A stretch of 35,119 bases of DNA, from positions 1 through 35,119 of the IMG/VR virus record IMGVR_UViG_3300036845_000545. One strand, written 5' to 3'. A program made the position numbers and the translations under genes. Positions 1 to 35,119 of the stretch are shown piece after piece. The stretch's first letter is position 1; every line of letters starts with the position of its first letter. The notes beneath the pieces are model-generated. The model had not been told where the DNA came from, did no database searches, and saw only the letters and a list, made by a program, of their open reading frames with translations. Origin of the DNA: a virus.

Positions 1-127
1 GCCTTCGAAAGTTCAAAAATCTGGGACTTTTGGAGGTCAAAACTATGGGTCTTCCGTCCAAAAGATACTTCCGTTTGAACTTAGATAAAATAGCTGAAAT
101 TTTCTGCTCACAAGAGGTTGTGGCTAG
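1..127. repeat. Terminal direct repeat, left copy (circle closure)
   Basis: These 127 bases are identical to 34993-35119. The repeat lies inside the replication initiator reading frame, which stays open when the two ends are joined. The plain reading is that the molecule is circular, or circularly permuted, and was cut at an arbitrary point with a k-mer-length overlap. A physical terminal repeat of exactly this length inside a gene is less likely. Confidence 0.93.
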
Positions 128-731
128 TTTGCGTAAAACACACAAACTGTCCAAAATGAATGTAGAGGCATCGGAATCAGAAAAAGTCGAAAAAATCGAG
201 TCCCCACCCAGTTTGAAACCAGGATGTGTGAAACCCACAAACTTGAATGTGGGAAACACACATTCACTACCTTATAATAATATATATAGAGATATATATA
301 ATAACACACCCCCTAACCCCCAAAATGGGGGCTCTTGTGTGTGTGACGAACCTTCTCCTTTAACTCCCCCTGAAAAACCAAAAGTTATTCCCAAGAAACA
401 GGTCTGTCCCAAGGCTCAATTCGGCGATTATGTGAAACTTTCCTTGGAAGAGTACGGCTCTCTTCGAGATAAATACGGCCAAGGACACATCGACCAAGTC
501 ATTGAGGAGATGAATGACTACTGTGCTGCCTCTAGGCCAAAGGGTTATAGCTGCTATGCAGCGGCTATTCGTCAGTGGATTAGGAGGAGAAAAGAGAAAG
601 AAGTTATGCAAGCTAATCGTCCACGATCTGCTGACGAACGTTATCGAGAGGCACAAAGGAAAGCTTACGATCGTTGGAAAGAAACGAATGGTAATCCAGA
701 TGACGATCCTAACATCCTGAGCTTTGAATAG
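1..731 (+). CDS. Replication initiator / replisome organizer, C-terminal part (5' part at 34740-35119)
   Basis: This is the 3' part of a gene of about 327 codons that starts at 34740 and crosses the end of the window. Joined across the 127-base overlap, the frame is continuous. The protein has an N-terminal winged-helix-like part (residues about 1-125), a polar Pro/Asn-rich linker (about 136-227) and a C-terminal helical domain (about 231-290). The C-terminal domain begins YVKLSLEEYGSL and ends in W.RRRKEK, a pattern common in DnaD-like phage replisome organizers. It probably binds the phage origin and recruits the helicase loader encoded next at 788. The linker DNA (126-345) is full of repeats and AT-rich sequence, as in the lambda O gene. 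A TTG at 30 is only an internal Leu codon, not the start. Function is inferred from domain style and neighbours. Confidence 0.8.
   Translation, partial: LRKFKNLGLLEVKTMGLPSKRYFRLNLDKIAEIFCSQEVVASLRKTHKLSKMNVEASESEKVEKIESPPSLKPGCVKPTNLNVGNTHSLPYNNIYRDIYNNTPPNPQNGGSCVCDEPSPLTPPEKPKVIPKKQVCPKAQFGDYVKLSLEEYGSLRDKYGQGHIDQVIEEMNDYCAASRPKGYSCYAAAIRQWIRRRKEKEVMQANRPRSADERYREAQRKAYDRWKETNGNPDDDPNILSFE
126..345. other. Candidate intragenic replication origin (dyads, short direct repeats, AT-rich stretch)
   Basis: Inside the initiator linker coding region lie several elements. There is a dyad AGTTTG/CAAACT (126-131, 143-148) and three short direct repeats of the form GTNNGAAAC at 211, 226 and 249. A large dyad pairs ATGTGTG-AAA-CCCACA (224-239) with TGTGGG-AAA-CACACAT (248-263). 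A run of nearly pure A/T follows at about 272-305, and then a GC hairpin CCCCC-AAAAT-GGGGG (317-331) flanked by ACACAC and GTGTGT. Repeats next to an easily melted stretch, inside an initiator gene beside a helicase-loader gene, match the arrangement of the lambda origin. That it is an origin is inference. Confidence 0.5.
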
Positions 732-787
732 AATCAATCACAATGCCATTGTTTTGACCTACAACGAACGATCTTTATTAAGGTAGT

Positions 788-1456
788 ATGGACATAGCCC
801 TAGCACAAGAAAAATCAACACAAGACCAGGAAAGGGCCTTTTCAAAAAAAGCAGATCCGACCACTCCTGCCTTCCAATCTTGGATTAATCAAGTTCCCAT
901 GATTTACCGAGATTTTGATTTTTATAACTTGGACCAACTTCCCGAAAAACTTGTAAACTTTGGAATTCAAATTTCACTCAATCCGATCTCAGTTTTCCTT
1001 CATGGGGAATACGGAAGTGGGAAGACTACTTTTGCCTATAGCCTTGTAAAGGAAATACTTAGAAATCATTTTCATATTTTTGCCAAGTTCACTACTTCCA
1101 GGAGGTTGGATTCTGAACTACATGGGGCATATCAAAACGGTCGTTCTTTCGAAGATTATGCTCTACAAACCTACTCAGAAGTAGACGTCTTATTTATAGA
1201 CGATTTAGACAAGGTCCCTATTTCATCTCGTTTTACCTCTAATTTATTCGAAATAATAAATTGTAGGATGGAAAACAAAAAAATTACTCTAATAACCAGT
1301 AACTTGGCTTTAGAAGAAATGGGAGACATTGTCAATGGTTCTATCGTATCTCGTATGAAAGATACAAGATTTTGGAAAATAGTTAAGTTTCCAAAGAAAG
1401 ATTTGAGAAGGGAAAGCTCATCTAACTGGAGTCTGAAATCTGAACAAACAAAATAA
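788..1456 (+). CDS. DnaC/IstB-like AAA+ helicase loader
   Basis: This 222-residue ATPase has Walker A GEYGSGKT at residues 73-80, Walker B VLFIDDLD at 134-141, a sensor-1-like TLITSN at 167-172 and SRM at 188-190 as the likely arginine-finger region. The order and size match DnaC/IstB-type loaders, which place the host replicative helicase (DnaB) on origin DNA. It follows the replication initiator after a 56-base gap, the usual initiator-loader pair (lambda O-P, DnaD-DnaC style). The start at 788 has AAGG shortly upstream. No phage helicase is seen, so the partner is probably the host DnaB. An IstB transposition helper is the alternative, but there is no transposase nearby. Confidence 0.85.
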   Translation: MDIALAQEKSTQDQERAFSKKADPTTPAFQSWINQVPMIYRDFDFYNLDQLPEKLVNFGIQISLNPISVFLHGEYGSGKTTFAYSLVKEILRNHFHIFAKFTTSRRLDSELHGAYQNGRSFEDYALQTYSEVDVLFIDDLDKVPISSRFTSNLFEIINCRMENKKITLITSNLALEEMGDIVNGSIVSRMKDTRFWKIVKFPKKDLRRESSSNWSLKSEQTK

Positions 1457-1469
1457 AAAGGAGTTATGT

Positions 1470-1706
1470 ATGGGAGCATGTGAACAATTTATTTCTCATC
1501 TTGAACTGACATTACCTGAGCTTCTATCAACTGGAGATTTAGTCCGGTTAGGAATCTTCAAAACCCATCAGGCTGCTTATGCTGCAAGACACATGGGAAC
1601 CGGTCCTGAGTTCTTCAAGGTAGGACAGAAACTGCTATATCCTAAGATTGGAGTCATAGAATTTATGAAACTTTGTCAAGTTCATAACCATAAAGAAAAA
1701 GTATGA
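1470..1706 (+). CDS. Small excisionase-like HTH protein
   Basis: This 78-residue protein has a segment from about residue 13 to 62 (LPELLSTGDLVRLGIFKTHQ onward, then GTGPEFFKVGQKLLYPK). It is the usual helix-turn-helix plus wing of excisionase/AlpA/MerR-type small DNA-binding proteins. It is clearly paralogous to the first half of the protein at 2129, with the shared pattern LP..(L/I)ST..L...G(I/M)(F/Y)K.H..A and GTGP(E/K)FF. GGAG lies 8 bases before the start, and the end overlaps the RusA gene by 4 bases. The job is probably DNA binding in replication or regulation; no target is visible. Confidence 0.75.
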   Translation: MGACEQFISHLELTLPELLSTGDLVRLGIFKTHQAAYAARHMGTGPEFFKVGQKLLYPKIGVIEFMKLCQVHNHKEKV

Positions 1707-2119
1707 TTGTCATACCAGGAATACCTGTAGCAAGGGCCAGAGCACGTGCTTTTTCTATTGGAAATAAAGTTAGACATTATGATTCACAGAAGAAAGAGTT
1801 CGAGAGAATTGTGGAGCACATGAAATTTTTAATAGTAAATGAAGACTTTGAGAAGATTTTGAATAGCCACTCATATGAGTTAGAGATTGTCTTCTATATG
1901 CCTATACCAACATGCACTCCTAAGAAGATGATGTATCAGATGTCGTTTGAATCAGTACCTCATGTTAAGAAACCAGACCTGGACAATCTGGTGAAAATGT
2001 ATCTAGATTGTGCAAATGGTATCTTAATACATGATGATAGGAAAATTTACTCAATCAAAGCAAAGAAAGTTTATAGCACTTTTCCAAGAACAGAAATGAC
2101 GATTCACGTTACTTCTTAA
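1703..2119 (+). CDS. rusA: RusA-family Holliday junction resolvase
   Basis: The 138 residues have the RusA layout: an N-terminal IPGIPVARARARAF strand-loop, then the conserved acidic core KKPDLDNLVK (D92, D94) and NGILIHDDRKI (D111, D112), which hold the catalytic Mg ions. RusA enzymes cut Holliday junctions symmetrically and help phages resolve recombination intermediates before packaging. The gene overlaps the preceding HTH gene by 4 bases and is followed after 9 bases by its membrane-anchored paralogue, so all three are probably translated together. It fits functionally with the RecT and exonuclease genes of the leftward arm. Confidence 0.88.
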   Translation: MIVIPGIPVARARARAFSIGNKVRHYDSQKKEFERIVEHMKFLIVNEDFEKILNSHSYELEIVFYMPIPTCTPKKMMYQMSFESVPHVKKPDLDNLVKMYLDCANGILIHDDRKIYSIKAKKVYSTFPRTEMTIHVTS

Positions 2120-2128
2120 AGGAATTAG

Positions 2129-2569
2129 ATGAAAAATATATCACACGACGAAATGAAAAATCTCCCGGCCATAATTTCAACCAAACAATTGATAAATATT
2201 GGGATGTATAAGAACCACTATGAAGCTCATGCTGATAGAGAAAGTGGTACTGGACCTAAATTCTTCACCAGAGGTTCTAGGATATTCTATAGAAAAAAAG
2301 ATGTTATGTTTTTTCTAGGATTCGATCAGGACCCAGAATCGAAAAAAAATAATCTATATGATCCAGATCCAGAAAACATAAAGGTGATGATGTTCATTAT
2401 GGGAACTGCTCTATTCATTTCTTCTATCATATTTATGATGGTTCTTGTTTCTTGTACCCTAAGTTTTCAAATAATAGATACTCACGGTACAGCTACTGAT
2501 GTAGTGGATGACATACTCTCTCCTAAGAATGATGTTTCACCTACTATAGATCTTCCGGTAACTCCATGA
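2129..2569 (+). CDS. Membrane-anchored excisionase-like HTH protein
   Basis: Residues about 12-63 repeat the excisionase-like fold of the protein at 1470 (LPAIISTKQLINIGMYKNHY, then GTGPKFFTRG). After a charged linker (65-84) comes one clear hydrophobic segment at 86-109, and then an acidic/polar tail of about 36 residues. The arrangement suggests a cytoplasmic DNA-binding head, one membrane span and an outside tail. AAAGGA lies before the start, and the end overlaps the next gene by 4 bases. Excisionase-like proteins are normally soluble, so the anchor is unusual; it may tether DNA or regulate from the membrane. Function unknown. Confidence 0.75.
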   Translation: MKNISHDEMKNLPAIISTKQLINIGMYKNHYEAHADRESGTGPKFFTRGSRIFYRKKDVMFFLGFDQDPESKKNNLYDPDPENIKVMMFIMGTALFISSIIFMMVLVSCTLSFQIIDTHGTATDVVDDILSPKNDVSPTIDLPVTP

Positions 2570-2832
2570 AAAAATATAAAGTTTATTTTCATTTTCTGAA
2601 CAAGTCAGTGATCGATATCGACATGATTTTCGATTCAAATATAGAGAATATATTTCAATCTCATGAAGATCCAATCGTAAGTTTGCATGATTGGATAGAG
2701 GATTTTACCACCTATAACGAAGGACATGGATTGATGTATATAGACCGAGGACCAGAACTTCCAGAGATGATCGTAAATCGTAATCATCTTCTTGCAGTTA
2801 TACCAATAGAGATAGAGGAACCTCAGGAGTAG
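2566..2832 (+). CDS. Hypothetical protein, 88 aa
   Basis: I do not recognise this protein. It is acidic, mixed alpha/beta in look ([20 protein letters not shown] start, [14 protein letters not shown] end), with no membrane segment or cysteine motif. The N-terminal strand-rich part and acidic tail would fit a small regulator or binding protein. The ATG overlaps the stop of the membrane-anchored HTH gene by four bases (ATGA), which argues for real, coupled translation. It is followed after 4 bases by the 50-residue basic gene at 2837. Confidence 0.7.
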
Positions 2833-2836
2833 ACCT

Positions 2837-2989
2837 ATGCCTTTGAAGAAAGGAAGTACTAAAAAAGTGATAAGTGAAAATATATCGGAAATGGTTCATT
2901 CAGGTTATCCACAGAGACAGGCGATAGCAGCAGCCCTCAGCACTGCCAGGAAAAAGGGTTCAAAAAAGAAAAAACTGTCAAAATCCTAG
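2837..2989 (+). CDS. Small basic phage protein, 50 aa
   Basis: Reading from ATG at 2837 gives 50 residues: [19 protein letters not shown], then a middle part [20 protein letters not shown] and a Lys-rich tail ending SKS. Short proteins of the form MPLKKGSSKK.I..NI..EV..GKPQ.QA.AIAL..ARK are widespread in phage genomes; I recall them as DUF6496-like, from memory and unchecked. The function is unknown; a DNA- or RNA-contact role fits the charge. An AGGAG sequence (2825-2829) lies 7 bases before the start, overlapping the end of the previous gene. Confidence 0.8.
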
Positions 2990-2997
2990 GAAGAAAT

Positions 2998-3312
2998 ATG
3001 GGAAAAATTTGTTTTAAAGAATCATTTTCTTTGCATAGGATCTCCGATTGCATAGGAGAATACATTTTCAAGTCTATATGGAAAGGAAGATATATAGATA
3101 TTTTGAAAGATTTCTCTATGAAAGTATGCAATGATGTCTACTCACGACTAAGATGTAACGAAATAATCAAGATTTTCCTACACATATTCCATAACATTGG
3201 AAGAGATAGAGGAGAGATGCATGGACAAGAAGATAAAGAAGATAGAGAAGGGAGTATCTTCACAACAGAAGGCCCTCAAGGATCTGGAGAAAGCAGACAA
3301 AAAGAGGGATAA
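2998..3312 (+). CDS. Hypothetical protein, 104 aa, 3' part shared with another frame
   Basis: ATG at 2998 is preceded by AGGAAG with good spacing. The first ~70 residues look protein-like (FKSIWKGRYIDILKDFSMK, NEIIKIFLHIFHNIG). The last ~30 are a charged, low-complexity stretch that overlaps the 46-aa gene at 3221 in another frame by 92 bases. I recognise no domain. The overlap means either the true gene is partly decayed or the two genes truly share bases. Confidence is moderate because the tail composition looks like an out-of-frame reading of the downstream gene. Confidence 0.45.
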   Translation: MGKICFKESFSLHRISDCIGEYIFKSIWKGRYIDILKDFSMKVCNDVYSRLRCNEIIKIFLHIFHNIGRDRGEMHGQEDKEDREGSIFTTEGPQGSGESRQKEG

Positions 3313-3361
3313 AGTGTGTGACTATGGTAAGAAGATGCTAAAAAAAAAGAAAATGAAATAG
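3221..3361 (+). CDS. Small Lys-rich coiled protein, 46 aa, possible frameshift donor
   Basis: ATG at 3221 has GGAG at 3211-3214. The product begins MDKKIKKIEKGVSSQQKALK, continues DLEKADKKRDKVCDYG and ends KKMLKKKKMK. It is a basic helical peptide of a kind common in phage genomes. Near its end the codons CTA AAA AAA AAG contain the heptamer A AAA AAG in the correct phase for -1 slippage. The -1 frame then stays open to 3570 and encodes a zinc-finger-like segment. Alone, the gene ends with TAG at 3359-3361. Confidence 0.75.
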   Translation: MDKKIKKIEKGVSSQQKALKDLEKADKKRDKVCDYGKKMLKKKKMK

Positions 3362-3570
3362 CTATTTGTAAAAGTTGCTCACATGAATTTGAAAGAAGGC
3401 AGACCAATATGATCTGTTGTTCTGCCTTCTGCAAAGAAATAATGAAAAATCGTGAAGCCAATGAAAAATGGATTAACCAGAACTCTAAAGAAATATCCGA
3501 AAAAAGACATGAAAGTAATCTGAATAGAACTTTCTGTTTTGGATCTATAGGAAAAGGGAAAAAGAAGTGA
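3331..3570 (+). CDS. Zinc-finger-like open frame without its own normal start
   Basis: This frame opens after a stop at 3328-3330 and ends with TGA at 3568-3570. From codon 3358 it reads IAICKSCSHEFERRQTNM, then ICCSAFCKE, so CxxC plus CC..C could bind one zinc. The rest is charged and ends in KGKKK. No ATG, GTG or TTG precedes the first CxxC. It could be reached by -1 frameshifting from the gene at 3221, by reinitiation at ATA 3358 (overlapping the upstream TAG), or, without the first cysteine pair, from ATG 3409, which has AGAAGG upstream. The TGA overlaps the next gene's GTG by 3-4 bases, so the frame is very likely translated. Confidence 0.6.
   Translation, partial: EDAKKKENEIAICKSCSHEFERRQTNMICCSAFCKEIMKNREANEKWINQNSKEISEKRHESNLNRTFCFGSIGKGKKK
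3340..3349 (+). other. Slippery A AAA AAG heptamer
   Basis: Nine A residues followed by G (3340-3349) lie in the zero frame as AAA AAA AAG. The standard bacterial -1 frameshift heptamer A AAA AAG is therefore present in proper phase. Slippage joins the 46-aa gene to the zinc-finger frame. No stem-loop lies at the usual 5-9 base distance; the nearest strong stem begins at 3394. Confidence 0.5.
3394..3430 (+). promoter_or_regulatory. 10-bp stem-loop covering an internal ribosome binding site
   Basis: AGAAGGCAGA (3394-3403) and TCTGCCTTCT (3421-3430) pair perfectly across a 17-base loop. The 5' arm holds the AGAAGG that would serve ATG 3409, which itself lies in the loop. The stem could hide an internal start, or slow ribosomes after the slippery site 45 bases upstream. 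Confidence 0.45.
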
Positions 3571-4109
3571 AAATAGCCATTGTGGGTACCCACGGAGCAG
3601 GGAAAACAACCCTGAGTTATCTTCTAGCTTCCGAATACAAGAGAAAGGGAAAGAATGTAAAAATCATTCAGGAAGTAGCTAGGAACTGTCCATTCAAAAT
3701 CAATGAAGGTATGACAGCTGAGACAAGCATATGGATATATTTAGAACATCAAAGAAAAGAATTAGAGGCTGAAAGCAAGTTTGAGATAGTCATTTGCGAT
3801 CGCTCAGTCTATGACTCATTCATTTATGGAGAGGTTAAGAAGGTATTGCTAAGTTGTTCCGAGGAATTGAAGGGATTTTATTTAAAGTTAGAATCAGCTG
3901 CGCTATATTCCCTGTATAGTTACGACAGAATAATTCTAATAGATCCTGATATCCCAATGGAAGTAGATAATACTAGATCAGACGATCCAATTTTTCAATA
4001 TGAAGTAAAGAACTGTTTTCATAATAAATTGAAGGATTTCGGTAACTTAATCAAAATATCTTCTTCCGTTATTTTTAACAAAGAGTATGTATGGAACTGC
4101 TGTCATTAG
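3567..4109 (+). CDS. P-loop kinase / AAA_28-like ATPase
   Basis: The 180 residues open with MKIAIVGTHGAGKTTLSYLL, a clean Walker A (GTHGAGKT, 7-14). IIQEVARNCPF follows, and then VICDRSVYDSF, the DR.. motif used by nucleoside/nucleotide kinases and the AAA_28 group (which includes the ribosylnicotinamide kinase part of NadR). The GTG start overlaps the stop of the zinc-finger frame, and the end overlaps the next gene by 19 bases. A small nucleoside or nicotinamide riboside kinase is plausible, especially with a PnuC-like membrane protein next door. The substrate cannot be read from the sequence, so a generic P-loop ATPase remains possible. Confidence 0.75.
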   Translation: MKIAIVGTHGAGKTTLSYLLASEYKRKGKNVKIIQEVARNCPFKINEGMTAETSIWIYLEHQRKELEAESKFEIVICDRSVYDSFIYGEVKKVLLSCSEELKGFYLKLESAALYSLYSYDRIILIDPDIPMEVDNTRSDDPIFQYEVKNCFHNKLKDFGNLIKISSSVIFNKEYVWNCCH

Positions 4110-4303
4110 TGACTGTTTTAGCCCTGCTAGGAGCTTATTTAGTGTCTAGTGGTAAGTGGATAGGATTTGCTATCTGGCTCTTTACCAATACTGTATTTGC
4201 TATGCATAACTACACCATAGGTGAATGGCAACAAGGTTTTTTATTTACCGCATATTTCGTTTTGGCATTGAATGGGCTAAGGAATTTCTGGAGGAAAGTA
4301 TGA
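4091..4303 (+). CDS. Small PnuC-like / polytopic membrane protein, 70 aa
   Basis: About 70 residues with two to three membrane segments: LLSLVTVLALLGAYLVSSG, FAIWLFTNTVFAMHNYT and FLFTAYFVLALNGLRNFW. The aromatic pattern GKWIGFAIWLF.N...A..NY..GEW.Q...F..Y..LA..GL..F is reminiscent of one repeat unit of PnuC-type vitamin transporters, much shortened. It overlaps the kinase gene by 19 bases and the next gene by 4 (ATGA), so it is translated as part of this set. It could import nicotinamide riboside for the neighbouring kinase, or be a holin-like protein; neither is proven. Confidence 0.6.
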   Translation: MELLSLVTVLALLGAYLVSSGKWIGFAIWLFTNTVFAMHNYTIGEWQQGFLFTAYFVLALNGLRNFWRKV

Positions 4304-4497
4304 ATGCAGATCAAACCGTGCAAGCTTTAAAGAATTTTATTCATGATATAAAAAGAGTTTCTGATTTAAGATATGAATGTTCTCGAATGGAAATGGAGGC
4401 TATAAAGGAACTTCTGACGAATATGAGGCTGGATCATCCTGAACTACTTAAAGAAATATTGTCATACAGTCCTTTGATGGATCATGGAAACAGATAA
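4300..4497 (+). CDS. Hypothetical helical protein, 65 aa
   Basis: The start is taken as ATG 4300 because GGAGGA sits just upstream and the ATG overlaps the previous stop (ATGA). An upstream in-frame start at 4225 would add 25 residues read through the transmembrane gene and is unlikely. The product is MNADQTVQALKNF..., highly helical and charged, with no known motif. Its end overlaps the terminase small-subunit gene by 14 bases. Its place just before TerS suggests a packaging-linked or regulatory role, but this is inference. Confidence 0.7.
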   Translation: MNADQTVQALKNFIHDIKRVSDLRYECSRMEMEAIKELLTNMRLDHPELLKEILSYSPLMDHGNR

Positions 4498-4888
4498 AAA
4501 ATATCCTACAGAAGAACAGCTTATTGAGGCTTTACAAGAATGCTACGGTATCATTTCTTCTGCATGCAAGTATCTTAAAGAAAAATACGGTATGAGAGTT
4601 CATCGGGATTGGATAAAGAGCCGAATTGTGCTGTGGGGAATGGAAGAGCAGTTGGTATTTTGGAGAACAGATGGAGTAGAAGATGCCTTCCATAGGATGT
4701 TCTCAAATGCTATTAAAGATGGAAATTCCACTGCTATAGCCTGGATATTGCAGAGATATGGTCATTACGTGGAATTTTTACAACCTCAAGAAGATAAACC
4801 CTTAGATTATGATGATGGCGCAATCGTAAGATATATGGAACACCTAAATGAAAGTGCTAAGGCCTTTAAGTGCAAAACAGAAAAGTAG
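4484..4888 (+). CDS. terS: Terminase small subunit (probable)
   Basis: The 134 residues begin with a helix-turn-helix-like part: PTEEQLIEALQECYGIISSA, then CKYLKEKYGMRVHRDWIKSR. A helical part with FHRMFSNAIKDGNSTAIAWIL follows, a pattern common in small terminase subunits (helical core that forms the ring), with an acidic tail. Small terminases recognise the packaging start and stimulate the large subunit. The gene lies directly upstream of, and overlaps by 41 bases, the large terminase gene. The function is assigned mainly from position and HTH pattern. Confidence 0.75.
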   Translation: METDKKYPTEEQLIEALQECYGIISSACKYLKEKYGMRVHRDWIKSRIVLWGMEEQLVFWRTDGVEDAFHRMFSNAIKDGNSTAIAWILQRYGHYVEFLQPQEDKPLDYDDGAIVRYMEHLNESAKAFKCKTEK

Positions 4889-6137
4889 CATTTTAGATTC
4901 AAATGCCAAAATAAATATATGGGAAGGTGCTGTAAGGTCTGGTAAGACTATAAGTTGTATCCTAAGATGGATAGATTTTTGTAAGAATGGTCCTGATGGA
5001 GATTTCATGGTGTGTGGATACACTGTGGAGTCTGTGGAAAGGAACATTATAAAAGTTCTTGAAGATCTTTGTGGAAGTTCTTTTCGGTACTCTCATTACA
5101 ATCGTAAGGCTTACCTTTTCAACCGTCTCATGTACATAGTAGGGGCTGATGATTCCAGTGCTGAGAGGAGGATCCAAGGCTCTACTTTAGCAGGAGCACT
5201 AGTAGATGAAATAGTCAACCTTCCTAAAGGTTTCTATGACATGTTGTACTCTCGTCTGAGCGTTTCTGGATCTAAACTATTTGCTACTTGCAATCCTTCT
5301 AGTCCTTTCCATTGGTTAAAAACTGAGACAATAGACACCATGCAGTACCCATGGCTTAGGGTATTCCATTTTGATCTTGATGATAACCCTGATCTAGATG
5401 AGGACTATAAGGAAGGGCTAAGAAAGAAATATACTGGATTATGGTACCAGAGATATGTAGAAGGAAAATGGGTCTTAGCAGAGGGTACAGTCTTTGATTT
5501 TTTCGATAGGGAAAGACATGTAATATCTTATCCTCCTGGAGTAGCTGACTATTATATAGTGGGAGTAGATTATGGAACCACTAATCCGACCGCATTCTCC
5601 TTGATAGGATATTCAAAAAGGACCTATCCGAACATATGGCTTGAGAAAGAATATTATTGGGATAGTAGGAAGGAATTCCGTCAGAAGACAGATACTGACT
5701 ATGCAGAAGATCTTCAGAAATTTTGTCAGGGATACAATGTCAAACAGCTTTACATGGACCCTTCTGCTGTATCTTTTCGAGTAGAGTTACAACGTTCAGG
5801 ATTCTCAGGAATGATAGAGGCCAACAATGATGTTTTAGACGGCATTCGTTTCCATAGTAAGATGCTTGGTAATGGAACTTTCAAGATTTGCCATAATTGT
5901 TCAAGTACTATCCAAGAATATGGTACCTACAGATGGGATTCCAAGGCTTCTCTTAGAGGAGAAGATAGGCCTCTGAAAGATAATGATCATATGATGGATT
6001 CTATAAGATATGCTCTTTATACCCATTTCAAAGATGGAGGGGGTCAGAGACTTAGTGCTGAGGACTTAGACAGATTGAGAGCAGAAGCCTATGGATACAG
6101 TCAACATGGGAAATTTTTTGATGAGAACTTATGGTAA
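4848..6137 (+). CDS. terL: Terminase large subunit
   Basis: The 429-residue packaging motor has an N-terminal ATPase: Walker A GAVRSGKT at 27-34, Walker B ALVDE at 117-121 and the coupling motif ATCNPSSP near 146-153. The C-terminal RNase H-like nuclease has acidic residues D241 (VGVDYGTTNP), D304 (LYMDPSA) and D384 (DHMMDSIRYAL). This is a full-length terminase; it cuts concatemeric DNA and drives it into the prohead through the portal. The start at 4848 overlaps TerS by 41 bases with only a weak ribosome binding site, so translation is probably coupled. The stop codon TAA shares bases with a 19-bp dyad repeat at 6137-6155. The circular map is consistent with headful packaging. Confidence 0.95.
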   Translation: MKVLRPLSAKQKSSILDSNAKINIWEGAVRSGKTISCILRWIDFCKNGPDGDFMVCGYTVESVERNIIKVLEDLCGSSFRYSHYNRKAYLFNRLMYIVGADDSSAERRIQGSTLAGALVDEIVNLPKGFYDMLYSRLSVSGSKLFATCNPSSPFHWLKTETIDTMQYPWLRVFHFDLDDNPDLDEDYKEGLRKKYTGLWYQRYVEGKWVLAEGTVFDFFDRERHVISYPPGVADYYIVGVDYGTTNPTAFSLIGYSKRTYPNIWLEKEYYWDSRKEFRQKTDTDYAEDLQKFCQGYNVKQLYMDPSAVSFRVELQRSGFSGMIEANNDVLDGIRFHSKMLGNGTFKICHNCSSTIQEYGTYRWDSKASLRGEDRPLKDNDHMMDSIRYALYTHFKDGGGQRLSAEDLDRLRAEAYGYSQHGKFFDENLW

Positions 6138-6155
6138 TGTCAAGCCGCTTTACAT
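6137..6155. repeat. 19-bp interrupted dyad, copy 1
   Basis: ATGTCAAGCCGCTTTACAT here and ATGTCAAGCAGCTTTACAT at 17658-17676 differ only in the centre base. Each is almost a perfect palindrome, with arms ATGTCAAGC and GCTTTACAT and one mismatch. The single-base centre rules out an RNA hairpin, so a DNA-binding dimer site is likely. The rest of the gap to 6247 holds only a possible 10-codon frame (ATG 6189, AGGAG upstream). Confidence 0.6.
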
Positions 6156-6246
6156 GCGAAAAATTGTGACCACAAATCAGGAGACTATATGCCAGAAAAA
6201 TGGATACAGAAGTTTATATGATTTATAATTATTATAAAAAGTTTTT

Positions 6247-6756
6247 ATGGCAAAAAAAGGTACTGGAAAAAAAGAAAATAAATGCAAAATTTGTGGCAAT
6301 AAATTCTTAGCTAGATGTGATAGACCAGGCATATTTTGTAGTATTCAATGTCAGAGGAAAGGAAGATCAAAAAGGATAAAAAATTTTATAGAATTTAAAT
6401 GTAAAGAATGTCAAACGGATGTCTGTAGGAGATTGGGAGCAGGTGGAACTTTTACATATTGTTCCATAAAATGTATGTCGATATCCCGAGGACGAGGAAT
6501 GTCTTCTTCATTTCACCCAAAATGGAGAGGTGGTATATCCCAAAGATCCTATTTGAGTAGGAAATTGATTCAATTAAAGAAAAATCAGATAGGAAAATGT
6601 GAAATGTGTGGATCCACACATCATTTACAGGGACATCATCCTTCTGGGTATTCAGAAGACCCTCTTTTTATTCAAATACTATGTTATGAATGTCATGCGA
6701 AACAGCATACTGGACTAGAAAAATTTATAAGGAGGGATTATGGAAAAGAAAAGTAA
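6247..6756 (+). CDS. Free-standing HNH endonuclease with zinc ribbons
   Basis: The 169 residues carry two treble-clef-like zinc units (C13/C16 with C31/C35; C52/C55 with C72/C76). A C-terminal HNH domain follows: C108EMC111, the HH pair H120-H121, and ILCYECHAKQH (C136, C139, H140, H144). A middle segment FHPKWRGGISQRSYLSRK is typical of phage HNH homing endonucleases that bind and cut DNA next to terminase or portal genes. It lies between terminase and portal, 110 bases after the terminase stop, and its 3' end overlaps the next gene by 17 bases. It is probably a selfish insertion, though some phage HNH proteins assist terminase cutting. Confidence 0.88.
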   Translation: MAKKGTGKKENKCKICGNKFLARCDRPGIFCSIQCQRKGRSKRIKNFIEFKCKECQTDVCRRLGAGGTFTYCSIKCMSISRGRGMSSSFHPKWRGGISQRSYLSRKLIQLKKNQIGKCEMCGSTHHLQGHHPSGYSEDPLFIQILCYECHAKQHTGLEKFIRRDYGKEK

Positions 6757-6928
6757 TTGGATAAATGGAGCTATCAAACACCCGGGTGCTTTACATAAAG
6801 AACTAGGTGTACCTGAGGGTAAAAAAATACCCATGAAAAAGATAAAGGAAGCTGAGAAAAAAGGTGGGATAGTCGCCAAAAGAGCACATTTAGCTGAGAC
6901 TCTGAAGAAAATGAATAAGAAGAAGTGA
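6740..6928 (+). CDS. Small basic packaging-region protein, 62 aa
   Basis: The product begins MEKKSNWINGAIKHPGALHK, followed by ELGVPEGKKIPMKKIKEAEK and a very basic tail. The motif HPGALHK.LGVP.GKKIP..K...A.KKGG...KRA.LA.TL is common in small phage genes near terminase and portal. Their role is unknown; a DNA-binding or portal-associated accessory role is possible. AAGGAGG lies just before the start, inside the end of the HNH gene. The gene is short but its conserved pattern makes it convincing. Confidence 0.85.
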   Translation: MEKKSNWINGAIKHPGALHKELGVPEGKKIPMKKIKEAEKKGGIVAKRAHLAETLKKMNKKK

Positions 6929-6938
6929 GTGAAAGAAT

Positions 6939-6958
6939 AGCGGGGGAGTCTCCCCGCT
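6939..6958 (+). terminator. GC-rich hairpin before the portal gene
   Basis: AGCGGGG (6939-6945) pairs perfectly with CCCCGCT (6952-6958) across a 6-base loop. No T-run follows, so it is a weak intrinsic terminator at best and may instead protect or attenuate the transcript. The remaining spacer up to the portal start at 7121 is AT-rich with no gene that I can support. Confidence 0.45.
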
Positions 6959-7120
6959 AAGAGAATTGAATGGAATCCATCACATCTAAGATGATCATTT
7001 AGAACATCCATGAATTGCATCAATTTGGCTAGGAATTGCCTAAAGCGATCCTACCATCTTCGTATTTTGTTGTAATCAATTTTTTCTTTCAATATCTTCA
7101 AGTTATCTTAGAGAGAAGGT

Positions 7121-9139
7121 ATGTCACTTTTTCCTCAAATAGACTCCGGATATTATAATGATGGGGATCGCCCTATACATGAGATGATGGAGTATTACTA
7201 TGCAATGGCCATTCAAATTAACCAATCCTTCTGGTCAGAAGCGGATATTGATTCACGTTTCAAGGCCGGAGACCAAACGTTATGGAATGACATTTATGGA
7301 AATCTTCCTGCTTTTCGTCGTCGTCAATTCAATTTTAATCGCATTAGACGTGTTGTTAACCTAATCACAGGTTATCAAAGACAACACCGTCTCCAGACTG
7401 TAGTCACGCCAATAGAAAATAGTGATGAGAGGACCTCGGAACAATTTAGCAAATTGATGATATGGGCTAATCAGAAATGTAATGCTCTAGAAATACTCTC
7501 CGAGGCATTTGAAGGAGCAGTAACTACTGGAATGAATCTTATTTCCGTTTGGCAGGACTTTAGAGAAGATCCTATAAATGGTGACATAAAAGTTGATAAT
7601 GTAAGCTATAATGAATATTTAATAGACCCTTTCTTTAAAAAACATGACATGTCAGATTGTCGTTTCGTTTGGACAAGGAAGTGGTTATCTAAGACTGAAA
7701 TAGCTTCTCTTCTTCCTGATCATAAGGAAGAAGTCAGGTCCATGTATGCTAGAGGATGGAGAGATGGTAAATTCCAATTCCAACCTGAATCGTATAATTA
7801 TGCCATGCAGGATCTCCTTACATACGATGAATTCTATTATCAGGATTATAGAAATCGTAAGATGTTGGTGGATACAGAGACTGGGGAGACTATGGAATGG
7901 AAGGGTCAAGATGATAGACTTTCCAGGTACCTCTCTTCTTTCAGTCAGATAAAGGTAATAGATCAGATAGTTCCCACTATCAAGTTAGCTATCTTGGTGA
8001 ATGGTAGGGTTTTTTACCATGATATTAATCCTCTGGGTATCGATAGATATCCTTTTGTTCCTGTCTTAGGGTATTACGAGCCTCAGATCCCTTATTTTCC
8101 ATGGCGTGTTCAAGGAGTAGTGAGAGGATTGAGAGATGCCCAATACTTGTATAATAGAAGAAAGATTATAGAGTTGGACATCCTAGAGAGTCAGATAAAT
8201 TCTGGGATAAAGTATAAAGAAGACTCTCTGGTAAATCCAAAAGACGCTTTCTTAAGTGGTCAGGGAAGGTCTTTAGCTCTAAAAAAAGAAGCTATGATGG
8301 ATGATGTACAAGTGATACAACCTCCTCAGATACCTCCTAGCATGATCCAGTTATCTCAAATTCTTGGTCAAGAAATTATGGAGATCAGTGGGGTTAATGA
8401 AGAACTTCTAGGATCTGCCACAGATGATAAGTCTGGAATCCTTTCCATGCTAAGACAAGGAGCTGGATTGACTACGCTACAGATTCTTTTTGATCAGTTG
8501 AATCAATCTCAAAAATTCTTAGGACAGATCTTCATAGATATTATGCAAGCTAATTTTTCACCTGGTAAGGTAAAAAGGATCATTCAACAAGAACCCACTC
8601 CTCAGTTTTATAATAGGGCTTTTCAAAAATATGATTGTGTTGTAGAAGAAGCAACTCTAACCTCTACTCAGAGACAACTCGCATTTAGTCAGGCATTTAT
8701 GCTTAGACAGGCCGGTATTCCCATCCCAGATAAATATCTTATTCAGCATCTAACTCTCCAAGATAAGGAAGAGCTTATAAGAGATATGGAAGAGGAGAAA
8801 AAGGCTACACAACAGGTTCAACAGCAACAACAACAGATCATTAATCAAGAGATGATGATGAGAGCGGAACAATCCAAAGCTTCTGCTCTTGAAAAACAAG
8901 GACTTGCAGCAGAAAGATTCAGTAGAGTAAGTGAAAATGAGAGTCTATCTGTTCAAAGGAAAGCCCAAGCCGTATATGACGAGGTTAAGGCAGTAAAAGA
9001 ACTTCAAAGTATGGATATTTCTCAACTGGAGAAAATGATAGGAATTCTCAATGCATTGAAGCAGACTCAACAGGTTGAGGAATCTGAAATAGAACAGAAA
9101 AAACTAAATCCTATGGAACAACCGGTTGGAGTTCTATAA
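7121..9139 (+). CDS. Portal protein (P22-type)
   Basis: The 672-residue protein has the typical podovirus portal order. An early segment reads FRRRQFNFNRIRRVVNLITG, followed by YQRQHR, and EGAVTTGMNLISVW comes next. A core contains YPFVPVLGYYEP and GVVRGLRDAQYLYNRRK. A long C-terminal helical region follows, with a Gln-rich run near residues 566-576. Length and motifs match the P22 gp1-type family. The portal dodecamer forms the DNA channel at one capsid vertex and docks the terminase and tail. It follows TerL and two small genes. RBS: AGAAGG close to the ATG. Confidence 0.92.
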   Translation: MSLFPQIDSGYYNDGDRPIHEMMEYYYAMAIQINQSFWSEADIDSRFKAGDQTLWNDIYGNLPAFRRRQFNFNRIRRVVNLITGYQRQHRLQTVVTPIENSDERTSEQFSKLMIWANQKCNALEILSEAFEGAVTTGMNLISVWQDFREDPINGDIKVDNVSYNEYLIDPFFKKHDMSDCRFVWTRKWLSKTEIASLLPDHKEEVRSMYARGWRDGKFQFQPESYNYAMQDLLTYDEFYYQDYRNRKMLVDTETGETMEWKGQDDRLSRYLSSFSQIKVIDQIVPTIKLAILVNGRVFYHDINPLGIDRYPFVPVLGYYEPQIPYFPWRVQGVVRGLRDAQYLYNRRKIIELDILESQINSGIKYKEDSLVNPKDAFLSGQGRSLALKKEAMMDDVQVIQPPQIPPSMIQLSQILGQEIMEISGVNEELLGSATDDKSGILSMLRQGAGLTTLQILFDQLNQSQKFLGQIFIDIMQANFSPGKVKRIIQQEPTPQFYNRAFQKYDCVVEEATLTSTQRQLAFSQAFMLRQAGIPIPDKYLIQHLTLQDKEELIRDMEEEKKATQQVQQQQQQIINQEMMMRAEQSKASALEKQGLAAERFSRVSENESLSVQRKAQAVYDEVKAVKELQSMDISQLEKMIGILNALKQTQQVEESEIEQKKLNPMEQPVGVL

Positions 9140-9167
9140 GATTTATAATACCAATGTGAGGGTATTT

Positions 9168-9419
9168 ATGGAAAAGAGAAAAGCCCGCAGTATGTCACGA
9201 CATATGAAGGAGCCAGGACCCAAGGGTACTTCTGAGCATGAAGGAAAAGTCTGGGGACAAGGTGAATTTGCCAATATGCCTAAGGACGTAATGATGCATC
9301 CTTATCCTGTAATCTATCCGAAAGACGAGGGAATCGATGATACCATTTCCCGTTTGGATGAAGATTCTAATGATGCACGTTTTAGGAAAAAGAAAGACAT
9401 GGATAAAGGCATGTATTAA
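9168..9419 (+). CDS. Hypothetical protein, 83 aa
   Basis: The start is taken as ATG 9168, with GAGGG just upstream, rather than an in-frame TTG at 9126 inside the portal gene. The product (MEKRKARSMSRHMKEPGPKG start; ANMPKDVMMHPYPVIYPKDE centre; basic tail) is charged and probably partly unfolded. Proteins with such MMHPYP..YP..E pieces occur next to portal genes in podovirus-like genomes. The function is unknown. The TAA overlaps the ATG of the next gene by one base (TAATG). Confidence 0.75.
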   Translation: MEKRKARSMSRHMKEPGPKGTSEHEGKVWGQGEFANMPKDVMMHPYPVIYPKDEGIDDTISRLDEDSNDARFRKKKDMDKGMY

Positions 9420-9598
9420 TGTGTTGCCACTGTGATCTCGAATATATGAGGGATAAGGGAGATGAGGATCTTCATAATGGAGATTATGTAGTCCTACGTA
9501 GACTTAAGACCCCTTTCGGGATCACAGAACATATTATTACATTTTCAGATATCACTATAATGAGACAAATTCCTTATGCCTATAATGCCACGTCCTGA
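9419..9598 (+). CDS. Small CxxC protein, 59 aa
   Basis: ATG 9419 shares its A with the preceding TAA. The product starts MCCHCDLEYMRDKGDEDLHN and continues with GDYVVLRRLKTPFGITEHII, which has a small beta-barrel look. Only one CC.C cluster is present, so any metal site would need a partner. It ends in a TGA overlapping the start region of the next gene (ATG 9585). Tight overlaps on both sides and the mixed hydrophobic pattern support real coding. Function unknown. Confidence 0.7.
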   Translation: MCCHCDLEYMRDKGDEDLHNGDYVVLRRLKTPFGITEHIITFSDITIMRQIPYAYNATS

Positions 9599-9722
9599 AG
9601 GGATGGCCCTAAAAATAGCTAAGAAAGTACTTAAGAATCGTGACTTGAAAGGAGACTCCTTCAAGAATATCAAAGTCGATAAGCACTTCATAAAAGAAAA
9701 TCAACTCAACATCAGAAGATAG
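9585..9722 (+). CDS. Small basic protein, 45 aa
   Basis: ATG 9585 lies inside the end of the previous gene (14-base overlap). The product is MPRPEGMALKIAKKVLKNRD, then LKGDSFKNIKVDKHFIKENQ and LNIRR. It is basic and likely helical, with no known domain. It continues the chain of overlapping small genes between portal and the leftward cassette, which supports translation. Function unknown. Confidence 0.65.
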   Translation: MPRPEGMALKIAKKVLKNRDLKGDSFKNIKVDKHFIKENQLNIRR

Positions 9723-9729
9723 ACTTTAT

Positions 9730-10188
9730 ATGATGACCACCAACGAAACAAAAGTAGAGAAGGAGACTTTAGGTAGTGCTTCGGTAAAACTTTTGTCCCA
9801 AGGGGATAAGAAGCAGCCTGTGATAGAAACTCAACGAGAAATGCAAAAAAACTACATGGAAAATCTGGTCACATGTGCTAAAGAAGGGGAAAAAAGACTG
9901 GGATGTGAAAAACCATTCTACTTATGTGTTCAAACTCGTAAGGAAAGACTGTTGACTAATGTTATACGTAGCCAATTCTATGTTCGTCAAACGAGACCCC
10001 TCCCTCAATATGATCTTGCTCTATATTGGTATGATCCTAAAGATGAGAGGATAGAGTTTATCTGGTGTATCCCAAATAGAGATACGGTTGAAGATATGAT
10101 TTACAAGGGAAATACCAATGGACTAGAAAAAGATCAGGTTCAACTATATAATTTTTGCGTAGGTTTCAAAAATGGAACCCTCATATAA
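9730..10188 (+). CDS. Hypothetical protein, 152 aa
   Basis: A helical, polar N-terminal part (to about residue 50: IETQREMQKNYMENLVTCAK) is followed by a compact domain. That domain has KPFYLCVQTRKERLLTNVIR, YDLALYWYDPKDERIEFIW and IPNRDTVEDMIYKG. The pattern of strands and the W/C/Y content suggest a folded alpha/beta domain seen in other podovirus structural-region proteins, which I cannot name. Its 3' end overlaps the next gene by 17 bases. A virion-assembly or host-takeover role is possible from position only. Confidence 0.75.
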   Translation: MMTTNETKVEKETLGSASVKLLSQGDKKQPVIETQREMQKNYMENLVTCAKEGEKRLGCEKPFYLCVQTRKERLLTNVIRSQFYVRQTRPLPQYDLALYWYDPKDERIEFIWCIPNRDTVEDMIYKGNTNGLEKDQVQLYNFCVGFKNGTLI

Positions 10189-10408
10189 CTCCTATGTGTA
10201 CGTATCCTATTTTAGGTATCCCTCTGGAGATAAGTTCCACGTATATGCTTGGAATGATGATAGGGGATCCATAACTTCAATGTTAATATCTACTGATGAA
10301 TGTAGAGAAGAGTATCCAACAATGAGAACAGATCAAGCAGTGAGAGAGATAGCAGTCAAGAGATTTAAGAATGGTCGATTAAATTATCCTGGTCACAGTC
10401 TAAGGTAG
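10172..10408 (+). CDS. Hypothetical protein, 78 aa
   Basis: The product begins MEPSYNSYVYVSYFRYPSGD and continues KFHVYAWNDDRGSITSMLIS, then a helical charged end (TDQAVREIAVKRFKNGRLNY). It looks like a small beta-rich fold. It overlaps the preceding gene by 17 bases. Its stop overlaps by 9 bases the stop of the leftward gene at 10400, so two converging transcripts meet here with no visible terminator. Function unknown. Confidence 0.7.
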   Translation: MEPSYNSYVYVSYFRYPSGDKFHVYAWNDDRGSITSMLISTDECREEYPTMRTDQAVREIAVKRFKNGRLNYPGHSLR

Positions 10409-10627
10409 ATCGTCTATATTTTGGGTCTTTATGTAGTCCATTAGATCTTCTTTCAACACCAATATTCTCCTATCAGTAGTGTAGAAACCTTTTAACTTAC
10501 CGAATTTTATTTCCCTATGTACAGAAGACTTCCCACCGAACAATCCCATTTTGACTAGATCTTTGACTGTGTAAAATTCTTTATAAAATTTTTTCATCAG
10601 TTTGTGGTAAAGGCTATCATGATTCAT
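10400..10627 (-). CDS. Excisionase-like HTH regulator
   Basis: The start is placed at 10627 (75 residues) because GAGGGA lies 8 bases before it; an in-frame ATG at 10642 would add 5 residues but has a poorer site. The sequence KEFYTVKDLVKMGLFGGKSS, then VHREIKFGKLKGFYTTDRRI and LVLKEDLMDYI, is the helix-turn-helix plus wing of excisionase/AlpA/MerR-type proteins: V.DL...G.. .. .V.R.I..GKL.......R...V..EDL..Y. It has the same general fold as the proteins at 1470 and 2129 but is more distant. It is the last gene of the leftward cassette, and its upstream region is dense in palindromes, so self-regulation is likely. Confidence 0.8.
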   Translation of the reverse strand: MNHDSLYHKLMKKFYKEFYTVKDLVKMGLFGGKSSVHREIKFGKLKGFYTTDRRILVLKEDLMDYIKTQNIDDLP

Positions 10628-10662
10628 GAAATGGTCCCTCATATCACTCTATTTAAATATGA

Positions 10663-10803
10663 CTCATGGAAAAATTTCCATATCCTGACTTCATGAGAAA
10701 TCTATGTGATTTATAAAACAAATTACCATTTCTAGGTAGGAATATTAGAGACTTATCATAGTCTGATAATATCCCTTATGTTCAAAGCACATGATTTTCA
10801 TGT
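10663..10803 (-). promoter_or_regulatory. Palindrome-rich control region upstream of the leftward HTH gene
   Basis: Four dyads occur in 141 bases: CTCATG/CATGAG (10663-10668, 10692-10697), ATGGAAA-AA-TTTCCAT (10666-10681), TTATCA-TAGTC-TGATAA (10753-10769) and ACATGA-TTT-TCATGT (10789-10803). On the minus strand a perfect TTGACA overlaps the last, and a TATGAT overlaps the third. This looks like a regulated leftward promoter with several protein sites. The rest of 10643-11111 holds only one weak small frame (10852-11037). Confidence 0.5.
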
Positions 10804-10851
10804 CAAGAAACAAGAAAATAAAAGTCAATGTTAAGATATTTATATCATTCA

Positions 10852-11037
10852 TTACATACATGCTAACAGGATGATCCTGGTGCATATTATTGCGCACTGG
10901 AAGTAAAAAAATATCTTGAACATGCTGATAACCATTTCATCGTGAAAATCTGAATTGAAACATAGACGATAGCATAAGCAGATACTGAAAATACTGATGA
11001 TATCTACAGGTGTTATATTCTTTATCAAAGGTTCCAT
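10852..11037 (-). CDS. Doubtful small hydrophobic frame, 61 aa
   Basis: An open frame of 61 codons (MEPLIKNITPVDIISIFSIC start; hydrophobic FKIFFYFQCAIICTRIILLA end) would make a one- or two-span membrane peptide. No good ribosome binding site precedes 11037 on the minus strand. The region is very AT-rich, where hydrophobic frames arise by chance. Its position in line with the other leftward genes is the only support. Confidence 0.25.
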   Translation of the reverse strand: MEPLIKNITPVDIISIFSICLCYRLCFNSDFHDEMVISMFKIFFYFQCAIICTRIILLACM

Positions 11038-11111
11038 GAGTATTTATATAGGCATCGTAAGAATTTCCTACGACACCTTGTATTTAAAATTTTATGAATA
11101 TATAAATAATT

Positions 11112-11726
11112 CTATTTTTTTATACATGCCACAGCCTGGCAATGAAAATCCCACATTTCCATGTAGTGTTCCAACTCTGCAAATTTTGATGTTAAATAAT
11201 CATACTCAAATAGTTTAACTATCACCTGACCTGCTAGGCATATACCTAATCCCTGTATAATGCCTCCTCCAACATATCCATTAGATAGAATGGTTAGAAG
11301 AGTTTCCATCAAATGTCTAGTGCTTTCTGTACATTTCATGTACCTTGGTTTGTTAATAATAGAATTAATATCATTGATTATTTCAGTAGCATGTTGCTCA
11401 CAATACTCCATTTTTTCTTTATGATATCTTATCATATTTTTTTCATTTCTAACTACCTTTGCTAGAGAAAAATCTTCAATTGAATGAATAAAGTTTATGT
11501 CATATATGGTTAAATCTAGTTTATCATAAACTAAAAATTTTCCTGAGTTAATCCGTGCAAAATCATCATGTTGATCACAAAATAATTCTGTAGATAGAGA
11601 TAGAGCAAAAAATAAGATCCCGAAATAAAAATTACCCACAGATTTGATTCCTTTTTTGTGACAAAATTTTCTTAGAAATATACAGAAAAAAGCCATTGCA
11701 ATATTTATAAATACCTTAAATATCAT
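11112..11726 (-). CDS. Membrane protein of the leftward cassette, 204 aa
   Basis: GGAGG lies 7 bases before ATG 11726. A first hydrophobic segment occupies about residues 2-18 (MIFKVFINIAMAFFCIFLRK start) and a second about 33-50 (YFGILFFALSLSTELFCD), the latter ending like a signal-peptide cleavage site. A helical region with several cysteines follows. Near 150-172 a Gly-rich hydrophobic stretch GYVGGGIIQGLGICLAGQVI could be a further membrane or pore segment. I do not recognise the family. It lies between a secreted protein gene and an HTH gene, and is probably an accessory envelope protein (for example superinfection exclusion) or a lysis protein. Confidence 0.7.
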   Translation of the reverse strand: MIFKVFINIAMAFFCIFLRKFCHKKGIKSVGNFYFGILFFALSLSTELFCDQHDDFARINSGKFLVYDKLDLTIYDINFIHSIEDFSLAKVVRNEKNMIRYHKEKMEYCEQHATEIINDINSIINKPRYMKCTESTRHLMETLLTILSNGYVGGGIIQGLGICLAGQVIVKLFEYDYLTSKFAELEHYMEMWDFHCQAVACIKK

Positions 11727-11862
11727 ATATCCTCCATATATGAGTGATCAAATTCAAAAATAACACCCAAATACAGAAAATAAGTATTGATTTAAATATT
11801 ATCTTAATCCATGAAAGTTCAGGATTGTCACACCCATTCCATACGATTACTAATAATATCAT
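11716..11862 (-). CDS. Possible 48-aa single-span membrane peptide
   Basis: The gap between the two leftward genes contains a frame from ATG 11862 to TAA 11716. It reads MILLVIVWNGCDNPELSWIK and continues IIFKSILIFCIWVLFLNLIT. It overlaps the start of the 204-aa gene by 11 bases. The only upstream signal is AGG directly before the ATG. It fits a small membrane peptide but could be chance in AT-rich DNA. Confidence 0.3.
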   Translation of the reverse strand: MILLVIVWNGCDNPELSWIKIIFKSILIFCIWVLFLNLITHIWRIYDI

Positions 11863-11884
11863 CCTGATAGAATCAATCGATAGG

Positions 11885-12748
11885 TTATATTCCATGCATT
11901 TTCAATGCCTCGATCTTCATTTCTAGATCTTCTATCTCTTCATACATCTGTATAGCTATTAGAAGATTTGCTTGTACCTGATCCAAATCTTCACGTGCTT
12001 GATTTGGTGTATTATCCAACTTGTAATTTATATATTTCCGGATCAAATAAGCAAAATTGATATCATCCTGTGTACCACCGAAATCCCATATACGTATGAA
12101 GTATCTTTCAAAACATCTTCCCTCTGTCTGACCACATTCATTTTTTTCTGGGAATGATCTACTCATATTTTCAACTACTGAGTGCATGATAGGTCGTGCT
12201 TTTTCTCTCTTCTCAGAAACTTGTTTCAATAGAATTGGAATATGTTTTTTGGTATATCCTTCCAATTCTGCTATTTGAGCTATATGGTATAACTTAAAGG
12301 TTCTAACATCTTTTCCATATGCTATGAGACATCTCTTGGATTTCTCAAGTAGTTTACAGATCCCTCCATCTCTATAGTTGCAGATGGTAACTTCAACTTC
12401 ATCGGTACAGGAAGACCTGCAGAATTGTAATACTTTGATCATGTTAGGATTGGCAAAACCAAAATCAAATGCTTTTTGTACAACCCAGAAACAATCATCT
12501 AGATACTGATATATCATTTCGAAATCAGAAAATGATTCTTCTCTTGTAATCCATGATTTATACATGATAAGAGCTTCATCAAAATGTAGACGAGATTCTT
12601 CTCTCTTCTGTGCGTACGATATTATTTCCCCATGACTAAATATTTTTTTTTCTAATTTGTTCATATCGATAGGCTCTTGTTCGGAACAAAATCCCTGTTG
12701 TAATACCAAAACACATCCAAGACCTACTGTAAACATCATTTTTTTCAT
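11885..12748 (-). CDS. Secreted Cys-rich protein of the leftward cassette, 287 aa
   Basis: MKKMMFTVGLGCVLVLQQGF then CSEQEP is a clear signal peptide (basic start, hydrophobic core, cleavage about residue 21-22). The mature part is helical and charged and contains paired cysteines (CRSSC; CNY; CGQTEGRC), suggesting disulfides outside the cytoplasm. GGAGG lies just before the ATG. I recognise no domain. It is the first gene of the leftward cassette, and its leader contains a sequence matching the phage control region at 33541. A phage-encoded exported protein with its own promoter inside the structural block is typical of a moron expressed by lysogens or infected cells. Its target could be the envelope or a eukaryotic host cell; this is not shown. 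Confidence 0.8.
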   Translation of the reverse strand: MKKMMFTVGLGCVLVLQQGFCSEQEPIDMNKLEKKIFSHGEIISYAQKREESRLHFDEALIMYKSWITREESFSDFEMIYQYLDDCFWVVQKAFDFGFANPNMIKVLQFCRSSCTDEVEVTICNYRDGGICKLLEKSKRCLIAYGKDVRTFKLYHIAQIAELEGYTKKHIPILLKQVSEKREKARPIMHSVVENMSRSFPEKNECGQTEGRCFERYFIRIWDFGGTQDDINFAYLIRKYINYKLDNTPNQAREDLDQVQANLLIAIQMYEEIEDLEMKIEALKMHGI

Positions 12749-12761
12749 TAGATCCTCCCTT

Positions 12762-12788
12762 GTTAACGCCGTGTTATGTTTCAGCGTT
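12762..12788 (-). promoter_or_regulatory. Operator-like leader of the secreted-protein gene
   Basis: On the minus strand, 12777-12765 reads ATAACACGGCGTT, matching 33541-33553 (ATAACACGGTGTT) except for one transition. At the latter site it forms a palindrome inside the leftward early promoter. AACGC (12765-12769) and GCGTT (12784-12788) can also pair in the RNA. It lies between the probable promoter and the GGAGG site. Confidence 0.45.
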
Positions 12789-12874
12789 CTGTTCTAAATA
12801 CTGTATAGATGAGTAAATATTTTCAAGTTTCATCTCTAAACCTAGTAAAATCAGTCACTTATGAAAATTTATCG

Positions 12875-12903
12875 TTGATATAAAAATAATATTTTCATAC
12901 ATT
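12875..12903 (+). promoter_or_regulatory. Candidate promoter for the scaffold-capsid genes
   Basis: TTGATA (12875-12880), a 17-base AT-rich spacer and TACATT (12898-12903) lie 44 bases before the scaffold start at 12947. This is a sigma-70-like match, and a restart promoter is needed here because the leftward cassette interrupts the rightward genes. Confidence 0.5.
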
Positions 12904-12946
12904 CAAAATAGGCGAAAACTAGGGTCGCCTCCTAGGAGAAACACAG

Positions 12947-13621
12947 ATGGATGAACAAAATTCTAGCGTATTACAGGAAGTCGCTACCCCTGAGCAAGTA
13001 AATCAATCTGTATCAGAGGTTGGTGAATCTCCAATTCAAAAGGGCTCGAATGATCCCCAAGAAAAAAATTGGAGAGAAATTCGTCAGACCTTGAAAGAAC
13101 TACGACATGAGAATCAATTATTACGCCAGCAAATCCAAGCTCCTAGGGAATCTATTCCTCAAGAACCTGAGGGTGAAGATGAGCCCTATGTTACTCCTCA
13201 AAGATTTAAGAGACAAATCGAGGATCTAGAGAAGAGACTTAAGGTCAAGGAAGCAGAATCTAGTGAGGATAGGGTAAGGGCCAAATATTCTGATTATGAT
13301 GAAGTGGTTACAGAAGAAAATATTGAATATCTGAAACAAAACGATCCCGAACTTGCTCAATCTATAAGAGCTCTTTCCGAAGATCCATACAAGCAAGCCC
13401 TAGCTGCGTATAAATTACTCAAGAAGACGGACTACCACATGGGTAAACAGACTCGTAAAGACCAGGAACAGATGGATATGAATTCCAAGAAACCTGTTTC
13501 TGTTCAGGCAGTTCGCAAGCAAGGAGTTCTTTCAGAAGCAAATAGGTTTGCCAATGGATTAACACCAGAACTCAAAAAAGCTCTCCTAAAAGAGATGCAA
13601 GACGCAAGGAAGGGAGCGTAA
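12947..13621 (+). CDS. Scaffolding protein (probable)
   Basis: The 224 residues are highly charged, Gln/Glu/Lys-rich and largely helical. A disordered acidic N-terminus (to about residue 40) leads to a coiled coil around 42-65 (WREIRQTLKELRHENQLLRQ). A second helical part RFKRQIEDLEKRLKVKEAES follows at about 86-105, then a region YSDYDEVVTEENIEYLKQND shared by many N4/P22-type scaffolds, and a basic C-terminal helix. Such proteins fill the prohead and are released. It lies 14 bases before the major capsid gene, as expected. RBS AGGAG. Confidence 0.85.
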   Translation: MDEQNSSVLQEVATPEQVNQSVSEVGESPIQKGSNDPQEKNWREIRQTLKELRHENQLLRQQIQAPRESIPQEPEGEDEPYVTPQRFKRQIEDLEKRLKVKEAESSEDRVRAKYSDYDEVVTEENIEYLKQNDPELAQSIRALSEDPYKQALAAYKLLKKTDYHMGKQTRKDQEQMDMNSKKPVSVQAVRKQGVLSEANRFANGLTPELKKALLKEMQDARKGA

Positions 13622-13635
13622 AACCATGAGGAATT

Positions 13636-14583
13636 ATGGGAATTACGACTTCAAGTGTGCTTCCAGCACCTGTACAGCAGTCATTCTCATATAAGTTGTT
13701 GTCCGTACCAGTTCCTTACATGATCCATAAGATCCCAGCAGATCTTAAGGCTATGCCTAGGAATGGTGGTACAACACTTCGTATGAGACGTTATAATCCA
13801 TTGAATACGGCTACAGTTCCACTGGGGAATTCAGGAATTACTCCACCCCCTCAACAACTTACAGCTGTAGATATTGATGCCAAGATGGACTTCTATGGTA
13901 CCTATATCTATCTAAATGAGCAGGTAACTCTTCAGAACCAAGATCCTGTTCTTAATGAAGCATCTCAGCGTCTTGGTGTCTCTTTAAGACAGACTGAAGA
14001 CGAACTTACACGTAATATGCTCGCTTCCACAGCCAGCTTCATTAACTGTACTGGTGGTGTTAACGGGGACAACCCCACAGAAATGACGCGTTTCGATGTT
14101 GACACTGTGATTCAAACACTGGCAGGAAATAATGCCTATACTATCTCAGATAACATTATAGGGGATGATAAATTCGGTACAGCACCTGTAAGGGATGCTT
14201 ACTTCGCACTTGGAAGTACCAGTCTTATCAGAACTATAGAAAATGTTACTGGTTTCATAGCGAAGGCTCAATATCCTTATCAAGAGACTGTTCTACGTCC
14301 AGAATGGGGGTCTGTATCTAACCTTAGATTCCTTCTCTCAAGTATTGGTAGCGTCACTCCAAATGCTTCTGCACTGGGAAATGACATATACAATGTATTC
14401 TGTGTTGGGATGGAAGCTTATGCTTGTATAGAACAGGATGGATATTCTGCTCAATTTCTATACCGTCCACCTATTTATGACGGTCCTTTAGCTTTGAATG
14501 CTAGCGTGGGATACAAATTTGCTGAAGTTCCAAGGATCACAAATGATGCTTGGGTAATAAACCTCAGAACTACCACGATATAA
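13636..14583 (+). CDS. Major capsid protein, N4-gp56 type
   Basis: The 315 residues match the N4-gp56 family pattern: MIHKIPADLKAMPRNGGTTL with MRRYNPL near the start, and LTAVDIDAKMDFYGTYIYLN in the P-domain region. YFALGSTSLIRTIENVTGFI, AKAQYPYQETVLRPEWGSVS and NLRFLLSS follow, then a beta-rich end (WVINLRTT). These HK97-fold subunits form the icosahedral shell. It directly follows the scaffold gene; AGGA precedes ATG 13636. A pairing of an N4-type capsid with P22-type portal and tail genes is seen in several environmental podovirus groups. Confidence 0.92.
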   Translation: MGITTSSVLPAPVQQSFSYKLLSVPVPYMIHKIPADLKAMPRNGGTTLRMRRYNPLNTATVPLGNSGITPPPQQLTAVDIDAKMDFYGTYIYLNEQVTLQNQDPVLNEASQRLGVSLRQTEDELTRNMLASTASFINCTGGVNGDNPTEMTRFDVDTVIQTLAGNNAYTISDNIIGDDKFGTAPVRDAYFALGSTSLIRTIENVTGFIAKAQYPYQETVLRPEWGSVSNLRFLLSSIGSVTPNASALGNDIYNVFCVGMEAYACIEQDGYSAQFLYRPPIYDGPLALNASVGYKFAEVPRITNDAWVINLRTTTI

Positions 14584-14592
14584 GGGGGATAT

Positions 14593-15573
14593 ATGGCCGT
14601 ATTAGACAACATCATTACTGGTTCATTTACCTCCAATGGAAGTTCAAGAATATTGGATATCCAATGTGATTTAGATTACATGGAGGTCTTAAATTACACT
14701 CAAATGGCTACTCAACAGGCGACTGGAAGAGGGGTAAAATTCGAGTGGTATCGTGGATTTACTCCCGATTATGCTATAGAATATAAGAAGACTAATAGTA
14801 CAGATGCCTTGAATGGAGTGTTAGTCACTTCAGGTGGATTCACATTAGTCAATACAAGCAATATTGTACTCGGAGCGCCTATTTCTAGCTCTGGGATCAC
14901 AAATGCTTCTCCCCCTGTAGTAACAGTTGGATCTACTGCTTCTTTAAGTACAGGGGATACTGTTCTGGTTACTCAATCCACAGGTGCTCTTCAAATAGCT
15001 GGAATGCAGTTTACTATTCAAGTATTGAATGGAACTACTTTCAGTCTACGTTATATGGGAGCTCCAGGCTCTGTAGCTAGTGCGGCTATAATTCAAAAGG
15101 TGATGTATACTCCAGAGTTCTATCCTCAGAACCTATTCATCACTAATATCACTCAGGCTACATCAGCGGTGATCACTCTCTCTGTGACTCACAATCTTAC
15201 GATTGGTCAGAGAGTAGTATTCAATATCCCTACTGCTTTTGGGATGGTGGAACTTAATGGTCTTCGTGGACAAATCACAGCCATAAATACTACCAATAAT
15301 ACAGTAACGGTTAATATTGATACTAGTGGATTCACAGCTTTCTCTTTCCCAGCTTCTGGGAGTATTCCATTTACCTTTGCTCAGATGATTCCATTTGGAG
15401 ATGCACCTTTTACAGTTGCTAATCCACAAGGTAATCAATCTGTATTAGATGGAGCTACACGTAATCAATCAGTGCGTGGAGTTTTATTAGCAGCTGGGGC
15501 GCAAAGTCCAGCGGGTTCAGATGGAGATTTAATCTATTGGAAGGCTCTAAAGGCTTCTCAGGTTCAATCATAA
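14593..15573 (+). CDS. Head-associated protein with FCCH-like beta segment, 326 aa
   Basis: Thr/Ser/Gly-rich, beta-strand-rich protein starting MAVLDNIITGSFTSNGSSRI. Residues about 196-244 read ITLSVTHNLTIGQRVVFNIP, then FGMVELNGLRGQITAINTTN and TVTVNIDTSGF, the segment often annotated as ubiquitin-activating-enzyme FCCH-like in phage structural proteins. An earlier segment (about 113-157: VVTVGSTASLSTGDTVLVTQ onward) is a looser copy. It follows the capsid gene by 9 bases and probably decorates the head or belongs to the head-tail joint. Related segments occur at 16073 and in the 18282 gene. The hairpin at 15584 follows it. Confidence 0.8.
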   Translation: MAVLDNIITGSFTSNGSSRILDIQCDLDYMEVLNYTQMATQQATGRGVKFEWYRGFTPDYAIEYKKTNSTDALNGVLVTSGGFTLVNTSNIVLGAPISSSGITNASPPVVTVGSTASLSTGDTVLVTQSTGALQIAGMQFTIQVLNGTTFSLRYMGAPGSVASAAIIQKVMYTPEFYPQNLFITNITQATSAVITLSVTHNLTIGQRVVFNIPTAFGMVELNGLRGQITAINTTNNTVTVNIDTSGFTAFSFPASGSIPFTFAQMIPFGDAPFTVANPQGNQSVLDGATRNQSVRGVLLAAGAQSPAGSDGDLIYWKALKASQVQS

Positions 15574-15583
15574 TTTGATACAC

Positions 15584-15610
15584 GGGGAGGGAGTACATTT
15601 CTCCTTCCCC
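15584..15610 (+). terminator. Strong hairpin after the capsid genes
   Basis: GGGGAGGGAG (15584-15593) pairs with CTCCTTCCCC (15601-15610) through ten pairs (one G-U) across a 7-base loop. AT-rich DNA follows but no T-run. It may be a partial terminator, or a 3' stabiliser that keeps capsid mRNA above tail mRNA. Confidence 0.55.
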
Positions 15611-15630
15611 AAATTATAATAAGAGGAAAT

Positions 15631-16068
15631 ATGTCAAAAAATGAAGAAATTAGATCTTCCGCTCGTCCTATAGGAGAAGTGGTAAAAAAAATAGAATCTA
15701 TGGGACCTATGGAAAAGAAAGAATTTTGCAGGACTTTATCTTTAGAGGAAAGAAAACAAGTAGTCAACTATATGAGGGATAGAGACTGTGAGACTGTAGA
15801 TGTCATATTTAAATGTTATGAACCTATGGGCGGTATGGTAAAATGTACTATGATGCCCTATAAGCATATAGGAGGTACTTATGAATTCTGGGATGGTCAA
15901 AAGTATACCCTACCCATTTGTCTAGCTAAGAGATTCAATAATGAATTTCAAGGAGTAGGTACTTTTTATCCTACGCATTCTTATATCATGGATAAAGAAG
16001 GAAAACCGATTATTGGAGTATCTAAGAGGAACCATAGATTTGGAGCCATGTCTCCTTCATTGGCTTAA
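15631..16068 (+). CDS. Hypothetical structural-region protein, 145 aa
   Basis: A charged helical N-terminus (to about residue 50: PMEKKEFCRTLSLEERKQVV) leads to a folded beta-rich domain with FKCYEPMGGMVKCTMMPYKH, FWDGQKYTLPICLAKRFNNE and YPTHSYIMDKEGKPIIGVSK. The central YTLPICLAKRFN.E and final R...RF pattern suggest a protein family found beside podovirus head genes, which I cannot name. AAGAGGAAAT precedes the ATG. Position after the major capsid and before the adaptor suggests a head-completion or packaging-plug role, by inference. Confidence 0.75.
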   Translation: MSKNEEIRSSARPIGEVVKKIESMGPMEKKEFCRTLSLEERKQVVNYMRDRDCETVDVIFKCYEPMGGMVKCTMMPYKHIGGTYEFWDGQKYTLPICLAKRFNNEFQGVGTFYPTHSYIMDKEGKPIIGVSKRNHRFGAMSPSLA

Positions 16069-16072
16069 ATAA

Positions 16073-16399
16073 ATGATACAACAGTTGATTGTCTCAGACT
16101 TTGTTCCTAAAGCTAGACTCATTGCCAACGTGACAGTAGGTTTCCAAGCAGAAGTTACTACGACTCAGGAACATGGATATGAAAATGATCAAATTGTGAG
16201 ATTGATTGTACCTAAGGTCTATGGGATGAATTTATATAATGAAGCAAAAGTCACTGTAACTAGTCCAACAACTTTCTTGACAGATGTTGATACTTCTAAT
16301 CAATTTGCTTTTGTGTCTCCTACATTTATGGGAGATAATCCTTTTACCCAAGCACAGGTGGTTCCTATCACAGGTGTTGAAGATAATATTGCGAGGTAG
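16073..16399 (+). CDS. Small FCCH-like beta protein, 108 aa
   Basis: The product runs from MIQQLIVSDFVPKARLIANV through the diagnostic segment EVTTTQEHGYENDQIVRLIV, PKVYGMNLYNEAKVTVTSPT and FLTDVDTSNQFAFV. It is a free-standing copy of the FCCH-like module (T..EHGY..D..VRL.VP...GM...N) found in phage virion proteins and in the genes at 14593 and 18282. It begins 4 bases after the preceding stop and ends 3 bases before the adaptor gene. It is probably a small virion joint protein. Confidence 0.75.
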   Translation: MIQQLIVSDFVPKARLIANVTVGFQAEVTTTQEHGYENDQIVRLIVPKVYGMNLYNEAKVTVTSPTTFLTDVDTSNQFAFVSPTFMGDNPFTQAQVVPITGVEDNIAR

Positions 16400-16402
16400 G
16401 AA

Positions 16403-17632
16403 ATGGCAACTCTTAAAGATATAAGACTTAAAGTAAGAAGAGTTACAAAATCTCCTTCCTCTAATCAGATCACTGATCAGCAGATTGATGACTATATAAA
16501 TACTTTCTATATTTATGATTTCCCTGAACATCTTAGGACATTCAGTCTTCGTCAGAATTTAACCTTCATGCTAGAACCAAATATTGATACTTATGACTTC
16601 CCTGTAGGGAATCCCATCGACGTACCTAATACATCCATTGGAAGTGCGGTAACAAATATTTTCTCTGTGAATATATTCGATTTTCTAGGTATTGGTCCTA
16701 ACATCAAGATTATCCCGGGTTCCATAGATATTCTAGTTAATAATCCCAATACGGCTACCTTTCAAGAGAATTTTCCCTATTCAGGACAATTGAGTGGGAC
16801 TGGAAGTGGAACCAATGGGATAGTAGATTACTTTACAGGAAACCTAACCTTGTTCTTCTCCATAGCTATGGCAGGAAGTGGAGTAACCATATCTTTCCAA
16901 TATTCTTATCCTGAATGGATAACAGTTCATCCCCCTCTGTATATAGCCGGTTACGAGTCTTACTATACACAATCTCAGTCAGAATTTTATAGGGTATATC
17001 CAATTATTAGAACCATCCAACAGATAGCTGTGGGAGATGGAACTTCAGGACCATATAATTTCATTTTACAAGCAATTCCTGTATTGAGGAATCAAGTTTC
17101 AATTGATTCTATAGATAGTACTTCAGGAGTAGGACAGTCTGTAAGAGATGATGGGTTAGGGAATTTAGTTGGAGATGGAACAGGTACTATAAATTATGTG
17201 AATGGTATAGGGACCGTGACCTTTCATACTGCTGTATCTGTCAATGCCTTCATAAATTCTCAGACCGTTCCTTATGTAGCTCAAAGGCCTGCATCAGCCT
17301 TATTTTTTGCAGATAAGTTTGTATTTCGTCCCGTACCGGATCAAGCATATCAAGTGCAGATAGAAGCTTATAAACGTCCTACTGCTTTAATGGCAGTGAA
17401 TCAGATGCCAGAATTAGCAGAATGGTGGCAATATTTAGCGGTAGGGGCAGCTATGAAGATATTCGAAGATCGAGGGGATTTCCAGTCCATGCAAAATTAT
17501 ATGCCTGTTTTCAAAGAGTATCAGGCTTTAGTACTTAGAAGAACTATAGTTCAACAGACTAATGATAGGACACAGACAATTTATACTGAGATGACTCAGT
17601 ATGGATTCGGAAATTTCGTAACACCTTTCTGA
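16403..17632 (+). CDS. Head-tail adaptor / tail accessory protein, 409 aa
   Basis: The start MATLKDIRLKVRRVTKSPSS with ITDQQIDDYINTFYIYDFPE is the usual opening of podovirus adaptor proteins (first helices of a connector that docks under the portal). A long beta-rich insert follows at about 75-290. The end returns to a helical adaptor-like region with FVFRPVPDQAYQVQIEAYKR, AEWWQYLAVGAAMKIFEDRG and a final YGFG. The insert is larger than in the compact P22 gp4, so it may carry an exposed domain. AGGAAATG supplies the start. It probably bridges portal and tail. Confidence 0.75.
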   Translation: MATLKDIRLKVRRVTKSPSSNQITDQQIDDYINTFYIYDFPEHLRTFSLRQNLTFMLEPNIDTYDFPVGNPIDVPNTSIGSAVTNIFSVNIFDFLGIGPNIKIIPGSIDILVNNPNTATFQENFPYSGQLSGTGSGTNGIVDYFTGNLTLFFSIAMAGSGVTISFQYSYPEWITVHPPLYIAGYESYYTQSQSEFYRVYPIIRTIQQIAVGDGTSGPYNFILQAIPVLRNQVSIDSIDSTSGVGQSVRDDGLGNLVGDGTGTINYVNGIGTVTFHTAVSVNAFINSQTVPYVAQRPASALFFADKFVFRPVPDQAYQVQIEAYKRPTALMAVNQMPELAEWWQYLAVGAAMKIFEDRGDFQSMQNYMPVFKEYQALVLRRTIVQQTNDRTQTIYTEMTQYGFGNFVTPF

Positions 17633-17657
17633 TATAGGGGTGGAACAACTTTAGTAA

Positions 17658-17676
17658 ATGTCAAGCAGCTTTACAT
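17658..17676. repeat. 19-bp interrupted dyad, copy 2
   Basis: ATGTCAAGCAGCTTTACAT matches the site at 6137-6155 except for the centre base. Both copies lie right after a long gene's stop and before an ATGCC start; here it abuts the AGGTAAG ribosome site of the gene at 17686. Likely a DNA-binding protein site or a late regulatory signal. Confidence 0.6.
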
Positions 17677-17685
17677 AGGTAAGAT

Positions 17686-18282
17686 ATGCCAACTTATACT
17701 CCAAATATCCCACAACCTGGGGATATTCCAGCCTTCAGTCAGGATCAAATTCTTCAGAATTTCCAGTCTATAGATGATGGTACTAATGGTTTTGCTTGTA
17801 ATCACGTTTCTCTTACGGACTCAACTTTATCTCAAAGGGGTAAACATAAATATATACAGATGCCACTTCAGTCTCCTAATGGTCCAGCCACCTCCACTTC
17901 AGAGGGAGCTATATATACCAAATCGGGAACTGGTGCTCAGCCTCAACTATTCTGGAGACCTCAAAGTACTCTAGCTAATGGGAATGAAGTACAAATGACA
18001 GGAGTGATTCCTTTAGTATCAGAACCTGGATATTCCTTCTTACCTGGAGGAATACTTATGCAATGGGGTATTGTGACAGGTCCTGGAAGTTTTACCTATT
18101 CTGGTTTAGGACTACTAAATTTCTCTACAGCTTTTGTGGTTCTACTTAGTCTGAGAACGGGAAGTCTACCTACTACCTCGCAAGGTTATTCTGTAGGTTC
18201 TTTTAGCACTACCGGATTTACAGTGAGTACCTTTAATCTTTCTGGAAGGGATTTCCATTTCATTTCCATAGGTGCCATCTGA
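17686..18282 (+). CDS. Tail fibre with gp53-like C-terminal domain, 198 aa
   Basis: The N-terminal part MPTYTPNIPQPGDIPAFSQD with ILQNFQSIDDGTNGFACNHV is a fibre-attachment segment seen in environmental phage fibres. The C-terminal ~75 residues (LPGGILMQWGIVTGPGSFTY onward to RDFHFISIGAI) match the pattern of the putative tail fibre gp53-like C-terminal fold (G.L.QWG....... F...F......V.............. F.........F.....G). This domain is usually the receptor-contacting tip. The stop overlaps the next ATG. It is a second fibre outside the fibre array at 25317-30853. Confidence 0.75.
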   Translation: MPTYTPNIPQPGDIPAFSQDQILQNFQSIDDGTNGFACNHVSLTDSTLSQRGKHKYIQMPLQSPNGPATSTSEGAIYTKSGTGAQPQLFWRPQSTLANGNEVQMTGVIPLVSEPGYSFLPGGILMQWGIVTGPGSFTYSGLGLLNFSTAFVVLLSLRTGSLPTTSQGYSVGSFSTTGFTVSTFNLSGRDFHFISIGAI

Positions 18283-20555
18283 TGCAACCCCTTTTCATAG
18301 GTCCTTATGATTTGGGTACTCAGAAGAATTTAAAACCTTTCATGTTGCCTGAAAAAGCTTTCGAAAGTCTAGAAAATGCCTATGTATTTAGGGGAAGAAT
18401 AAATAAGAAATTTGGGAATGCTACGCTGGGAAGATTACAAAGGGAATTAGTATCTATTTCACTAGGGAATATATCTTCTCCAGACGCAGGACCTTTCAGT
18501 TTTAATCTTTTTTCTTTAGCAGGACTCCCTACTTCTGGACAATTGGTTCCAGGAAATATAGAACCTATAGTGATCTCTATAGCGGGTGGAGTGAATCAAA
18601 CACTTACTGATACCACAGGTACTGGAGTCATGGTGGTATCTCCTGCAGGTTTCATATCAGCCGCTACTATAAATTATGCTACAGGTGTGGTTACTATAAC
18701 TTTCGGAGGAGCTTTAGGACCAACTCCGGCTACATTAAGTGCTTTTTACTATCCTGGACTTCCTGTTATGGGTCTGCGTTCTAGAGATTTGATAGAGAAT
18801 GCTGTTGACACAAATCTTAGACAGACTATTGCTTTTGATACTACCTATTCCTATCGCTTTGTAGGATCCCAATGGGAAGAACTTCCTTCAATCATTCCTA
18901 CCACTTGGACAGGTACCGATTATGACTTCTTCTGGACTACAAATTACTGGTTCGATCCTACTTCAGGTAAACCTCTTTTTTGGGCTACTAATTTCAACAC
19001 AGTCACTCCAGATCCTATAAGATTCTATGATGATTCTACTTGGGTTGATTTTACTCCTAATTTAGATGACTCAGGTGAATTTCAACTTACAACATGTCTG
19101 ATATTGATTCCTTACAAGGGAAGATTAGTAGCTCTAAATACTTATGAACAACAGACTTCAGCTGGACCTACCTATCAAGTATTTCCTCAGAGGGCTAGAT
19201 GGTCTCAAGTAGGAGATCCTACAGATTCTGCAAATGGATGGAGATCAGATATTGTAGGGAGAGGGGGTTTTGTAGATGCACCAACGAATGAATATATCAT
19301 ATCTTGTGGGTTTATAAAAGATACCCTAGTAGTATATTTTGAAAAATCTACTTGGCAATTATCTTATACTGGAAATGAAGTTCTTCCCTTCATATGGCAG
19401 AGGATAAGTCAAGAACTAGGTTGCGAATCTACATTTAGTGTAGTCAACTTTGATAATGGGCTTATAGCAATGGGTAATGTAGGTTTACATACCTGTGACA
19501 GCTTGAATGTAGTAAGATTTGATGAAGTAATCCCAGATGTAGTCTATGAAATATCTAATGACAATGAAGGTACTTTTAGGGTCTACGGTGTAAGGGACTT
19601 CGTTTTAGAACTAGCCTACTTTACCTATCCTGATTTCTCCATAAGTTCTTTGGGATCTGCCCAACTGAAGTTTCCAAATAGGGTTCTGGTATATAATTAT
19701 AGAAATAACACGTTCTCTTTCTTTAGAGAGAACTTCACATGTTATGGATATTTTCAACTTCTATTTTCGTATACCTGGGCAGACTTATTACCCAATACAC
19801 CATTTTCTCCCTGGTCTTCCTGGTTACAGTCATGGAATAGTGGACTTTTACAGGCAAGAAATCCAGATATAGTAGCCGGAAATCAACAGGGTTTCGTAGT
19901 AAGGTTAACACCAAGAGATAGTAGAAATGCACCTACTCTTTCCATTTATGGACTTAGTGGTACCATCATAACTTCTATAGACCATAATCTATTATCTGGA
20001 GAGTTCGTATTTATAGATGGATGTTTAGGGTCTACCAATCTAAATGGAGGAGTATATAGGATCATATCAGTGCCCACTAAAGACACGTTCACCATAGGAA
20101 CATCGGCTATAGGGACCTATATAGGAGGAGGTCAGATCACATTACTTAGTAACTTAAATATCTTGACAAAGATGTTTAATCCATTTTGGGGAGAAGGTAA
20201 AAGATACCGTCTAGTCAGAACTGAATTCTTATTCGATAAGACCAGTAATGGTGAAGTTTCCATTAACGTTTTTGTAGACATGGGAGATAACTATTCCGTC
20301 ACTGATCCGTCTACAAATGAAGCTATTATGGGGAATTCTACTGTATTTACAAAACCTGAACCAGCGCTATATGGACCAGGTCAGATAGATCAAGAACAAA
20401 TTTGGCATAGAATGTATTACTATACTGAAGGAGAAACTTTCCAGATAGAGGTGACTTTGAATGATGAACAGATGATAGATCTGAGTATCAGTGGAGAACA
20501 GATAACTCTTCATGGAATGATCTTACATTTTGATAAAGGTGGAGATTTCTTATGA
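18282..20555 (+). CDS. gp10-like tail stabilisation protein, 757 aa
   Basis: The start MQPLFIGPYDLGTQKNLKPF with MLPEKAFESLENAYVFRGRI is the typical opening of P22 gp10-like DNA stabilisation proteins, which form a propeller-like ring below the adaptor. The body is beta-rich (FWTTNYWFDPTSGKPLFWAT; PYKGRLVALNTYEQ; SFIKDTLVVYFEKSTWQL-like blades). Near residues 551-605 an FCCH-like segment (SGTIITSIDHNLLSGEFVFI, NLNGGVYRIISVPTKDTFTI) is inserted. Extra Thr/Gly-rich beta repeats also lie at about 85-165. It is larger than P22 gp10 (472 aa), explained by these insertions. It overlaps neighbours by 1 and 4 bases. Confidence 0.8.
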   Translation: MQPLFIGPYDLGTQKNLKPFMLPEKAFESLENAYVFRGRINKKFGNATLGRLQRELVSISLGNISSPDAGPFSFNLFSLAGLPTSGQLVPGNIEPIVISIAGGVNQTLTDTTGTGVMVVSPAGFISAATINYATGVVTITFGGALGPTPATLSAFYYPGLPVMGLRSRDLIENAVDTNLRQTIAFDTTYSYRFVGSQWEELPSIIPTTWTGTDYDFFWTTNYWFDPTSGKPLFWATNFNTVTPDPIRFYDDSTWVDFTPNLDDSGEFQLTTCLILIPYKGRLVALNTYEQQTSAGPTYQVFPQRARWSQVGDPTDSANGWRSDIVGRGGFVDAPTNEYIISCGFIKDTLVVYFEKSTWQLSYTGNEVLPFIWQRISQELGCESTFSVVNFDNGLIAMGNVGLHTCDSLNVVRFDEVIPDVVYEISNDNEGTFRVYGVRDFVLELAYFTYPDFSISSLGSAQLKFPNRVLVYNYRNNTFSFFRENFTCYGYFQLLFSYTWADLLPNTPFSPWSSWLQSWNSGLLQARNPDIVAGNQQGFVVRLTPRDSRNAPTLSIYGLSGTIITSIDHNLLSGEFVFIDGCLGSTNLNGGVYRIISVPTKDTFTIGTSAIGTYIGGGQITLLSNLNILTKMFNPFWGEGKRYRLVRTEFLFDKTSNGEVSINVFVDMGDNYSVTDPSTNEAIMGNSTVFTKPEPALYGPGQIDQEQIWHRMYYYTEGETFQIEVTLNDEQMIDLSISGEQITLHGMILHFDKGGDFL

Positions 20556-21016
20556 CATTCAATCTTGAGAACTCTCCCTTTGTTCCTACTACTAGAAATT
20601 TCAATGGTTCAGATGACCAGATTAGGATAATGTTAAATGCTTATTTGACAATTGTAGCTAATGCTGTCAATATAAGAGAAATATCTCAATATGACTTAAT
20701 AGAGCTAATCAATGGTCAACAATTCTTCGATCCTACGGATGCCCAGAAGAAAAGATATTCCTTCAGAAAAGTATTTGAGTTCGATGATTCCGATTTGAAC
20801 TTCCCTCATGGAATAACCGATATAACTATTTGTACTTATATAGGGGGAGGAGCAGTAACGGTAGCTGGTAATTTCATTCCTATTCCTTATGTTTCTGTAG
20901 TTCTAGCTAATCAGATCGAAATAGATGTGACTCCTACAAACATTATCATCACGAAAGGAGCAGGAGCTCCAGTGATAACTGATGGGATCATTATATTAGA
21001 ATATTTAAAGAATTGA
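20552..21016 (+). CDS. Tail-associated hypothetical protein, 154 aa
   Basis: A helical N-terminal region (MTFNLENSPFVPTTRNFNGS, then LNAYLTIVANAVNIREISQY) leads to a beta-rich C-terminal half (YSFRKVFEFDDSDLNFPHGI, then TICTYIGGGAVTVAG, ending GIIILEYLKN). N-terminal segments of this kind attach small podovirus tail proteins to the tail hub, and the second half looks like a small beta-sandwich. It overlaps the gp10-like gene by 4 bases (ATGA). It could be the tail needle or a hub plug; the sequence alone does not decide. Confidence 0.7.
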   Translation: MTFNLENSPFVPTTRNFNGSDDQIRIMLNAYLTIVANAVNIREISQYDLIELINGQQFFDPTDAQKKRYSFRKVFEFDDSDLNFPHGITDITICTYIGGGAVTVAGNFIPIPYVSVVLANQIEIDVTPTNIIITKGAGAPVITDGIIILEYLKN

Positions 21017-21023
21017 GGTAAAT

Positions 21024-21527
21024 ATGCCATCTTTGAAGGAAATGATCTTTGGAAAATCACCAAAAATAAAGCAGTTCCAGAATCTATCACCTTTTCAACA
21101 GAAATTTCAGAATCAACTTCTTTCGGGTGTTTCAGGTCTAACACCATCTATGTTTGATCTATTGGAACAGTTATTAAGTCAAGATGAAGAAGCCACATCG
21201 GATTATGAGGCACCAGCCCTAAGACAATTTCAAGAACAGATAATACCTTCCATATTGGAGAGATTTGCCGGAGCAGGTGCATTAAGTTCTTCAGGTTTAA
21301 ACCAATCTTTAGCAAAAGCCGGGGAGAGCCTATCAGAAAAATTAGCGGCTCAAAGATCTGGTCTTCAACAGAATGCCTTACAAAGTCTGATGGGTCTAAG
21401 TCAAGTAGGTCTTCAGCAAAGAAGTACTCCTTACACCAAGCAGGGAAGTCAAGGTTTGATAGGAGCTCTAGCACCTGCTGCTGGAGGACTCGCAGGAGGA
21501 TATCTAGCTAACAGATGGGGATTTTAA
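21024..21527 (+). CDS. Ejection protein 1 (gp7-like), 167 aa
   Basis: The start MPSLKEMIFGKSPKIKQFQN with LSPFQQKFQNQLLSGVSGLT is typical of small podovirus DNA-transfer proteins. A helical, Gln-rich middle follows (GALSSSGLNQSLAKAGESLS) and then a Gly/Ala-rich end (QGLIGALAPAAGGLAGGYLA) that can insert in membranes. In P22 the equivalent gp7 leaves the virion with DNA and helps form the envelope channel. Its place, followed directly by two larger helical proteins, matches the P22 gp7-gp20-gp16 order. Confidence 0.8.
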   Translation: MPSLKEMIFGKSPKIKQFQNLSPFQQKFQNQLLSGVSGLTPSMFDLLEQLLSQDEEATSDYEAPALRQFQEQIIPSILERFAGAGALSSSGLNQSLAKAGESLSEKLAAQRSGLQQNALQSLMGLSQVGLQQRSTPYTKQGSQGLIGALAPAAGGLAGGYLANRWGF

Positions 21528-21528
21528 T

Positions 21529-22797
21529 ATGTTTACACTAGAGTCGAGAGAAAATCCTTTAGCTCAATTCGGTTATTCAGCTGCAAATACTCTTGTAGGT
21601 AGATATCTTCAAAATCAAGAGAGTGATCGTATAAACAAATCTATCCATGAAGCTTTTGAAGATATTTCTCCTGAAACATCCAGTTTAGATGTAGTAAGAA
21701 AATTAGCTGGTCTAAATGTACCTCAACAGTACAAGGATGCGCTTTTACATGGTTTTGGTCAGATTCAACAGCAGAAGGAATCTTCTAGAAAACAACTATC
21801 TTCTCAACAATCTGCTCTAGATCTAGAAAAAGAAAAACAGAAAGGTCGTAAAGAACTAGAAGAGAAGAAGGATATTCTAAAACAGAATAGGAATGAAAAA
21901 CTACTATCTGGTCTAGGTATATCTCCTGAAGATACTTCTAGGAAACAGAGTAGTGACTCATTACAGAATATCAGCGATGACGAACTTGCTAAGATTGCTG
22001 TCCAAAATCCTCAATTGGCTCAGATATTAGAAAAGAGGAAGGAATCACAGATCCAAAGGAATCAGAGGCAAGAAGATATCCAAAGAAGGAAATTTGAGGC
22101 TGACAGAGCATTCGAGAGTAAACGTTCTGAACCTATATTAAAGAAAAATGATGAAATTAGAGCTAGTCTTCCCGTTAGAAATACTGCTAGAGAAGTAATG
22201 AAGAAGGCTATCCAATCGGGAAAAGTAGGAAGCCTTAAAGACTATTTAGCTGATGTAACAGGAATAGAACCTCTCAGAAGCAATGAAGGGTCTGTATTTA
22301 AAACAGCATCTAAGGAGTATTTCCTTCGTAATCTAGCTAGAGCAGGAGCTAGACCTAACCAATGGATAGAACAACAGATTGCAGATGCTCAAGCTAAATT
22401 CGGAAGAAATATGAGTTCAAACTTAAATACGATCGCCTTGATGGAATTTGAAGATGATATAGACGCTAAAAGAAGTGAATTAATAGATGATATTGCTTCT
22501 TCAATGCAATCTGAACAGGGTTATGTTTCAGGAGATGTATCAAAAATTGCAGATACTATGATGAAACCCTATGTAGAGCAGAGACAATCTGATTTAGCTT
22601 ATGAAATGAGAAAAAATCAGGAACAGGAAGATCCTAAACTCATTACAGATCTTTCTAAAGTAACTTTAGGAACTCCATTGACAGTAGAAAAGGCACAATA
22701 TCTTCTAGAAGAATTTGGAGATGATGCTATGTCAGTTGCAAAAAAATTAGGATATTCTCTTCCCAATGAGTCAACTTTAGGAAAGTACCCTCAATGA
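21529..22797 (+). CDS. Ejection protein 2 (coiled-coil), 422 aa
   Basis: The protein starts MFTLESRENPLAQFGYSAAN and is almost wholly helical, very rich in Gln/Lys/Glu. A long coiled coil runs at about 80-200 (QQKESSRKQLSSQQSALDLE; RNQRQEDIQRRKFEADRAFE). A compact helical part at 205-330 contains REVMKKAIQSGKVGSLKDYL and ADVTGIEPL, a pattern met in other phage internal virion proteins. It begins one base after the preceding stop and overlaps the next gene by 4. By order and composition it is the probable gp20/gp16-like internal protein released into the host. No enzymatic motif is seen. Confidence 0.75.
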   Translation: MFTLESRENPLAQFGYSAANTLVGRYLQNQESDRINKSIHEAFEDISPETSSLDVVRKLAGLNVPQQYKDALLHGFGQIQQQKESSRKQLSSQQSALDLEKEKQKGRKELEEKKDILKQNRNEKLLSGLGISPEDTSRKQSSDSLQNISDDELAKIAVQNPQLAQILEKRKESQIQRNQRQEDIQRRKFEADRAFESKRSEPILKKNDEIRASLPVRNTAREVMKKAIQSGKVGSLKDYLADVTGIEPLRSNEGSVFKTASKEYFLRNLARAGARPNQWIEQQIADAQAKFGRNMSSNLNTIALMEFEDDIDAKRSELIDDIASSMQSEQGYVSGDVSKIADTMMKPYVEQRQSDLAYEMRKNQEQEDPKLITDLSKVTLGTPLTVEKAQYLLEEFGDDAMSVAKKLGYSLPNESTLGKYPQ

Positions 22798-24203
22798 ATG
22801 TATTCGATATAGCTAAACAGAGACTGGATAATAGATCTCAAAAACCTGAAGAAAGTACTCCTGAAACATATCAAGAAGAGCCTATTGTATTCAGGTCTGC
22901 ACGTTCTAAGTTAGTTGATCAAAAAAAACCTAACTTAGGAAAAGAAGTACAGTCTTACGAAGGTGAAAATGACTTAGAAAGGGAAATAGAGAGAAATATA
23001 TCTAGAACTACTTCAAGAGCTATAGAAAAAGGGTTAGGAGCTGCAGGGGATATACAACAGTTTGCGAAAAGCCTAATTGGTCTACCTATATTTGGTGCTC
23101 TACAACTACCCACTACAGAAAAGATTCGTGAAACAATAGGATCTTCAGAATACCTACAGCCAAAGAATGAATTTGAAGAGAAAGCTGATCAGTTCACTCA
23201 GGATGTCATCTCCCTTTCTCTTCCTGGATCTTCAAGTCATTCTCTACTTAGAAATGTTGGGATAGCTGTAGCAGGATCTTTAGGTAAGAAAGCAGCAAAA
23301 GAGCTGGGGGCTTCCCCTGAAACTCAGGAATTAACTAAACAAGGTCTAATGACTGTCTTAGACATCATGAATATCCGTAAGACCGAAGGGAAAGGGGGAG
23401 CAAAGAAATTTGCATCTAGTCTTTTCCAAGAAAGTGAAAGTTTGGTTCCTGAGGGTGCTAAGATAAATGCTGGAAAATATGCTTCCTCCCTAGAAAAATT
23501 GGAGAAGGATTTAAATAAGGGAGGAACTTCTCCTAAGGTGGAACCAGCCCTCAAAAAGATAAAGGAACTTAAAGACAAGATTCATGATGGAGAGATCACT
23601 GTAGATGAATTGGTATCTGCCAGGAAGAAAATAAATGATATTATAGAATCTGGAGGAGGATTTGAATATTCACCTCACCCTAAAGTTAAGAAACAAGCTT
23701 TACATCATCTTAGGGAAGTAAAATCTAAGGTAATAGACGCGTTGGATGAGTATGGGAAAATGAATCCAGAATTTGGAAATATGAATAAGTCAGCCAACGA
23801 AGCGTATGCAGCCTATTCAGCAAGTAATTCCATCACTAACTTCCTAAAGAGAAATTTTGGAGATAAAATTTCTGATGCTGCTACCAAAGTAGCCTTAGGA
23901 TTAGCATCTCCGGGAGCCATAGCGGGTGCAAAATTTTTCCCTCTAACTACAGTAGCTGCTGCCTCAGCCACTCCAGTGTATCTAACTACTAAGATTCTAC
24001 GTAGGATCTCTGGCAGTCCTACTCTAAGAAAGTATTATGGAAATATACTTAGGTACTCTCTACAGGAGAATATACCCTTAGTAGATGATAGTATTAAAAA
24101 GTTTCAGAAGGAGATGAGGAAAGAGGAAAAGTCACATACAGAAAGAGTATCAAGCCTCCGTAGCCAAGCAAAAGATGAAAGACAACGCACAAAAAACCAA
24201 TAA
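22794..24203 (+). CDS. Ejection protein 3, 469 aa
   Basis: A disordered charged N-terminus (to about 75) leads to an amphipathic membrane-active-looking part (GLGAAGDIQQFAKSLIGLPI; LLRNVGIAVAGSLGKKAAKE). A long helical middle with KLEKDLNKGGTSPK and TVDELVSARKKINDIIESGG follows. A hydrophobic hairpin near 365-400 comes next (VALGLASPGAIAGAKFFPLT, then TVAAASATPVYLTT), and then a basic tail. This layout is common in podovirus ejection proteins that cross the envelope with DNA. It is the last gene of the rightward structural block and meets the leftward cassette tail-to-tail 13 bases later, without a terminator. Confidence 0.75.
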   Translation: MNVFDIAKQRLDNRSQKPEESTPETYQEEPIVFRSARSKLVDQKKPNLGKEVQSYEGENDLEREIERNISRTTSRAIEKGLGAAGDIQQFAKSLIGLPIFGALQLPTTEKIRETIGSSEYLQPKNEFEEKADQFTQDVISLSLPGSSSHSLLRNVGIAVAGSLGKKAAKELGASPETQELTKQGLMTVLDIMNIRKTEGKGGAKKFASSLFQESESLVPEGAKINAGKYASSLEKLEKDLNKGGTSPKVEPALKKIKELKDKIHDGEITVDELVSARKKINDIIESGGGFEYSPHPKVKKQALHHLREVKSKVIDALDEYGKMNPEFGNMNKSANEAYAAYSASNSITNFLKRNFGDKISDAATKVALGLASPGAIAGAKFFPLTTVAAASATPVYLTTKILRRISGSPTLRKYYGNILRYSLQENIPLVDDSIKKFQKEMRKEEKSHTERVSSLRSQAKDERQRTKNQ

Positions 24204-24216
24204 ACTGCTTAACATA

Positions 24217-24405
24217 TTATTTCCTATCCTTATTTTTTTCTTCTATAGCGCATAGACGTCCGTGGAAGTCTTTTATCTCTTCTTGAATAGCATCTATTTT
24301 AGCATCCATGTGTTTCCAATCTGATCTAGATTCGGAACGGAACCATAATATAAGAGTAGCATTGGCCAAGAAAAGTGATATGATCTGAACCCAACTTTCG
24401 GTCAT
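24217..24405 (-). CDS. Small membrane/coiled-coil paralogue C, 62 aa
   Basis: One N-terminal membrane span (MTESWVQIISLFLANATLIL) is followed by a short coiled coil ending EEIKDFHGRLCAIEEKNKDR plus K. It is a close relative of the 73-aa protein encoded just upstream (shared (T/N)ESW(V/I)Q and KDFHGRLC(A/S)IEE) and a looser relative of the 24627 product. AGGAAA precedes the ATG, as in its paralogues. The single shared Cys in each could allow disulfide dimers. Type III membrane topology would fit a holin, spanin partner or exclusion protein. I cannot assign a function. Confidence 0.75.
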   Translation of the reverse strand: MTESWVQIISLFLANATLILWFRSESRSDWKHMDAKIDAIQEEIKDFHGRLCAIEEKNKDRK

Positions 24406-24408
24406 GGT

Positions 24409-24630
24409 CTATTTCCTTTCTCTGTATCTTTCTTCGATAGAACATAGTCTTCCATGGAAGTCCTTCATTTCTTGACTTATAGCCCTGATATCTTGTCTTG
24501 AAGATTCACTGATGGCTCTTATTTCTTCTCTCATACCATTATGAAGTGAGATAGATACTCCAAAGAATGTCAACATAATGATTAAATTTGAACCTACTAT
24601 AGTGAGAACCTGTATCCAACTTTCGTTCAT
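24409..24630 (-). CDS. Small membrane/coiled-coil paralogue B, 73 aa
   Basis: The protein begins MNESWIQVLTIVGSNLIIML with one membrane span to about residue 26. It continues with a coiled coil containing an internal doubling (EEIRAISESSRQ / QDIRAISQEMKD) and the shared end KDFHGRLCSIEERYRERK. The doubled ..IRAIS.. unit explains why it is 11 residues longer than paralogue C. AGGAAA lies before the ATG, which overlaps the stop of the upstream gene by 4 bases. The next gene starts 3 bases after its stop. The family is reminiscent of short membrane proteins seen in intracellular-bacterium genomes, but this is memory, not a search. Confidence 0.78.
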   Translation of the reverse strand: MNESWIQVLTIVGSNLIIMLTFFGVSISLHNGMREEIRAISESSRQDIRAISQEMKDFHGRLCSIEERYRERK

Positions 24631-24806
24631 TGTGTTTTCCTATTTTTATATAGATCTCTAATCTCTTTCTGAACTTCACAATACATTTCATAAAGTCTGT
24701 CAGTCCTACTAGATTGTCTCTCTATTTTTCCATCTAGAAGATAGAAACTACCCAATATTGTGATTAGCAAGACGATAAATTCAGCGTGTCCTATCCATTC
24801 ATTCAT
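24627..24806 (-). CDS. Small membrane/coiled-coil paralogue A, 59 aa
   Basis: The start is taken as 24806 (MNEWIGHAEFIVLLITILGS). It has AGGAAA at the same distance as its two paralogues and lies 8 bases after the upstream stop; an earlier in-frame ATG at 24836 lies inside the preceding gene. A single membrane span (about 8-24) is followed by a charged helix with EMYCEVQKEIRDLYKNRK. The start, span, helix and one Cys match the other two small proteins, but the FHGRL motif is replaced. It is the most diverged of the three. Confidence 0.75.
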   Translation of the reverse strand: MNEWIGHAEFIVLLITILGSFYLLDGKIERQSSRTDRLYEMYCEVQKEIRDLYKNRKTQ

Positions 24807-24814
24807 ATATTTTC

Positions 24815-25153
24815 CTATTTGTATTTTGAGGGACACTCTTCATTCTGACATTTAATTCCTATAGGCCAATTTTGATGGCAATAAGGACACTTCCAGGTCC
24901 TCTTATATTCCATAGTAGGACTATCTTTGCAGGACTTAAGGATATTGCATTCTAATGTATAGGTACCTGTGTAGTCTTTGAATATGGAATCCGTTTCTAT
25001 CCATGTATTATTTCCTATATGTATTAGAAATTTCTCTTGATTAATGTCTAGTTCTTCCATATCTATATATATCCTATCGGATCTAGTGGATGAATATACA
25101 GAATTAGATATGATAAATATCATCATGTACATAGTATATGTTCTAAATGACAT
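24815..25153 (-). CDS. Secreted zinc-ribbon protein, 112 aa
   Basis: The start is taken as 25153, where AAGAGGCA gives a good ribosome site; an in-frame ATG at 25183 would add 10 residues. The first ~22 residues (MSFRTYTMYMMIFIISNSVY then SS) form a signal peptide or anchor. The middle is beta-like (KFLIHIGNNTWIETDSIFKD; YTLECNILKSCKD). The end has WKCPYCHQNWPIGIKCQNEE and CPSKYK, that is CPxC...C....C, a zinc-ribbon or two-disulfide knuckle. An exported zinc ribbon is unusual for a phage. It is the first gene of a four-gene leftward cassette with three paralogous membrane proteins, suggesting a joint envelope function. Confidence 0.75.
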   Translation of the reverse strand: MSFRTYTMYMMIFIISNSVYSSTRSDRIYIDMEELDINQEKFLIHIGNNTWIETDSIFKDYTGTYTLECNILKSCKDSPTMEYKRTWKCPYCHQNWPIGIKCQNEECPSKYK

Positions 25154-25183
25154 AACTGCCTCTTGAAAGTATAAGTTTATCAC

Positions 25184-25287
25184 TTATTTCTCATAAATAA
25201 CATACGTTTCTATACACATCATATTTGTTTGCTTTTTTTTATGGAACATAAAAGAAATTTAGTGTAAAAAAATTATTTATGTTCCAT
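25184..25287. promoter_or_regulatory. Divergent control region of the second leftward cassette and fibre genes
   Basis: TTATTT-CTCAT-AAATAA (25184-25200) is a perfect dyad 31 bases upstream of the leftward gene. ATGGAACATAAA (25241-25252) and TTTATGTTCCAT (25276-25287) form a perfect 12-bp inverted repeat with a 23-base AT-rich spacer, ending 29 bases before the fibre start at 25317; a T8 run precedes it. Clear -35/-10 pairs are not evident to me. A DNA-binding site or a leader hairpin is likely. Confidence 0.5.
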
Positions 25288-25316
25288 TATGACCAAGACC
25301 ACTTCAGGAGATATAT

Positions 25317-27263
25317 ATGAGCCAGCAAGTCACACCAGGCAATAATCCTCTGGCCTATGTAGGAGCCCCACTGGCTACTCAAGAAATAGAGGGTGTAATA
25401 GAAATTGCTACGATTGCCGAAACTGTTGCTGGATTAAATGATACAAAAGCAGTGACCCCTTTGGGATTAGCAGCTGTTGCAATTGCTGGAGCACCCGATG
25501 CAAGTACTAGTCAGAAAGGTATTATAGAAATAGCTACTAATGGAGAAGCGGTTTCTGGATCAGCCAATAATCTTGCAATAGTCCCCAGTAACCTATCGGC
25601 TATATTTGCTTCTCCTCCTCCTATAGGTAGTGGTACTGCTAATAGTGGTACATTCACAACACTAACTGCGACTGATTTCGTTCTTACAAATCCCATTAGT
25701 GTACCCGAAGGTGGAACTGGTCTATCTACTATTACTGATCACGGGGTGATGCTGGGTTCTGGTACAGGTGCTGTGACTCCTACAGCAGTTGGATCTACCA
25801 ACCAAATATTCATTGGTCAGAGTGGAGCAGATCCCATATGGTCAAACAATATAGATGTTCAAGGGACCTTGGATGTGACTGGTGCGTCTACTTTTGACGA
25901 TGTAGCTATATTTAATGGCGCAGTTACCATAAATGCCGGTCTTACTATTGATTCTCTCACTATAGATGATGTTACAATTGATGCAGACACTATCTCTTCA
26001 TCCTCTTCATTGGATATCGATGCTACAGGAGCCTTAGCTCTAAATTCCTCAGGTGGGGCTATCAATGTAGGGAATGATGCGGTTGCTCAAGCTATCAATA
26101 TTGGAACTGGAGCCGCTGCTCGTACTATAACTGTAGGAAATGGTACAGGTGCTACAAGTCTAGTTCTAAATTCAGGAACTGGAGCAATCAATGTAGGAAC
26201 CAATGCAGTTGCTCATATTGTGACTATCGGTAACGTGACAGGTGCTACTGCTGTAAATATAAACGCTGGCTCAGGTGGATCAGCTATTACAACCACTAAT
26301 TCTACTTTAGGGTTGATTTCAGGAACTGGTGCAATAAACATCGGTGCAGATGCGGCTGCCAAGACTATCACAATAGGAAATGTCACCGGAGCTACAGCCG
26401 TCAACATCAATACAGGTTCGGGTGGTTCTACTATCACCACTACCAACTCTACACTTGCTTTGGTTTCAGGAACAGGAGCCATAAATATAGGTACTGATGC
26501 AGCTGCTAAGACAGTTACAGTAGGTTCTACCACCACTACGGCCGCAACAGTCATTCAGTCTGGTACCGGAGACGTTACTGTTACGTCTACTGATGCGGTG
26601 ACTATAGATTCTGTGGGAGTTTTAGAGTTGAACTCTTCTGCAGGAGCCATAGGAATAGGTAATGATGCAGTAGCACAATCCATAAACATCGGTACAGGTG
26701 CAGCTGCAAGGACAATCACTATTGGTAATGTGACAGGTGCCAGTGGGCTTGTAGAACGTGTAGGGACTGGGAACTTCTCATTAGATGGAGTAGCTGCTTC
26801 TACATATTCTATAGGAGCTTCTACCACTACAGGTACTATCACCATAGGAGGGACAGCTGAGACTGGAACTATTACTCTTGGAAGTTCCTCTGGAACTAAT
26901 ATAGTAGCAATAGGAGCTGGTACTGGTGCCACTACTGTCAATATAGCTAACGGAGCTACCAATGCTAAAGCCGTTAATATCGCTACGGGTGCAGTTGCTA
27001 ATACAGTAACTATTGGTTCTACAAGTGGAGCTGCAGCCACTGTTATCAATTCAGGAACGGGATTAGTGACTGTAACAGGAAAATTAGCTCTTAATACCTC
27101 TGGAGGTCCTCAATTACTAGCTGGTTCTGGATCACCAAATGGTGTAGTGACAGCTCCTCAAGGATCGCTTTGGATGAGGACCGACGGTTCCAGCACCTCT
27201 ACTAGAGCTTATGTTAACACTGATGGAAGTACGACTTGGACTAACTTCACTACGGCCGCATAA
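25317..27263 (+). CDS. Long tail fibre with collar repeats and tandem beta repeats, 648 aa
   Basis: The N-terminal 100 residues carry two copies of the tail-collar fibre repeat: (Q)(E/K)G(V/I)IEIAT..E.V.G. .....(V/I)(T/V)P..L (residues about 23-53 and 63-95). A module PISVPEGGTGLSTITDHGVM to about 180 links to a long beta region. There, units such as GTGAINIGTDAAAKTVTVGS and GNVTGATAVNINTGSGGSTI are repeated through residue ~590, with a C-terminal GSLWMRTDGSSTSTRAYVNT cap. Such proteins form trimeric fibres for host binding. AGGAG precedes ATG 25317. Two repeat units (26223-26516) are nearly identical in protein but use different codons. Confidence 0.85.
   Translation: MSQQVTPGNNPLAYVGAPLATQEIEGVIEIATIAETVAGLNDTKAVTPLGLAAVAIAGAPDASTSQKGIIEIATNGEAVSGSANNLAIVPSNLSAIFASPPPIGSGTANSGTFTTLTATDFVLTNPISVPEGGTGLSTITDHGVMLGSGTGAVTPTAVGSTNQIFIGQSGADPIWSNNIDVQGTLDVTGASTFDDVAIFNGAVTINAGLTIDSLTIDDVTIDADTISSSSSLDIDATGALALNSSGGAINVGNDAVAQAINIGTGAAARTITVGNGTGATSLVLNSGTGAINVGTNAVAHIVTIGNVTGATAVNINAGSGGSAITTTNSTLGLISGTGAINIGADAAAKTITIGNVTGATAVNINTGSGGSTITTTNSTLALVSGTGAINIGTDAAAKTVTVGSTTTTAATVIQSGTGDVTVTSTDAVTIDSVGVLELNSSAGAIGIGNDAVAQSINIGTGAAARTITIGNVTGASGLVERVGTGNFSLDGVAASTYSIGASTTTGTITIGGTAETGTITLGSSSGTNIVAIGAGTGATTVNIANGATNAKAVNIATGAVANTVTIGSTSGAAATVINSGTGLVTVTGKLALNTSGGPQLLAGSGSPNGVVTAPQGSLWMRTDGSSTSTRAYVNTDGSTTWTNFTTAA
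26223..26516 (+). repeat. Two 147-base tandem units, alike in protein, different in codons
   Basis: Unit 1 (26223-26369) and unit 2 (26370-26516) each encode 49 residues of the form TIGNVTGATAVNIN.GSGGS. By hand count 43 residues are identical, but only 11 of these use the same codon; in the first 29 codons just 3 of 27 shared residues do. Looser copies flank them on both sides. Confidence 0.8.
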
Positions 27264-27277
27264 TTAGGTAATATAAT

Positions 27278-27610
27278 ATGGCATATGGTGTACGTATCTT
27301 AGCGGAAGCGCTAAGAAGTATAGATACTTCTACCTTGACAGGGATTTATCAACCTATTGGTGGTCCTACTCAACATCAGACATGCTTAGCTAAATTTGTT
27401 AACACCTCTACTCAACTCATCACTATTTCGTGGGATGGAGGAACTGATCAGGATATTCTTCCCGGCAATAGCTTTGTACTATATGACGTCACATCGGATG
27501 CCGGTCTAGCAGATGGATTATATATTTCCAAGAATACTCAATTCTATGTTAAGGGAGCAGCTGGATCTGGTTCTGTCTATTTGACAATACTGTATCCTAT
27601 AGGTTCCTAA
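27278..27610 (+). CDS. Fibre-array protein, 110 aa
   Basis: A small beta-sandwich-like protein with MAYGVRILAEALRSIDTSTL at the start and CLAKFVNTSTQLITISWDGG, TDQDILPGNSFVLYDVTSDA and YVKGAAGSGSVYLTILYPIG. The pattern (residues expressing a value, a 'fixed by the fibre' loop FVLYD, and a final strand ending LYP) is found in small phage virion proteins beside fibre genes. It may be a fibre chaperone or cap. It lies 14 bases after the long fibre gene and its stop overlaps the next ATG (TAATG). Confidence 0.75.
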   Translation: MAYGVRILAEALRSIDTSTLTGIYQPIGGPTQHQTCLAKFVNTSTQLITISWDGGTDQDILPGNSFVLYDVTSDAGLADGLYISKNTQFYVKGAAGSGSVYLTILYPIGS

Positions 27611-28137
27611 TGTCTCAGGCTGGAATAGTAAATACTTCATCAGGTCCTGTTCCTCCAACAGTGGCTACTTCATATGTTACTGATAACGGCACTGCCATCC
27701 CAGCCTCCAATGTACTAAATGTAAATGGTTCTAATGGAATTGTCACCTCTGCTAATCCTAACCTAAGCAATAATCTAGTCATCTCCTTACAGAATACCCA
27801 AGTAGATACAGGTCAGACGATAGGGTTACAGACTATAAATTTAAGTACTATCCCACTAGGAGCAGCTGGAACTTATTTCTTTGAAAGTCGTTTAGCCGCC
27901 TATACTTCATCCGGTCCTTTAGGAGGTGGTTTCAGTACTTATACCACTCTAAGATCTGATGGATCTTCTGCAACATTGATAGGTGATACAGATGCTATAG
28001 AACATATGGAGGGAGCTCTTATAGGAGTAGTTATTGAAATGGTTCCTTCCGGAAATAATGCAGTGCTTCAGGTTACCGGAGTAACAGGATTAACTATCGA
28101 TTGGGGAGCTATTTCCGTATACGTCTATAGAGGTTAA
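27610..28137 (+). CDS. Fibre-array beta protein, 175 aa
   Basis: The N-terminal module SYVTDNGTAIPASNVLNVNG with SNGIVTSANPNLSNNLVISL is a fibre attachment module common in environmental phages. A jelly-roll-like C-terminal domain follows (GAAGTYFFESRLAAYTSSGP; LQVTGVTGLTIDWGAISVYV). It has no enzyme motif. It follows the previous gene with a one-base overlap and precedes the beta-helix gene by 2 bases. It is likely a short fibre or fibre-tip subunit. Confidence 0.75.
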   Translation: MSQAGIVNTSSGPVPPTVATSYVTDNGTAIPASNVLNVNGSNGIVTSANPNLSNNLVISLQNTQVDTGQTIGLQTINLSTIPLGAAGTYFFESRLAAYTSSGPLGGGFSTYTTLRSDGSSATLIGDTDAIEHMEGALIGVVIEMVPSGNNAVLQVTGVTGLTIDWGAISVYVYRG

Positions 28138-28139
28138 AA

Positions 28140-29591
28140 GTGAGTGGATTTACCAATGATATCGTAGTAGCTGAAAACGTAGACTTCAGTGGAGGACATC
28201 CAGTCACTGGAAAAGTCACCTCTAATGGACAACTTCTTATAGGAGCCACAGTAGCTCCAAACATAAGAGTAGGTAACTTACATTCTTCCGATGGATCTAT
28301 TACCATAACGAATGGTCCAGGAACTATAGATATAATCACAAGTGGTGCTTCTGTTGTTGAAACATTAACACCTGATGAGGGTGGAATTATATCTCCTATA
28401 GGTGGGAATATAAATGTTTTTGGTCAGCCTTCTCTGACCTCAAAAGTCATGACTACTTCTCAGAGTCCTGACGGGACAATGAATGTAGAAAATAGGGTTT
28501 ATACTACTAGATATGTTGTAGATGGTTCTTCGACTGCTGGTTTAAGAGGAACCTACACCACTGTACAAGCAGCAATAAATCAAGCAGTAGCTGATGGAGC
28601 CACCGTTGAGGATACGTTTACTATCTATATAAGGAATGGAGTATACGTAGAGAATCCAGTACTACCAAATAATGCTTCTCTATGTTTTATAGGGGAAAAT
28701 AATCTAGCAGCTGAAGTTTCAGGTACTTGGACTTTCGGATCAAATTGTACTTTCGAAGCTTCTTTTTTACATTTCTCTTCTGGTAGTTCCACATATGCTT
28801 TAGTTCTACCAACCATAACAGCCTATTTTTATGATTGTATATTTTCAGGAGCAGATAACACTGCTGGAGGAATACACACTACAGGCAATGTAGACTCAAT
28901 AAAGATATTCAATTGCTACTTTCCTGTAGGACTAAATCTTTTCGAGGGATCATCAGGAGCCGGTAGGGCTCAGATGCAAGGCTGTGAACTTCAATGTAAT
29001 TTTGATGGTTTCATCATAGGTGGAACCGCAGAATTAGAGATGCGTTCCTGCACTTCAAATAATATAACCCTAGCTGATACTGGTAAACTTAGACTTTTCT
29101 GTAGTACTATAACTGCAGCAGATGTGGGTCCAGGATGTATTAGAGGAACGAGTTCAGGAATTCAAGAGGTATTTTCTAATACCTTCTATCCTGATGCTGG
29201 AGTAGGAATTTCAGCCACATCTACTTTCTTATGGGGAGGGAATGTATCAAAAGATCTACCTCTATGTGATGGAGCACCTACTTTAACATATCAACAGAGC
29301 CAACAAGGTAACGTAGTAGGGGTTCGTCTACCAGCTGGTGATGCTACCATAAATATAAATGATAATTTCTTAGGAGTAGATACAAGTGCTCCTAGAACTA
29401 TAACTATGATTCATACTCCCATAGTAGGTGAAACCTATACCATAGCAGATGTCACGGGTGGGGCCGGATCTAATACTATCACCATAGTTGGAAACGGGAG
29501 TAACATCGACGGCGCTGTTACTTTTCCCATTTCTTCAGCCTATGGATCGGTGACTTTAATCTTCACTGGAACTATATGGAAGGTGATTTAA
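28140..29591 (+). CDS. Right-handed beta-helix fibre / tailspike-like protein, 483 aa
   Basis: The GTG start at 28140 has GAGG before it. The N-terminal ~120 residues repeat an attachment module (GGHPVTGKVTSNGQLLIGAT; VGNLHSSDGSITITNGPGTI). Residues about 135-380 show the rhythm of a parallel beta helix: TYTTVQAAINQAVADGATVE, DTFTIYIRNGVYVENPVLPN, then NASLCFIGEN, FYDCIFSGADNTAG, IFNCYFPVG, LEMRSCTSNNITL. The opening TVQAAINQA...G.....I.IR.GVY.E is like pectin-esterase/pectate-lyase folds, but I cannot confirm catalytic residues. A C-terminal beta domain (RLPAGDATININDNFLGVDT) resembles fibre caps. It may bind or cut surface glycans. Confidence 0.78.
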   Translation: MSGFTNDIVVAENVDFSGGHPVTGKVTSNGQLLIGATVAPNIRVGNLHSSDGSITITNGPGTIDIITSGASVVETLTPDEGGIISPIGGNINVFGQPSLTSKVMTTSQSPDGTMNVENRVYTTRYVVDGSSTAGLRGTYTTVQAAINQAVADGATVEDTFTIYIRNGVYVENPVLPNNASLCFIGENNLAAEVSGTWTFGSNCTFEASFLHFSSGSSTYALVLPTITAYFYDCIFSGADNTAGGIHTTGNVDSIKIFNCYFPVGLNLFEGSSGAGRAQMQGCELQCNFDGFIIGGTAELEMRSCTSNNITLADTGKLRLFCSTITAADVGPGCIRGTSSGIQEVFSNTFYPDAGVGISATSTFLWGGNVSKDLPLCDGAPTLTYQQSQQGNVVGVRLPAGDATININDNFLGVDTSAPRTITMIHTPIVGETYTIADVTGGAGSNTITIVGNGSNIDGAVTFPISSAYGSVTLIFTGTIWKVI

Positions 29592-30011
29592 ATGGCTTAT
29601 AATACTCCTGATCTTATAGCTGGAACAGGGATTTCTCTAGTAGATTCTACAGGAACTGTCACAGTCAACTCTGTAGGATCTGGACTTACTTGGACAGTTA
29701 TTACTGGAGCTTCTCAAGCAATGACGTCTAATCATGGGTATATTGCTAATAGGGCAGGAACTGTTGCTTTCACATTACCGACCACAAGCGCGATAGGTGA
29801 TACTATAGCTGTGACAGGAATAAATACAACTACTGGGTGGACAATAAGTTACACTACTAATCAGCAAATATTCTTTGGTACTTCTAGTGCCACATTGTCT
29901 TCTGGATCTTTAGCATCTACAAATATAAGAGACACTGTTTTTCTGATATGTGTGACTGCTAATCTGACTTGGAACGTATTCTCTTCAATAGGAAATATAA
30001 CGGTGGCATAA
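29592..30011 (+). CDS. Fibre-array protein, 139 aa
   Basis: A short attachment module (LIAGTGISLVDSTGTVTVNS) is followed by a domain WTVITGASQAMTSNHGYIAN with FTLPTTSAIGDTIAVTGINT and a final ICVTANLTWNVFSSIGN. The second part has the form of the small cap domain at the end of the 28140 product (G....I......G......... W.V). This one is a free-standing copy. It starts directly after the beta-helix gene, and its TAA overlaps the next ATG. Probably a short fibre. Confidence 0.75.
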   Translation: MAYNTPDLIAGTGISLVDSTGTVTVNSVGSGLTWTVITGASQAMTSNHGYIANRAGTVAFTLPTTSAIGDTIAVTGINTTTGWTISYTTNQQIFFGTSSATLSSGSLASTNIRDTVFLICVTANLTWNVFSSIGNITVA

Positions 30012-30853
30012 TGGCAACTAATAACTCTTCAAATATACCTACAGCAAATTCTGGAACTATACTACGTGGTCAAGGTATAGGAACCAATTCTGCTTTTTCT
30101 ACTGCTACTTATCCTGATAGCACTGTACAAGGAGATCTCTTGATCTCTAGTACTTCAAACACATTGACATCCTTAGCTAAGAATACAACTTCTACCCGTT
30201 ACCTTGCTAATACAGGCACTAGTAATAATCCTGCATGGGACCAAGTAAATTTGACCAATGGTATCACAGGAGTTCTCCCCATTGCCAATGGAGGAACTAA
30301 TTCTTCCAGTATGACCACTAGTAGTGGTATTATCACATATAATGGTAGCTCATTGGTTACTTCCACTGCGACGATAGATTCTTCAAATAGATATACGAAT
30401 TCCTCTCAGCCCATAGCTATCATTGAGTTTGGAAGTACCGTTAATAATGTTACTGGTGATGGAACAGTATATACCATAAAATTCGATACTGCTGAATTGA
30501 ATGTAGGTAACTCTTATACTACGAGTACGGGTGTATTCACTGCCCCTATAGCTGGAAGATATTTATTTAGTTATTCAGTCACCGTTACAAATGTAACAGT
30601 TCTTCACACTAGTGGAAACTGTATTTTCGTTTCTTCAGCATTTACAGGGGCCAATAACTCTAATAACCCAGGTGCTATATTCAATCCTGTGTCTAACTTA
30701 CTTACCTATACATTCTCGAGAATATGGACTACCAATGCAAATAGTACCTTCAGCGTAACCATTACTATCTCAGGAAGTACCAAGACAGTAGGAGTAAAGG
30801 GATTAGATGCAGGGGGATCCTATACTAGTTTGAGTATAGCTCTCCTAGACTGA
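30011..30853 (+). CDS. Fibre with C1q-like tip, 280 aa
   Basis: The start is ATG 30011, overlapping the preceding TAA; a TTG at 29969 in the same frame lies inside the previous gene. The N-terminal half is a Ser/Thr/Asn-rich fibre module with NGITGVLPIANGGTNSSSMT (the GGT. module also seen in the 25317 product). The C-terminal ~130 residues carry IKFDTAELNVGNSYTTSTGV, FTAPIAGRYLFSYSVTVTNV and later FSRIWTTNANSTFSVTITIS, the strand order of a C1q/TNF-like jelly roll, often a trimeric receptor-binding head. It is the last gene of the array; its stop is 2 bases from the convergent leftward gene's end. Confidence 0.8.
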   Translation: MATNNSSNIPTANSGTILRGQGIGTNSAFSTATYPDSTVQGDLLISSTSNTLTSLAKNTTSTRYLANTGTSNNPAWDQVNLTNGITGVLPIANGGTNSSSMTTSSGIITYNGSSLVTSTATIDSSNRYTNSSQPIAIIEFGSTVNNVTGDGTVYTIKFDTAELNVGNSYTTSTGVFTAPIAGRYLFSYSVTVTNVTVLHTSGNCIFVSSAFTGANNSNNPGAIFNPVSNLLTYTFSRIWTTNANSTFSVTITISGSTKTVGVKGLDAGGSYTSLSIALLD

Positions 30854-30858
30854 GTCTA
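30846..30858. repeat. 13-bp perfect palindrome at convergent stops
   Basis: TAGACT-G-AGTCTA spans both stop codons, the fibre gene's TGA (30851-30853) and the leftward gene's stop at 30856. It is symmetric for both strands. It has no T-run, so it is not a normal terminator. Confidence 0.5.
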
Positions 30859-31074
30859 TGTTGCAAGATATTTCTCAATGTTTGATAGCTGATTTTGGAT
30901 AGCTAGAATTTCTATCTTTATATCGCTGATCTCCTTGGCTAGATTGGAATGTCTTTTGAACATTCCCTTCCTTAGATTGTCTATCGAATTTCTTAGGATT
31001 ATTATTTCTTCCTTCAGAGTTTGGCTTTCGGTTTTTGGGAAAAACTCTAATTCTAGCTGGATCGCGTGCTGCAC
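30856..31074 (-). CDS. Small coiled-coil protein overlapping another gene, 72 aa
   Basis: GTG 31074 has a perfect GGAGG six bases upstream. The product begins MQHAIQLELEFFPKTESQTL and continues with a heptad-like helix (LKEEIIILRNSIDNLRKGMF; LAKEISDIKIEILAIQNQLS, NIEKYL). Of its 219 bases, 200 lie within the 3' part of the 165-aa gene in a different frame. The strong ribosome site and well-formed coiled coil argue that this frame is real. Function unknown; a small DNA-metabolism partner is possible from its operon. Confidence 0.7.
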   Translation of the reverse strand: MQHAIQLELEFFPKTESQTLKEEIIILRNSIDNLRKGMFKRHSNLAKEISDIKIEILAIQNQLSNIEKYLAT

Positions 31075-31372
31075 GAGGTGCCTCCGTTTTTATTACGTTA
31101 TCTTTAAATAATCCAACCACTTTCCTCAGAAAGTACATTTTCTGATCTGGATTGGTAAATTCTATTACTGGATATTTGACTTTTTGATTGGTATGCTTAT
31201 CCACCGAATATTGGCAAGGGAGTTGCGCCATCCAATCTTTACTACTTTTGAATATATATATTCCCCTAAACTCCATGCATAGTTCCACGACACGTACATG
31301 AATGGTACCTGCTTGTAAAGATCTATTACGTGCCCATTTTAGGGGATAGAAAGCGACAAACTGGATATTCAT
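30875..31372 (-). CDS. Hypothetical protein with SpoVG-like front and basic tail, 165 aa
   Basis: The first ~95 residues are a compact fold: MNIQFVAFYPLKWARNRSLQ, GTIHVRVVELCMEFRGIYIF, KSSKDWMAQLPCQYSVDKHT, IEFTNPDQKMYFLRKVVGLF. The strand/helix order (a front strand, ..(V/I)........G(L/I)F(V/I)..P.. and a final helix) is reminiscent of SpoVG-type nucleic-acid-binding proteins. That likeness is tentative. The last ~65 residues are basic, disordered and Asn/Ser/Lys/Arg-rich, and are read over the coiled-coil gene in another frame. AGGA precedes the ATG. Its place after the exonuclease suggests a single-strand DNA or RNA binding role. Confidence 0.7.
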   Translation of the reverse strand: MNIQFVAFYPLKWARNRSLQAGTIHVRVVELCMEFRGIYIFKSSKDWMAQLPCQYSVDKHTNQKVKYPVIEFTNPDQKMYFLRKVVGLFKDNVIKTEAPRAARDPARIRVFPKNRKPNSEGRNNNPKKFDRQSKEGNVQKTFQSSQGDQRYKDRNSSYPKSAIKH

Positions 31373-31379
31373 AGCGTTC

Positions 31380-31517
31380 CTAAGTTATATAATGAGAAAC
31401 AAGTATTATGATTAATGTCACGTATATATAGGTATACTCAAAATCAGATATACTTTTTCTTTCCATTCTCTCTTTATCTATTTGTAGCTCTTCTTGATAT
31501 AACCAATCATTTATCAT
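31380..31517 (-). CDS. Small membrane protein in the recombination operon, 45 aa
   Basis: ATG 31517 overlaps the exonuclease stop by 4 bases (ATGA), and the frame ends at 31380, 7 bases before the next gene. The product MINDWLYQEELQIDKERMER is followed by KSISDFEYTYIYVTLIIILV and SHYIT: a charged helix and one C-terminal membrane span. The exact fit into the gap and the coupled start support it. It would be tail-anchored. Function unknown. Confidence 0.65.
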   Translation of the reverse strand: MINDWLYQEELQIDKERMERKSISDFEYTYIYVTLIIILVSHYIT

Positions 31518-32353
31518 ACCTTGTCTATCCTCCATGTTTCTACGGGACTCTTACGGAAGTCCTCCAGATTCAAGACTTTTAGTTCTGGTATCCTAGAATA
31601 ATCGATGTTGCCCTTCCTGATATATTTTGATATCTTTATATCTTTACCGATGCAATTCCTATATCCGGACATTTCTATGAGTCTTTTCCTTAAGTTTTCC
31701 TCCTTCTGTTGAAGGGATTGAATATCGAATTTAACTTTAAGATATTCTTTAGAGATATCGGTCCACTCCTGATGATCCATATATTGATAATCCTTAATGG
31801 TTAAGGAAGGAGGTTCTAGATCAACGAGACATTTAAAAAATTCCCTTTCTTTTTGAAGCAGTGATTCCTCATACTCACGACATCTATAAATCTCTAAAAG
31901 TTTACAATTTTTATGAGTATAACTGAAGTAAAATGCCATATCCAAGTCACATACAATCATTTGATGCTGTAGCTGGGGAAAATATTTTTCCGGAATTTCT
32001 CCGTCCATAGCACATTCATGATCCAATTTCCCAGGACATTTGATCTCCACTATCCTTTTATGCTCTATATCTATTCCATCTAGAGAAGCGATCATCCAAT
32101 CGTATTCAGCATGAATCATGACTTTTTGGAACACAGGAATTTCTGTTAGCTTTTCGAAAGCTATACGAGCCTCCTGTTCCATCTGAATTCCTCTCTGCAT
32201 CGCTTCAGTGGTAGGCTGTTCATAGAATCCCATCTTCTCTTCCCAAAGTTGAAAGGGAGTCTTCCATGGAGATTTACACATGATAACCGGAGCGTCTGAA
32301 GCTCCGATTTTAGATTTCCTCATCTTCTTCCATTCGATGGTATTTTGGATCAT
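31514..32353 (-). CDS. YqaJ/lambda-type exonuclease
   Basis: The 279 residues carry the YqaJ/lambda exonuclease core: W.KMRKSKIGASDAPVIMCKS with PWKTPFQLWEEKMGF (residues about 8-43). RGIQMEQEARIAFEK (E59), WMIASLDGI (D92) and VEIKCPG (E103, K105) follow. These form the PD-(D/E)XK metal site that digests one strand of double-stranded DNA from the end. The C-terminal part is helical. It overlaps the RecT gene by 4 bases, and the pair works as in lambda Red or RecET: the exonuclease makes single strands that the annealing protein loads. Length fits the family. Confidence 0.9.
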   Translation of the reverse strand: MIQNTIEWKKMRKSKIGASDAPVIMCKSPWKTPFQLWEEKMGFYEQPTTEAMQRGIQMEQEARIAFEKLTEIPVFQKVMIHAEYDWMIASLDGIDIEHKRIVEIKCPGKLDHECAMDGEIPEKYFPQLQHQMIVCDLDMAFYFSYTHKNCKLLEIYRCREYEESLLQKEREFFKCLVDLEPPSLTIKDYQYMDHQEWTDISKEYLKVKFDIQSLQQKEENLRKRLIEMSGYRNCIGKDIKISKYIRKGNIDYSRIPELKVLNLEDFRKSPVETWRIDKV

Positions 32354-33159
32354 GAGGCTACCTCTTCAAGTGATTCCTTAGATTTGAGTTTGCACTGATA
32401 TTCTTCCCTTTTTCTCAAAGCAGATGTTAATACCCTTTCATAAAATTCCACGGGTAGATCATTTATTGATTCTGCATTTATAGGCGCTCTCTGAATGAAT
32501 TTCATAACCTGAGATTGATATTCTGTAGAACATTCACTCAATATAGAGATTATCTCAGAGGCCTGTTCTTCACAGATAATATTTCTTATAGATTCTATGG
32601 TTGATACGCTATCAGAGATCTGATTGGACGGACTTGATTTAATCTCTATCAGCTCATCTAAGGTATATCCTGCTCCCTTGATAACATCAGGAAATAATTG
32701 ACGAGCCAACATGGACATAGCCCTATTGTAGAGCATTATGCTGGGATATTTATCATACATATTCTTAGCCAATCCAGCTCTTCTAGCATCTTCCATAGAA
32801 AATGAGACAGTCCATGTATCGGCGTTGTCTACCCTTTTTCCATGTAAGATACAGACACTATTATCAGATTTCTGATCCTTCACTATGCTGTGTCCCTTCT
32901 GTCTTATCAGAGAAGCCATCATTTCAGAAGACATTCCTACTTTACCCTGAAGATAATAGAGACCTCCATTCAAGGCCTCTAGGGCGTTTATATTCAATGA
33001 TTTTGCCTTCTGTACTATGGCAAATACGCCTGCTTCTCCTAGGTTTTGATAATGCTTTGTTTTCAAAAGACTTTGACACATACGCTGCATAGTTTCCACA
33101 TCCCTTAGGATAGTCTCTAGGGAATTATCTTCTTTCACTGTTATGGCATTGCTATTCAT
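32350..33159 (-). CDS. recT: RecT-family single-strand annealing protein
   Basis: The 269-residue protein shows the RecT pattern. A helical front leads to EAGVFAIVQKAKSLNINALE with ALNGGLYYLQGKVGMSSEMM (about 43-82), then a strand region VDNADTWTVSFSMEDARRAG. The signature KYPSIMLYNRAMSMLARQLF plus PDVIKGAGYTLDEL follows, with an acidic/helical tail. RecT proteins coat single-stranded DNA and anneal complementary strands. The start codon follows the 102-aa gene by 8 bases and the end overlaps the exonuclease start. Together with RusA this phage carries a full annealing-type recombination set, useful for circularising and concatemer formation. Confidence 0.88.
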   Translation of the reverse strand: MNSNAITVKEDNSLETILRDVETMQRMCQSLLKTKHYQNLGEAGVFAIVQKAKSLNINALEALNGGLYYLQGKVGMSSEMMASLIRQKGHSIVKDQKSDNSVCILHGKRVDNADTWTVSFSMEDARRAGLAKNMYDKYPSIMLYNRAMSMLARQLFPDVIKGAGYTLDELIEIKSSPSNQISDSVSTIESIRNIICEEQASEIISILSECSTEYQSQVMKFIQRAPINAESINDLPVEFYERVLTSALRKREEYQCKLKSKESLEEVAS

Positions 33160-33167
33160 GAGTTATC

Positions 33168-33476
33168 CTATGAGTAAATCTTGGAAAGTTCTAGTCCTAA
33201 ACTGAAAATATCATGTCTATTATCAACATTTCTTTTTACTGTGATTTTACTTCTTAGAATATCATCAGATATACCAAATTCATCACATAAACATGCGAAA
33301 TTATGAAGCAACAGATCAGTGTCCAATATAGAATTGGATTCGTAAAGTTCTTCTAGAATAAGGTGCAAAGAAGTCTTTGCACATTTATGTGAAGGCAATT
33401 CTATAGCAGGATATTCAATTTTATCCTCATTCTGCCAAGCACAAAATTCTTGATCTTCAAAAAAGTTGATAGTCAT
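33168..33476 (-). CDS. First leftward early protein, 102 aa
   Basis: This is the first gene of the leftward arm, 55-60 bases downstream of its promoter. The product MTINFFEDQEFCAWQNEDKI, then EYPAIELPSHKCAKTSLHLI and LEELYESNSILDTDLLLHNF, is acidic and helical with three or four Cys and no known motif. GAGGG lies 11-15 bases before the ATG, a slightly long spacing. Position suggests an anti-host or regulatory early protein (as lambda N or Gam occupy this slot), but nothing in the sequence proves it. Confidence 0.7.
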   Translation of the reverse strand: MTINFFEDQEFCAWQNEDKIEYPAIELPSHKCAKTSLHLILEELYESNSILDTDLLLHNFACLCDEFGISDDILRSKITVKRNVDNRHDIFSLGLELSKIYS

Positions 33477-33493
33477 TTTTCATTTCCCTCGTC

Positions 33494-33610
33494 GTTATAG
33501 AACGATATGCTCTATGACATTCGTTCGTGATAACCAGAATATAACACGGTGTTGCATTTTTTGTAAACATTTACACGTGCATTGACGTATAATGGCCGCT
33601 CAAATACACT
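33494..33610. promoter_or_regulatory. Divergent early promoters with operator-like palindromes
   Basis: Leftward: TTTACA (minus strand 33567-33562), 17 bases, TTATAT (33544-33539). Rightward: TTGACG (33582-33587), 17 bases, TACACT (33605-33610); an alternative TATAAT is at 33588-33593. Palindromes: AACAC-G-GTGTT (33543-33553) inside the leftward spacer and TGTAAA-CA-TTTACA (33562-33575) over the leftward -35. A wider dyad GTTATaGAACGA / TCGTTCgtgATAAC lies at 33494-33534. This is the expected control switch between the HTH gene at 33653 and the leftward genes. Confidence 0.7.
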
Positions 33611-33652
33611 TAAATGGCATAAATGCATTAATAATCATTTTTTGGGGTTCTT

Positions 33653-34000
33653 ATGGATCTGTTCGAATATTTTGAAATGAAAAAAAGAGAGATGATAAAT
33701 ATATCAGAGTTGGCCAAGAACATAGGGTGTAACAGAAGTTACCTTAGTTTAGTAGCCTCCAGGAAGACCATACCTAGTTATGAACTATGTGAAGCCATCG
33801 AGATACATACCAAAGGCGTTATAAACGCTATGGATCAGTTCAAGAATAGTCGTCAGGTAGTGAGAAGAGAAAAAGAAAAGAAGATGAAGCTGGAAGGGAT
33901 TCCTGTTCAATTTAAAAGTAGCAGGAGGTTGGGAAAGACGAAATCTAAGCACAAAGAATTTTCCGAGGCCTCGAACCAAACTGCTAAGACCGAAAATTAG
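33653..34000 (+). CDS. Cro/CI-like HTH regulator, 115 aa
   Basis: Residues about 14-55 are a classic HTH: REMINISELAKNIGCNRSYL then SLVASRKTIPSYELCEAIEI HTKG, with the recognition helix around NRSYLSLVASR. The C-terminal half is very basic (RREKEKKMKLEGIPVQFKSS; RLGKTKSKHKEF) and probably unfolded, not a CI-type dimer/cleavage domain. It is the first gene of the rightward arm and lies 43 bases after a promoter with palindromic sites, so it most likely represses its own and the leftward promoter, in Cro fashion. GGGG precedes the ATG. No integrase exists, so lysogeny would need another mechanism. Confidence 0.82.
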   Translation: MDLFEYFEMKKREMINISELAKNIGCNRSYLSLVASRKTIPSYELCEAIEIHTKGVINAMDQFKNSRQVVRREKEKKMKLEGIPVQFKSSRRLGKTKSKHKEFSEASNQTAKTEN

Positions 34001-34076
34001 TACGAGTAGACCACAAGGAAAATTCTTCTGGAAGAAAAATTCAAAAAAGTATTGACTGCACGTATAAACATTGAAG

Positions 34077-34104
34077 AAAAAAAAAGACCCCGGTCTAGCC
34101 GGGG
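34077..34104 (-). terminator. Intrinsic terminator facing left
   Basis: Read on the minus strand, CCCCGG-CTAGA-CCGGGG (34104-34088) is followed by TC and nine T residues (34085-34077): a textbook Rho-independent terminator. No leftward gene lies to its right, so it must end an RNA started in the 34110-34380 repeat region or beyond. On the plus strand there is no T-run. Confidence 0.75.
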
Positions 34105-34222
34105 CGAATACGACGAACTTTGAATAGTAAAAACAGTACACTAATTCAAAGACTTTTTTAATGAGATTAAGATGATCATTCACCATTTCCCTAAGGGAGA
34201 CAGATACTTTGATCCCCCTTTT

Positions 34223-34382
34223 GAAACTTAGTCCAAAACCATTTTATGAAAAACGGATTTTAGAAACTTAGTCCAAAACCATTAACGAACTTTTGAAATT
34301 GAATCCAAAAACCATTAACGAACTCTGGAAAATTAGTCCCAAAAAAGACTTTTTATCCCTAAACCATTTTATGAAAAACGGA
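34223..34382. repeat. Iteron-like direct repeats upstream of the initiator operon
   Basis: GAAACTTAGTCCAAAACCATT (21 bases; positions 34223-34243 and 34263-34283) occurs twice exactly. Degenerate copies lie at 34295-34316 and 34328-34346. CCATTAACGAACT is repeated at 34279 and 34312. A 22-base unit starting AAACCATTTTATG occurs exactly at 34236-34257 and 34361-34382, at both ends of the block. The spacings are 40, 32 and 33 bases. The rest of 34001-34384 contains no supported gene; a small palindrome TCCCT-A-AGGGA lies at 34188-34198. The block is a good candidate for initiator binding sites. Confidence 0.7.
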
Positions 34383-34384
34383 AA

Positions 34385-34747
34385 GTGAACAAAGAAGATC
34401 TTTTTTATTTCATTTATGTCAATGAACCATACCTGAATTCAGTATGTCATGGACTTTGTACACCGCCTTTTACTTTTTCAAAGTTTTTTAATGAAATTAG
34501 AGTGGTAACTGAAAATATCAATACCACGATATGGATTTTACAGGATGATACGCTATTTAGTCAACTGGATTGTTCAAGAAATTTTGAAGAATTCGACTTC
34601 TCTTATAGAAAGCATGAACGTCCTTTCCGTTGTAGAAAAGGACGTTCATCCAGTTTGTCTGAAGAACAGTGCAGTTATCTTACAAGTTCCCAGACCATAA
34701 AAAAATATTTACCATCTCAAACGATAAAGGAATCTATCAATGAATAG
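34385..34747 (+). CDS. Hypothetical protein upstream of the initiator, 120 aa
   Basis: The frame opens with GTG 34385, directly after the last iteron copy, and overlaps the initiator ATG by 8 bases. The product MNKEDLFYFIYVNEPYLNSV contains three Cys (VCHGLCTPPF, LDCSRNF) and a basic middle (FSYRKHERPFRCRKGRSSSL). I recognise no domain. A 13-bp perfect inverted repeat (34614-34649) falls in the basic segment. The GTG has only a weak ribosome site (GGAAA immediately before it), so the true start is unsure. It is probably a small DNA-binding or regulatory protein coupled to initiator translation. Confidence 0.55.
   Translation: MNKEDLFYFIYVNEPYLNSVCHGLCTPPFTFSKFFNEIRVVTENINTTIWILQDDTLFSQLDCSRNFEEFDFSYRKHERPFRCRKGRSSSLSEEQCSYLTSSQTIKKYLPSQTIKESINE
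34614..34649. repeat. 13-bp perfect inverted repeat before the initiator
   Basis: ATGAACGTCCTTT (34614-34626) and AAAGGACGTTCAT (34637-34649) pair perfectly across a 10-base loop, inside the 120-aa frame and about 90 bases before the initiator start. As RNA it makes a strong hairpin; as DNA it could be a dimer-binding site or a cruciform. Confidence 0.65.
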
Positions 34748-35119
34748 ATCTCACTCGATCATAGCAGAAGTCCTATCAGCCCAAGACAACAAATATTTCC
34801 TCATAGAAGAACTGGTCATAAAGTTCGGATATAATGGAGCAGCTCTCCTAGGATTCCTCCTGAATCGCTATTTCTACTATGCCAGAAACGACCAGCTATT
34901 CGAGCACTCAGTATACGGCAATGACTGGTTTTATCTCAAGATCGCAGATGGTGAAAGATTAATCCATTTAAGCCGAGAAGAGCAGGATCTTTGCCTTCGA
35001 AAGTTCAAAAATCTGGGACTTTTGGAGGTCAAAACTATGGGTCTTCCGTCCAAAAGATACTTCCGTTTGAACTTAGATAAAATAGCTGAAATTTTCTGCT
35101 CACAAGAGGTTGTGGCTAG
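34740..35119 (+). CDS. Replication initiator / replisome organizer, N-terminal part (3' part at 1-731)
   Basis: ATG 34740 has AAAGGA eight bases before it and overlaps the stop of the preceding gene. The product starts MNRSHSIIAEVLSAQDNKYF and continues LIEELVIKFGYNGAALLGFL and LNRYFYYARNDQLF. Then YGNDWFYLKIADGERLIHLS, REEQDLCLRKFKNLGLLEVK and the GLPSKRYFRLN wing complete the common winged-helix front of phage/plasmid replication proteins that bind origin repeats. The window ends inside the gene; residues 1-126 are here, and the full protein is about 327 residues once the 127-base overlap is removed. It stands between two repeat blocks (34223-34382 and 126-345). Confidence 0.85.
   Translation, partial: MNRSHSIIAEVLSAQDNKYFLIEELVIKFGYNGAALLGFLLNRYFYYARNDQLFEHSVYGNDWFYLKIADGERLIHLSREEQDLCLRKFKNLGLLEVKTMGLPSKRYFRLNLDKIAEIFCSQEVVA
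34993..35119. repeat. Terminal direct repeat, right copy (circle closure)
   Basis: Identical to positions 1-127; see the left copy. Removing one copy gives a 34,992-bp circle with an unbroken initiator gene. Confidence 0.93.

What the first reader, a model, noticed from the sequence alone, without database searches (positions are those of the whole stretch)
10400..12748. AT-rich leftward cassette with exported proteins splits the structural block
Between portal and scaffold the direction flips for about 2.3 kb: an HTH protein, a membrane protein with a Gly-rich hydrophobic segment, and a secreted Cys-rich protein of unknown family. The cassette has its own control signals. Exported phage proteins often change the host surface or act outside the cell; with an unknown 287-aa secreted protein, this is the best place for an undescribed function (superinfection exclusion, host virulence or lysis).
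Basis: partly seen in the sequence, partly recalled or inferred. Interest (0 to 1): 0.75.

Follow-up and report, generated by a model that had tools for sequence, protein, structure and literature searches.

The report
Phage cargo slot with exported proteins
This phage carries, backwards and in the middle of its capsid genes, a small cassette of exported proteins with no known relatives; dozens of related phages carry other exported or host-directed proteins in the same stretch, which looks like a cargo bay of phages that probably infect chlamydia-like bacteria.

Summary
The cassette is real: 10400-12748 is leftward and the most AT-rich 2.3 kb of the record (31.2% GC against 38.0%). It holds a tight operon, sec287-memb59-mem204, plus a weakly HTH-like 80-aa protein. 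'Own control signals' do not exceed chance. sec287 (signal peptide, 10 Cys) and mem204 have no detectable relatives. Position and relatives explain them better. The window belongs to a family with at least 524 IMG/VR contigs. Across its members the portal-scaffold interval is a variable slot, often with leftward genes. 20 of 293 slot genes have signal-peptide-like N-termini, against 0 of 526 structural genes. Many look like outer-membrane barrels. Two relatives carry U-box (E3-ligase-like) membrane proteins whose best PDB match is Legionella LubX and whose homologs lie in 17 of 234 Chlamydiota genomes, one beside a type III chaperone gene. The capsid gene occurs in 8 of 234 Chlamydiota genomes, against 1 of 295 controls. 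Best reading: a cargo (moron) slot of tailed phages probably infecting Chlamydiota; here its exported proteins most likely act at the host envelope, less likely in the eukaryotic cell around it. The exact function of sec287 and mem204 is inferred, not shown.

The parts
9730..10188 (+). p152, conserved left-hand marker of the slot (KTVG..D.QRE.. family)
   Evidence: homolog beside the slot in most relatives
10172..10408 (+). p78, last rightward gene before the cassette; its 3' end overlaps the 3' end of hth80 by 9 bp
   Evidence: no homolog in the loci held
10400..10642 (-). hth80, small HTH_17/AlpA-like protein (weak)
   Evidence: Pfam HTH_17 E=0.0092, below cut-off; no clear Shine-Dalgarno
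10643..11111 (.). low-coding gap in the cassette (possible 61-aa membrane ORF 10852-11037 -); no Rfam match
11112..11726 (-). mem204, N-terminally anchored or exported, 8 Cys, Gly-rich hydrophobic segment; orphan
   Evidence: GGAGG upstream, hydrophobicity 2.0 at residues 1-19; no family
11716..11895 (-). memb59, small membrane protein overlapping both neighbours by 11 bp (operon-like)
   Evidence: hydrophobicity 2.5 at residues 32-50
11885..12748 (-). sec287, signal peptide (about 1-21), 8 Cys in the mature part, mostly helical; orphan
   Evidence: GGAGG upstream, SP test; no relative; AF2 mean pLDDT 51.7, no fold match
12749..12946 (.). divergent intergenic region; cassette promoter expected here but not demonstrated
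   Evidence: position; promoter scan at chance
12947..13621 (+). scaffold-position gene, right-hand marker of the slot
   Evidence: precedes the capsid gene in relatives, roughly 27-61% identical
13636..14583 (+). major capsid protein, used to define the phage family
   Evidence: PHROG major head protein E=4.8e-28; 92-95% identical to the nearest relatives
24217..24806 (-). second leftward set: three TM + coiled-coil proteins (..KDFHGRLC.IEE..); the first two are paralogs, the third only similar in layout
   Evidence: homologs of the first two in the slot of L046 and, weakly, of L002
24815..25183 (-). rec122, exported CxxC/Zn-ribbon-like protein
   Evidence: homologs in the slot of L002 (4.9e-28) and L003 (3.3e-24)

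Best explanation
The leftward block is this phage's load in a cargo (moron-like) slot. In a widespread family of tailed phages that probably infect Chlamydiota, the interval between the portal gene and the scaffold/capsid genes is a tolerated insertion site for separately oriented, usually leftward genes. The cargo differs from phage to phage and is often exported. Shown here: the slot, its variability, the leftward bias, the lower GC, the enrichment in signal-peptide-like N-termini, U-box proteins with chlamydial homologs in two relatives, and the link of the capsid gene to Chlamydiota genomes. Inferred: in the window sec287 is secreted through Sec and folds outside the cytoplasm with disulfides, while memb59 and mem204 sit in or are anchored at the inner membrane; together they change the envelope of the infected bacterium, most likely to block adsorption or DNA entry of competing phages, less likely to act on the eukaryotic cell in which the bacterium lives.
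For: Slot: of about 60 relatives with both markers, a large share have genes in the portal-scaffold interval, mostly leftward where the gap exceeds 1 kb; the nearest relatives L002 and L003 have 3.6-4.3 kb leftward blocks at the same place with different genes. Slot GC lies below the phage's own in 13 of 13 cases (p=0.0002). Export: 20 of 293 slot genes SP-like against 0 of 526 structural genes (Fisher p=8e-10). Several end in barrel signatures (GIGF, GWGF, FGYRF, KWGF). Host-directed cargo: U-box in L016 (4e-8) and L023 (6.4e-5), both above Pfam's cut-off; LubX is the best PDB match (7.8e-8); 17 of 234 Chlamydiota genomes match, best 2.8e-31, none of 231 archaeal controls; L023 is 34% identical over 302 aa to a chlamydial gene next to a CesT chaperone (5.7e-12). 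Host: capsid family in 8 of 234 Chlamydiota genomes against 1 of 295. One cargo pool: relatives of rec122 and of the 24.2-kb coiled-coil proteins lie in the slot of L002, L003 and L046.
Against: sec287 and mem204 have no homolog anywhere tested, so their role rests on position and export signal only. The signal-peptide test is a home-made heuristic. Cassette dinucleotide use is not foreign. The host link rests on binned MAG contigs of phage length (35-41 kb), not on integrated prophages; one relative was binned with a methanogen, and the only controls were archaeal. Some slots hold only DUF551-like, Zn-finger, recombinase or sigma-like genes rather than exported proteins.
Confidence: 0.62

Rival explanations
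1. The cassette encodes effectors for the eukaryotic (protist) cell around the bacterium: phage-borne virulence or symbiosis factors, as the U-box proteins of relatives appear to be, and comparable to the eukaryotic association module of Wolbachia phage WO.
For: U-box membrane proteins in the same interval of two relatives, with chlamydial chromosomal homologs, one next to a T3SS chaperone gene; Parachlamydiaceae use RING/U-box and F-box proteins as type III effectors (PMC4209131); phage WO precedent (PMC5062602).
Against: sec287 has a Sec signal peptide, not the usual route for type III effectors; no eukaryote-like domain in sec287 or mem204; barrel-like cargo is more frequent than U-box cargo in the slot.
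Confidence: 0.25
2. It is the lysis module: mem204 or memb59 as holin, sec287 as an exported lysis protein.
For: No endolysin, holin or spanin was recognised elsewhere in the genes scanned; membrane and exported proteins lie together.
Against: Opposite strand to the late genes and not conserved in any relative; no muralytic family; the TM + coiled-coil proteins at 24217-24806 are as good or better holin-like candidates.
Confidence: 0.08
3. The reverse cassette is a selfish or decaying insertion (mobile or horizontally acquired genes with no benefit to the phage).
For: AT-rich, orphan, partly non-coding gap at 10643-11111; serine recombinases occur in the slot of 9 relatives.
Against: sec287 and mem204 are intact, with strong Shine-Dalgarno sites and operon-like 11-bp overlaps; no recombinase or clear end repeats at this cassette; exported proteins recur in the slot across the family.
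Confidence: 0.1

Closest known systems
Moron / accessory loci of tailed phages (e.g. P22 SieA and other envelope exclusion proteins)
   Same: Separately oriented small genes inserted between virion genes, AT-rich, variable, often encoding envelope proteins
   Different: No sequence relation; own promoter and terminator not demonstrated; temperate life not shown (no integrase recognised in the genes scanned)
Eukaryotic association module of Wolbachia phage WO (PMC5062602)
   Same: Phage of an intracellular bacterium carrying eukaryote-like domains (U-box in relatives)
   Different: Here the cargo sits between head genes in about 35-40 kb genomes, is small, and no gene transfer from eukaryotes is shown; absent from the window itself
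Chlamydial ubiquitin-related effectors (NEX1b RING/U-box; PMC4209131) and Legionella LubX
   Same: U-box domain; chlamydial homologs of the phage proteins; LubX is the best solved-structure match
   Different: Phage and chlamydial homologs are membrane-segment + U-box proteins rather than U-box + LRR; only in relatives L016 and L023, not in the window
Podovirus-type phages with phrog_156 portal (e.g. Pseudomonas phage KPP25, Paracoccus phage KLEP18-1)
   Same: Portal family (about 20-27% identity), gene order TerL-portal-capsid; KLEP18-1 has a reversed HNH gene just before the capsid gene
   Different: No exported cassette seen in KLEP18-1; unrelated accessory genes

Membership tests
Phage moron / cargo slot | Gene(s) absent or different at the same site in close relatives | tested here: met
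   L002, L003, L006 have different leftward genes there; sec287/mem204 absent from all relatives
Phage moron / cargo slot | Composition different from the surrounding phage genes | tested here: inconclusive
   GC 31.2% against 38.0%, lowest in the record; but dinucleotide signature ordinary
Phage moron / cargo slot | Own promoter and terminator | tested here: inconclusive
   Opposite strand, but consensus sites at chance level
Phage moron / cargo slot | Expression independent of the lytic programme | not testable with these tools
   needs transcript data
Superinfection-exclusion proteins | Membrane or exported protein | tested here: met
   signal peptide in sec287, hydrophobic segments in mem204/memb59
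Superinfection-exclusion proteins | Blocks infection by related phages | not testable with these tools
   no cultured host
Lysis module (holin/endolysin/spanin) | Homology to a lysis family | tested here: not met
   Pfam, PHROGs, NCBIfam, PDB
U-box effector carriers (relatives only) | U-box domain above the curated cut-off | tested here: met
   L016 33.7 and L023 23.5 bits against 21.4; LubX best PDB hit. Not met by any protein of the window's cassette
Phages of Chlamydiota | Phage capsid gene in Chlamydiota genomes more than elsewhere | tested here: met
   8/234 against 1/295, p=0.013; 1 of the 2 hits in the genome collection of 84,980 species is a Parachlamydia MAG
Phages of Chlamydiota | Direct physical or experimental host link for this phage | not testable with these tools
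   contigs are phage-sized, not integrated

The most novel reading that the evidence does not exclude
A common, uncultured family of tailed phages infects environmental Chlamydiota and uses a fixed slot between portal and capsid genes to carry envelope and effector genes that it exchanges with chlamydial chromosomes; sec287 and mem204 are a new, undescribed kind of this cargo acting on the bacterium's envelope or on the amoeba.
Probability: 0.4. Interest if true: 0.8.

Novelty: new variant of a known kind. Interest (0 to 1): 0.58.

Why it matters
The literature searches here turned up only the single-stranded Gokushovirinae as described chlamydia phages. A widespread family of tailed phages tied to Chlamydiota, with a slot that carries U-box proteins related to chlamydial ones and barrel-like exported proteins, would give a route by which effector genes move between chlamydia-like bacteria, and a list of small exported proteins to test for phage exclusion and host-cell effects. 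The window's orphan proteins would be part of that cargo.

Tried and rejected
Homologs of sec287/mem204 in phages, IMG/VR, PDB, Pfam, PHROGs, NCBIfam, PADLOC: none. A full-length weak match of mem204 in a Chlamydiota genome (E=0.007) looks like an ExbB/TolQ-type protein matching mainly by hydrophobic segments: rejected. The sec287 match in Chlamydiota (E=0.0019) has three stops: chance. AlphaFold models of sec287 and mem204 are poor (mean pLDDT about 52) and the Foldseek hits are noise. sec287 and mem204 are not paralogs. Rfam: nothing in the window. Repeats flanking the cassette: only imperfect short pairs of the kind chance gives. The first gene caller, trained on structural genes, missed mem204 and was replaced. 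An L062 barrel-like protein matched Chlamydiota proteins only weakly (9 genomes, E 1e-5 to 8e-4): treated as suggestive only. A recombinational inversion of a conserved phage block: rejected, because relatives have no homologous rightward copy.

Full report
WHAT IS THERE. The record is a 35,119-bp virus contig. Rightward genes run RusA, TerL, portal (7121-9139), p97, p152, p78 (to 10408), then the scaffold-position gene (12947-13621), capsid (13636-14583) and tail genes. Between p78 and the scaffold gene everything substantial is leftward: hth80, mem204, memb59, sec287. sec287, memb59 and mem204 overlap successively by 11 bp, like an operon; sec287 and mem204 have GGAGG ribosome sites, while memb59 and hth80 do not. 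The block has 31.2% GC against 38.0% for the rest and is the most AT-rich stretch of its length, but its dinucleotide signature is ordinary. Promoter and terminator patterns are at chance level. sec287 carries a signal peptide by a crude test, and it and mem204 are rich in cysteine.

NO DIRECT HOMOLOGY. sec287 and mem204 match nothing in Pfam, PHROGs, NCBIfam, PADLOC, IMG/VR or 234 Chlamydiota genomes beyond chance, and sec287 nothing in the phage collection or PDB sequences. Structure prediction without an alignment was poor and gave no usable fold. Identity therefore has to come from context.

THE FAMILY. The capsid protein is 92-95% identical in the closest relatives and at least 524 IMG/VR contigs encode a relative (80 were kept). 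In the portal tree the window groups with L002, L003, L004 and L051.

THE SLOT. In relatives the portal-to-scaffold interval varies from a few hundred bases to several kb, with extra genes on either side of p152, and inserts over 1 kb are mainly leftward. The nearest relatives L002 and L003 carry 3.6-4.3 kb leftward blocks at exactly this place, with other genes: Zn-finger, DUF551-like, sigma-region-4-like, TM + coiled-coil, and an exported CxxC protein. Homologs of the last two kinds sit in the window at 24217-25183, also leftward. So one pool of leftward cargo occupies two sites. In all 13 cases compared (p152-scaffold gap over 1 kb) the slot is more AT-rich than the phage. Signal-peptide-like N-termini occur in 20 of 293 slot genes (11 of 80 leftward ones) and 0 of 526 rightward structural genes, shuffled expectation 0.8 for the slot. 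Many of these exported proteins end in the aromatic C-terminus of outer-membrane barrels.

HOST-DIRECTED CARGO. Slot proteins of L016 (252 aa) and L023 (317 aa) have a hydrophobic segment and a U-box above Pfam's cut-off; the best solved-structure match is the Legionella E3 ligase LubX. A profile of them matches 17 of 234 Chlamydiota genomes, down to 2.8e-31, and none of 231 archaeal control genomes. One chlamydial homolog is 34% identical to L023 over 302 aa and lies next to a CesT-family type III chaperone gene and an NADPH-dependent-reductase-like gene, that is, in a chromosomal setting. Parachlamydiaceae are known to use RING/U-box and F-box proteins as type III effectors (PMC4209131).

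HOST. The capsid profile matches 8 of 234 Chlamydiota genomes against 1 of 295 in the archaeal phylum of the only other hit (p=0.013). Most of the matching contigs are 35-41 kb, the size of a free phage genome, so the link rests on binning. The methanogen-binned phage is the sister of a Chlamydiota-binned one in the portal tree, which suggests that it is the misbinned one. The host is probable, not proven.

HOW IT MOST LIKELY WORKS. A separately oriented cargo block, tolerated between virion genes, makes exported proteins that alter the envelope of the infected bacterium. For sec287-memb59-mem204 exclusion of competing phages is the most economical function; a role in the eukaryotic cell is the main alternative; lysis is unlikely. 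These functional steps are inference. Papers on tailed phages of Chlamydiota were not found in the searchable library, which is not proof of absence.

VERDICT. A real accessory cassette in a family-wide cargo slot: a new variant of a known kind. The family-level pattern is more interesting than the two orphan proteins.

Noticed in passing
L085 10001-12800 (= L117 15930-18662); L086; Chlamydiota genomes G037, G070, G124, G144: The major capsid gene is split into 2-5 pieces. In L085 the four inserts of 0.3-0.7 kb share conserved ends with a group-I-intron-like core (..GATGCGATAGTCTGAAC..) and carry small ORFs, some DUF551-like; Rfam finds no intron family there even at E<=5.
   Followed up: partly
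window 24217-25183 (-): Second leftward set between tail and fibre genes: three TM + coiled-coil proteins (two paralogous) and an exported CxxC protein, homologous to slot genes of L002, L003 and L046.
   Followed up: yes
L003 9268-10727 (-), L002 7264-7735 (-): Tandem array of DUF551-like genes (WISVKD.LP...THWMPLP) in the slot of close relatives.
   Followed up: no
L008, L009, L011, L012, L014, L016, L017, L023, L030 slot: A ~185-aa serine recombinase (..YARISTPKQS..) accompanies the leftward slot genes in nine relatives, possibly a DNA invertase or cargo mobiliser.
   Followed up: no
window 29969-30853: C1q-like domain at the end of a fibre-region protein (Pfam C1q E=4.6e-10).
   Followed up: no
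L025 6669-7991 (-): TROVE/Ro60-like protein in the slot of a phage (Pfam TROVE 6.5e-13).
   Followed up: no
window whole: No endolysin or holin family recognised in the genes scanned, so the lysis genes of this phage are unknown.
   Followed up: partly
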